Assembly: GCA_963965975.1 (NCBI GenBank)
Contig: OZ014420.1
Span: 5,234,001-5,298,000, forward strand
Length of the DNA stretch: 64,000 nucleotides
Direction of reading: 5' to 3'
Origin: Xestospongia bergquistia
Lineage: Eukaryota > Porifera > Demospongiae > Haplosclerida > Petrosiidae
Shown: positions 1 through 64,000 of the stretch, one piece after another
Position numbering within the stretch: the stretch's first letter is position 1
Layout: every line of letters starts with the position of its first letter
Position numbers and translations under genes: made by a program
The notes under the pieces: model-generated
Seen by the model: the letters and a program-made list of their open reading frames with translations, nothing else
The model's database searches: none
What the model was told of the DNA's origin: nothing

Positions 1-140
1 TATTCATGGACCTTCCACTGTGAATCCATTATCAGATGGCCCCCAACTGTTGCTATAAATATCAATGTTGTTGTATTTATAATTTAAAGCAACCACTTCC
101 TGTATATCAGTTGATCCTTGATCTGTAATAAGCCAAAGAC
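1..140 (-). pseudogene. PC-D-type exon 7 fragment, cut by window edge
   Basis: The minus strand reads the first two thirds of exon 7 of a proprotein convertase, including the SNSWGP motif around the substrate pocket, and is almost identical to the intact exon 7 of PC-D (36455-36630). The splice acceptor side is at 140. No further D-type exon follows at higher coordinates: after about 200 the sequence becomes the spacer repeat also seen at 2210, 14310 and 22700. It is therefore a 5'-truncated relic, or the end of a pseudogene lying mostly before the window. Confidence 0.75.
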
Positions 141-230
141 CTAAAAGGAACAGTAAAAGTAATTTTAATGATTTACTAATTATATGCAAGAAAATAATTG
201 TGTTTTTATACATGATGAAATGTTTTTAAT

Positions 231-652
231 GATATTTTCTTTATTTAAAAACAATTTCAGGATTCTATAACATTATTTAGATTAGCACTTGCAAACATCT
301 GCAACTATAGAATGGTTAAAAATTAAAGTTAAAGAAGAGTAATACAGATGATGTCACACGAGTACTGACCAACTTGGTTATGATAGTCAATCTTTCCTTG
401 ATTGCAAACAAATTACCCACAGACAATATGTATCTCTAATTTCTCTAAACATCCCTTCCATCATCATCATTACCATATTTTATTGAATTTGTCACTTTAC
501 TTCATTGCAATCATTTATATTCCTTCAATATGCAAAGATAAGGACAATAGTCTACAAGTATATACAGAAAAATAGTTTCTACAGTTTTTTCTGATTATGA
601 CATTATGACATAAAGCATTACCAATTCATAAATCAGATAATCTTAGTGATCC
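231..652. repeat. Spacer repeat unit, copy 1
   Basis: Non-coding spacer that recurs almost base for base at about 2210-2600, and in part at 14310-14490, 22700-23160 and 24150-24350. It always lies just beyond the 5' break of a D-type relic. Its right edge at about 652 is a junction: sequence that elsewhere leads into another spacer (compare 2879-2912) jumps directly into PC exon 10. Confidence 0.7.
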
Positions 653-1552
653 TCTAGTGAGTCATCACTTTGGATTTGGAGCAATTGATGCTGAAGCCAT
701 GGTAACACGAGCTCAGCATTGGATCAATGTACCTTCTGAAATGTTACATACTTTGACTCCATCAAGATCAACTGGGTTAGTTATTTTTATAATTGTTGAT
801 GTAAGTTTTTGATTTCTACATGTGACAGGTATGCTACACTTAGTTCACCACTTATTGTCACGTTCACTTACTCTGGGCAGATCACTTATCTTGAACAGAT
901 TATAGTTACTATGACACTTCATGCAAATGGCTATCGTTATGACTTAGATGAAGTAGATGCACTTAATCAACTATATGAAGATAGAAATGATCTTAATTAT
1001 GACTTGTATAATAATCGTGCTAAACGTGGTGATATCAGTGTTACTCTCACTTCTCCTCAAGGCTCTACTTCTACTTTATTGTTTAATCGACCTTATGATA
1101 TTGTCACTACAGAAGGTTATCTTAATTGGCCATTCTTAAGTGTCCTACACTGGGGTGAAAACCCTAATGGACAATGGACTATACAAGTGTACTGGAGGAA
1201 CTCAAGGGGGTCTGCAAGAACGAGTGATATATCTGTTTCGTTATATGGTGTGTCTGGAACACCACCTGCAGTGTCTAACATTCCATCTCAATGTGACACA
1301 GCATGTGCTCGTCCCAAAGGATGTGCTGCTGCTGGACCTCAGTATTGTGATGCATGTAACAGTACTCTGCTACGTAATGCCACTACTTTAGAATGCATCC
1401 AACCATATGAATGTCAAGCACCAAACAGTATAGCTAGCAATTATTGCTATTTACCATCAACTACAGCATCCGGAACAACAATAACAGCTGGGAAGATTTC
1501 CTTTCATAATCTGTTTATTGTATTAGCTTTTAGGTTTGCACTCCTAATATAA
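653..1552 (+). pseudogene. PC-A-type 3' relic (part of exon 10 plus exon 11)
   Basis: Holds the last part of exon 10 (from about 658; [18 protein letters not shown]) and a complete exon 11 (829-1552). The latter codes for a P domain, a furin-like Cys-rich segment and a hydrophobic C-terminus. The intron between them keeps a good acceptor. Exons 1-9, with the catalytic triad, are missing, so no protease can be made. It is nearly identical to PC-A exons 10-11 (11736-12740), closer than PC-A is to PC-B, so the duplication or conversion is recent. One change gives Arg for Met in the hydrophobic tail, which would weaken a membrane signal. Confidence 0.85.
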
Positions 1553-1834
1553 GCTAGATTTGTATATCAGTGTAGTGTATATGTATAGCTATGTAGTATT
1601 AGATATGCTAAAAAATAGACTTTTAACTCAATACAATATACAACATAAGTTTATTAATTTTATACGCGTGTGTCTTTGAAACATTATTCTTTTTGTAGCA
1701 TTGATAAAATGTCTTTAATGATATTTTCTTTATTTAAAAACAATGTCAAGACTCTATAACATTAATTAGATTAGCACTTGGAACATATACATCAATAGAA
1801 TGGCTAAGTTAAAATGTATATTAAACATACATGT

Positions 1835-2132
1835 CTACAATTGCAACATGAACACAATTACACTTAATGTAAATGAACAAAGTGAAACCAACAATTGCAC
1901 CATATTACTGCAACCACTGATCCTAGCATTAGGGGACTTGACCTTATCTTCATCCTTGATACTAAATGCAATAGTACTGGCTGGTGTAGAGGTGGATATT
2001 GACATTGTGTAGTCAATCCATTATCAGATGCCCCCCAACTGTTGCTATAAATATCAATTTTGTTTTATTTATAATTTAAAGCAATTGCTTCCTGTATATC
2101 AGTTGATCCTTGATCTGTAATAAGCCAAAGAC
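1835..2132 (-). pseudogene. PC-D-type relic: C-terminal end fused to exon 7
   Basis: On the minus strand, 2132 down to about 2013 is part of exon 7 (the segment with the SNSWGG-like motif). It jumps straight into the last part of exon 11 (about 2012-1835) with the Ser/Thr-rich stalk and hydrophobic tail. Everything between (oxyanion-hole exon, catalytic-Ser exon, P domain) is deleted. It lies convergent to the 653-1552 relic, the same arrangement as intact PC-C and PC-D. Confidence 0.8.
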
Positions 2133-3640
2133 CTAAAAGGAACAGTAAAAGTAATTTTAATGATTTACTAATTATATGCAAGAAAATAATTGTGTTTTTA
2201 AAATATTAGGCTTTTTGTAGCAAAGATGAAGTGTCTTTAATGATATTTTCTTTATTTAAAAACAATTTCAGGATTCTATAACATTATTTAGATTAGCACT
2301 TGCAAACATCTGCAACTATAGAATGGTTAAACATTAAAGTTAAAGAAGAGTAATACAGATGATGTCACACGAGTACTGACCAACTTGGTTATGATAGTCG
2401 ATCTTTCCTTGTGTGCAAAGAAATTACCCACAGACAATATGTATCTCCAATTTCTCTAAACATCCCCTTTCATCATCATCATTACCATATTTTATTGAAC
2501 TTGTCACTTTACTTCATTGCAATCATTTATATCCCTTCAATATGCAAAGATAAGGACAATAGTCTACAAGTATATACAGAAAAATAGTTTCTACAAATTA
2601 TATAACTTTTATATTGTATTAGATAGTTGTGCATAAATTATTACATTACATAGATAAATATCAATATATAACTGTCTCAATAGATGTATACTCAATGATT
2701 ACTTTTCACATGATGAAATCCATACATATAGCAAATCTCAAACCTCTATACCAAGAATCTTGATAATAATTATTTATGTGGATTATTTTTTAGCATCCTA
2801 AACTTATTCCTTTTATTACACAGCTTTTTAAAACATTTTTGTAAACTAGTTGTTTTCCTGATTATGACATAAAGCATTACCAATTCATAAATCAGATAAT
2901 CTTAGTGATCCACTAAATCATAAGGATATTGCATTCCAATATAATTTACTTAAAGCTTATACAAGTGTTCTAAACTAATGATTAACTTTCTGGTTAGAAT
3001 ATAATGACATATATACCCAAAAAAGAACAATAAGGCCTAGGATTAAAATGAGGTCATAAACTGTCTTGAATATGTCCTTATACTGTTTACATGATGTACA
3101 AAATAGTAAGTAACCTTATTAATAGACACTACAAGTAGTTTTGTTTATGTATGGAACACAAAGAGGATAAACATATTCAAGATGAGATCATATGATAGAG
3201 GAATAAAGATATAACAGTGAGTATGTTTCAAAATTTCTATGCATCTGTCTGTACAATAGGCCTATAATCCTTTTGGCTTTTGTTGAACAGAACAAAATAT
3301 GCTCATGCCAACTAAATACTTCATTAGTATTGCACCAAAATATTTGAATGTATTTCCTTCTTGAAGAATCTGTCCATCAAGTGCTAATAAACAACTAGGA
3401 GATATTGCAAATTTCTTGAATGTTAGCACTATATAATCATTCTTGAAATGATTCAGCTGAAGAAGTTGTCTTGTTACACTTTTCCACAAGGTTTATGTCT
3501 TGTTGAATTTAAATAAACTAATTAGTGGTCCAATTTTAATAAATCAATCAAAATTATCTTAGATAGTAAGTCACATGTTAACCAATCAAAATAAACTACT
3601 GTGGATTGCTCAAGTTTATCAGCTATACGTATTGATGTTT
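2133..3640. other. Spacer upstream of PC-A
   Basis: No gene seen. 2210-2600 is spacer repeat copy 2; 2590-3000 matches 23150-23290 and 24840-25090; 3000-3500 matches the stretches before PC-B (15640-16230) and PC-C (26850-27170). The short minus-strand open frames here (3262-3489, 3522-3734) match no family and lie in repeated DNA. Confidence 0.6.
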
Positions 3641-3765
3641 TCGCAGTTTGCATGGGGCGTGGTAGGCTGAGGACGAGAGTATATAAAATGCCGAGAGTGC
3701 TTTTATTGTACGATGTCAAACCTAACAAATTCATTAACTAACTTTATTAGAACAGAGACAAGACT
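3580..3765 (+). promoter_or_regulatory. PC-A promoter with TATA box
   Basis: A TATA box (TATATAAA, 3680-3687) lies 79 bp before the ATG. A GC/KLF-like GGGGCGTGG is at 3654-3662 and a CCAAT-type ACCAATCAAA at about 3579. The same three elements in the same order precede PC-C (27343-27376). PC-B keeps the GC element but lacks the TATA. Confidence 0.6.
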
Positions 3766-4654
3766 ATGGCAGCTGTAGCAGGTGCTGCTGCTGTTCTTCT
3801 TTGCAGTCTACTATGTTCTATTGTGTCATTAACACAGTCTCAAAAGATAGTTATTCGTTATAGTAATAGCTGGGCAGTAGAGGTTACTGGAGGGAAAGAC
3901 AAAGCTGATGAAATTGCTGAGAGACATGGCTTTATAAATTTAGGAGCTGTAAGCATGACACTGATATATTTTACTCACACTAACTATTATTTCTATTACA
4001 GATTGGTTCATTAAATAATATGTACCACTTCCTTCTTGATTCTGATGGTGATCATCAAGTAAAAGATCTAATTGGTGGAGAGATCCAACATCATACCAAT
4101 GCTCTTAAATCAGAGCAAGAGGTAATGCATGGATAATTACATAATAATAAATGTCAAGTAGTTCCTTACTATGTTTACAAATGCTGCATCATCATTCAAG
4201 TGATAGTGTTTTTAATAGAGGAACTATTTGGAGAATCAATATTATTGTGTGACCATCTATTTGATAAACAAGAATAATATTCATGTGGGGTAGATATATG
4301 TACACCACTGTATGTAAAACAATTCTGTCTTTAGTTGAATAATAGTGATGTAAATGGATCCATCAAAAGAAATAGTAAAAATTTAAAAAATCATTGTCTG
4401 ATTGTATAGGTTGGTTTTGTAGAACACCAAAGACTACATACCTGGCAAAAGAAATATCTACAGCCTACTGATTCTACTGACCCACTATGGAGTTCACAGT
4501 GGTGTCTGGTAAGTCATATGATATGTATTGACATATCATGACTAATTGCATTTATTAGTACCAGTCCATTCTATGAATAACTTTATATTGCTCTGTCATA
4601 GAAAGTTATTCATTTAAGACTTACTCTTTCACATAATAAATATACAAATTTCAT

Positions 4655-4911
4655 CTGAAGTGTCATGATTAGAAGTAGTGTTATTAAATAATATTCATAT
4701 GTTGTGCCCACACTTCCTTATTACCTGGTATTGTATATTCACAGCTATTGTTTTACATTAACTACTTCATATATATAAGCAAGTAAATAAAAACATCTTC
4801 CTTAAAAATGAAGTAAATGTAGGGATGGCTAATATCAGTCAAATACAAAGATTGCAAACAAAATGGTAGGGATGACGATTGTATCATCCTTAAGTAATAG
4901 CACAGGTGGCA
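4655..4911. repeat. Left part of fold-back element, interrupted
   Basis: Matches 7527-7781 closely. It ends in the left arm of a long-inverted-repeat element (from about 4805), whose right arm resumes at 7153-7330 after the CACTG element at 4912-7150. Confidence 0.65.
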
Positions 4912-7150
4912 CACTGTAAAATCGCTGGTGTCATGGTAACACCAAAATGTGGTGTCAACAGTCTGTGCAAGAATGACACCAGTAATGGTGTCAGTATTGA
5001 CACTAAAATAATGGTGTCAATTAAACACCATGTAAGTCTTCACATAACACACTTATCGGTGTCAAGTTGGCACCATAGTAAGTTTCTCACAACACTTTCA
5101 ATGTCTACATAAACTAGTTTTTTCATAACAAAACAATAAAAGAACAAACAAAACAAAGAATATAGAAAGTAAGTTGCAAATAAATGAATCACACAATGAA
5201 AGTAATGCTCAATAGTCATACAGTAATTTTTGAGAGACTATTTAAAAATCCCTGCAGATGTAACGGAATCTTTGCTGAAGGTTTCATCTGATACGTTGCC
5301 TCTAAAAACAATCCCATTGCTTTCATCTTCGGAGGATAGGCAATGTTAAAAGAATAGTAACATGCCAAACAAGAATGAACTGCTATCATTAGATTAGGCA
5401 TTGCCAAAACATTGTTTTCGACAACAACCAGAACATCCACTAAATTACTCAAGCTCTCACCCAGTCCAATAATCAAGGGATGAGGTGATGATACAGACTG
5501 AAGTGACTCTTCAACGTCCAAATGTTGTTCCTACATACAAATGTAATTTAGTTCAAAGAAATTGTTTGCCTACCAAGACTGGCATGAACATAGTACTCTT
5601 TTCCTTGCCCCTCTGTGTTATGACACATGATACAATAGATAGAGCAAATGCACAAAGCTGGTCTAGATGAACAGTTAACATTATTATAATTGAGTTTAGT
5701 GCTAACCATTAGTTGGGTTCTCCAAGGCCTTATACATCACAAGTAATCGCTTAACTTCCATGTGTGTCCAGGTCAGAATATATCATGACCTGTTTCAAAA
5801 CCTTCAACAATTTACAATCCATATCATCAGTACTTATATCTGTCACAATGGCGAGCTCCTGCAACAGCTAACAGTTTTATAATTTTAAGTAAATTTAGCT
5901 ATTAGGTCACTTACTATTTGTGGATGTTCAAAACAAGGATATTCCTCCAGAATAAGCTCCACAGATGGTTCGTCTTCCTTCACCCACTTTCTTCGTATAG
6001 CTGAGCATAAATAAATATATGGAATCGAGAAACATAAACATACTAGAAGTTTCTGACATAAGTGACTTTAGAGCCAACAAAGTCCATTTCTTTGACTGGT
6101 ACAAAGTCTTCAGTTTCACTAATTGGCGACGGTACTCATCCATATCTGAGCTTGTTATATTTTCAGTCGGTGTGGATGTATATGATTCCTTTTGTACTTT
6201 CCTTTCAGGTCCACCTTCAATGATTATGCCACAAGCATTTGCTCTCTCTGACCTGTGTAAGTTTTTAAATTTGTTTTGTAATCTCTTCTTCCAAGAGTCC
6301 TACAGAAATGTCATGTCAGTTCATTTAAATTATATACACTTACATAGCCACTTCCAACTGAGTCACAAAGGCAAGGATACTGTGAGACAAGTCTTTCTGC
6401 TACCCTACTAAGCTTTTTAGCTGAAGGGTGAGTTGTGTACAACATTATAAGGGTTGCTAATGCATTAATTATTTCGTTTCTAGCCTGTGGAGTCAATACT
6501 CCATCTTTCAAAGCTGTGCTCGTTCCCTGGAGTGGGATATATGTATACAATAAAAACACAAATTAACTTACACGAGAGAATCTTGTGGGGATCTTTACTG
6601 ATTAATAATACTCAAATCAACAGATACTTTACAACAGCTAGACTAACACCTTCCTTACAACGTGGAACATGGATATCACTAGAGAATACAGAAAGAATAC
6701 GGATATTAACCATGTGCTCAACTCTCGATGGGCGGGGCTTCACGGGTGATTATAATCAGGTCAGTTCTACACTGTGTATGAACAACGAATACCTTTATTC
6801 ATCTTCATGCTTGTGCGTATTGTGAGGATGGAAGCTTTGCTGCTCCTTCAAAAGAATTACTTCATTAACTAATTCTGACACATACGAAACTTCTTTTTAT
6901 ATTGTGCTTAAATATAATATAGTTTAGTTATTATTATACTTTTTAAAGACAATTCTTGACATCTAGCTGTAAGGCAATGAACATTACATTGCATAGCATT
7001 TTACTGAATTTTGACACACAAAAGCAGTGCTGTAATAAGATAGTCTGGTGCTGACATAGCACCAAAGTGCTACAGTAGCATGCAGGTGCTAATGTAAGAC
7101 CATACAGTTTGACACCACGGTGTTGCGATAACACCTCCAATTTTACAGTG
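4912..7150. mobile_element. 2.2-kb DNA transposon with CACTG termini
   Basis: Starts CACTGTAAAAT and ends ATTTTACAGTG, with imperfect inverted repeats rich in GGTGT/ACACC triplets continuing inside (4926-5060 and 7040-7140). It is flanked by a 2-bp CA duplication (4910-4911, 7151-7152). The sister copy of the host sequence at 7772-7795 is an empty site with one CA, proving insertion and its limits. CACTG ends with a 2-bp target duplication fit the EnSpm/CACTA-like group, but no transposase of that group is visible inside, only a SAMD3-like gene on the minus strand. Confidence 0.75.
5216..6530 (-). CDS. SAMD3-like protein carried by the CACTG element (partial)
   Basis: Minus-strand open segments with plausible splice sites: about 6328-6527 (LTPQARNEII...SQYPCLCDS), about 6083-6300, a segment near 5914-6000 (KWVKEDEPSVELILEEYP), about 5812-5872, 5574-5662 and a last exon 5530-5216 ending in TGA. 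The order and spacing (an RxxI..YP..A.LV.KYP block, then a W..E.PSV..I..EYP block, then a PHP..L block with the FNI.YP motif) is that of the SAMD3-like proteins common in fish and invertebrate transposons; I recognise this from family knowledge. No SAM domain or clear N-terminal exon is found (the nearest ATG exon is around 6713), and the join near 5740-5812 is off by a base, so it is probably truncated or decayed. It lies antisense inside intron 3 of PC-A. Confidence 0.5.
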
Positions 7151-8170
7151 CACAAAACAATTTAGGATATTCACTAACTATATCACTTAAATAATATCAG
7201 TGACATGCTTTTGGATTCTATGCCTGTGCTATTATATAGGGATAATGCAATTGGCATTCCTACTATCTTATTTACATTATTTGTATTGAACTGATATTAG
7301 CTATCCCTACCAATATTTACTTCATTTTTTGAAAAATGTACTGCTCTTGTGTACCTGATGTCATTTGAATTGTCATGATTAGAAGTGGTGTGATTAGAAA
7401 TAGTGTGATTAAATAATATTCATGTGTTGTGCCCATACTTCCTTGTAATTACCCTGTATTGACAGCTATTGTTTTACATTAACTATTTCACACCTACAAA
7501 CACATATATTAAAAACTTTTGTAAAAATGAAGTGTCACGATTAGAAGTAGTGTTATTAAATAATATTCATATGTTGTGCCCACACTTCCTTATTACCTGG
7601 TATTGTATATTCACAGCTATTGTTTTACATTAACTACTTCATATATATAAGCAAGTAAATAAAAACATCTTCCTTAAAAATGAAGTAAATGTAGGGATGG
7701 CTAATACCAGTCAAATACAAAGATTGCAAACAAGATGGTAGGGATGACAATTGTATCATCCTTAAGTAATAGCACAGGTGGCACAAAACAATTTAGGATA
7801 TTCACTAACTATATCACTTAAATAATATCAGTGACATGCTTTTGGATTCTATGCCTGTGCTATTATATAGGGATAATGCAATTGGCATTCCTACTATCTT
7901 ATTTACATTATTTGTATTGAACTGATATTAGCTATCCCTACCAATATTTACTTCATTTTTTGAAAAATGTACTGCTCTTGTGTACCTGATATCATTTGAA
8001 GTGTCATGATTAGAGTGGTGTGATTAGAAGTAGTGTGATTAAATAATATTCATGTGTTGTGCCCATACTTCCTTGTAATTACTTGGTATTGTACATATAT
8101 AGCTATTGTTTAATATTAAAACTTATTTGTATATATAAACAAGTAAATAAAAACATTTTCTAAATATGAA
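7151..8170. repeat. 631-bp tandem duplication with fold-back element
   Basis: Unit 7151-7781 is repeated from 7782 to about 8170 (second copy partial). The junction carries a complete fold-back element (7676-7960) with arms of about 100 bp that start AAAATGAAGTAAAT. In PC-C intron 3 the same sequence exists once (29210-29760), so the duplication arose after the A/C split or was lost in C. Confidence 0.7.
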
Positions 8171-9759
8171 GTTATTATAGGGATGGTTGATATCAGTCCA
8201 ATACATCCCTACATAGAAGGCACACAAAAGTACCTGATCACAATTTTTATATTTGAATTTTACTGGGCTGTTACTGGACTGGACTACTAGACACCTCGCA
8301 GAAAATGTACAATGAGTGTATGGGCCCACGCATCAACACGCTCGCAAAACTTGAATCACCCTAAATTATCTTTTATTTCATTTTGTTTCACAAATAAAGC
8401 ACTCAATAATGTCTTTTAATAGATATAATGTGTACAATAGATGGGATAAAATTGAGAACAGATATATCTATATATTACAGAGAAATTGGGTTCATATGAA
8501 TGATGCTAGTAATACTTTAACATCATTTTAAGTGATGAAAATGAACAGCAGGATTTAAGGTCACTAGGCAGAGAGTTTCAAAGAAAACCATGGAAGCAAC
8601 GAAGGGCAGCAGAAGATCAAGAGAAGGGAAATGAAATGTTGTTAGGGTGATTATGCCTAAAGGATCTTGTAAGAGGAGGTTGGAGTGAAAGAATACCATG
8701 CAGAAAAAAAACCACTCATAAATTTAAGAGGAGAACAATTTTAGAAGAGTCTTTACAAATTGATAAGGGAATCAGATTAAAAAGTTGAAGGTTGTTGTCA
8801 TAGTTTGAGTGCCAGTTTTGGAGCAGATTTTTAGTGAAACTTCTATATGCTTTCAATGTCAGATTTTATGTGTGGGTTCCAAAATGACGTGCAGTAGATA
8901 GGAAATATGTTGCCTACTTCTGTTAACACCAATAATGTGCTAATGTTTGGGCAACCATAATATAATTATTAATAATAAAACAGAGTGATGTTTATACTAT
9001 ACTTACCATAATCTCAGTATGTCAATCAACCAATCAAATTTTGCAATATACTGCATTAGCAAATTTATTAGACTCTCAAATCAAATGAATTTTTTTGACA
9101 ATTAAAGAAGAGTTTTAAAGTTGTCATTAACAATTCAATTCTAATTGGTTGGTAATGCATGAGCAGAAAAAGATAATATTGTCATTGTTGCAATGTCAAA
9201 AGGTTAGTCCAGTAGTGCAGTCAAATGATTACATAAAGCCATTTTACTGTGCTGTCAGTACATTCCTTACACATGACATGATCTTCACTTTATAACTAAC
9301 TGAAGAATCTTTTACTTTGGACTACTAATGAGACTATTTGCCTCATACAACTGTTCAACAAAGTAATATGCCCTTGACACTGCCATTCCTACTTTGGGCT
9401 TATTTGAGATGTTTTTACTGACATCCCTACATTTAATGGATTTTTTAGAAATTTTTATTTACTTATACACTATTTGGTTAGCTTATGATTGCAATGACTT
9501 AGCTTCGAAAATGTTGTCATACAATGATTTCCTTATCTTTATGAGGTTCTGTATCTTTGTTTAAGACATGTCTGTAGAGAAATTTGTTCAGTTCAATCAG
9601 TTAATTAGTCTTCTGTTTCCCGTCACATAATAACATGTACATTTTGTAGTAATATAATTTGATATTCAAAGAAAGATTCTCAGACATGTGAAATATGTGT
9701 CTTAAAATAATTCAACTGTTTACCATATATGGCATATTACAATTTGTTGCTTATTTTAG
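8171..9759. other. Rest of PC-A intron 3
   Basis: No gene seen. 8560-8850 and 9180-9720 match 29990-30170 and 30190-30775 in intron 3 of PC-C, with small deletions there. This is a shared ancestral intron sequence. PC-B lacks most of it (its intron 3 is only 799 bp). Confidence 0.55.
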
Positions 9760-12700
9760 AACAATACTGGTCAAACTGGATATACTACTTTACTATTAGA
9801 TATCAATGTAGAGCCAGCTTGGATACAGGGATATACTGGTAATGGTATCATTATAGGTGTGGTTGATGATGGTAAGTAACTAAATCTATAACTGTTTATA
9901 TGATTGCATTAATCATATTAATATATAATTACTCTATGCTTATAGCATTGCATATTTTAATGCTATATACAAAACCTTCTCTATATAGTTAACCTTATAG
10001 AAGTGTCTTTAATAAAGGAATTATATAATATATTAAAGAATTATGTAGTATATATTAAAGTATTTAGTGTATGTCTGGAGGAAGTAGCCTGATAGAGAGA
10101 GATGACATAGGATATCCTTTATATGAGGTTCTATTCTATGTAATTTAATTCCTCTTGTTCTATAGGTATGGAATATAGTCATAGTGACTTGGTTAATAAC
10201 TATGTAAGTTGATATAGTCTACTTATAAGGTTAACTATATACCTATATGTATTATAAGATTGACAGCATTATAAGTACTGTTCTATAACATTAATGGTTT
10301 CTACTTGCATTGAAGTCTCTTTCTAAATCACTTGTCTTAAATGACAAAGAAAACTCCGTGTTCCCAAATAACTATAATATTGTTGTAATTGTATGTAATC
10401 AACTGTCCTTTTATATATACACTGTTAAAATGGATTGTTGTTTTAAGTAATTTATAGTCACTTGGGGTGCATGGATTCTCACAAAATACAATGAAAAGTA
10501 TTAACAAGATATACTATTTTTATTACTAACTACAATGTAATTACACAGTTTGTATACTTAAACAAATCTTCTCAAGTATGTAGCATGTAGAGATGTCCTG
10601 TTATAGATTCCATGTATCTTTATGTAGATATCAACTTATAGTTATGACTATTATAGTTATGATAGTAATCCTTTTCCTTCTGGGGAAGACTCACATGGAA
10701 CAGCTTGTGCTGGAGAGATTGGTATGGTACGTGGAAACAATGTCTGTGGAGTGGGTGTGGCTTATGATGCAAAACTTGCAGGTATAATGGTTTACAAGAG
10801 ATGACTTAATATAATAGTTACTTTTATATAATTAATAATAGATATATATTTCTGGTCTATTTTTATGTGTTTATAAGTAGTAATTAACTTTATAGGAATT
10901 CGTTTGTTGGGTGGTAAAACAACTGATGCTCAAGATGCAAGTGCAGAGAGCCATCAACAAAATGCTATTGATATATATAGCAATAGTTGGGGTCCAGCTG
11001 ATTATGGATTTATTGTTGGTGGGCCAGAAACTTTAACACTCACTGCTCTAGAAGAAGGAACACAATCTGTAAGACTTTATTCTATAATAACATTAGAAAT
11101 TGCTGAAATCAAAGGCAACAAACTTATACTGCCTATGTAGTGTAGCCAATTTTTTGTCGCTTCTATGTTATAATGTATAATATGAAACTGAATTTTAAAG
11201 TGTTTATTTTAAATTTTTTCTAATACAATTATTAATCCATCTCTGGTTACTATTTTAGGGTCGAGGAGGGAAAGGTAACATCTTTACATGGGCAGCTGGT
11301 AATGGAGGAGGAGCTAAATATTACTATGATACTTGTGCAACTGATGGTTATTCTCAAAGCAGATATACCATATCAGTTGGTGCTTATTCTCAAATTGGTG
11401 CTCCTGCTAGCTATGACGAACCATGCTCTGCTAAATTTACTGTTGCCTATGTTGAGAATACACTGAATGAAAACCTACAAGTGGTAAGTTTATTATATAT
11501 TGATATGTATATTGAACATGAATTGTTTATGTGGATACTCATACATTATGTGAGTCAATAGTGATTGCTTCTCTTGTCAGGCAACATTAGCTCGTAATAG
11601 TCGTTGTACTAAAACATTTGATGGCACTAGCTCAGCAACTCCATATGTCTCTTGAGTAGTAGCATTGACATTGGAAGCTAAGTGAGATATTATCAGATAG
11701 GCATATTACTTTATATGTAATTTGGATTGATCTAGTTCTGATCTAACCTGGCGAGATATCTTGTATCTTATTGTATATACATCAAATTCTGATTCTCTAT
11801 TAGCCAATACTAATGATAAGTTTATAAATGGTGCTGGTTTGACAGTGAGTCATCACTTTGGATTTGGAGCAATTGATGCTGGAGCCATGGTAACACGAGC
11901 TCAGCATTGGATCAATGTACCTTCTGAAATGTTACATACTTTGACTCCATCAAGATCAACTAGGTTAGTTATTTTTATAATTGTTGATGTAAGTTTTCTA
12001 TTCATTCATGTGACAGGTATGCTACACTTAGTTCACCACTTATTGTCACATTCACCTACTCTGGGCAGATCACTTATCTTGAACAGATTATAGTTACTAT
12101 GACACTTCATGCAAATGGCTATCATTATGACTTAGATGAAGTAGATGCACTTAATCAACTATATGAAGATAGAAATGATCTTAATTATGACTTGTATAAT
12201 AATCGTGCTAAACGTGGTGATATCAGTGTTACTCTCACTTCTCCTCAAGGCTCTACTTCTACTTTATTGTTTAATCGACCTTATGATATTGTCACTACAG
12301 AAGGTTATCTTAATTGGCCATTCTTAAGTGTCCTACACTGGGGTGAAAACCCTAATGGACAATGGACTATACAAGTGTACTGGAGGAACTCAAGGGGGTC
12401 TGCAAGAGCGAGTGATATATCTGTTTCGTTATATGGCGTGTCTGGAACACCACCTGCAGTGTCTAACATTCCATCTCAATGTGACACAGCATGTGCTCGT
12501 CCCAAAGGATGTGCTGCTGCTGGACCTCAGTATTGTGATGCATGTAACAGTACTCTGCTACGTAATGCCACTACTTTAGAATGCATCCAATCATATGAAT
12601 GTCAAGCACCAAACAGTATAGCTAGCAATTATTGCTATTTACCATCAACTACAGCATCCGGAACAACAATAACAGCTGGGAAGATTTCCTTTCATAATCT

Positions 12701-13022
12701 GTTTATTGTATTAGCTTTTATGTTTGCACTCCTAATATAAGCTAGATTTGTATATCAGTGTAGTGTATATGTATAGCTATGTAGTATTAGATATGCTAAA
12801 AAATAGACTTTTAACTCAATACAATATACAACATAAGTTTATTAATTTTATACGCGTGTGTCTTTGAAACATTATTCTTTTTGTAGCATTGATAAAATGT
12901 CTTTAATGATATTTTCTTTATTTAAAAACAATGTCAAGACTCTATAACATTAATTAGATTAGCACTTGGAACATATACATCAATAGAATGGCTAAGTTAA
13001 AATGTATACTAAACATACTTGT

Positions 13023-14231
13023 CTACAATTGCAACATGAACACAATTACACTTAATGTAAATGAACAAAGTGAAACCAACAATTGCACCATATTACTGCA
13101 ACCACTGATCCTAGCATTAGGGGACTTGACCTTATCTTCATCCTTGATACTAAATGCAATAGTACTGACTGGTGTAGAGGTGGATAGTGACATTGTGTAG
13201 TCAGCAGTGGTACTAACCAGATACAACGATGGATGCTTGTAATACAATAAACTAGAAGAATAACCAGTTTTATCTCTGCCTTTTAGTGTTGTAGTGATTG
13301 TCACTTTGGAGGAAGTTGGAGATATTCTTGTTATAATAGATGTAGATTGACCAGACATTGCAGTGTGATTGAAATCACTGTTAGGATCAATGCAGTAGTT
13401 ACTAAATACTGTTTGTGGGTCCCTGAAATTTTTACAACTATCACAATGCACAGAAAAGCAATGCTTAGTCTGAACACAGGTATTTTTTTAACAGAATCTG
13501 ATGTACTCTTTGTGCCATAAAGCACAACCTTAACATTACTCACTTTGACTTTTCCTATAGTTGAACAATATGAGACAGTACACATCCAATTACCAATAGG
13601 ATATTCACCCCAGAAATGCAAGCTCATAAAAGGCCAATGAAAATATCCATTAGTATTAATAAAATCTCTGTTATGATATGGCAATAAAATAGAAGTCGTT
13701 CTGGTACTATTTCTTGTACAATTTGTGTAGGTACATTAATCCAGTGATGAGCATCAATGTCAAAAAAATTTTCAAAGTATAGTCCTTACCACATGCCTCT
13801 TGTAACTTGTATTGGAACTAAAGCTATAAGTAACAGCCACCTTTGCACTACATTGTTCATCATAGTATGTAGGGTTTCCTCGATCATCTACTGATCCAAT
13901 TGCTATAGTATAAATACTATTTACATATCCATCAGCAGCACAGAAATCTTCATGTAAACCTCCATTCCCAGCAGCCCATACATATATACTTCCTTTACCA
14001 TCTCTATCCTAAAATAGTATAATGTTCCATAGTCCCGATGTTTTAATTAGATTACCTTACTGACTCCATTTTCAACGGCCATTCTAGTTAGTATTCGTGG
14101 ACCTTCCACTGTGAATCCATTATCAGATGGCCCCCAACTGTTGCTATAAATATCAATGTTGTTGTATTTATAATTTAAAGCAACCACTTCCTGTATATCA
14201 GTTGATCCTTGATCTGTAATAAGCCGAAGAC
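13023..14231 (-). pseudogene. PC-D-type pseudogene 1, convergent to PC-A
   Basis: Minus strand, high to low: exon 7 (14231-14056, same length as in PC-D), exon 8 (14008-13790, same length, oxyanion Asn region kept), then a deletion that removes exon 9 with the catalytic Ser and most of exon 10. Next comes a fragment of exon 10 fused in frame-breaking fashion to the middle of exon 11 (P domain without its first part), and the Ser/Thr-rich tail to 13023. Exons 1-6 are absent: homology to PC-D stops about 30 bp beyond exon 7, at the same base as in the relics at 140, 2132 and 22617. Frames are broken in the P domain and Cys-rich segment. Confidence 0.85.
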
Positions 14232-14499
14232 CTAAAAGGAACAGTAAAAGTAACTTTAATGATTTACTAATTATATGCAAGAAAATAATTGTGTTTTTAA
14301 AATATTAGGCTTTTTGTAGCAATAATGAAGTGTCTTTAGTGATATTTTCTCTATAAAAAAATCTCAGGATTCTATAACACTATTTTGATTAGCACTTGCA
14401 TCTGTAGCTATAGAATGGCTAACAATTAAAGTTAAAGAAATGTAATTCAAATGAAAATGTTGCATAAGTATTGACCAACTTGGTTATGACCACTTAGGC

Positions 14500-14830
14500 C
14501 ATGGGTTGCTGCAGAAAGATGCAGAACAATCATTTGTGCTCACTGTACCTGCATGGCAGACCTTGAGGAGGCATGTTCTCATATTGCGGCACTATTATTT
14601 GCTGCCGAGGCACACACAAAAATGATCAAGGATACTTCATGCACATCTCAGCCATGTGCATGGCTCTCCTAACATGGTAAATGTTAATTATGCTCCAATT
14701 GCAGACATTGACTTTTCTACTCCAATTGCTAAAAGAAAAAAGATGTCCTATCAACTCCACCTGTTCTAAATGATGGGACTATATACACTACTATAATGTC
14801 TGCTAGTGATCCTACCTTGTACAAAGGATG
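14500..14830 (+). pseudogene. SWIM zinc-finger protein fragment (YqaJ-type transposon protein?)
   Basis: A plus frame from about 14535 to 14672 reads a SWIM-type zinc finger: CTCMADLEEACSHIAALLFA, that is C-x-C-x8-C-x-H followed by an Ala/Leu-rich helix and a later TSCTSQPCAW motif. This pattern is typical of the SWIM region in transposon-borne proteins that also have a YqaJ exonuclease domain. The frame ends in a stop at 14673 and only this fragment is present, so it is a relic. Confidence 0.6.
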
Positions 14831-14984
14831 GATACGTATACCAGATAATTGATAACTTTAAAATGGTTTTTATTTTATTATGTACTTATATTTTGTGTGT
14901 GAAATGTTGATTGTGTAAATGCAATTTACACAACTTCCTTGTCCCTAAATATATTATTTACATTTTATGATAGCCAGCTGTGCT

Positions 14985-15124
14985 GGGTAGGCAACCGTTT
15001 TTCTCGCTTTAAGGCAGCTACCCACTTCAATCTGCGGTCAGGATCAGCAGGAAAACGATAAAAACTGAGCGTGTTCCCTTTCACGGAGCGATTAGAACAG
15101 CCAACCTCAGCACAACTCTACCAT
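14985..15124 (-). pseudogene. THAP zinc-finger first-exon relic
   Basis: The minus strand from about 15117 to 14990 reads a THAP DNA-binding domain start: SCAEVGCSNR, then FYRFPADPDRRLKWVAALKR (C-x4-C, the F.FP motif and the invariant Trp). A likely start codon at 15124-15122 is out of frame by one base with the domain, so a 1-bp indel has broken it. The second half (C-x2-H) is not found. Upstream (15125-15180) is a GC-richer stretch with GGGGCGTGG and a CRE-like TGACGTCA, plausibly its old promoter. Confidence 0.65.
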
Positions 15125-15180
15125 CTTGCCACTCAATTGGTGGAGGGGCGTGGTTGCACAACCTATGACGTCAATCGAAT

Positions 15181-16470
15181 AACCTCTATAAATAATTATA
15201 TTACAAGTATTATATTGACAAAAGTTGAACAAATAAGTAAATTAATAAATAAATAAAGAAATATTATGAGTTTAGTTGAATTAATCTCTTTAAAATAAAT
15301 AGGTTATCTACATAATTATCTGCAAGATAATTCCAAGATGGCGTTAGGTAGAAATGAGTATAAATATCAAAATGTCTTTACGACTACCAGCTGAATAAGT
15401 TGATTATTGTTATTAAATAATATTTGATAATTACATTGTCTAAGATTGAGAACTCCTAATGGATAATAACATTGAGTATGGAATATATTATGAAGAAGAA
15501 TTCATTTGCTTATACTTTCTAGATCTTTCTTCTAATGTAGGTAAATCATAATATGTCTAATAGCTGATTGTACTTCATGTTCCACTCACCAAAAACCATT
15601 CTAGGCGCTTATTTTTGAACACCTTCAAGTATTTTTTTTAGTATTGCATGGTATGGAACACTAAGAGGATGAACATATTCAAGATGAGATCATTTATAGA
15701 GGAATAATAACAGTGAGTATGTTTCAACATTTCTTTGCATCTTCCTGTACAAAAGGCCTATAATCTTTTTGGCTTTTAATTTATTGAACAGAACAAAATT
15801 TGCTCATGCCAACTAAATCCTTCATCACTGTAAAAATTAATATATCATTTTAACAACTAATTTGTAGTTTACATGGATTACTTTGAAATATAGAATTCTT
15901 GAGAATTCCTTACTATGTAATTTGTTGATATGTTGTACTGGTACATACTGACAAAATATATAATGCATAAGTAGTTTACATAAATTCTACATTCCATAGT
16001 AATCCACTCACAAAGCAATTGTTAAAATGGCATATTAGTTTTTACAGTGATGAGTATTACTCCAAGATGTTTGAATGTATTTAATTCTTGAAGAATATGT
16101 CCATCGAGTGTTAATAAACAACTATATTGCAGATTTCTTGCATGTTAGTAACATATAATAATTCTTTAGATGATTCAGTTGAAGAAGTTGTCTTGTTGAC
16201 CACTTTTCTACAAGGTCAATGTCTCATTGAACTTAATTAGTGTAATTAGTGGTCTAATTTTAACTAACCAATCAAAAAGATCTTAGAATGTTAAGTCACA
16301 TGTTACACTTTACTAAATCTAACCAAACAAACTACTGCGGGTTGCTCACGTTTATCAGCTATACGGTATTGACGTTCTTCGCTGTCGGCATGGGGCGTGG
16401 TAGGCTGGGGACGAGAGTGCTAAGGTCAAAACTAAAATTCATTAATAAACTTTTTTAGGACAGAGACAAG
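15181..16470 (+). promoter_or_regulatory. Spacer and PC-B promoter, TATA box deleted
   Basis: 15640-16473 aligns with the upstream regions of PC-A and PC-C. The GC/KLF-like element is kept (16392-16400) but the segment between two GAGAG repeats is gone, and with it the TATATAAA present in A and C. The leader then continues with a shorter AT-rich stretch to the ATG. 15181-15640 has no recognisable gene. An insertion at about 15830-16060 relative to A contains the short inverted repeat GTTAAAATG...CATTTTAAC. Confidence 0.55.
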
Positions 16471-16473
16471 ACT

Positions 16474-19400
16474 ATGGCAGTTGTAGGAGGTGCTTCTGCT
16501 GTTCTTCTTTGCAGTCTACTATGTTCTATTGCGCCGTTAACACAGTCTCAAAAGATAGTTATTCGTTATAGTAACAGCTGGGCAGTAGAGGTTACTGGAG
16601 GGAAGGACAAAGCTGATGAAATTGCTGAGAGACATGGCTTTATAAATTTAGGAGCTGTAAGTATGACAATGATATTTTTTGTTCAACTAACTATTATTTT
16701 TATTATATAGATTGGTTCATTAAATAATATGTACCACTTTCTTCTTGATTCTGATGGTGATCATCAAGTAAAAGATCTAATTGGTGGAGAGATCCAATAT
16801 CATACCAATGCTCTTAAATCAGAGCAAGAGGTAATGCATGGATAATTACATAATAATAAATGTCAAGTAGTTTCTTTCTATATTTACAAGTGCTGAATCA
16901 TCATTTAGTTTATAGTGTTTTTAATAGAGGAACTATTATGGAGAAATATATTATTGCAAGCAGTCTTTTGTGGCCAGCTGTTTGATAAACAAGAATAACA
17001 TTCATATGGGCTTAGATATAGGCACACCAATGTATGTAAAAGCCATTCTGTCTTTATAGTAGAATAATTGTGATGTAAATGATTCCATGAAAATAAAAAT
17101 TAAATAATCATTGTCTGATTGTATAGGTTGGTTATGTAGAACAACAAACATTACATACCTGGCAAAAGAAATATGTACAACCTACTGATTCTACTGACCC
17201 ACTATGGAGTTCACAGTGGTGTCTAGTAAGTCGTATGATATGTACTAACATAACATGATTAATAGCATTCATTAGTCTATTCTATGAATAACTTTTATAT
17301 TGCACTTTCATAGGAAGTTTTTTATTTATGACTTACTCTTTCACATAATAAATATAGAAATGTCATCTGAAGTGTCATGAATATTATTAGAAGTACTATG
17401 ATTAAATTACATTGTGCCCACACTTCCTTGTAATTACCTAATTACCTGGTACACAGCTATTGTTTTATATTAACTACTTAACATACAAGTAACTAAAAAC
17501 ATTTTCTAAAAAGTGAAGTAAATATAAGGATGGCTAATATCAATTCAATACAAAGAGTTCAAGCAAGATAATAAGGATGGCAATTACATCGTACGTTTCT
17601 TTCTTCTACTGTGATGCTTTAGCCTATAAATTAGTCACTATACATAGGCATTATCCTAGGAAGGAAGACTGTTAAGTATTAGGATATTCTCATGTGTTTT
17701 GGATGAGATACTCTATGTTTCTGACAATATGTATTGATAGACAATCCGAGCCATCCCCATATCTGCACTGCTATCATGTACCTGATATCATTTAAAGTGT
17801 CATGTTTAGAAGTGGTATGATTAGAAGTAGTATGATTAAATAATATTCGTGTGTTTTGCCCACACTTCCTTATAATTACCTGGTATTGTATAATCATAGC
17901 TATTGTTTTATATTAACTATTTCACATATATAAACAATTAATTAAAACATTTCTAAAATATGTGTCTTAAAATAATTCAACTGTTTACCATATATGGCAT
18001 ATTACAATTTGTTGCTTATTTTAGAACAATACTGGTCAAACTGGATATACTAGATTACTATTAGATATCAATATAGAACCAGCTTGGATACAGGGATTTA
18101 CTGGTAATGGTATCATTTTAGGTGTGGTTGATGATGGTAAGTAACTAAATCTATAACTGTTTATATGATTGCATTAATCATATTAATATATAATTATTCT
18201 ATGCTTATAGCATTGCATATTTTAATGCTGTATACCAAACCTTCTCTATATAGTTAACCTTATAGAAGTGTCTTTAATAAAGGAATTATATAATATATTA
18301 AAGTATTTAGTGTATGTCTAGAGGAAGTAACCTGATAGAGAGGGAAATGACATAGGATATCCTTTATATGAGGTTCTATTCTATGTAATTTAATTCCTCT
18401 TGTTCTATAGGTATGGAATATAGTCATAGTGACTTGGTTAATAACTATGTAAGTTGATATAGTCTACTTATAAGGTTAACTATATACCTATATGTATTAT
18501 AAGATTGACAGCATTATAAGTACTGTTCTATAACATTAATGGTTTCTACTTGCATTGAAGTCTCTTTCTAAATCACTTGTCTTAAATGACAAAGAAAACT
18601 CCGTGTTCCCAAATAACTATAATATTGTTGTAATTGTATGTAATCAACTGTCCTTTTATATATACACTGTTAAAATGGATTGTTGTTTTAAGTAATTTAT
18701 AGTCACTTGGGGTGCATGGATTCTCACAAAATACAATGAAAAGTATTAACAAGATATACTATTTTTATTACTAACTACAATGTAATTACACAGTTTGTAT
18801 ACTTAAACAAATCTTCTCAAGTATGTAGCATGTAGAGATGTCCTGTTATAGATTCCATGTATCTTTATGTAGATATCAACTTATAGTTATGACTATTATA
18901 GTTATGATAGTAATCCTTTTCCTTCTGGGGAAGACTCACATGGAACAGCTTGTGCTGGAGAGATTGGTATGGTACGTGGAAACAATGTCTGTGGAGTGGG
19001 TGTGGCTTATGATGCAAAACTTGCAGGTATAATGGTTTACAAGAGATGACTTAATATAATAGTTACTTTTATATAATTAATAATAGGTATATATTTCTGG
19101 TCTATTTTTATGTGTTTATAAGTAGTAATTAACTTTATAGGTATTCGTTTGTTGGGTGGTAGAACAACTGATGCTCAAGAAGCAAGTGCAGAGAGCCATC
19201 AGCGAAATGCTATTGATATATATAGCAATAGTTGGGGTCCAGCTGATTATGGATATGTTGTTGGTGGACCAAAAACTTTAATACTTACTGCTCTAAAAGA
19301 AGGAACACAATTTGTAAGACTTTATTTATTCTTTAATAACATTAGAAATTGCTGAAATTAAAGGCAACAAAGTTATACTGACTAGGTAGCTATAGTGTAG

Positions 19401-21130
19401 CCAATTTTTGTTGCTTCTATGTTATTATGTATAATATGAAACTGAATTTCAAAGTGTTTATTTTAAATCCTTTCTAATGCAATTATTAATCCATCTCTGG
19501 ATACTATTTTAGGGTCGACGAGGGAAAGGTAACATCTTTACATGGGCAGCTGGTAATGGAGGAGGAGCTAAATATTACTATGATACTTGTGCAGCTGATG
19601 GTTTTTCTCAAAGCAGATATACCATATCAGTTGGTGCTTATTCTCAAATTGGTGCTCCTGCTAGCTATGATGAACCATGCTCTGCTAAATTTACTGTTGC
19701 CTATGTTGAGAATACATTTAATGAAAACCTACAAGTGGTAAGTACATGATATATTGATATGAATTAATATTGAGCATGAATTGTTTATGTGAATACTCAT
19801 ACATTATGTGAGTCAATAGTGATTATTTCTCTTGTCAGGCAACATTAGCTCGTTATAGTCGTTGTACTAACACATTTGATGGCACTAGCTCAGCAACTCC
19901 ATATGTCTCTGGAGTTGTAGCATTGACATTGGAAGCTAAGTGAGATATTATCAGATAGTCATATTACTTTACATGTAATTTGGATTGATCTAGTTCTGAT
20001 CTAACCTGGCGAGATATCTTGTATCTTATTGTATATACATCAAATTCTGATTCTCTATTAGCCAATACTAATGATAAGTTTATAAATGGTGCTGGTCTGA
20101 CAGTGAGTCATCACTTTGGATTTGGAGCAATTGATGCTGGAGCCATGGTAACACGAGCTCAGCATTGGATCAATGTACCTTCTGAAATGTCACATACTTT
20201 GACTCCATCAAGATCAACTGGGTTAGTTATTTTTATAATTGTTGATGTAATTTTTCTTTTTATCCATGTGACAGGTATGCTACACTTGGTTCACAACTTA
20301 ATGTCACATTTACTTACTCTGGGCAGATCACTTATCTTGAACAGATTATAGTTACTATGACACTTCATGCAAATGGCTATCGTTATTACTTAGATGAAGA
20401 AGATGCACTTAATCAATTATATGAAGATAGAAATTATCTTTATTATGACTTGTATAATAATCGTGCTAAACGTGGTGATATCAGTGTTACTCTCACTTCT
20501 CCTCAAGGCTCTACTTCTACTTTATTGTTTAATCGACCTTATGATATTGTCACTACAGAAGGTTATCTTAATTGGCCATTCTTAAGTGTCCTACACTGGG
20601 GGGAAAACCCTAATGGACAATGGACTATACGAGTGTACTGGAAGAACTCAAGGGGGTCTGCAAGAACGAGTGATATATCTGTTTCATTATATGGTGTGTC
20701 TGGAACACCACCTGCAGTGTCTAACATTCCATCTCAATGTGATACAGCATGTGCTCGTCCCAAAGGATGTGCTGCTGCTGGACCTCAGTATTGTGATGCA
20801 TGTAACAGTACTCTGCTACGTAATGCCACTACTTTAAAATGTATCCAACCATATGAATGTCAAGCACCAAACAGTATAGCTAGCAATTATTGCTATTTAC
20901 CATCAACTGCAGCATCTGGAACAACAACTTTAGTGTCAGGAACACCATCTGCAGTGTCTGGATCCGGAACACCAACTTTAGTGTCAGGAACACCATCTGC
21001 AGCGTCTGGATCCAGAACACCAACTGCAGTGTCTGGAACACCAACTGCAGAGTCTAACACAGCAACTGGGAAGATTTCCATTCATAATCTGTTTATTGTA
21101 TTAGCTTTTATGTTTGCACTCCTAATATAA
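16474..21130 (+). CDS. PC-B: kexin/furin-like proprotein convertase, GPI-type tail
   Basis: Exons 16474-16656, 16711-16830, 17127-17225, 18025-18136, 18411-18448, 18873-19026, 19141-19313, 19513-19737, 19839-19939, 19994-20221, 20275-21130; sum 2289 nt, 762 aa, no internal stop. Residues 1-24 signal peptide, prodomain to about 116, S8 catalytic domain with Asp170, His207, Asn308 and Ser385, P domain 480-618 (RAKRGDISV, HWGENPNGQW), Cys-rich furin-like repeat 633-684, Ser/Thr/Pro stalk of SGTP-type repeats 685-745, and a 16-residue hydrophobic end with no tail, which suggests a GPI signal. It should cleave secreted precursors in the late secretory path or at the surface. The usual R-X-K/R-R activation site is replaced by TWQKK before YVQPTD. 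The promoter lacks the TATA box of A and C. This is the most complete of the three tandem plus copies. Confidence 0.88.
20925..21060 (+). repeat. Coding minisatellite in PC-B stalk
   Basis: A degenerate repeat built on the unit GTGTCTGGAACACCAACTGCA codes for SGTP(S/T)AV. A larger block of about 66 bp (ACAACTTTAGTGTCAGGAAC...) occurs twice. It encodes a Ser/Thr/Pro stalk likely to be O-glycosylated. Copy number differs between PC-A (almost none), PC-B and PC-C. Confidence 0.8.
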
Positions 21131-21404
21131 GCTAGATTTGTAAATCAATGTAGTGTATATGTATAGCTATGTAGTATTAGATATGCTAACAAAATAGACT
21201 TTTAACTCAATACAATATACAACATAAGTTTATTAATTTTATATGCGTGTGTTTTTGAAACATTATTCTTTTTGTAGCATTGATAAAATGTCTTTAATGA
21301 TATTTTCTTTATTTAAAAACAAAGTCAAGATTCTGTAACATTAGCACTTGGAACATATACATCTATAGAATGGCTAAGTTAAAATGTATATTAAACATAC
21401 ATGT

Positions 21405-22617
21405 CTACAATTGCAACATGAACACAATTACACTTAATGTAAATGAACAAAGTGAAATCAACAATTGCACCATATTACTGCAACCACTGATCCCAGCATT
21501 AGAGGGCTTGACCTTATCTTCATCCTTGATACTGAATGCATTATACTGGCTGGTGTAGAGGTGGATAGTGACATTGTGTAGTCAGCAATTGTACTAACCA
21601 GATACAACAATGGCTGCTTGAAATATGATAATCGATTTTATCTCTGCCTTTTAGTGTTGTAGTGATTGTCACTTTGGAGGAAGTTGGAGATATTCTTGTT
21701 ATAATAGATGTAGATTGACCAGGCATTGCAGTGTGATTGAAATCACTGTTAGGTCAATGCAGTAGTTACTAAATACTGTTTGTGGGTCTCTGAAATTTTT
21801 ACAGCTATCACAATGCACAGAAAACCAATACTTAGTCTGAACACATAATGATGGTCATATTGAAGGTATTTTTTTAACAGAATCTGGTGTACTCTTCGTG
21901 CCATAAAGCACAACCTTAACATTACTCACTTTGACTTTTCCTATAGTTGAACAATATGAGATAGTACACATTCAATTACCAATAGGATATTCACCCCCGA
22001 AATGTAAGCTCATAAAAGGACAATGAAAATATCCATTAGTATTAATAAAATCTCTGTTACAATATGGCAATAAAATAGAAGTCGTTCTGGTACTATCTCT
22101 TGTACAATTTGTGTAGGTACATTAATCCAGTGACGAGCATCAATGTCAAAAAACTTTCAAGGTATAGTCCTTACCACATGCCTCTTGTAACTTGTATTGG
22201 AACTAAAGCTATAAATAACAGCCATCTTTGAACTACATTGTTCATCATAGTATGTAGGGTTTCCTCGATCATCTACTGATCCAATTGCTATAGTATAAAT
22301 ACAATTTAAATATCCATCAGCAGCTCAGAAATTTTCACGTAAACCTCCATTCCCAGCAGCCCATACATATATACTTCCTTTACCATCTCTACCCTAAAAT
22401 AGTACAATGTTCCATAGTCCCAATGTTTTAATTAGATTACCTTATTCACACTATTTTCAAGGGCCATTCTAGTTAGTATTCATGAACCCTTCCACTGTGA
22501 ATCCATTATCAGATGGCCCCCAATTGTTGCTATAAATATCAATGTTGTTGTATTTATAATTTAAAGCAACCTCTTCCTGTATATCAGTTGATCCTTGATC
22601 TGTAATAAGCCGAAGAC
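21405..22617 (-). pseudogene. PC-D-type pseudogene 2, convergent to PC-B
   Basis: Same exon content and the same deletion breakpoints as pseudogene 1 (exon 9, most of exon 10 and the first part of the P domain missing; exons 1-6 missing). Exon 7 (22617-22441) has a 1-bp insertion relative to PC-D, exon 8 (22393-22175) has a TGA in place of the Cys codon of the DSCAADGY-type motif, and the C-terminal part has more indels. The shared breakpoints show that the truncated gene was already dead when the A/B unit was duplicated. Confidence 0.85.
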
Positions 22618-22666
22618 CTAAAAGGAACAGTAAAAATAACTTTAATGATTTACTAATTATATGCAA

Positions 22667-23461
22667 GAAAATAATTGTGTTTTTAAAATATTAGGCTTTT
22701 TGTAGCAATGATGAAATGTCTTTAGTGATATTTTCTCTATAAAAAAATCTCAGGATTCTATAACACTATTTTGATTAGCACTTGCATCTGTAGCTATAGA
22801 ATGGCTAACAATTAAAGTTAAAGAAATGTAATTCAAATGAAAATGTTTCACAAGTACTGACCAACTTGGTTATGATAGTCAATCTTTCCTTGTATGCAAA
22901 CAAATTACCGACAGACATGTTGATTTCACCAAGTGACATCATAAAAGGACATTATACCCAAGACGATCTACCTGATAATATGGTCTATCAAGACATATGT
23001 ATCTCCAATTTCTCAACACATCCCCTTTCATCATCATCATTACCATATTTTATTGAATTTGTAACTTTACTTCATTGCAATCATTTATATCCCTTCAATA
23101 TACAAAGATAAGGACAATAGTCTACAAGTATATACAGAAAAATAGTTTCTACAAACTATATAACTTCTATATTGTATTAGATAGTTGCATAGATTATTAC
23201 TTCTTTACATACATAAATATCAATATATAACTGTCTCAATAGATGTATACTCAATGATTACTTTTTACATGATGAAATCCATACATATATCGCTATATGT
23301 ATATTTTAGTAATGACTAATGAGAGCAGTGTGATACAATATTATATTCAGTGTAAATCATCATGGATTAGTTAGAACCAATGCGATCATTATTATCATCC
23401 ATAAGACTTGCATATCGTATATGTCAATAATTATGACAACTTACCACGTATCTTTATGTAG
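22667..23461. repeat. Spacer repeat, copy before relic
   Basis: Matches 231-600 and 2210-2700 with an added stretch near 22915-23000. No gene seen; the plus open frame at 22866-23111 is inside this repeat and has no family features. Confidence 0.6.
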
Positions 23462-24010
23462 ATATCAACTTATAGTTATGACTATTATAGTTATGATAAT
23501 AATCCTTATTCTTCAGGATCAGACTCACATGGAACAGCTTGTGCTGAAGAAATGGGTATGGTACGTGCAAACAGTGACTGTGGAGTGGGTGTGGCTTATG
23601 ATGCATGGCTAACATTGGCTTGATATAATAGTTACTTATATATAATTAATATAGGTAGATTTTTTAGTCTATTTTTGTATATTTTTATGTGTTTATAACT
23701 AGTACTCACACATTTATATGAGTCAATAGTGATTACTATATCTGTTTCCTTATATGGTCTAACATTCCATCTCAATGTGATATAACATGTGCTCGTCCCA
23801 AAGGGTGTGCTGCTGCTGAACCTCAGTATTGTGATACATGTAACAGCACTCTGCTATGTAATGCCACTACTTTAAAATGTATCCAACCATATGAATGTCA
23901 AGCACCAAACAGTATAGCTAGCAATTATTGCTATTTACCATCAGCAGCTGAAAGATTGCTGTTTATAATCCGTTTATTGTGTTAGCCTTTATGTTTGCAC
24001 TCCTGATGTA
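23462..24010 (+). pseudogene. PC-A-type relic: exon 6 fused to end of exon 11
   Basis: 23462-23605 is exon 6 (His-box, SHGTACAEEMG with Glu replacing Gly). It then jumps through an intron scrap to 23750-24010, the Cys-rich end of exon 11 (CARPKGCAAAEPQYCD) with its hydrophobic tail shifted out of frame. Exons 7-10 and the P domain are deleted. It lies between PC-B and PC-C, marking a fourth, decayed unit of the array. Confidence 0.85.
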
Positions 24011-24551
24011 AACTAGATTTGTATTATCAGTGTAGTGTATATGTATAGCTATGTAGTATTAGAAGTACTAACAAATAATAGATTTTATATGACCATGTTG
24101 ACCATGACTTTAATCTTATATGTAAGAAATTAATTGTATTTTTAAAAATATTTTTGTAGCAATGATGTAATCTCTTTAGTGATATTTTCTTTTATAAAAA
24201 ATCTCAGGATTCTATAACGTTAGTTATATCAGCACTTGTAAACATCTGTAGCTATAGAATGGCTAACAATTAAAAAGTAATGCAAATAAAGATGTTGCAC
24301 AAGTACTGACCAACTTGGTTATGATAGCAATCTTCCTTATATTTCTAACTGATTACCCTTAAATAGTTTAATATTTAATCAATAAATTAACAAGGAAAAC
24401 CAAAACACATTTTAGAATCTCTGATGGGATGGTGATTTTCATGTTAGATGTCGGGCTTACTACAAACTATATAATTTCTACATTGTATGATATAGTTGCA
24501 TAAATCATTGCATAAATATTAATAGTATATAACTGTCTCAATAAATGTATA

Positions 24552-24779
24552 CACTGTAAAAACCAATTATTATGTTTACTTTCAGTTTGCATGTAGCAAA
24601 CTGAAAGTAAACATAATATTGTTTTGATTACTATTGTTCTATGAATTGATTGTTTTTCAAATAAAAACCTTTATTTCTTTGAATAAAATTATTTCTAATA
24701 TTCTGTAAACAGTTTGCATCATTCTGTATAAACATATATTGCTTTTTTTGGTTAAATCATACAATCAGTCTTTACAGTG
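24552..24779. mobile_element. 228-bp MITE with CACTG termini
   Basis: Ends CACTGTAAAAACC...TTTACAGTG and is flanked by a TA duplication (24550-24551, 24780-24781). Paralogous host DNA at about 2693 and 23252 is the empty site with a single TA. Inside near the left end is a hairpin made of ATTATGTTTACTTTCAGTTT and its complement (about 24567-24618). The same terminal motif and 2-bp duplication occur in the 2.2-kb element at 4912-7150, so they may share a transposase source. Confidence 0.75.
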
Positions 24780-25179
24780 TACTTAATAATTACCTTTCAC
24801 ATGATGAACCATACATATTGTAATTTCTCAAACCCCTATAAGAAGAATCTTGATAACATTTGTGTATATTATATTTTAGCATCCAATTTTATTTCTTTTA
24901 TTACACAGCTTTTTAGAACATGGTTCCAAACAATTTCTTTTTCTGACAAAAAGTGATTATATTACCAATTCCTAAATCAGATAATCTTAGTGATCAACTA
25001 AATTATAAGGATTCCAATATAATTAACTTAAAGCTTATACAAGTGTTCTAAACCAATGATTAACTTTCAGGTTAGAATATAATGACATGCCCATAAAAGA
25101 ACAATAAGGCCTAGGATTTAAATGAGGTCATAAACTGTCTTGAGCATACCCTTACTGTTTGATGTACAAAAATAGTAAA

Positions 25180-25650
25180 CTTATTAATGGACACACTCTT
25201 ATATTTATTGATTTGAAGAAATCATTTCATAGGGTAGATAGGAACTTACTTTAGTATAAACTGCTATGTTATGGAATTAATAGTAACTTGTTAGTAAGTT
25301 TCAAAGCCCTTTATATTTTAGATCTATTGTTAATTATTGCTTGAAAATAAATGGTACTGGCACTGATTGGTTTGAAGCAAGCAGGTGCATCAAACAGGTT
25401 ACCTCCTGTCTCTTGCACTTTTTTTAATTTCTATACCAATGAACGATCTTATTCCTTATTGTTAAGAATATAAATTTAGGAGTAAAATAGAAGAGGATAT
25501 AGTTATATGTATATTTTGTATACTGTTAACAGTGTTCTATTAGTTGAGAATATAAATATCTTGCAACAGTTTATTTGTAGAGTGAATTCTTAGTGTGAAA
25601 AGAATCATGTTGCTATAAACATTGATAAAACTAAATATTGCTCATAACAG
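25180..25650 (+). pseudogene. Non-LTR retrotransposon reverse transcriptase relic
   Basis: Broken plus-strand frames with the typical non-LTR RT order: FIDLKKSFHRVDRNL (the LK.AFD.V block), then LLCYGI, a KINGTGTDWFEASRC block, a decayed MNDLIP block (about 25440), and an EKNHVAINIDKTK block near 25600. The catalytic xADD box is no longer readable. There are many stops and indels and no ends were found. Old, inactive fragment. Confidence 0.7.
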
Positions 25651-26493
25651 ACATATGATTATTATTCTTTAATTACAATACAAGAAAACACATACTTCAA
25701 AGTCTGTTCAAACAATCCACTGATTCATGTAATTTTGGTAAATATACTTGGTTTAGGCATTGCATGAAATTAATGTGTCAAGTTACACTAACAATTTTGG
25801 ATCCAATCATAGCAGCTATTATTATTAATTATTAATATTTAGCTATAAGTTAAAATAAGTTATAATATATATATTGTCATTCTTTAAAAATTTGACACAC
25901 ATATATAATATGCAATGGAATACAAAAATAGCTTATAATACAAGTTTGTATCCCATAATAAGAAGATATATATATTGTATGTATAAATATATTATAAGTA
26001 TATATTGACAAAAACTGAACAAATAAGTAAATAAATAAAATAATGAGTGTAGTTGAACCAATCTTTTAAAAATAAATTGCATTGGTCTGCTCCCAACTAA
26101 GATAATTCCATGATAATATTGTCTGAGGTAGAAATGAGTATAAATATCAAAATGTCTTTACAACTACTGGCTGAATAAATTGATTATTGTTGTTAAATAA
26201 TATTTGATAGCTACACTGTCTAAGGTTGAGAACTTCTAATGGATAATAACATTGACTATGTCATATGTTACAAAGAATTCATTTTCCTGCTTTCTAGAGC
26301 TTATTTCTTCTAATGTAGGTAAATCATAATACGCCTAATAGCTCCATGTTCCATTCACCCAAAGCCACTCCAAATGCTTATTTTTAACACCTTGAAGTAA
26401 TTTTAATAATGTATGGAGAAGAAATGTATTCAAGATGAGATCATCTTAGATGAAAAGGGTTAATTATTTTTAGTGATGTTGTTGAAACTAATG

Positions 26494-26708
26494 GGTGGTT
26501 CTTGGTGTAACTTCACTCTGATGACATCATCATTAAATGACAGGTAGTGATCTCATCATATATGATGACATCATCTAAATCCATCACCTACACCCTAAAC
26601 CAAACCTTATGACACATAGTGATGTCATCATCATAGTACAAGTTACATCATCATAGAAGTGACACCATCATAGTTACATCATCATAGAAGTTACACCAAG
26701 AAGGACCC
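26494..26708. mobile_element. 215-bp MITE, TTCTTGGTGTAACTTC inverted ends
   Basis: Inverted ends GGGTGGTTCTTGGTGTAACT and its complement at 26685-26708. The inside is rich in GATGACATCATC-type repeats (26517-26690). It lies in the spacer before PC-C. The target duplication is not clear. Confidence 0.55.
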
Positions 26709-27453
26709 AAATTATTTATACAAAATTATATAACAATAATTATTATAAATGTATAATTTGTAAATTCGCAATGTTTGTTTAATTAGAATTACGGTATCAG
26801 TAGGCGAAACCGTACTTTTGTAAGAGTAGGCGAACCCGTACTAACTCAGGAATAAAGATATAACAGTGAGTATGTTTCAACATTCCTATGTATCTGCCTG
26901 TACAAAAGGCCTATAATATTTTTATCTTTTGTTGAACAGAACAAAATATGCTCATGCCAACTAAATCCTTCATGAGTAGACTCTATTACACCAAGATATT
27001 TGAATGTATTTCCTTCTTAAAGAATATATCCATCAAGTGTTAATAAAAAAAAACTAGGAGATATTGTAGATTTCTTGCATGTTAGTAACATATAATCACA
27101 CTTGAGATGATTTAGCTGAAGTTGTCTTGTTATCATGACCATTTTTCCACAAACTAAGGTCCGATGACTTGTTGAACTAACTTAATTAGTGGTCTAATTT
27201 TGATAAACCAATCAAAAGATATTTGATATTAAGTCACATGTTACATTATACCAAATCTAACCAATCAAAATCATCTTAGAAAACGACTGCGAGTTGCTCA
27301 CGTTTATCAGCTATACGGTATTGATGTTTTTGCCGTCGGCATGGGGCGTGGTAGGCTTAGGACGAGAGTATATAAATTGCTAAGAGCGTTTTTTTGTACG
27401 ATCTCAAACCTAACAAATTCATTAACTAACTTTTTTAGGACAGAGACAAGACT
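26709..27453 (+). promoter_or_regulatory. PC-C upstream region with TATA box
   Basis: 26850-27453 aligns with the PC-A promoter region. TATATAAA is at 27369-27376, 78 bp before the ATG, and GGGGCGTGG at 27343-27351. A short direct repeat GTAGGCGAA(A/C)CCGTAC sits at about 26800-26840. No gene seen here. Confidence 0.6.
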
Positions 27454-34390
<6,937 letters not shown>

Positions 34391-34673
34391 GCTAGATTTG
34401 TATATCAGTGTAGTGTATATGTATAGCTATGTAGTATTAGATATGCTAAAAAATAGACTTTTAACTCAATACAATATACAACATGAGTTTATTAATTTTA
34501 TATGCGTGTGTCTTTGAAACGTCAGGCTTTTGTAGCATTGATAAAATGTCTTTTCATGATATTTTCTTTATTTAAAAACAATGTCAAGATTCTATAACGT
34601 TATTTAGATTAGCACTTGCAAACATATACATCCATAGAATGGCTAAGTTAAAATGTATAATAAACATAGATAT

Positions 34674-37600
34674 CTACAACATGAAGACAATTACACTTAA
34701 TGTAAATGAACAAAGTGATAAAAGAGTCACTGACAACTGCACCATGCTACTGCAACCACTAATCCCAGCATGAGGGGGCTTGAGCTTATCTTCATCCTTG
34801 ATATTAAATGCATTAGTACTGGGTGGTGTAGAGGTGGATTGTGACATTGTGTAGTCAGCAGTGGTGCTAACCAGATACAGTGATGGCTGCTTGTAATACA
34901 ATAAACTAGAAGAATAACCAGTTTTATCTCCGCCTTTTAGTGTTGTAGTGATTGTCACTTTGGAGGAAGTTGCAGTAGGAGATATTGTTGTTATAGTAGA
35001 TGTAGATTGACCAGGAATTGCAGTGAAATTGAAATCACTGTTAGGATCAATGCAGTAGTTACTAAATACTGTTGTACCATTAGGACATGAGTTCAAACAT
35101 TGTAATGTTTGTGGGTCTCTGAAATTTTTACAGCTATCACAATACACAGAAAAGCAATGTTTAGTCTGTACACATGATGATGGACATATTGAAGGTATTT
35201 TTTTAACAGAATCTGGTGTAGTCTTTGTGCCATAAAACATAACCTTAACATTACTCACTTTGACTTTTCCTACAGTTGAACGATATGAGACAGTACACAT
35301 CCAATTACCAATAGGATTTTCACCCCAGAAATGTAAGCTCATAAAAGGCCAATGGAAATATCCATTAGTATTAATAAAATCTCTGTCACGATATGGCAAT
35401 AAAATAGAAGTCGTTCCTTGTGGCGAAGTTAAGGAGACACTAATGTCACCTCTTCTGGCTTGTGCATGATAAAGTACATCATCCACTCTAGGGACATCAT
35501 CGTACAGTGCATCATAATAGTCACTATAGTCATACTGTACATTTTCATCTTGTGCTGATAGCATTAGTGACAATTGTACTACCACATGTTCTAAGTAAGT
35601 GATGTTAGTTGGATTAATGACTGTGTCTTGATTTGATGTAGATGATGTCACCATCCATTGAATATTAACTGGAGACAATTTAGAAGCATAACTACATGAA
35701 GTGAAGAGATTTACTAATTAATAACAAACTGAGAAATCTTCTTACATTGACTTAATATCTGGTACAATCTCTTGTACAATTTGTGTAGGCACATTAATCC
35801 AGTGACGAGCATGTATCACCATTGCTTCAGCATCAATAGCTCCAAATCCAAACTGACTACTAACATTTAGTCCAGCACCATTTGTTATCCATAATGGTAA
35901 ATGTTTCTTTGTTAGAAATGGTTCAGCATTAGCAGTATATACTATTAGATATTGTACATCTCTCCAGGTAAGAGCAGGGCTATAAGAGAATATGATACTA
36001 TATGTAATTGGACTATGTGTTTTGTAAACATACTTGGCTTGCAATGCCAAAGCTATGACACCAGCAGCTAATGGAGTAGCTGCACTAGTTCCAGTGAAAC
36101 TTTTAGTGCATCTATTTCCAAGGGTTGTAGATAACTGAGTAAAAAGTAGAAGCAAAAATGTCAAAAAATTTTTCAAGGTAGTCCTTACCACATGTGTTAT
36201 GTAACTTGTATTAGAACTGAAGCTATAAGTAACAGCCATCTTTGCACTACATTGTTCATCATAGTATGTAGGGTTTCCTTGATCATCTACTGATCCAATT
36301 GCTATAGTATAAATACTATTTACATATCCATCAGCAGCACAGGAATCTTTACGAAAACCTCCATTCCCAGCAGCCCATACATATATACTTCCTTTACCAT
36401 CTCTACCCTAAAATAGTACAATGTTCCATAATCCCAATGTTTTAATTAGATTACCTTATTCACACCATTTTCAAGGGCCATTCTAGTTAGTATTCGTGGA
36501 CCTTCTACTGTGAATCCTTTATCATATGGCCCCCAACTGTTGCTATAAATATCAATGTTGTTGTATTTATAATTTAAAGCAACCGCTTCCTGTATATCAG
36601 TTGATCCTTGATCTGTAATAAGCCGAAGACCTAAAAGGAACAGTAAAAGTAATTTTAATGAACTACTTTGTACACCCTTAGCTTTTACCTGCAATTTTAG
36701 CATCATAGGCAACTCCAGTTCCACAGATACCATTACTTTTATTCATTGCAATGATTCCAGCACATTTTGTACCATGAGCATCCCGATAAATGAATGAATT
36801 GCGAGGACTTGGATCAGGATCTTGACCGACAAAATCATAACTGGAATTATCATCCTATTGTATCATTAAGATGACTTTTATGAGTAAAGACTTATTATAC
36901 TGCTCACATAATTCCCAGACAAATCAGGATGTGTATGTTGTAAGCCTATATAAGGAAATAAAAGAGTTGTATATTACAACTATTGAACAATTCACACATT
37001 GAATAAAACGATGTTAGTGTAAACATATATTGCTTTGACTCATTGTGATCTCATAGTGGCAACATACATGTATTATATATCCCATAATGAGTTCATAGTC
37101 CATACATTTTGAATGGGAGTGCTGGTTGTATATAAGGATATATAGCTATTAGCAGGTTTTTGAAAATGTAGAGTCTATGAGCTATTGCTAGTTCCTTCTT
37201 ACTTTGAATAAAACAGTGTGAGAGTGACCTTGTATGTCTCATTGTATTGTCATTGTCTCATTGTTTTTAACGTCCTTTTATTGTGAACAGTTTGTAACAA
37301 TTTTAAATTACAAATGGTAATGCTAGATGTGTCAACATAATGACTTTGTCAATAGGGACGTTATAAGATAGGTGTAAAAGAGTAACAGAAGCTGTTATCA
37401 CTTAAATAGTATTTTCTCATGTTAACCAGGGTCGATGTGTTTGTTAGCATAGTTTCATCAATACAGTGTAAGTTACCATAAAGCCAAAACTAGTCTAACT
37501 CAATATGTATAAAGCAGACTAGAAGCCAAAAAGTATCACTTGCTTATGACTTCAATTGAATCCAATAGTGGATGCTATTTCAACTGAACTAATCCAATTA

Positions 37601-37829
37601 GTTCAGTTGAAATAGTATTCATCACTTGTTCATGGTGCAACAAACCACAAAAATTACTTTTTGGCTTCTAGTTGCAGTTTACATGGGCGAATTACTATGT
37701 TTACTCACCATATAGTTTGTTACATTGTAACAGTATTGCATACCAACAAATTACATGCACAGTAGTAATTCACATGACATTTAGATTCCATAGTAATCCA
37801 CCCATGTAGGCTATAAATTGGTTGTCAAA

Positions 37830-37870
<41 letters not shown>

Positions 37871-38489
37871 CATACCATCATCTATAATTCCAACAGTAAC
37901 TCCTTTGCCTGTAATGCCTTGAACCCATGCACTTTGTATGTTCAAATCATATCCAGATGGACCATTAGTCTGACCTGTATTATACTGAAGATATAGTTAC
38001 TGATAGCACTTAATTAATACAACACTTATTACCAAAGGCCATTGGTCTCCCCAGAGTGGATCAGTTGGTGGTGTAAATCCTTTTCTTTCATAAATTCTCA
38101 CTGTCTGTTTCTTGATGTGTCTGACCTATCATAATTAATCAGACTAAACTTACTTTATGATAATCATCACTTTTATCACCTTTGTTTCTTTTTTCAAGTC
38201 ACTTATGTGACCAATCATAGATCTGCTGCTGTCTTTGTCAGATATAAAATGATACACATGTTTAAGCTTTCCAACCTATTGATATAATTTATCATGCATA
38301 TTTGAAAGCAGAGTTTTGGTATAATCTTACCTGTCCTTTGTATTGAAAGCCATGTTTATCAGCTAATGATATTGCTTCTTCTTCTCCTCCTTCAAGAAAT
38401 ACAGCCCAATGAGATAAAGATAATGCTTCAGTAGTTAATAAAAGTAACAAAACAGAGCAAAAAGAGATCATCAGTTCTTGGATATTCAT
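34674..38489 (-). CDS. PC-D: proprotein convertase, GPI-type tail
   Basis: Exons (minus): 38489-38331, 38275-38180, 38125-38033, 37984-37876, 36945-36908, 36854-36689, 36630-36455, 36407-36189, 36134-36034, 35979-35746, 35691-34674; sum 2409 nt, 802 aa, open. Signal peptide within residues 1-27, prodomain, then S8 domain with Asp151 (IIDDG), His192 (DAHGTKCAG), Asn294 (AAGNGG) and Ser369 (GTSAATP). P domain about 465-620 ([20 protein letters not shown]), one furin-like Cys repeat 633-677, long Ser/Thr-rich stalk, then a 23-residue hydrophobic end with no cytosolic tail, preceded by GCSS, a fair GPI omega site. The activation region is YERK-GFTPPTDPLW, again without R-X-K/R-R. The start is chosen for its signal peptide and TATA box. 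It is the intact parent type of the four minus-strand relics. Confidence 0.88.
37521..37669. mobile_element. MITE with perfect 19-bp hairpin (PC-D intron 4)
   Basis: Inverted ends AGAAGCCAAAAAGTA (37521-37535) and its complement (37655-37669). In the centre is a perfect palindrome, CTATTTCAACTGAACTAAT (37575-37593), loop CCA, and its complement (37597-37615). A diverged relative is at 44131-44527. The flanking ACTCAATATGTATAAAG (about 37497) also recurs at both ends of that relative. Confidence 0.6.
37837..37867. repeat. (AT)n microsatellite
   Basis: Pure AT run in intron 4 of PC-D, close to the donor site of exon 4 (donor at 37875-37871 on the minus strand). Confidence 0.9.
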
Positions 38490-38532
38490 TATGTATCTTG
38501 GTAATTTTGATAATCTTGGCAGATATCCAGCC

Positions 38533-38540
38533 TTTATATA
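38533..38540 (-). promoter_or_regulatory. TATA box of PC-D
   Basis: TATATAAA on the minus strand, about 44-51 bp before the ATG at 38489. The PC-D to PC-E gap is only 264 bp, so the promoter of D sits against the 3' end of E. Confidence 0.55.
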
Positions 38541-38753
38541 ACCACTCATCAGTAGAATAGTATTGTGACTATAGTGTCTGCTGCAGTACAATAAGATCCT
38601 GTGTGAATTTCTTTATAATGAAAAGTACAATCCTCTAACAAACCACAAAACATTTTGACATGTTTATAAACATTGAGAAAGTATTTGATTGTGTTAAATT
38701 ACATAATATGAAGAAAAACAATAAAGATACATAACATAATTATGATAATGACT

Positions 38754-41700
38754 TCAAAATTCAGTATAACCCTCCTGGCTTCTCCATTTACGATAAAAAC
38801 AAATTCCAGTAACTGCTACACCAATAATGACTAATGCTACTGACACAATAGGCACAACAATAGCTGCTACAATGGTGCCTGTAATTTCATGTGGACATTC
38901 TTCACAGTAACCAGCAACATCACAGTAGTTTGTAGGACAGCTTGATACACAAAAGAGACTATCCACCATACGGAGTGATTGGCATTCATCACAATATTCT
39001 GAACTATTGCCATAAGAGCATCCTCGGGCACAGCTCTGATCACATTGACTAGGAATTCTTTCAACAGCATCAGGAATCTCTTCTGTTCCATATAAGGTCA
39101 TAGAGAGATTAGACATTTTTATATGACCTCCTTGTGCACCAAAACGTACAGAAATATTCCATAGTCCATAAGGAGATTCACCCCAGTGTTGTACTGAAGA
39201 AAATGGCCACTTGAAGTAACCTTCATTGTTTACAAAATCATATTTTCGTTTTGGTAGTAAATATGAGGGTGTGCCATGTGGTGAGTGAAGTTCAACTGTT
39301 ATAGCCCCTCTTCTTGGTCCATTAAAGAAAATAATGAATGGGTTCTCATCTATGTAGTCTTCACCATAGTAATCTGGATAGTCATATTGATCGTCAATGT
39401 AAATTTTAAGTGTCATTTTAATAACAACATGTTCAATATACTTGATAGAACATTTCTTGTAGTTGACATTGAAGAATGTTGTGAGTGGCTCAGATTGGTA
39501 AATTGTGCTGTAAGGCAAAGAAACAATGACATTACATAATAATCTACAAGTCTCTTAACTAACACTAACACTCTACTGTCTACATAGAATAATCAATAAT
39601 GTTAAAAAGATATATATAAACACACAGTTAACGTTGACCTTAGAATGCTATGGCAACAGGAAAGCATCATATTTACATTACATTACATGTCCCTTGTTTA
39701 ATTATTGACTATTGTACATGTCTTAGACATTGATATTCTACTTATTACATTGAAGTATTAAATTTTATGATGCTTACCTAACTTTTCTTTTAGGTCTCAT
39801 AAAACATGAGACTCTTTGTGGTACAGTGGTCCAATATCTGGCCCTCGTCACCATAGCTTCAGCATCAATAGCTCCAAATCCAAACTCATGACTGACTTTA
39901 AGACCACCACCATTTGTCATCCAGTGTCCTCCCTGCAATTTACTAGGATCTGAGGTGTATGCTATTAAATATTGGATATCTCGCCAAGTTAATAATGAAC
40001 TGTAATAAACAAGTAACATTAACTAGCTAAATAGTAAGACAAACTTACTTTGCATTCAGTGCTAATGCTATAGCACCTGCTGTTAATGGAGCAGATGCAC
40101 TTGATCCTGTAAAGCTGTCTGTACATTGTTGATTGGTGAGTGTGGTAAGCTGAAAGTGGTTAAATATTCTTCTTATATTAATATTGCTTACCACTTGTCC
40201 ATTACTTTTTTCGTTGTTAATTGTATAAGTAGCTGAATTGAAACTGAATGTAACAGCCATTTTAGATGCACAGCTCTCATCATATTCAGCCTGATATCCA
40301 TATTCATCAGCTGAACCAACAGCAATAGTGTATATACTAGACGCATAGCCATCTGCTGCACATGAGTCACCATTTTTTCCTCCATTTCCTGATGCCCAAA
40401 CATATATATTACCTAATCCATTACGCCCCTTTAAAAAAGAATAAAAGGACAAGTTTTGTAGTATATCATTATTTATAAGCTCAATACCTTCATTACTCCA
40501 TTTTCAATTGTGGTAGTCAATAATTCTCCTGGCCCATCTACAGTATAGCCTGAGTCATTGGGTCCCCAACTGCTTGAGTAAATGTCTATATATTGATTTT
40601 GATATCCAAGAGCACTAGATTCAATAATATCCGAAGATGAAGTTATGTTAATACGTATTCCTAATTATACCAGAAGATAGTAGAAACAATTTTATTAGCC
40701 TATATTAATATACCTCCTATATGAGAATCATAAGCTACTCCAGCTCCACAGTTTCCAGTATTTTTTTTCATTGAAATGATTCCAGCGCAACTTGTTCCAT
40801 GAGTTTGTTTAGAGCGATTGGGTGGAGTAGGATCCTTCATAAAATCAACATAATTATAACTAGCAGCTTTATCCTTATATAAAATGAATTAATAAAGTAT
40901 GGGTCACTAATGGAAGGAAGACTTACATAATTTCCTGTTAAGTCAGGATGAGAGTGATCCAGTCCTGTGTGATGTAAGGAATAACATTGTGTTAACTCTG
41001 TTAACGCATTTGTCATTTTACATACATACCATCATCAACTACACTAACTACAATGCCTTTTCCAGTGATTCCTTGCATCCAAGCATGAACAACATTGAGA
41101 TCAAGAGCGTTTGCATTCTTTGTTATACTACCAGTGTTATACTACAAGATATAAATGTAATTGATTATGTATTGGCCTCTATATCATACCAATGACCATT
41201 GCTTTCCCCAAAGTGGATCATCTGGAAAACTAAATCCTCTATAAGAATGGACTTTTCTTTGTTGCTGTTGTGCATATTTTACCTGTATATGACACAATGA
41301 ATGTATATTACTAAGTAATACAGGTGGTTGTTTTCTCACTCTTGTGTCATTGAGTAGTCTTTTGGTGACTGATTTTAATAATTCATTTTTTGATTCAGGT
41401 AGAATAAAGTGGTAAATATTTTTCAAATTCCCCACCTATATTAAATATAAAGTAACATTATAGTATGTGTAGATTGTGCAATCAATACTCTCATGCATTA
41501 TGTACACATTATAATATTATTTCCACAAATCAATTATATACTATGATGATCCTGCATTCAACACATGTAAAATAACAACGAAAAGTGCAATGTTTTTGTT
41601 TGCATTCTTTAAGTTTAATATGTAACAACAGCTAGAAAACTATATACTGTAGTGATTTGTACAAGCAAAATCACACAAACATAACAATCTTGTGAAGCTA

Positions 41701-41944
41701 CCTTTCCACGATTTACAAACCCATACTGATCTGCAATCCTATCTGCTACATGATCCCCTTCATTGACTTTGACTGCCCAACTGTTCAAATAGCCTGGGGA
41801 TTCCACAGATAACACAGGAATAAACCATTCTTCTGATTCATCAGCCAAAACAGATGGAATGATCAATGATGATACCACTTGTTGGGGACAAAGTAACAGC
41901 AACATCAAGGTGATAGGGAAGGCGCAACAAGTTGTTGCAAACAT
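38754..41944 (-). CDS. PC-E: proprotein convertase, transmembrane type
   Basis: Exons (minus): 41944-41702, 41435-41340, 41282-41190, 41141-41030, 40964-40927, 40873-40714, 40660-40488, 40428-40192, 40149-40049, 39999-39778, 39507-38754; sum 2229 nt, 742 aa, open. Signal anchor region at 1-30, longer prodomain start than the others, catalytic Asp180 (VVDDG), His219 (QTHGTSCAG), Asn320 (ASGNGG) and Ser401 (GSSASAP; Ser instead of the usual Thr before it). P domain with RRGAITV rather than RRGD, one Cys-rich repeat, a transmembrane helix at about 702-729 and a 13-residue cytosolic tail ending YTEF, a possible YxxPhi sorting signal. Activation region VHSYR-GFSFPDDPLW. Exon phases match PC-D and PC-F. 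Head-to-tail with PC-D and divergent from the prodomain gene at 42653. Confidence 0.88.
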
Positions 41945-42610
41945 AGTGATATGATCTTTGTGGTCACTGGCAATATTTAATGATCAGGATAAACTCAATG
42001 AAATTATGATAAGGTCTTTAAGTCTGCTCTTAACCTGATAACTTTGAAATACTTAAGAACTACAATAAACAAAAATCTACTAGTTGTACTAAGCAACTCA
42101 TACTGTAAATATATACTACAATTATTATATTGACCAGTATATATATATGCGTATTTAAGTTAGGCATTTTTGTGACTCTTAAGGTGACAATTTCTGGCTC
42201 AATAGTAAGTAGCTGAATACAATTAATCAGAAATTAGTGACAACATATTTTCTATTCATAGTTCCATTTTGTCAGTTGTCAGGGCAACAGAGATTTCTAT
42301 TCAGATTTCTGATATAATATCTGTGACCATCTGTTGATAAGCAGTCATTATTAGAATGTGTTATATCTGAGTATTGACTGCATCTATATAGAGAGTTATG
42401 AATATTAATTACACAAGTAACACGTTTGCATTAACACCTGCTCATGTTGGATTGTTTATATACATACACTATGCATCAGTACAACTATATATATATGATA
42501 ACTCACACTACACACATAGCATAAATTATGCTGACATGAAATATGAATCCTTCAACAGCCCAGCTAAGATATTTGCATTTTATATAAACAGTATCATGAC
42601 ATAATTATTT
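41945..42610. promoter_or_regulatory. Divergent spacer between PC-E and the prodomain gene
   Basis: 666 bp between the divergent starts. A TATA box for the plus gene is at 42581-42588. I see no clear TATA for PC-E. The plus open frame 42398-42604 has no family features. Confidence 0.45.
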
Positions 42611-42652
42611 ATGCTTAGAGCTAGTATAATTGTGTTAATCATCTCAAATAGA

Positions 42653-43197
42653 ATGAGTGTTCTCTCTAGTTCATTTTTAATGATATTTCCATTGATGTTT
42701 GCATTTTCTAGTAGTGTCCCTGTAATTTGTAAGTTTACAAATGAAATTGCTGTTGCATTAGCTGAAGGATGTGGTGAGGAATGTGCCAGAACAATAGCAA
42801 CTCGTTATGCACTCTTTTATAATGGACCTATCTCAGAGGTACAATGACATAATTTCAATGTACAACTATACATGTATTTACCGAATACAATGATCAACTA
42901 TAATTTGTACTATTTTTTGTACACAGGATGGTTTTTTGAGTCATTACCACAGCTTTAAAGTTATTCTACTATCTGAAAAGAGTCATCTTATTATTAACAA
43001 TATGTTAAGCATGTTACATCATTTACAAAGAGATAAACAGGTCTGTAACTGTTACATCATTTTGAAATAGATCATAATAAGTCCATTTTGGCATTTAGAT
43101 AATGGAAGTGGAGTTACAGTGCAAGAATGGTCGTGTTTTGAGGTACCAACATCTTTTCAAGAACTCGTTAAATATTAAAAGGAAACATAGTTCATAA
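42653..43197 (+). CDS. Stand-alone PC-like prodomain protein
   Basis: Three exons in phase: 42653-42838 (or from the upstream ATG 42611), 42927-43040, 43099-43197, ending in TAA; 132 aa from the second ATG, 146 from the first. It has a hydrophobic signal peptide (MSVLSSSFLMIFPLMFAFSS), then a chain that aligns with the PC prodomain exon by exon. Introns fall at the same places and phases as in PCs, and exon lengths are close (114 versus 120 or 96 nt; 99 versus 99 or 93 nt). Where PCs go on to DPLW..QW, this one has NSLNIKRKHSS and a stop. The TATA box 65 bp before 42653 favours the second ATG. No catalytic domain follows; CX-G begins 183 bp on. It could be a free propeptide (chaperone or inhibitor of neighbouring PCs) or a truncated relic. 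Confidence 0.6.
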
Positions 43198-43318
43198 AAA
43201 TTAATATTTTATGTTTTTCTAAACATTCGATTTTCAATTACTATTTAATAGAAATAAAGGGAGTGGTTCCACTTGTCATATTGCATCATAATGTTACTAC
43301 GTAGTATTGCGTATAAAG

Positions 43319-43326
43319 TATATAAA
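43319..43326 (+). promoter_or_regulatory. TATA box of CX-G
   Basis: TATATAAA 54-61 bp before the ATG at 43380, in a gap of 182 bp after the prodomain gene. Confidence 0.55.
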
Positions 43327-43514
43327 TACAGGAGTAACCTCAAGTTATTTATAACTTATAGTTACAGGCTGTAACAAAGATGGTTGCTAAGGTGATGTTA
43401 ATGTTCACTGTTTGTCTGCTGTATGTAGTCAATAATGGAGTACAAGCTTTTGGCCAAGGTAACCAAATTACTTTAAGCCTTGGAATATATTATTTAATAA
43501 TGTAACATCAAAAA

Positions 43515-43740
43515 TGACCCAAAAAATTAATTCGTCTGTTGTTAAAGGGACCAAATTCTTTAGCTATTTCTAATAAGTTTATGTTATCAGTACAGTCCTT
43601 ATGTGTATGTAACAGCATGAGGTAGTTTAGTTGTTCTTGGGTCATAGTGCTTCGTAGGTAATTTTTTAGTCAGTGTAAGGTTGAAAAAGTGTGTTCTGTT
43701 CTATTAATACTTTTGTTATAGCAATTAATTTTACAGAAGG
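43515..43740 (-). pseudogene. hAT transposase C-terminal (dimerisation) relic
   Basis: The minus strand reads RTEHTFSTLH, a stop, then LKNYLRSTMTQEQLNYLMLL and LLEIAKEFG...NNRRINF. This is the C-terminal dimerisation block typical of ZMYM1-like hAT transposases. One in-frame stop and no upstream domain. It lies antisense in intron 1 of CX-G. The G-rich/C-rich hairpin at 43848-43910 (GGGGGCTTCAGCCCCCC) beside it is probably a terminal piece of the same kind of element. Confidence 0.7.
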
Positions 43741-44130
43741 TAACATGACCGCACAATAATATGGTGATTGATTGTTAATGTACACAAATTAACACAATAA
43801 CCACTTCAGTCAAGAGGTTATTGTGTACATAGTCTTGAGTGCAAATCTTGGGGGGGGGGCTTAGCCTGATTTGAAGTTTTGGGGGCTTCAGCCCCCCTGC
43901 CCCCCCCTTTCTACCCTTATGTATGTATGTATGTATATGTATATGTATTATCAATATTACAATTGGCATATAACTAAAGTATTGTCATCAATTACACTTG
44001 TACTAACACAATAGGATTTATATATTACATTTTTTGTAGTGAAGATATTACTCAGTCCCAGAATCATTATCACATAGAGAGTGTAAATAGATTACTACTT
44101 TTCAGGACCTCATACACTTAAAATAGTATC

Positions 44131-44527
44131 TTGTCATTTCTATAATTGTCTTTGTTACCAGAATCTCATCAAGTTGATGTAAGGCCATCATTGAGAGCCA
44201 AAAACTATTTACTCAGTATGTATAAAGTGAATTAGAAGCCAAAAAGCACTCTTTGTAGTTTATTGTCCAATAACTGAAACTATATGAGGGAGAGGTAGAT
44301 ACTACTTCAACTTAACTAATTGGATTAGTTCCTTTCTTATAGCTTCAAATGAAGCCATGATTCGATTATTATAACAAAATGGGTGTTAAAGCAATGTGGT
44401 TGCAGATGCAACTAGTTGGATTTATGCATATTGAGTTACACTAGTATTGGCCTTGTAGCAACTTAGAATTGGGCTTACATCAAATTAATGTAACTGTAGT
44501 AACGAAGACCTTAGTTAAAATGACAAT
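44131..44527. mobile_element. About 400-bp MITE with long inverted ends
   Basis: The left end, TTGTCATTTCTATAATTGTC..., matches the complement of the right end (44461-44527), including the GTTAC and TTGATGTAAG blocks. Internal AGAAGCCAAAAAG and ACTCAATATG motifs link it to the element at 37521-37669. Confidence 0.55.
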
Positions 44528-47013
44528 GTGTTTTTTTAGTGTATGCTGCTATAATGTTGTTATTAGCCATAATTATCAATGGTATTTCAAATCTGTGTCA
44601 GGTTTCTTAGATAACTAAACCATTGTTTATACTATATGATCAAATAATCTGGAGATGGTAAGAGAACAGTCTAACTAACTTAGACTACATGATAAAAGTG
44701 TGCAGTTAGGATGTAGATACTGACACAAGCCTTCAGAGCTATCATTTGATAATTATTATGCTTGTATCATAGAGTATGAAGAAAGTTCTGAAGTCACTAC
44801 CTTTTAGAGTCATTTTTGCACTAATAACTCTTTGTCAGACTAACATGGAACATAATGATCATAACAGAGAACAGCAGAGATTCGAAAGAACGTTTTTACC
44901 CTATATATAGTTATTGGTGTCATTATAGCTACTGTCTTAAAGAGAAAAATGAAAAGTGAAATCTTTCAGTCTGGGACTTAAGTTATTGGAGCTAGATAGA
45001 TCAATACTTTATATTGTAATTTATTGATGTAGCTATCACTGTTTATTGTTTACATATTTATAAATTTTAAAAACTTTTATTATTAAAGACACCTGCTTAA
45101 AAATTTATGAATAGGTAGGTATCTTGATGAATCTTTTGAAATACTTTTAGGACAAATTCATTCTGTAGACTAATATTAAAGTTCATTGTAGCCAATTTAG
45201 GCAAATTGTATATACCAATTGATTTTAGCAAGAAATATCACACTTTTACGAAAAGAAGTCAAGTAATTAAAGGAATTGATTAAATGAAGTCCCTTATGCA
45301 TGATGTGTTAAATCTTAATATATCACAACTAAGTTCGCCATGTGTATACAAAGAATACGTTAAAATTCAATTAAGTCCTACAAATTCTACATAGACAATA
45401 AAGAAATTAGTTAGACTACATATAGGCTATACAAGGAAGTAATAACCAAGAACCTTGCACCTTTAGTATACTGTCAGCTAACCATTTCCGAAGGTGATTA
45501 TTACTAATAGTATCCATAATTTAAGTTTTCATTATGTATTGATAAAGTCATGCAGTGCATTTCACTGAATAATTAAAATATCATACATTAAGTACAAGTC
45601 ATCTACAAATTCACTAGCTGAAATATGTATAAACAGTCAATGTGTGAAGGTTGATTTTATATATATTTGCATTAACAACATGAAATACAAAATAAAAGAA
45701 CATACCTTATATACCTAACACATGTCTAAAATAACTTTTAGACTGTCCTGCAGACTTTTTGTGCCAGGTAGAAAAAGTAGGAATTGGTTATGTAATAGAA
45801 TACATGTTTCAGTAAACTTAATGAATGAGGTAATTCCTCACATGGCCTCTGATATGTTATGGATGTTTTCACTAGACTTGCTAAGATAAACAATCAAACT
45901 CTCAAGTTTATAGCTGATTTTAATGCGCTAAATTTAGCACATAAACCATCGAGTGTTTGCTATAAGTAAATGAGCAGTTTTATGTTTTGTAATACTATTT
46001 TTATTTACTATATCTGTGACAGTCACTTTGATCTTATTTGGGATATATGTATATATTTCTAGGTTTAAACTGGCAACAGTAAGTATCATATTTCTTTGAA
46101 TAGAGGCCAACTCCAGATAGAGGTTAGATCTCAAATTGACACTTGGGTAATCTGAGGCAAATAGTAAATAGAAGCCTAGTCTCGAATTGAGGGTTATTGA
46201 CCATACTTTTCCCACATCTAGCTATTTATACTCATGTTTCTCCCATTCTTTATGTTTCAAAATGTCCAAGACTTCGGCAAGAAGAAATCTATCTAAGTTA
46301 TTTCCAAGCTTACAGGTGTTGATAATCCAAAGAAATATCCTAGCAAACTGCTGTAAGAGATTTTAATGTGGGCATTGTTAGATTAATAATTTTTGTTAGA
46401 ATTAATGCCTTAGATGGGAAATCAAAACTTGGAAAAGATATAAAGGCCCAGATCTTTATTTGAGAAGATACTATACAATTACACACTGATTTAGTAGTAA
46501 TGAAATACTACTGTTAATTACTAATTATTCAGGATACAGTACATGGACTTTATAATAGATATATATTAGAATGTGCTAATTGACTATTATTGTATGTGAT
46601 GTCACTAACGCTTAGTCATGATTGTTCCAATGACAAAGTGAAAAAGATGACTCAATTGTGTATGTGATTGATTATTTTGATGTATTGGTAACACTGGGAA
46701 CAAATCTACCTGATTTGAGTTACTTGTGCCATGTATTACTTGATCATGACTAGAGTACTTCTAGCCTAAAAATTAGTGTCATATATTATGAATCCTTCTT
46801 TCCCAAAGACAAATAGGTCTGTAGGGAGAATTATTGAGTTATACAACTAAAGTATATAAATAGATGGCTGTATAAAATGAATGTATTCTTATTAATTATA
46901 ATCATGGGAAATGTATCATAATTTCAAGAAAGTAGCAAAGTCTTGAACAAGGAAATCTCTTTACTAACTATAGTGTTGATCTTGATGTTATGTTATTTTA
47001 TTAATTGTTATAG
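44528..47013. other. Rest of CX-G intron 1
   Basis: No gene or clear repeat recognised. A minus open frame of 93 codons (45934-46215) matches no family I know and has no coding context. No sign of the CX-H N-terminal exons, so CX-G truly lacks them here. Confidence 0.5.
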
Positions 47014-47662
47014 GCCCAGAAGTCATAATGGTCAATCCTATTATAACAATAAATGAAAATGAAGGATCTATTGATATCTGTGTTGAGCTGACTGGAAGTG
47101 GCTATCAGTTAGACAATAATCTGACTATTACTTTAACTGACATTGGAACTACAAACTCAGTTTGTATGTAAACTATTAGTTTAAACTTTTGAAGAAATCT
47201 ATCTTTTCTCTATAGTTGGTTCTGACTATGCTTTTACTAGACCACTTACAGTGACATTTGTCTCTGGTGCTGTACCAGGCAATGCATCATGTACTGTTAT
47301 CACAATCATTGATGATGATGCATTAGAGGGTACACACAATTTTACTATTGCAATTGATGTGAACACTAGTCTTTACAATATTTCCACACCTAGCGAATCC
47401 ATTATTACAATTACTGATAATGAAGGTCAGTTTAAAGCTTCTTATAACAAACAATGATATACAACATTCTATTTTGATTTTTTAGATGTCATCATAACTT
47501 TACAGCCCCATTACTGCAGTAATAGAGACTTCATCATATATTAGTGTGTGTATACAATTAAGTGGTGTTCCTAGTGGTGGATTGGAAGTGTACATTGTTG
47601 TGGATATATCTACAAAAGACAATACAGCTACAAGTAATAACACTGTTAATAAAACAGATATA

Positions 47663-47692
47663 CATACACACACACACACACACACACACACT
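47663..47692. repeat. Short (CA)n in CX-G intron 4
   Basis: About 11 CA units beginning 30 bp after the GTAATA donor. The equivalent place in CX-H carries the expanded run at 56271-56487. Confidence 0.85.
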
Positions 47693-49465
47693 AGTTTAAT
47701 TAAGGTACATTATGATTATGAACAAAATAGACAATTACTTCTCCCCTATGATTAATGTACTAAAGTTTTGTCACATACTCTTTATCACATGACTTATATC
47801 CATTATTAAGGAGTAAAGTAATATCCTTTATTATTATTATTATCATTTTATAGGTACATCTCCAGCTGACTATACTTCATTTACAACTCAAGTTATATTT
47901 CCTAGTTCAGTCTTTCCAGATGAAACTAGTTGCACAACTGTTTCCACAATTCTTGATGACTTGATTCTAGAAGATGATGAAACATTTATTGTAGAAATAA
48001 CTAGTGTTTATCCACCTGTCACTATAGGAAGTCCTTCATCAGTTATGTTGACCATTATTGACAATGAAAGTGAGTTATATTATTTCCACCTATATATTTT
48101 ATATTTTTTATTCTATATACAACATACAACTGTTAATATTATTACTATGAATGTTGTATTAATTTTGATGATAAAAAGCTGTCTTTTTTAGTGGCTGAAG
48201 TCAACTTTGAAAATACAACATATACATTTATGGAAGGAGACAGTCAACCAATTTGCACTATAATAACAGATGTACCTAGTGGTGGAAGTGAAGTTAATGT
48301 TACAGCAAGAGTATTATTAGTGGATGGATTAGCTAATGGTATGAAATTAACTTAACATTAGTTATGCCTTTTAATGCAAAGAATTAATACCATTTGATTT
48401 TTTACTGCATATATATAACTGGTCTAGTATAAGAATTGTTATATAATATTAAAACTATATGATGGCAGAATTAGTAAAAGACTACATGTTACATTTCTTT
48501 TTGTAAGGTAATGATGTTACTCTCATCACAACTATGTTGACATTTCAAGAATCTATGATAGAAAATGGCACAAAATCTTGTATCAATATTAGTATTACGA
48601 ATGACATGATATTAGAAGATACTGAGAGCCTTCAACTAACTCTGTCAAATCCTTCACCTGCTAGTATTGTGTTTGGACCAAATTCAACTGTGAGAATCAT
48701 TGATGATGGCAGTATGTTATCAGTATAATACAATTGAATACATATAATGCATGTAATAAACACGTGCTCATGTTGTACATGTCAATATAGCATTAATTAA
48801 GTTTCTGATTCTATCATTAATAGCTGATAGTCTAAATATTATTGACAGAAAATACATATATCCTTTTGTTGTAGTTGCTAGTTATTTTACTTTCACAAAG
48901 ACCAAGTATCTAGTTCAAGAAAATCAAGGGTCTTTACAGGTCTGTGTTTCAACACTTAAACCTCCACAAACTTCTCAGCCTTTGGTTGAAATAACAATCA
49001 TTAACGGCAGTGCTATAGGTTAGTTTACAGTGTAACATATATGTGATCCGTATGTTAATGTGACTCTTAATTATATAGAAGGTATTGATTTCAGTAAGGA
49101 CTCCACTACTACCCTTACCTTTCAACATACATCAGCAGCATGTACTAACTTTACAATTAACAATGATGGTATAACTGAGGGAGAGGAAGAATTTAAGTTA
49201 GTCTTGGAATCAATCAGTTCTTTAGCTATTGTTAATGGACCTACCACTGAAGTTGATGTCATTTTCTATGATCCAGATGGTAAGTATTATATTTTAATGC
49301 TAATGACTAACATTTTATTGCTACATTATAGCGTGTTTTCCTTGCTCTGTTTGTACTGAAATTCGTGTCTTACAAACATGCAGACTGCTTTCTTCAAAGG
49401 GTCAACGTTTGCCTCTCCCTTGTCTTGCTCTTGAAGCAGAATATAGAGATGTTGGTGGCAATTAG

Positions 49466-51446
49466 TTCAAGTGAAAATTAACAGATCATCAGTTACAGTC
49501 TGCAGTAATATGTAGTACAAATAAAGTAGTGTTAAGCCTATTTTTTAAAATTTTCATGGTCATCTAGTCATAATTTTCTAATGCATTTTAAATGTTAGCA
49601 TTTGTTATTTTTTAGAAAACATAATAATCAATATTGTTTAATTTGAGTTAATGGTGTAACTTACAAAGGACTCATGAAGTCATTGTATACTTCCTTGAGA
49701 AAAAAAGCTGCAAATCTCAACAGCTTTGTCAGAAAGTCCTGATGTGCCATAGGATCTTCTGAGACAGTCCAAGCAGCTAGAGGAAGCTGATCTTCCAGTA
49801 TCATGCATTGGGTGATTATGACCCTCTGGATTGGTTATAATATCTTAGGCTAAGGTAAACAATATCAGAGGGTGAATCAAACTTCTGAGAAGATGAGAGA
49901 ATCATGACTGAGCTGATCACCTGAAAATTGCTTAGATAAGGATGAATGGAATAAACATGTAGGGAAGGTTTTCCCTCCAAATGATTGAGAAAGCTGATTC
50001 CCCAAGCTTTGTATCCAAACTCTGCTGCAAAAATGAGGAGCTGTGAATTGGTCCAAGGGGCAAATAAGTGATACTCCTCTATGGCTAAAAATGTTTGTCA
50101 ATGTATTTTCCAATTGATTATGTCTGTTGTGCAGTGTGACTCCCAATCAGCTTGTACTACAGGTTTCATAAGTATGTGCTTGCTAATTAACAGATAGATT
50201 AAATCAGCTATTATGTATAAATGTCTCCTCTAGACCTGAATTATATTATATCTGTGGCATTACAAATAATTACTAGTACTTCTTATGTGACATAATAAAT
50301 ACTTTAGATACTCAATAATAGATATTCTCCGTTATAGAAATGAGTATATAAAGTGCTGTTATCTAGTTTGAAGATATTACTTAAAAAATTTCCGATAGCT
50401 ATTGTTTTGTAATAGTCTTTTGAATAGCTGCCAATCAGAATTACCTTTCCTGACACTATCATGGTTTAGATAATATTGATGGGGGGGGGGGGGGGGGGGG
50501 GGGGTTCACCTCCGATAGCTGTTAATCCATGGTGCTCATAAGTGGCATCAGTATCTGTATAGTACTATTATCATTGTAATCCCTAGAAATTCATCTATGG
50601 TTCTATAATTTGTATAACTAATATCTAATGTTATCATCATTGTATGGTGTATTTATTTCCCGTTTATCATCTAGTTATAAGTACTAGTGTTATTGTCATT
50701 CTAGTGATTATGATGTCATAATTGATTTCTATCTCTTATCAACATTCCAAACTAGTAGTCATCTTACCCAGCTCACTGCTTAAAACATTTTGGTCTATTT
50801 TGAGCTTTGGTCTCTGCTAAATGATGTAGAAGTACTAGGCAATACCAGGTAGTTATGCCCTATCAAAGTGGATGATCATGTCTGTAAAGGAATACTGTTG
50901 TCTACCCTGTAATTGCACACATCATTGCAAAGGTACTTTTTATATATTATATATGGGTACAAACTGTACTGGTAAGTTGAGAGTCATGGATGTAGCAAGT
51001 GATGAAACTGGTAATGTTGAAAAAGCATTTGAGTGCGAGGATGAAACAGAGAGAGTAGGCAAGGAGGAGGGAAGGGGTGCAAATTATGAAGTAGATGAGG
51101 AAGAAGGAGTGGAGAAGCTAGGTTAAGGGACCAGATGATAAAGTGAACTCTTTTAAAATAATGAGTAATGGACAGATATTAACTGTTTACTCATCAGACT
51201 GACATAGCTTTGTTGTTATGGTTACTCCCAATTACAACATAAAATACATTGTATAAATACTAGGTTGATGTAAGGTTTGTTTATTAAGTTAAGTTGAAGG
51301 TATGTTAAAGAAACCATACTATCTTCAATCATGTCCATTTATAGACTTCATGACATACATAAGTAAAATAACTCTTCATTCACACACACACATATAATTA
51401 TTGCAGTGAAAATATTTTTAGTATTAGTACTGGAGTGAGTGGAAAG
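49466..51446. other. Spacer between CX-G and CX-H
   Basis: AAATAAAG about 55 bp after the CX-G stop is a likely poly(A) signal. A run of 24 G lies at 50481-50504, flanked by two copies of CCGATAGCT (about 50394 and 50513). Open frames at 49877-50146 (minus) and 50872-51126 (plus, acidic C-terminal half) match no family and I do not call them genes. Confidence 0.5.
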
Positions 51447-54400
51447 ATGAAGCTACATCTATCATCAGTTATATTGATAATAGTACTGCCATTAACTATT
51501 GGACAGTCATCATGTCCTCTACCTACAGTAACTGATATAGAGAGGGAATTGAATGTTTTGCTTTTAGATGCAGATTCTGGAGGAGGACCATATGATTCTA
51601 CTGTATCATCACATCAGTTTACTTGTCTTGCTCAAGGATCAGCTAAAGATACTTATCGTAGAGTATCTATTATAGCTACATTTACTCCTAACAGTGGACA
51701 ATCTTCACAAACACAACACTTTCAGTTAGAGTGTTCAAGTGGTACATGGAGTGCAGTAACTAATGATGGTTTTGGGACTCCTCCCTTAAATCCAATGCTA
51801 AGAACTGACTGTTTTAATTGTTTAAGTGAAAGTGTTGCTCCTAGTGTTATCGATGAAAACCATTGTTTGCGTAAGTTACTAGTTGATAAATAAATTGTAA
51901 ATATTCCTTTTTACAGCTTGTGATTCTTCTTGTAACTTTGGATCAGGAAGATGTCTATCAAATATGCCTGTAGTCTGTTGTCCATTCTTTGGTCTTGATA
52001 ATATGTGTACTACATCATGTCCAACTAATTACATTGCTAATATTGATACTAACTTTACATGTGGTAAGTAAACTAGTATATATCTAATACATTGATCCTA
52101 TACTATGTAGTCTGTAATGATACCTGTGGTCCTGGTGAAGTTGTTAATGCTACATGTAATGGATGTGACCTGACTGATATCTGTCTACGAGATATGCCTT
52201 GTAAAAACAGAGGATCATGTATATTGTTATCTGCCCCTGATAATTACACATGTGATTGCAGTGCTACTGGACAAGTGGGTATTAATTGTATTGGTAAGTG
52301 AAAAGAGTAGACAGTAGACCTTTCATAGACATCTTAAGAAAGTCTATAAAATTCATGAACATTCTTTCAAATCTGCTGTTCACTGTTACAACCAAACAAT
52401 ATATTGTATGGTTTGTATGCTTTAGAGCTGTTAGTGCAAAAAATGACCCTGTAAATTGTAGCTACTCCAACTAATCAGAACACTCAAAATTGTCAGCGTT
52501 CTTGCAAATGTTGCTATAAGTATGTAATGGAAATACAACAGATACTTGATATGTGGTCATTCAAATTTTATTATTTAATCAAAAAAGTAAGTATGACATA
52601 TGAGTTGACACTCACTATTTTCTATATATGGTGGATGCATAAAGTTAAAGAACTAGTGAACAGATACAATATATGTGACTAAGAGGACAGCAATGGAAAA
52701 AAAGAAATGCAACACTTAATATATATAGCTCAAGAGTATATATACATGTCAAGATATATTTAGATATATTTACTTTCACTTTCAACAACTTTAACATCAA
52801 AGTACTTCTGACTCCATGCAACAACATACCATAAAATATTCTTAACATATCTATATTATATATAATTTACATCACATCCTTTTTGAAAATGCGTAGATAT
52901 AAGAGGTGAACTCATACACCACCAAGTAATACTACCAGAATAACTACTGTGGTTTCCTGAATACTCAAGATAATATAATATAAAAGTGGATACTCTGTTT
53001 GAAAGTTTGTTGCCTTAGCAAAGATGGTTGAAAAAGTAGTAGAAAGAAAGAAAAAAAACAAATTCAATGCTAGCAAGTTTTCAAGTTATTATAAATGATA
53101 CTTACAAACACTAACAGATCTATTAACTTGGCTATTACTTAGGTAGAAAAAAGAAACACTTCATAATATTGAAAGGTTCTGATCAGCTACATATGCATTG
53201 ATGTGATATTTATGGTTTTTTGTTATTACTGATATGACCATACATATTAGAGTATCTATGAAATGGGCAATCCAGGCCACTCCTTCATAGCAATAGGCAA
53301 TATTATGTATATTGTCTTGCCTGATAGTACATGCAATAGACAAATCAAACTTATTGATTGATGTTCCTTATGCAATATATATAAATGTAAATAAATATAT
53401 ATATATATTATGTATGCATTCACTAAAAGTCTGTGGACTAATGACACTAACTATGCAAGTAATTATTGGAATGGAGAAAACCATTTGATACATATACAAT
53501 ATGTTATCTAACGTATTATATGAAATATTATAATTGATGTGATGTTTTGGTATAAACTCATGGCTTCCCCTAGTAAATAAGACTTATTAGTCTTCTGTAG
53601 ACATAATTAACTGCAATTGTGTAACTGAGGAATCCATTAACTAATTAATCTGATAGTGTCACTTGTACTAAAGTACACATGTATGTCACATAACTGTTCA
53701 CATTTAATTTGTTTAATGTATTTCAAATTCGAATAACAAGTTATGAAATAACCAACTTGTGAACATTTGATAAAGTGAAAGTAATCAAGTAAATTCATTT
53801 CTATAATGAGATGACTATGTATACAACTTGTAACATTAATTATAAGATATCCAATAACATAGTCCACATTCTATATAATTAATTTGTATGAAATCATATG
53901 GGATTGTAGATCAGTATACACAGTTAATAAGTCAAGTGATTATAAGGTATATGATATCTATGCGTATATAATCCTATTACAAGTTTACAACAGCATTGAT
54001 TGTGAATTTGTGATGCTCAACTATTCAGATACAGCCTCATGAAGACTTCATAAAAATAAGAAATGAACCAAGTGCTTTGGTTATGAGCATCATTACTTCT
54101 GAGTGATTCATTGGTAGTCTTGCGTAGCCAGGCTCCCTCCTAAGCTGGGGTCTAGTACTTCTAAGACCTAACTAAATGATGCACTGGACAAATAAAATAG
54201 CAAGCACCACTCTAATTAAAAAGGCTAAGTGGTGATCCTTGATAGTGATGTCAATTACAGTTCACAGAGTATGCTGCCCGAAACTTTTTGGTTCGTTAGT
54301 TAATTATTCATATAAAATACATAGTCAGTTTTTGACAATTTATTTGATAATTACACTAACATTAAAACTTTAGCCTCTTACAAACAAATTACAATTGTTA

Positions 54401-56390
54401 GTGCAATTCTATAATAATATTATTATAGATATTATAAGTATATATATTTGTATATCTCTATGCATAACTTGAACCATCTATAAAATAATTGATGTTATAA
54501 GGCAAAGCTGTAATATTTTTGTATGACTACAAAAGCTTAAGCTACATAAGTAGTTTTAAACTTGTCAGAGAAAGGATTCTGTCAAAATAAATCAGTTTTC
54601 ATTGTATATAAAGTGTCATTGCATATATGAAAGAAAGTCAATACAACAGTTCCTATTTTCAAGCCTTATCTACAATGAAAAGTTTTAAATTGAATAAACC
54701 ATTCCAGCATAATTCTACCAGATAGTGACTGTGAAACTGAGAAAACAAAAATTATAACAACAAAGAAGAAATTAAATAGTTGTCTTCAGGACCATGGCCT
54801 GATCTGGTTAAATGTTGGCTACATCTGTTAGGAAAGTAATGATGTCACTTTTTCAATTGATGACTATATGTATGGTATAAATATACTGTTTGATTGTTAC
54901 ATTTTGGCTGACAAATACCCTCCTTGTAAACATGGAAGAAATATAGTCATATATTGATCTGCTATCTGTTAAGACCACGCAGGCACACCTTTAAGTTACA
55001 TTCTGGGACTGTTCTGTGATGTACGCAATTTTGATGTTTTCACTTGTTCTCGTGTTGCTTCTCCATTGTCTATACATGTTAGAGCAGAAATGGCAAGAGA
55101 ATGTTATGATCAGTGAGTATGAAAGATGGATCAGACCTCCTTCACACCTCAAATCTTCATTGCAGGGGTATGGTATATGTTGAAGGTCATATTTGCAGTA
55201 AATAGGTTCATTTGCAACTCTCAACACATTTATAAGTAATGACAGGAAACTTTATTAACTAATTAAAATTCTTATACTCATAGACAATCTAACAATGTGT
55301 ACAAGAACTACATTGCTAATAACTTCTCATCCATAAATATATATGTGGCAAATTATAATGCAAACTATTATGCATTGTGATTCTATCCTACATTATAGTT
55401 TCCTCCAAAGGTTGAGCTATTTACTACAATGATTTGTAGTGTATGTATGTAAATGGTTTGTGTATACAAATAAATTGTTGTTTATTATTGTTAACATTAT
55501 TGATTGTGTACTTGGAGAAACCAAGAAAGTAGCTTAGTATAAAATAAAAAAGTAATTGCTTAAATATAACTACTTATTTGTCTCCTCCAACCTATGCAAT
55601 ATATTATTTTATTAATTGTTATAGGCCCAGAAGTCATAATGGTCAATCCTATTATAACAATAAATGAAAATGAAGGATCTATTGATATCTGTGTTGAGCT
55701 GACTGGAAGTGGCTATCAGTTAGACAATGATCTGACTATTACTTTAACTGACATTGGAACTCCAAACTCAGTTTGTATGTAAACCATTAGTTTAAACTTT
55801 TGAAGAAATTTATCTTTTCTCTATAGTTGGTTCTGACTATAACTTTACTAGACCACTTACAGTGACATTTGTCTCTGGTGCTGTACCAGGCAATACATCA
55901 TGTACAAATATCATAATCATTAATGATCGTGCATTAGAGGGTACACACAATTTTACTATTGCAATTGATATGAACACTACTCTATACAATATTTCCACAC
56001 CTAGCGAATCCATTATTACAATTACTGATAATGAAGGTCAGTCAGTATAAAGCTTCTTTATAACAAACAATGATGTACAACATTCTATTTTTGATTTTTT
56101 AGATGTCATCATAACTTTACAGCCCATTACTGCAGTAATAGAGACTTCATCATATATTAGTGTGTGTGTACAATTAAGTGGTGTTCCTAGTGGTGGATTG
56201 GAAGTGGACATTGTTGTGGATATATCTACAAAAGACAATACAGCTACAAGTAATAACTCTGTTAATAAAACAGACACACACAGACACACACAGACACAGA
56301 CACACAGACACACACACACAGACACACACACACAGACACAGACACACACAGACACAGACACACACAGACACAGACACACACAGACACACA

Positions 56391-56489
<99 letters not shown>

Positions 56490-58257
56490 TAGTTTAATTA
56501 AGGTACATTATGATTGTGAACAAAATAGACAATTACTTCTCCCCTATGATTAATGTACTAAAGTTTTGTCACATACTCTTTATCACATGACTTATATCCA
56601 TTATTAAGGAGTAAAGTAATATCCTTTATTATTATTATTATCATTTTATAGGTACATCTCCAGCTGACTATACTTCATTTACAACTCAAGTTATATTTCC
56701 TAGTTCAGTCTCTTCAGATGAAACTAGTTGCACAAATGTTTCTACAATTCTTGATGACTTAATTCTAGAAGACGATGAAACATTTATTGTAGAAATAACT
56801 AGTGTTTATCCACCTGTTACTATAGGAAGTCCTTCATCTGTTATGTTGACTATTATTGACAATGAAAGTGAGTTATATTATTTCAAACAATATAATTAGT
56901 ATTTTTTATTATATATACAACATATAACTGTTAATATTATTACTAGGAATTTTGTATTAATTTTGATGATAAAAAGCTGTCTTTTTTAGTGGCTGAAGTC
57001 AACTTTGAAAATACAACATATACATTTATGGAAGGAGACAGTCAACCAATTTGTACTATAATAACAGATGTACCTAGTGGTGGAAGTGAAGTTAATGTTA
57101 CAGCAAGAGTATCATTAGTGGATGGATTAGCTAATGGTATGAAATTTAATTAACATTAGTTATGCCTTTTAATGCAAAGAATTAATACCATTTGATTTTT
57201 TTACTACATATATATAACTGGTCTAGTATAAGAATTGTTATATAATATTAAAACTATATGATGGCAGATTTCATAAAGGACTACATGTTACATTTCTTTT
57301 TGTAAGGTAATGATGTTACTCTCATCACAACTATGTTGACATTTCAAGAATCTATGATAGAAAATGGCACAAAATCTTGTGTTAATATTAATATAACAAA
57401 TGACATGATATTAGAAGATACTGAGAGCCTTCATTTAACTCTGTCAAATCCTTCACCTGCTAGTATTGTGTTTGGGCCAAATCCAACTGTGAGGATCATT
57501 GATGATGACAGTATGTTATTGTATAATACAAATGAATATATCTAATACATGGTGCTCGTGTTGTACATGTACAGGTGCTTGTGTTGTACATGTCAATATA
57601 TCATGCTAATAGTCACTAATAATGTAGATATTATTAACAAAAATACACATATCTATTATTTTGCAGTTGCTAGTTACTTTACCTTCACAAAGACCAAGTA
57701 TCTAGTTCAAGAAAATCAAGGGTCTTTACAGGTCTGTGTTTCAACACCCAACCTTCCACAAACTGCTCATCCTTTGGTTGAAATAACAATCATTAATGGC
57801 AGTGCTATAGGTTAGTTTACAGTGTAACATATATGTGATTCATATGTTAATGTGACTCTTAATTATACAGAGGGTATTGATTTCAGTAAGGACTCCACTA
57901 CTACCCTTACCTTTCAACATACATCAACAGCATGTACTAACTTTACAATTAACAATGATGGTATAACTGAAGGAGAGGAAGAATTTAAGTTAGTCTTGGA
58001 ATCAATCAGTTCTTCAGCTATTGTTAATGGACCTACCACTGAAGTTGATGTTGTTATCTATGATCCAGATGGTAAGTATTATATTTTAATGCTAATGACT
58101 AACATTTTATTGCTACATTATAGTGTGTTTTCCTTGCTCTGTTTGTACTGAAATACGTGTCTTACAAATATGCAGACTGCTTGCTTCAAAGGGTCGACGT
58201 TTGCCTCCCATTTGTCTTGCTCTTGAAGCAGAATATAGAGATGTTGGTGGTAATTAG
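51447..58257 (+). CDS. CX-H: secreted EGF and Calx-beta repeat protein
   Basis: Twelve exons: 51447-51870, 51917-52063, 52111-52293, 55625-55774, 55827-56036, 56103-56249, 56652-56867, 56990-57136, 57307-57510, 57667-57810, 57871-58071, 58124-58257; sum 2307 nt, 768 aa, open. Signal peptide 1-20; a unique N-terminal domain (to about 141) with CPLP and RTDCFNC; Cys-rich segment 142-190; EGF-like repeat ending CDCSATG..GINC by 251; Calx-beta repeats 252-371, 372-492, 493-609 and 610-724; Cys-rich tail CFPCSVC to 768. No membrane segment, so secreted; many N-glycosylation sequons. Every inner exon begins and ends in phase 1, which favours duplication of whole repeats. The 3.3-kb intron 3 may hide another exon (near 52460-52570). 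The role is probably Ca-dependent matrix or adhesion; the substrate or partner is unknown. Confidence 0.82.
52294..55624. other. Intron 3 of CX-H
   Basis: A Cys-rich stretch at about 52460-52570 follows an acceptor-like TTGTAG but leaves in the wrong phase to join exon 4. 54110-54180 has a GCGTAGCCAGGC scrap typical of hAT-like MITE ends. No other feature recognised; small open frames on the minus strand (52645-53867, 54991-55227) look like chance. Confidence 0.5.
56271..56487. repeat. (CA)n/(CAGACA)n microsatellite in CX-H intron 6
   Basis: About 215 bp of CA repeats with interspersed CAGACA in the first 120 bp, starting about 20 bp after the donor of exon 6 (GTAATA at 56250). The apparent HT- and CV-rich open frames here are artefacts of the repeat. 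Confidence 0.9.
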
Positions 58258-58389
58258 TTCAAATTAAAACTAACTGATCATCATTTGTTGTCTGCAGTAA
58301 TATGTAATACAAAATAAAGTAATGATAAGGCAATATTTTTTAATTTCATCATTCATTTAATCATAATTTTCTGTTACAATTTAAGATCT

Positions 58390-58830
58390 GGTGAAATTTT
58401 AGAAGTTTCAATGCTGTCTTAAATAGTGTTATTGTATCATGGACTCACATAGTATCATCGGCGGCTGCAGGCCCGGGCATACAGGGGCAATGACTGGGTT
58501 GACTCGACCAAGCAATTCTAAATAATGTCCTGCACAGTCTTCTATATAATCAAGCTGGTATCAATATTCAGTAGAGAGATTGCGTTTTTCGCGTATTTGA
58601 CATTAATAAACGTGACCACACCCCAACATTGACCACACCCCTTTTTCTGCCCGGGTGGAGTTACAGTTCTGCAGCCGCCTATGCATAGTATAGTATGTAG
58701 TCATTGGCTTATAAATGCTATGTATGCCATAAATGTAAATGCTATATAATGTTATTTATATTACTTTAAAGTTATGTTTTCAATTGCAGTCGTTAGGATC
58801 TAATGGTAACTGATTGTAAATAGTTATGAT
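58390..58830. repeat. Direct repeat, copy 1 (pairs with 63531-63735)
   Basis: Apart from the MITE at 58456-58683, this stretch matches 63531-63735, the region after the PC-F gene. With the relic at 58830-59060 it marks an old duplication of the 3' end of a PC-F-like gene. Confidence 0.7.
58456..58683. mobile_element. 228-bp hAT-type MITE with 8-bp target duplication
   Basis: Inverted ends of 15 bp, CATCGGCGGCTGCAG and (reversed) CATAGGCGGCTGCAG. It is flanked by an exact 8-bp direct repeat CATAGTAT (58448-58455, 58684-58691). The paralogous stretch at about 63588-63600 is the empty site. More GC-rich than its surroundings; no open frame. An 8-bp duplication fits the hAT superfamily. Confidence 0.8.
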
Positions 58831-59060
58831 ATAGCTACAGCAATGGATGTGGTAATGCTTATTATCAAAATGCCACTACAATAATTAAATGTATATGTAC
58901 CTGTTCTCCAGGTGAATGTATTATAGAGGATACATGTGTGTATTTTATAATGGGTCTTGTCTTCAAACTATTACAATTATGTTGGTTGACTTTAAAGGAA
59001 ATTATTATAGCAGTAGTACCTTCAATACTGGGCATTATGTATTATATCTATGTTGTATTT
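58830..59060 (+). pseudogene. PC-F-type Cys-rich/TM relic
   Basis: Matches the end of PC-F exon 12 (about 62830-63070): the codons for the CSPG(A/E)CIIE(G/D)TCV block and the start of the membrane segment are readable but with frameshifts and stops. Nothing upstream of it is PC-like, so it is a 3' relic just before the PC-F gene. Confidence 0.75.
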
Positions 59061-59152
59061 TTGAAATAGCTGAAATAGCTTTTCCAAGGGATTTTCCCAG
59101 CTAGACTGTGTTGGATAGGCGGAGCTGCATTTAAGGGTGGGGCAAAACTAAA

Positions 59153-62100
59153 ATGACTTTACTTACTTTGACTTTGTTATTATTGTACCTTGAAATCGGA
59201 GTACGTGCAGGATATCACTCTAGTTGGCTTATAAAGATAGCACCTGCCAATCAAGCAAGTGCTGTTTTTTATGCTGATTCTTTAGCGCAACAAAACGGAC
59301 TGGTCAACGTAGGCCAGGTGAGTACAGCGATCTCGTTGCAATGAGTAACTATATTTTATTGAGAAACTAGTACACAAAATCTTGTCTATTATTTTAAACA
59401 TGAAAGAATATATTAAATGTACTGTCTGTCAGCTAATCCTGCTCACTCTCAGATACTTGTTCCTTTGAAGAGGTGTGTACTCAGACTATACCCTCAGTTA
59501 TCAATAGATTAAGTTTGTTCTTTAGATTTTAGTCATTCATTTAGTGTTGTTTTTCATATTTTAAGAGGGCCTGTTTGTGGCACGTTTAAAAATCCTATGA
59601 TAATGCACACAAGTACATTAATGATTTATCATTCTTTTTTCAGGTAGGACAATTAAAAAATGTCTTCCAATTTAAATATCCTCAAGGGAAAAGACATTCT
59701 TATCCTAACATTACAGCATCTTTACAGAATGGAAGCCAGGTTCATATAGAACAACACTACAATAGAGTCTTTATATGTTGTATTAGGTAGTGTATGTGGA
59801 ACAAGAGCAATCTCTGAATCATGTTAAGAGAAACTTTTCTCTTCCTTCTGATCCTTACTGGCAATATCAATGGCCATGGGTAAAACTAAATTTTCAATAT
59901 ATACATGTATAATCCATAGTGTGATCAAGGTTTTATAGCATTCCTTGAAATTCTTTGTTATAGTATTGAGAGGATGAATGAATCACATGACTATAACTAT
60001 AGTTTATAGTGTAATAATATTTCATGACACATTCAATGATATCATATACTCTATATCACACTGTATCCAGTAATATAGCAATATTGCCTTAGTACAACAC
60101 AGGTCAAAGTGGAGGACCATCTGACTATGATATTAATGTAGTACCAGTTTGGATTGAAGGAGTCTCTGGAGCTAATACTACTGTCTTAGTTATTGATGAC
60201 GGTAAAGATATATTCATGCAATCCTATTTTTATTTATTCCATATATAGGCATACAAACTAATCATCCTGACCTCCAAGACAACATTGTAAGAGGTCTACT
60301 TCAAATATTATTAGAAAAAAAATTTTGTGATGTTGCCTTTAGTTTATGTAATATATCCCTCACATTGAGGAATTTATAGTATAGGTTCATTTTTAACACA
60401 ATTAAATGATCCTTGTCTCGTGTAATATCAATTAGTCAATGACCTCTTCTTTTAGGATCTATCACTATGTTATAGTGTTATAAGAGATAATAATGATATC
60501 TCAGCTATTTCTTCATTTAAAGATTTTGGACATGGTACGTCATGTGCTGGAGAGATTGCTATGATTAGAGATAATGGTGTTTGTGGAGCTGGTGTAGCTT
60601 TTAATACCAGAATAGGAGGTCAGTTATACATGTATGGAATGAGAATATTAAAAGAAGTGATTTTGTGGTTATCTTGAATTCAATGTTTTCTTAGAAAAAG
60701 TTTACAAACAGTGGAGTATTTAGAAAGACTAGTATATTTAAATATGTTAGAAGGTCTTCTAATTCTCTATAACCATTAAATCTAACATTACTATAATGTC
60801 TACTGTTAATCATGTGATTTACTCTTAAAGAGAATGTGCATATCATAGCTCTAACATTTTTGTAATAGTGTCTGTATAAACATTGAAAAACAGCAAAGCA
60901 TTAATTAGTCTTTGTTCTTTGTAATTACCATTTTAGGTTTTCAAGTTGATTTTAGTGATTTCTTACCAAGCTATGAAGTGAAAGCATTTGGTTTTCGTTC
61001 TGATGTTATTCAAGTGTACAGTAATAGTTGGGGTCCTAATGATGATGGATTTGTTGTACGGGGGCCAGGTCAATTTTCATATGAGGCTCTCTATGAGGGA
61101 ATAACTAATGTGAGTTTATATTACATTGTCTTAAGAATAAATTGTGTTCTTGTTTTCAATGATTGCTTATATCAATATTTCTTATACCTTCCAGGGACGT
61201 AATGGTAATGGATCAATTTATATCTTCTCTTCTGGTAATGGAGGCCATTATGGAGACTCATGTGCTGCAGATGGCTATACATCTAGTATATACACAATAG
61301 CTGTAGGATCAGCTAATCAGTTAGGAGAACAAGCCTTCTATGATGAAGATTGTTCTGCTAAAATGACTGTCACTTATAGCTATAACAGTTTTAATGCAAG
61401 TAATCAAGTTGTAAGTACCTTATAGTGTAAACCACATAAAATATAATATTTTATAGGCAACTACATTTCCAAGTAGTGAGTGTGTAAGAAATTTTACTGG
61501 TACAAGTGCATCAGCTCCACTAGTAGCTGGAGTCATTCTATTAGCTCTTGAAGTCAAGTGAGTTCAGTTACAGGATATATTAGCATTTTCTATTATCTTA
61601 TTTATAGTCCTGACTTGTCTTGGCGTGATGTACAATACCTTATTGCCTATACTTCTAAGACAGCTAACTTAGAAGGAGAGTTTGTAACTAATGGTGCTGG
61701 TCTTAAAGTTAGTAATCAGTTTGGATTTGGAGCTATTGATGCTGAGGCTTTAGTAACAAGAGCTAGATACTGGACACCTGTAGGAGAGGTAGTAAATATT
61801 ACGGAACCTATAATGTGAGTATATTTTATTGTCAAGTTATTAGGATTTTAGTGTATATTTACAATGTTTGTTTCACAATATTACAAACTCAAGACAAGTG
61901 ATTTTTTATAATAGATGTATATATGTCCCTATTATTACAAAACATTTTACAATGCTACATTTTACTGTTGTATTTTTGTCTTCAATAGAGGTGGACCTTC
62001 TCTGGTTATAACAAAGGGCAACCCTTATAAAGGAACAAGACCAATACTTTCTTGGAGTGGACGATACCTAGAACATGTGATATTGGAGGTGACCTTTGGG

Positions 62101-63196
62101 ATCATTACGGTAAGATGATTGTTATTTCAAGTTAACAAGATTTAAATGTAAAAATCATACTGTGATCATTTTGACTTGTTAATTGTTACAATAAAACTCT
62201 AAAATTGAAAAAGGTAAAGCCTTGAAACAGGATTAGTCACACCCATTGTTTTAACATTCATGATAGTGGTGAATGAAAAGCATTCATTGGTAGTTTACAA
62301 GTGCATGTAAAATTCATCATCTCTAATAGTAAAAACATATTTAAGTGAACATCGCCCAAAATATGATACATAGTCCAAAGCAAATATAAGAAACTGTTTG
62401 TCTTGATAACAAAAATAAATTGTAATATTTCTTGACTTTACATGTATTGATACTTACATAAAACATTGTTTTCTATTAGTCATCAACATGCTACAATGAA
62501 GATGATTATATAACAGACCAATCTGTCATCAATCATTCTGGTCCACGTCGTGGAGATACATCTATCGTTCTGTGTTCACCTCAAGGGACCTGTTCAACAC
62601 TTTTACCTGAGCGTCCTCGTGATTTTGTTAACTGTGTAGGATATCCTAAGAATTGGCCATTTATGAGTGTCCATTTCTGGGGAGAGAATCCAATAGGTAA
62701 TTGGACAGTTGAAATGAGTTTTGACAGTGATACAGGTGGTGCTAGTCTTGAGTCAATGAATCTAATTTTGTTTGCAGTACAAAGCAAACCAGGTGGTCAA
62801 TGTGACCCTGCTTGTGCCACACCCACTGGATGTAGCTATGGCAATGGTTCTCAATATTGTGATATATGCGGTAATGGTTATTATCGAAATGTCAGTACAA
62901 TGGAATGTGTACATAGCTGTTCTCCAGGTGCATGTATTATAGAGGGTACATGTGTATTTTATAATGGATCTTGTCCTCAAACTACCACAAGTGGGTTGAC
63001 TTCAAAGGATATTATTATTATAGCAGTAGTATCTTCGGTACTGGTCATTACATGTCTTGTGTTATTGTGTGTATGTGTAATACTGTGCTGTACTTGCTGT
63101 ACAAAAAAGAAGTATCATAGATTAACTCTTCAGAATGAAGTGGAGGAATCTTCTTATCAACCTTATGATGTTGTTAAGACCCCAGTTACTGTGTGA
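59153..63196 (+). CDS. PC-F: proprotein convertase, transmembrane type
   Basis: Twelve exons: 59153-59317, 59644-59739, 59787-59879, 60093-60201, 60249-60286, 60456-60618, 60937-61109, 61195-61410, 61457-61557, 61608-61814, 61989-62109, 62480-63196; sum 2199 nt, 732 aa, open. Signal peptide 1-19, prodomain ending NHVKR (residue 102), S8 domain with Asp153 (VIDDG), His193 (GHGTSCAG), Asn294 (SSGNGG) and Ser368 (GTSASAP), P domain with [10 protein letters not shown] and [10 protein letters not shown], one Cys-rich repeat 602-660, a transmembrane helix at about 672-701 and a 30-residue tail with YQPY and YDVV. An extra intron (62110-62479) splits the P domain, which is one exon in the other five. 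HVKR is the most furin-like activation site of the set but lacks Arg at P4. AAATAAAC at about 63343 may be its poly(A) signal. Confidence 0.88.
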
Positions 63197-63744
63197 CACA
63201 ATTTATTGTCATTACTTTAATTTTTTTTTCTCAATCTGTAATAGATAGTACTGAGTGCTTTTAAATTTTTTTTAAATTAAATTTTTAATCACTAAGTGGC
63301 CATGGGTGGGGTATATAGTGTAGTTGTCATGGAAATAAACTAATATGAAGAAAGATTGTTCAAGCAGTAACATTGAATCACAATCTCTTAAAAGAGTAGA
63401 AAGTAATAGTACTTGCCACTTAGTGGCATCCATATCAAATATAAAGACAAATACACTATAAACAAAATAACTTCGAATTTTAGCCTAAGACAGATTTAAT
63501 TACAACAAATAGGTCACATTCTAATGCTACCACATTTTAGAAATTTCAATGCTGTCTAACTAAATGGTGTTGTTGTATCATGAACTCATACAGTATAGTA
63601 TGTAGTCACTGGCTTATAGGCGCGATGTATGCCAGAGCAAAAAATTGGGGTCTCTCTATATAATGTTTATTACTTTAAAGTTATGTTTTCAATTGCAGTC
63701 ATTAAGATCTAATTGGTAACTGATTGTAAATAGTTAATTAACAT
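63197..63744. other. 3' flank of PC-F
   Basis: Contains the direct repeat copy 2 (63531-63735) matching 58390-58830. Short complementary pieces (CACTAAGTGGCCATGG near 63291, CCACTTAGTGGCAT near 63417) could be a small decayed inverted-repeat element. No gene seen. Confidence 0.5.
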
Positions 63745-64000
63745 AAGTTTCACAGGTGGTTTTAATCTCTTACTTCAACATGTTCCTCTGTTCCAACATA
63801 TCAAAGTTGCAAAGCTCCTTCTTCAGATTCCATCTAATACTTCTACAGGTCCCGATGGTATTTCAGCTCGTATGTTAAAAGAAACTGCCTACCCCATTTC
63901 ATCACCACTTCTACTTTAATCTTTCAATTAAGTCTGGTATCTTTCCTGATGACTGGAAAAACTCTCATATTATCCCAATACCAAAGCACTCTTCAGCTCC
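63745..64000 (+). pseudogene. Non-LTR reverse transcriptase fragment, runs off the window
   Basis: Plus frames read the start of a non-LTR RT: STGPDGISARMLKETAYP, then after a frameshift near 63915 SGIFPDDWKNSHIIPIPK. Both blocks are standard for the N-terminal part of RT in Jockey/CR1-like elements. The 5' end is cut at the repeat boundary (63740); the rest is outside the window. Confidence 0.75.

Follow-up and report, generated by a model that had tools for sequence, protein, structure and literature searches.

Two genes that seem to encode a proprotein convertase (PC) prodomain alone, with no catalytic or P domain found behind it, are present in this genome (146 Mb in 21 contigs). The first, at C11:5566306-5567036, is strongly supported by its sequence as a stand-alone PC prodomain and can be taken as the firm case, and the second, at positions 42653-43197 of the 64,000-nucleotide stretch of DNA analyzed here (the window, C10:5234001-5298000), is a probable case. 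We propose that the window gene derives from one of the PC genes in the local array and encodes a stand-alone secreted prodomain that would act in trans on convertases, a reading to which we assign a probability of about 0.45. On the evidence of these two genes, convertases of this species may be regulated by separately encoded proteins that the species itself produces.

Structure of the window gene

The window gene runs from an ATG at 42653 to a TAA stop at 43195-43197 in three exons, and both introns are GT-AG and of phase 0 (Table 1), confirming the frame, the introns, and the stop codon given in a preliminary description of this DNA. The TATA box and the signal peptide proposed there were also recovered, as a TATA-like TTATATAAA at 42580 and a hydrophobic N-terminus. 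The arrangement of three exons with phases 0 and 0 is that of the PC genes of this genome. The claim that intron positions and phases are kept was borne out for both phases and for intron 2, which lies exactly at the PC position in the alignment, but not for the place of intron 1, which has slid 3 codons further 3′ (GPISE/DG versus GQ/VG, where the slash marks the junction). Exon 3 carries RVLR at the primary-cleavage position; the frame had been thought to stop where the catalytic domain would start, but it runs on for 17 residues between the Arg of RVLR and the stop. At this place, exon 3 of the true PCs carries a DPLW..QW motif, which the tail lacks. Moreover, the Trp of NSWAV, found in eight of the nine aligned rows, is replaced in the window gene, and its product has 4 Cys, whereas counts in ten PC rows ranged from 0 to 3. 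The GC content by codon position (0.386, 0.333, and 0.273) followed the order seen in PCs, more weakly.

The searches downstream of the gene agreed with the earlier view that it holds a prodomain only. On the + strand from 43197 to the PC gene at 59153, there was no match to PF00082 (E ≤ 0.01) or to PF01483 (E ≤ 0.1), and tblastn gave a best E of 4.8 in 42000-47000 when the queries were catalytic pieces from three PC genes plus a P domain from one of them. The catalytic and P domains that follow the prodomain in a PC (S8B) enzyme were thus not found behind the window gene. The next gene on the 3′ side probably starts with the signal-peptide-like exon at 43380, and this exon probably belongs to a gene that we tentatively name Calx-beta-like. 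Two near-alike multi-exon gene copies, Calx-beta-like by eye, lie between the PC genes at 46986-49356 and 55570-58148, and the first of them may start at this same exon.

Table 1. Coordinates of the two prodomain-only genes and of neighboring features; positions are those of the window unless preceded by L030 (L030:4306-5036 is C11:5566306-5567036), and slashes mark splice junctions.
Feature	Position	Strand	Basis or remark
TATA-like TTATATAAA, 65 nt 5′ of ATG	42580..42588	+	sequence; suggestive only, DNA AT-rich
Window gene exon 1, signal-peptide-like N-terminus and first prodomain part, 62 codons	42653..42838	+	open frame, donor GAG/GTACAA
Window gene intron 1, 88 nt, phase 0	42839..42926	+	GT-AG, acceptor TTTTTTGTACACAG
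Window gene exon 2, 38 codons	42927..43040	+	open frame, donor CAG/GTCTGT
Window gene intron 2, 58 nt, phase 0, PC position	43041..43098	+	splice signals, alignments
Window gene exon 3, end of prodomain, 32 codons plus TAA	43099..43197	+	sequence, alignment
AATAAA, 56 nt 3′ of stop	43253..43258	+	sequence; suggestive only, DNA AT-rich
Signal-peptide-like exon, probable start of next gene, 3′ bound of window gene	43380..43458	+	open frame, then GTAACC
PC gene F, nearest and divergent	41190..41944	-	prodomain exons 41702-41944, 41340-41435, 41190-41282
PC gene G, next	38033..38489	-	prodomain exons 38331-38489, 38180-38275, 38033-38125
PC gene on the other side of the window gene	59153..59879	+	prodomain exons 59153-59317, 59644-59739, 59787-59879
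C11 gene exon 1	L030:4306-4512		
C11 gene exon 2	L030:4662-4763		
C11 gene exon 3, VYYVEQQKFSRHVPKTE and TAA	L030:4983-5036		

Likeness of the window gene to convertase prodomains

A match to the prodomain exons of PCs had been claimed for this gene, and we found that the match stands for the spliced whole and is weak in its parts. Against the Pfam S8_pro-domain (PF16470), the window protein scored 15.9 bits (E 0.02), which is under the curated cut-off of 25.5 bits, and the alignment covered nearly the whole family, from profile positions 3 to 77 of 79. Identity to 11 relatives was 25-40% over the aligned residues. When the exons were scored singly, exons 1, 2, and 3 reached 3.9, 0.3, and 0.6 bits and ranked 31 of 5,217, 593 of 7,065, and 289 of 6,483, i.e., at noise level, whereas true PC exons score at least 40 bits in such a search. 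In agreement, the exon-wise profile search with the window gene found no true relative, and genome-wide tblastn with it had no other PC gene among its matches; the three rows at E 0.03 (C10:5513301, 5522420, and 5566317) all contained internal stops. The spliced protein, on the other hand, scored 23.0 bits against a profile of nine PC prodomains from which the candidate was left out, and the maximum among its shuffled versions (18,877 of 20,000 shuffles scored) was 14.6 bits.

To allow for the free choice of exons by a reader, we enumerated all three-exon, phase-0, ATG-to-stop models within fixed length limits. Among the 5,947 models of the window, those listed above the window gene all contain true PC exons, and the next listed model below its 23.0 bits that does not reuse true PC exons scored 3.9 bits. 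Sixty simulated windows yielded 36,972 models with a maximum of 8.5 bits, and the reversed window yielded 394 models with a maximum of 5.2 bits. With a profile without the signal peptide, the window gene scored 20.9 bits (21.3 from an inner ATG) versus a best of 8.4 in 37,631 simulated models. A further 22,423 models were enumerated from 186 kb of other real DNA, of which the best 15 were listed; this set was not used as a null. The enumeration, the shuffles, and the profile of the mature part indicate that the window gene is related to PC prodomains and has diverged strongly from them, supporting the earlier view of a free-standing member of this family. Its weak likeness is not due to chance, and it rises above the background only when the three exons are joined.

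Searched alone against solved structures, the window protein retrieved just two unrelated chains (E 0.5-0.7), and its Pfam scan listed no I9; a nine-row profile made of the C11 gene, seven PCs, and the window gene found the PC1 prodomain 1kn6 at E 6.5e-21. At 2.24 and 2.91 changes per column, the window gene had a very long branch. The trees paired it with the furin-like gene of C12, with support of 95/93 and 91/87, and because of this long branch we treat the pairing as unsure.

The prodomain-only gene on C11

The gene on C11 has three exons in the PC layout, read by eye, and a prodomain only. Its prodomain match, C11:5566432, was the one prodomain locus with no catalytic or P-domain match on its entire contig, among the matches listed, and the best E that tblastn with catalytic pieces gave in the window and in the locus stretches searched was 0.53, with noise only in L030. 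The stop comes 2 residues past the Lys at the cleavage position (HVPK). The gene scored 64.7 bits (E 1.2e-17) against the Pfam S8_pro-domain, thus passing the cut-off of 25.5, and four PC prodomains scanned with it scored 35.3-66.8 bits; its identity to the ten PC rows compared was 29-47%. Its branch (0.82-0.91) is not longer than the branches of F (0.66-0.9) and G (1.41-1.65), which are true PCs.

When the C11 branch was given a separate omega in a codon model, the estimate was 0.08-0.10 and omega = 1 was rejected with 2ΔlnL of 16.6 and 17.1, values that none of the 40 shuffled and realigned controls reached (control maximum 13.7); part of this branch may be older than the loss of the catalytic domain. 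In the trees, the C11 gene was not the sister of the window gene, and its own placement was unsure, so that it does not vouch for the window gene.

Constraint, decay, and alternative explanations

For the window gene, the same kind of test gave an omega of about 0.11, and 9 of the 60 shuffled and realigned controls reached its 2ΔlnL of 5.8, indicating that the test has no force here; some of these control fits were poorly optimized, with negative values. Values of 7.1 and 9.3 had been obtained with five unrealigned shuffled controls and had suggested selection, a result that the realigned controls cancel. We then simulated neutral decay from two PC prodomain loci in four settings, with or without indels, with 200 runs each, counting a run as intact when a model of at least 20 bits remained; a stop after exon 3 was not required. 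At 0.5 events per site, 0 of 200 runs were intact in each of the four settings, at 0.3 events per site the count was 0-11 of 200, and at 0.2 events per site with indels it was 2 and 0 of 200. This result suggested that, through the larger part of its history, the window gene was probably maintained as a coding sequence, and that it may have died recently: being intact at its divergence makes an old dead relic unlikely, and the reading as an old pseudogene was set aside on this basis, but a recent one is not made unlikely by it.

The alternative that we hold to be a distinct possibility is accordingly that of a recently dead or dying PC duplicate, whose prodomain diverged within a full convertase and whose catalytic part was deleted, with the frame not yet broken. 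The very long branch, the lost Trp, and the lack of demonstrable constraint (9 of 60 controls) would fit such a fate, as would the richness of the array in duplications, among them a copy at C10:5221384 with a shortened exon 2 and no P-domain match of its own. It has to be reconciled, however, with three exons and both splice sites that are intact, with a simulated decay that leaves next to nothing intact at 0.3-0.5 events per site, and with a tblastn search of 42000-47000 that found no relic of a catalytic exon. Alternatively, the gene could be real and serve another function, the prodomain having been recruited not as an inhibitor but as a folding chaperone or as a secreted protein, perhaps with disulfide bonds. 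The four Cys and the long branch are in line with this, and so is the 17-residue tail, located where an inhibitory propeptide would end at the basic residue; we nonetheless consider it improbable, as RVLR is retained at the cleavage position and nothing points positively to another target.

Very little weight is given to the idea of a longer transcript that begins with the three exons and is spliced through a donor inside exon 3 to, for example, the following Calx-beta-like gene. Exon 3 does contain an AG/GTACC ahead of its stop codon, and about 180 bases downstream the next gene seems to start on this strand, but that gene seems to own the signal-peptide exon at 43380, and the profile and tblastn searches did not find an S8 exon downstream. 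Last, an open frame that arose by chance in AT-rich DNA, with exons picked for their prodomain likeness, would explain why every exon alone is noise. The enumeration mimics such picking, and neither the reversed window nor any of the 60 simulated ones produced a score near 23.0 bits; this reading was rejected with and without the signal peptide in the profile, and we leave it hardly any probability.

Possible action and comparison with known systems

According to the reading that we favor, a stand-alone secreted prodomain acting in trans, a PC gene of the local array kept just its first three exons, which encode the signal peptide and the prodomain, and lost those for the catalytic and P domains. 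The product would be secreted, some 110 residues long, and folded like a PC prodomain, and its action in trans would take place either in the secretory pathway or extracellularly. Its basic end, RVLR in the window gene and HVPK in the C11 gene, would most likely bind the active-site cleft of at least one convertase of this genome, and the bound enzyme would be inhibited or its activation buffered, as happens with a cleaved PC propeptide on its own enzyme. Regulation of the neighboring PCs in trans by the window gene is plausible by the precedent of SUB1-ProM, the closest case with a demonstrated action, in which a propeptide-like gene adjoining subtilase genes encodes an inhibitor of SUB1 (PMC6993865); the stand-alone I9 propeptides are a further precedent for the reading that we favor. 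A broader proposal is that PC prodomain exons of this genome were converted at least twice, independently, into free secreted proteins, one clearly constrained and the other fast-evolving beside the array, and that these are dedicated natural inhibitors of furin-type enzymes, built from the propeptides of those enzymes and possibly co-evolving with the expanding array; we regard this as less likely than not. A separate PC-propeptide gene would be a trans-regulator of convertases, and for this genome we infer from the sequence all that lies beyond it, i.e., the expression, secretion, fold, inhibitory action, and targets of the window gene product.

The list of known natural proteins that inhibit furin-type convertases is short and comprises proSAAS, 7B2, and a secretory-pathway serpin. 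An article of 2009 stated that no natural protein inhibitor of furin was known, and described the furin prodomain as an 81-residue, potent auto-inhibitor cut at the primary and further sites (PMC2662429); when expressed alone, this prodomain lowered convertase activity in cells (PMC8037623). A prodomain-only convertase gene would be a scaffold of natural origin for inhibiting convertases, and it would show such regulators arising by exon loss. Both genes described here are homologous to the PC prodomain (PF16470; solved example, PC1 1kn6) and share with it the exon layout of the PC genes of this genome and the basic residue at the primary-cleavage site. They differ from it in encoding the prodomain alone, and the window gene also differs in scoring under the Pfam cut-off and in its four Cys, whereas the sequence of the C11 gene is that of a standard prodomain.

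The preliminary description had presented the window gene as a candidate for an undescribed system, which was too strong, as stand-alone propeptide inhibitors of subtilases are already a known kind. SUB1-ProM of Plasmodium is a stand-alone, secreted, subtilisin-propeptide-like gene adjoining subtilase genes and a potent inhibitor of one of them, SUB1; unlike the genes found here, it resembles a parasite subtilisin propeptide and not one of the kexin/furin type, and its inhibition has been assayed, whereas our two genes are known from sequence (PMC6993865). The stand-alone inhibitors of MEROPS family I9, i.e., Pleurotus peptidase A inhibitor 1, yeast peptidase B inhibitor, and Arabidopsis subtilisin propeptide-like inhibitor 1, as well as TgMIC5, are likewise small gene products that have the subtilisin-propeptide fold and act in trans as inhibitors or regulators of subtilases, but the three I9 proteins are described as having no significant sequence similarity to propeptides (PMC6993865), and the two genes reported here derive from convertase genes of their own genome. 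The Inhibitor_I9 profile (PF05922) gave 0 matches in this genome at E ≤ 0.1. Inhibitors of family I29 are cysteine-protease propeptides, with a fold and an enzyme class unrelated to those of PC prodomains. They include CTLA-2alpha, crammer, and BCPI, and have in common with our genes that a free protease-propeptide gene is involved, in their case one that inhibits proteases (PMC4089206).

In Amphimedon, 12 PCs were described, six of them with the full catalytic triad, and the main text of that article never mentions 'propeptide' or 'prodomain' (PMC6850559). Among the articles listed for the terms used in an open-licence library, none was seen to describe a kexin/furin-type prodomain gene that stands alone. 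What seems to be new is therefore a stand-alone propeptide derived from a kexin/furin-type prodomain, those of the subtilisin type being known already.

The convertase array

The window contains six PC prodomain genes, in agreement with the six neighboring PC genes reported earlier; they start at 3766, 16474, and 27454 (+), 38489 and 41944 (-), and 59153 (+), and in PC gene F the catalytic exons follow the prodomain exons. When prodomain exons were paired with downstream catalytic matches, the genome held 19 PC loci: the C10 array with 10 on the + and 2 on the - strand, 3 of the 59153 type, 2 near C10:4519362 and 4524497, and 1 each on C9 and C12. The prodomain model gave 18 matches, representing 17 loci, at E ≤ 0.001 and 22 matches at E ≤ 10, and the pairing of P-domain matches with PC loci was not one to one. 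Upstream of the window, the copy at C10:5221384 has an exon 2 of 23 codons and is perhaps decaying. A P-domain match at C10:5235013 (window position about 1013) has no prodomain before it, and at C10:5174960 there is a prodomain exon 3 with no exon 1 match nearby; these are probably partial array copies, the former being the P domain of an upstream copy.

Other observations were made in passing. The Rfam scan of the window gave 0 matches. At C12:6891774, the furin-like PC has its entire prodomain in a single open frame, whereas the prodomain exons of the other PCs are split. At the right edge of the window, positions 63734-64000 and the sequence beyond carry reverse-transcriptase-like frames of what appeared by eye to be a non-LTR-type element.
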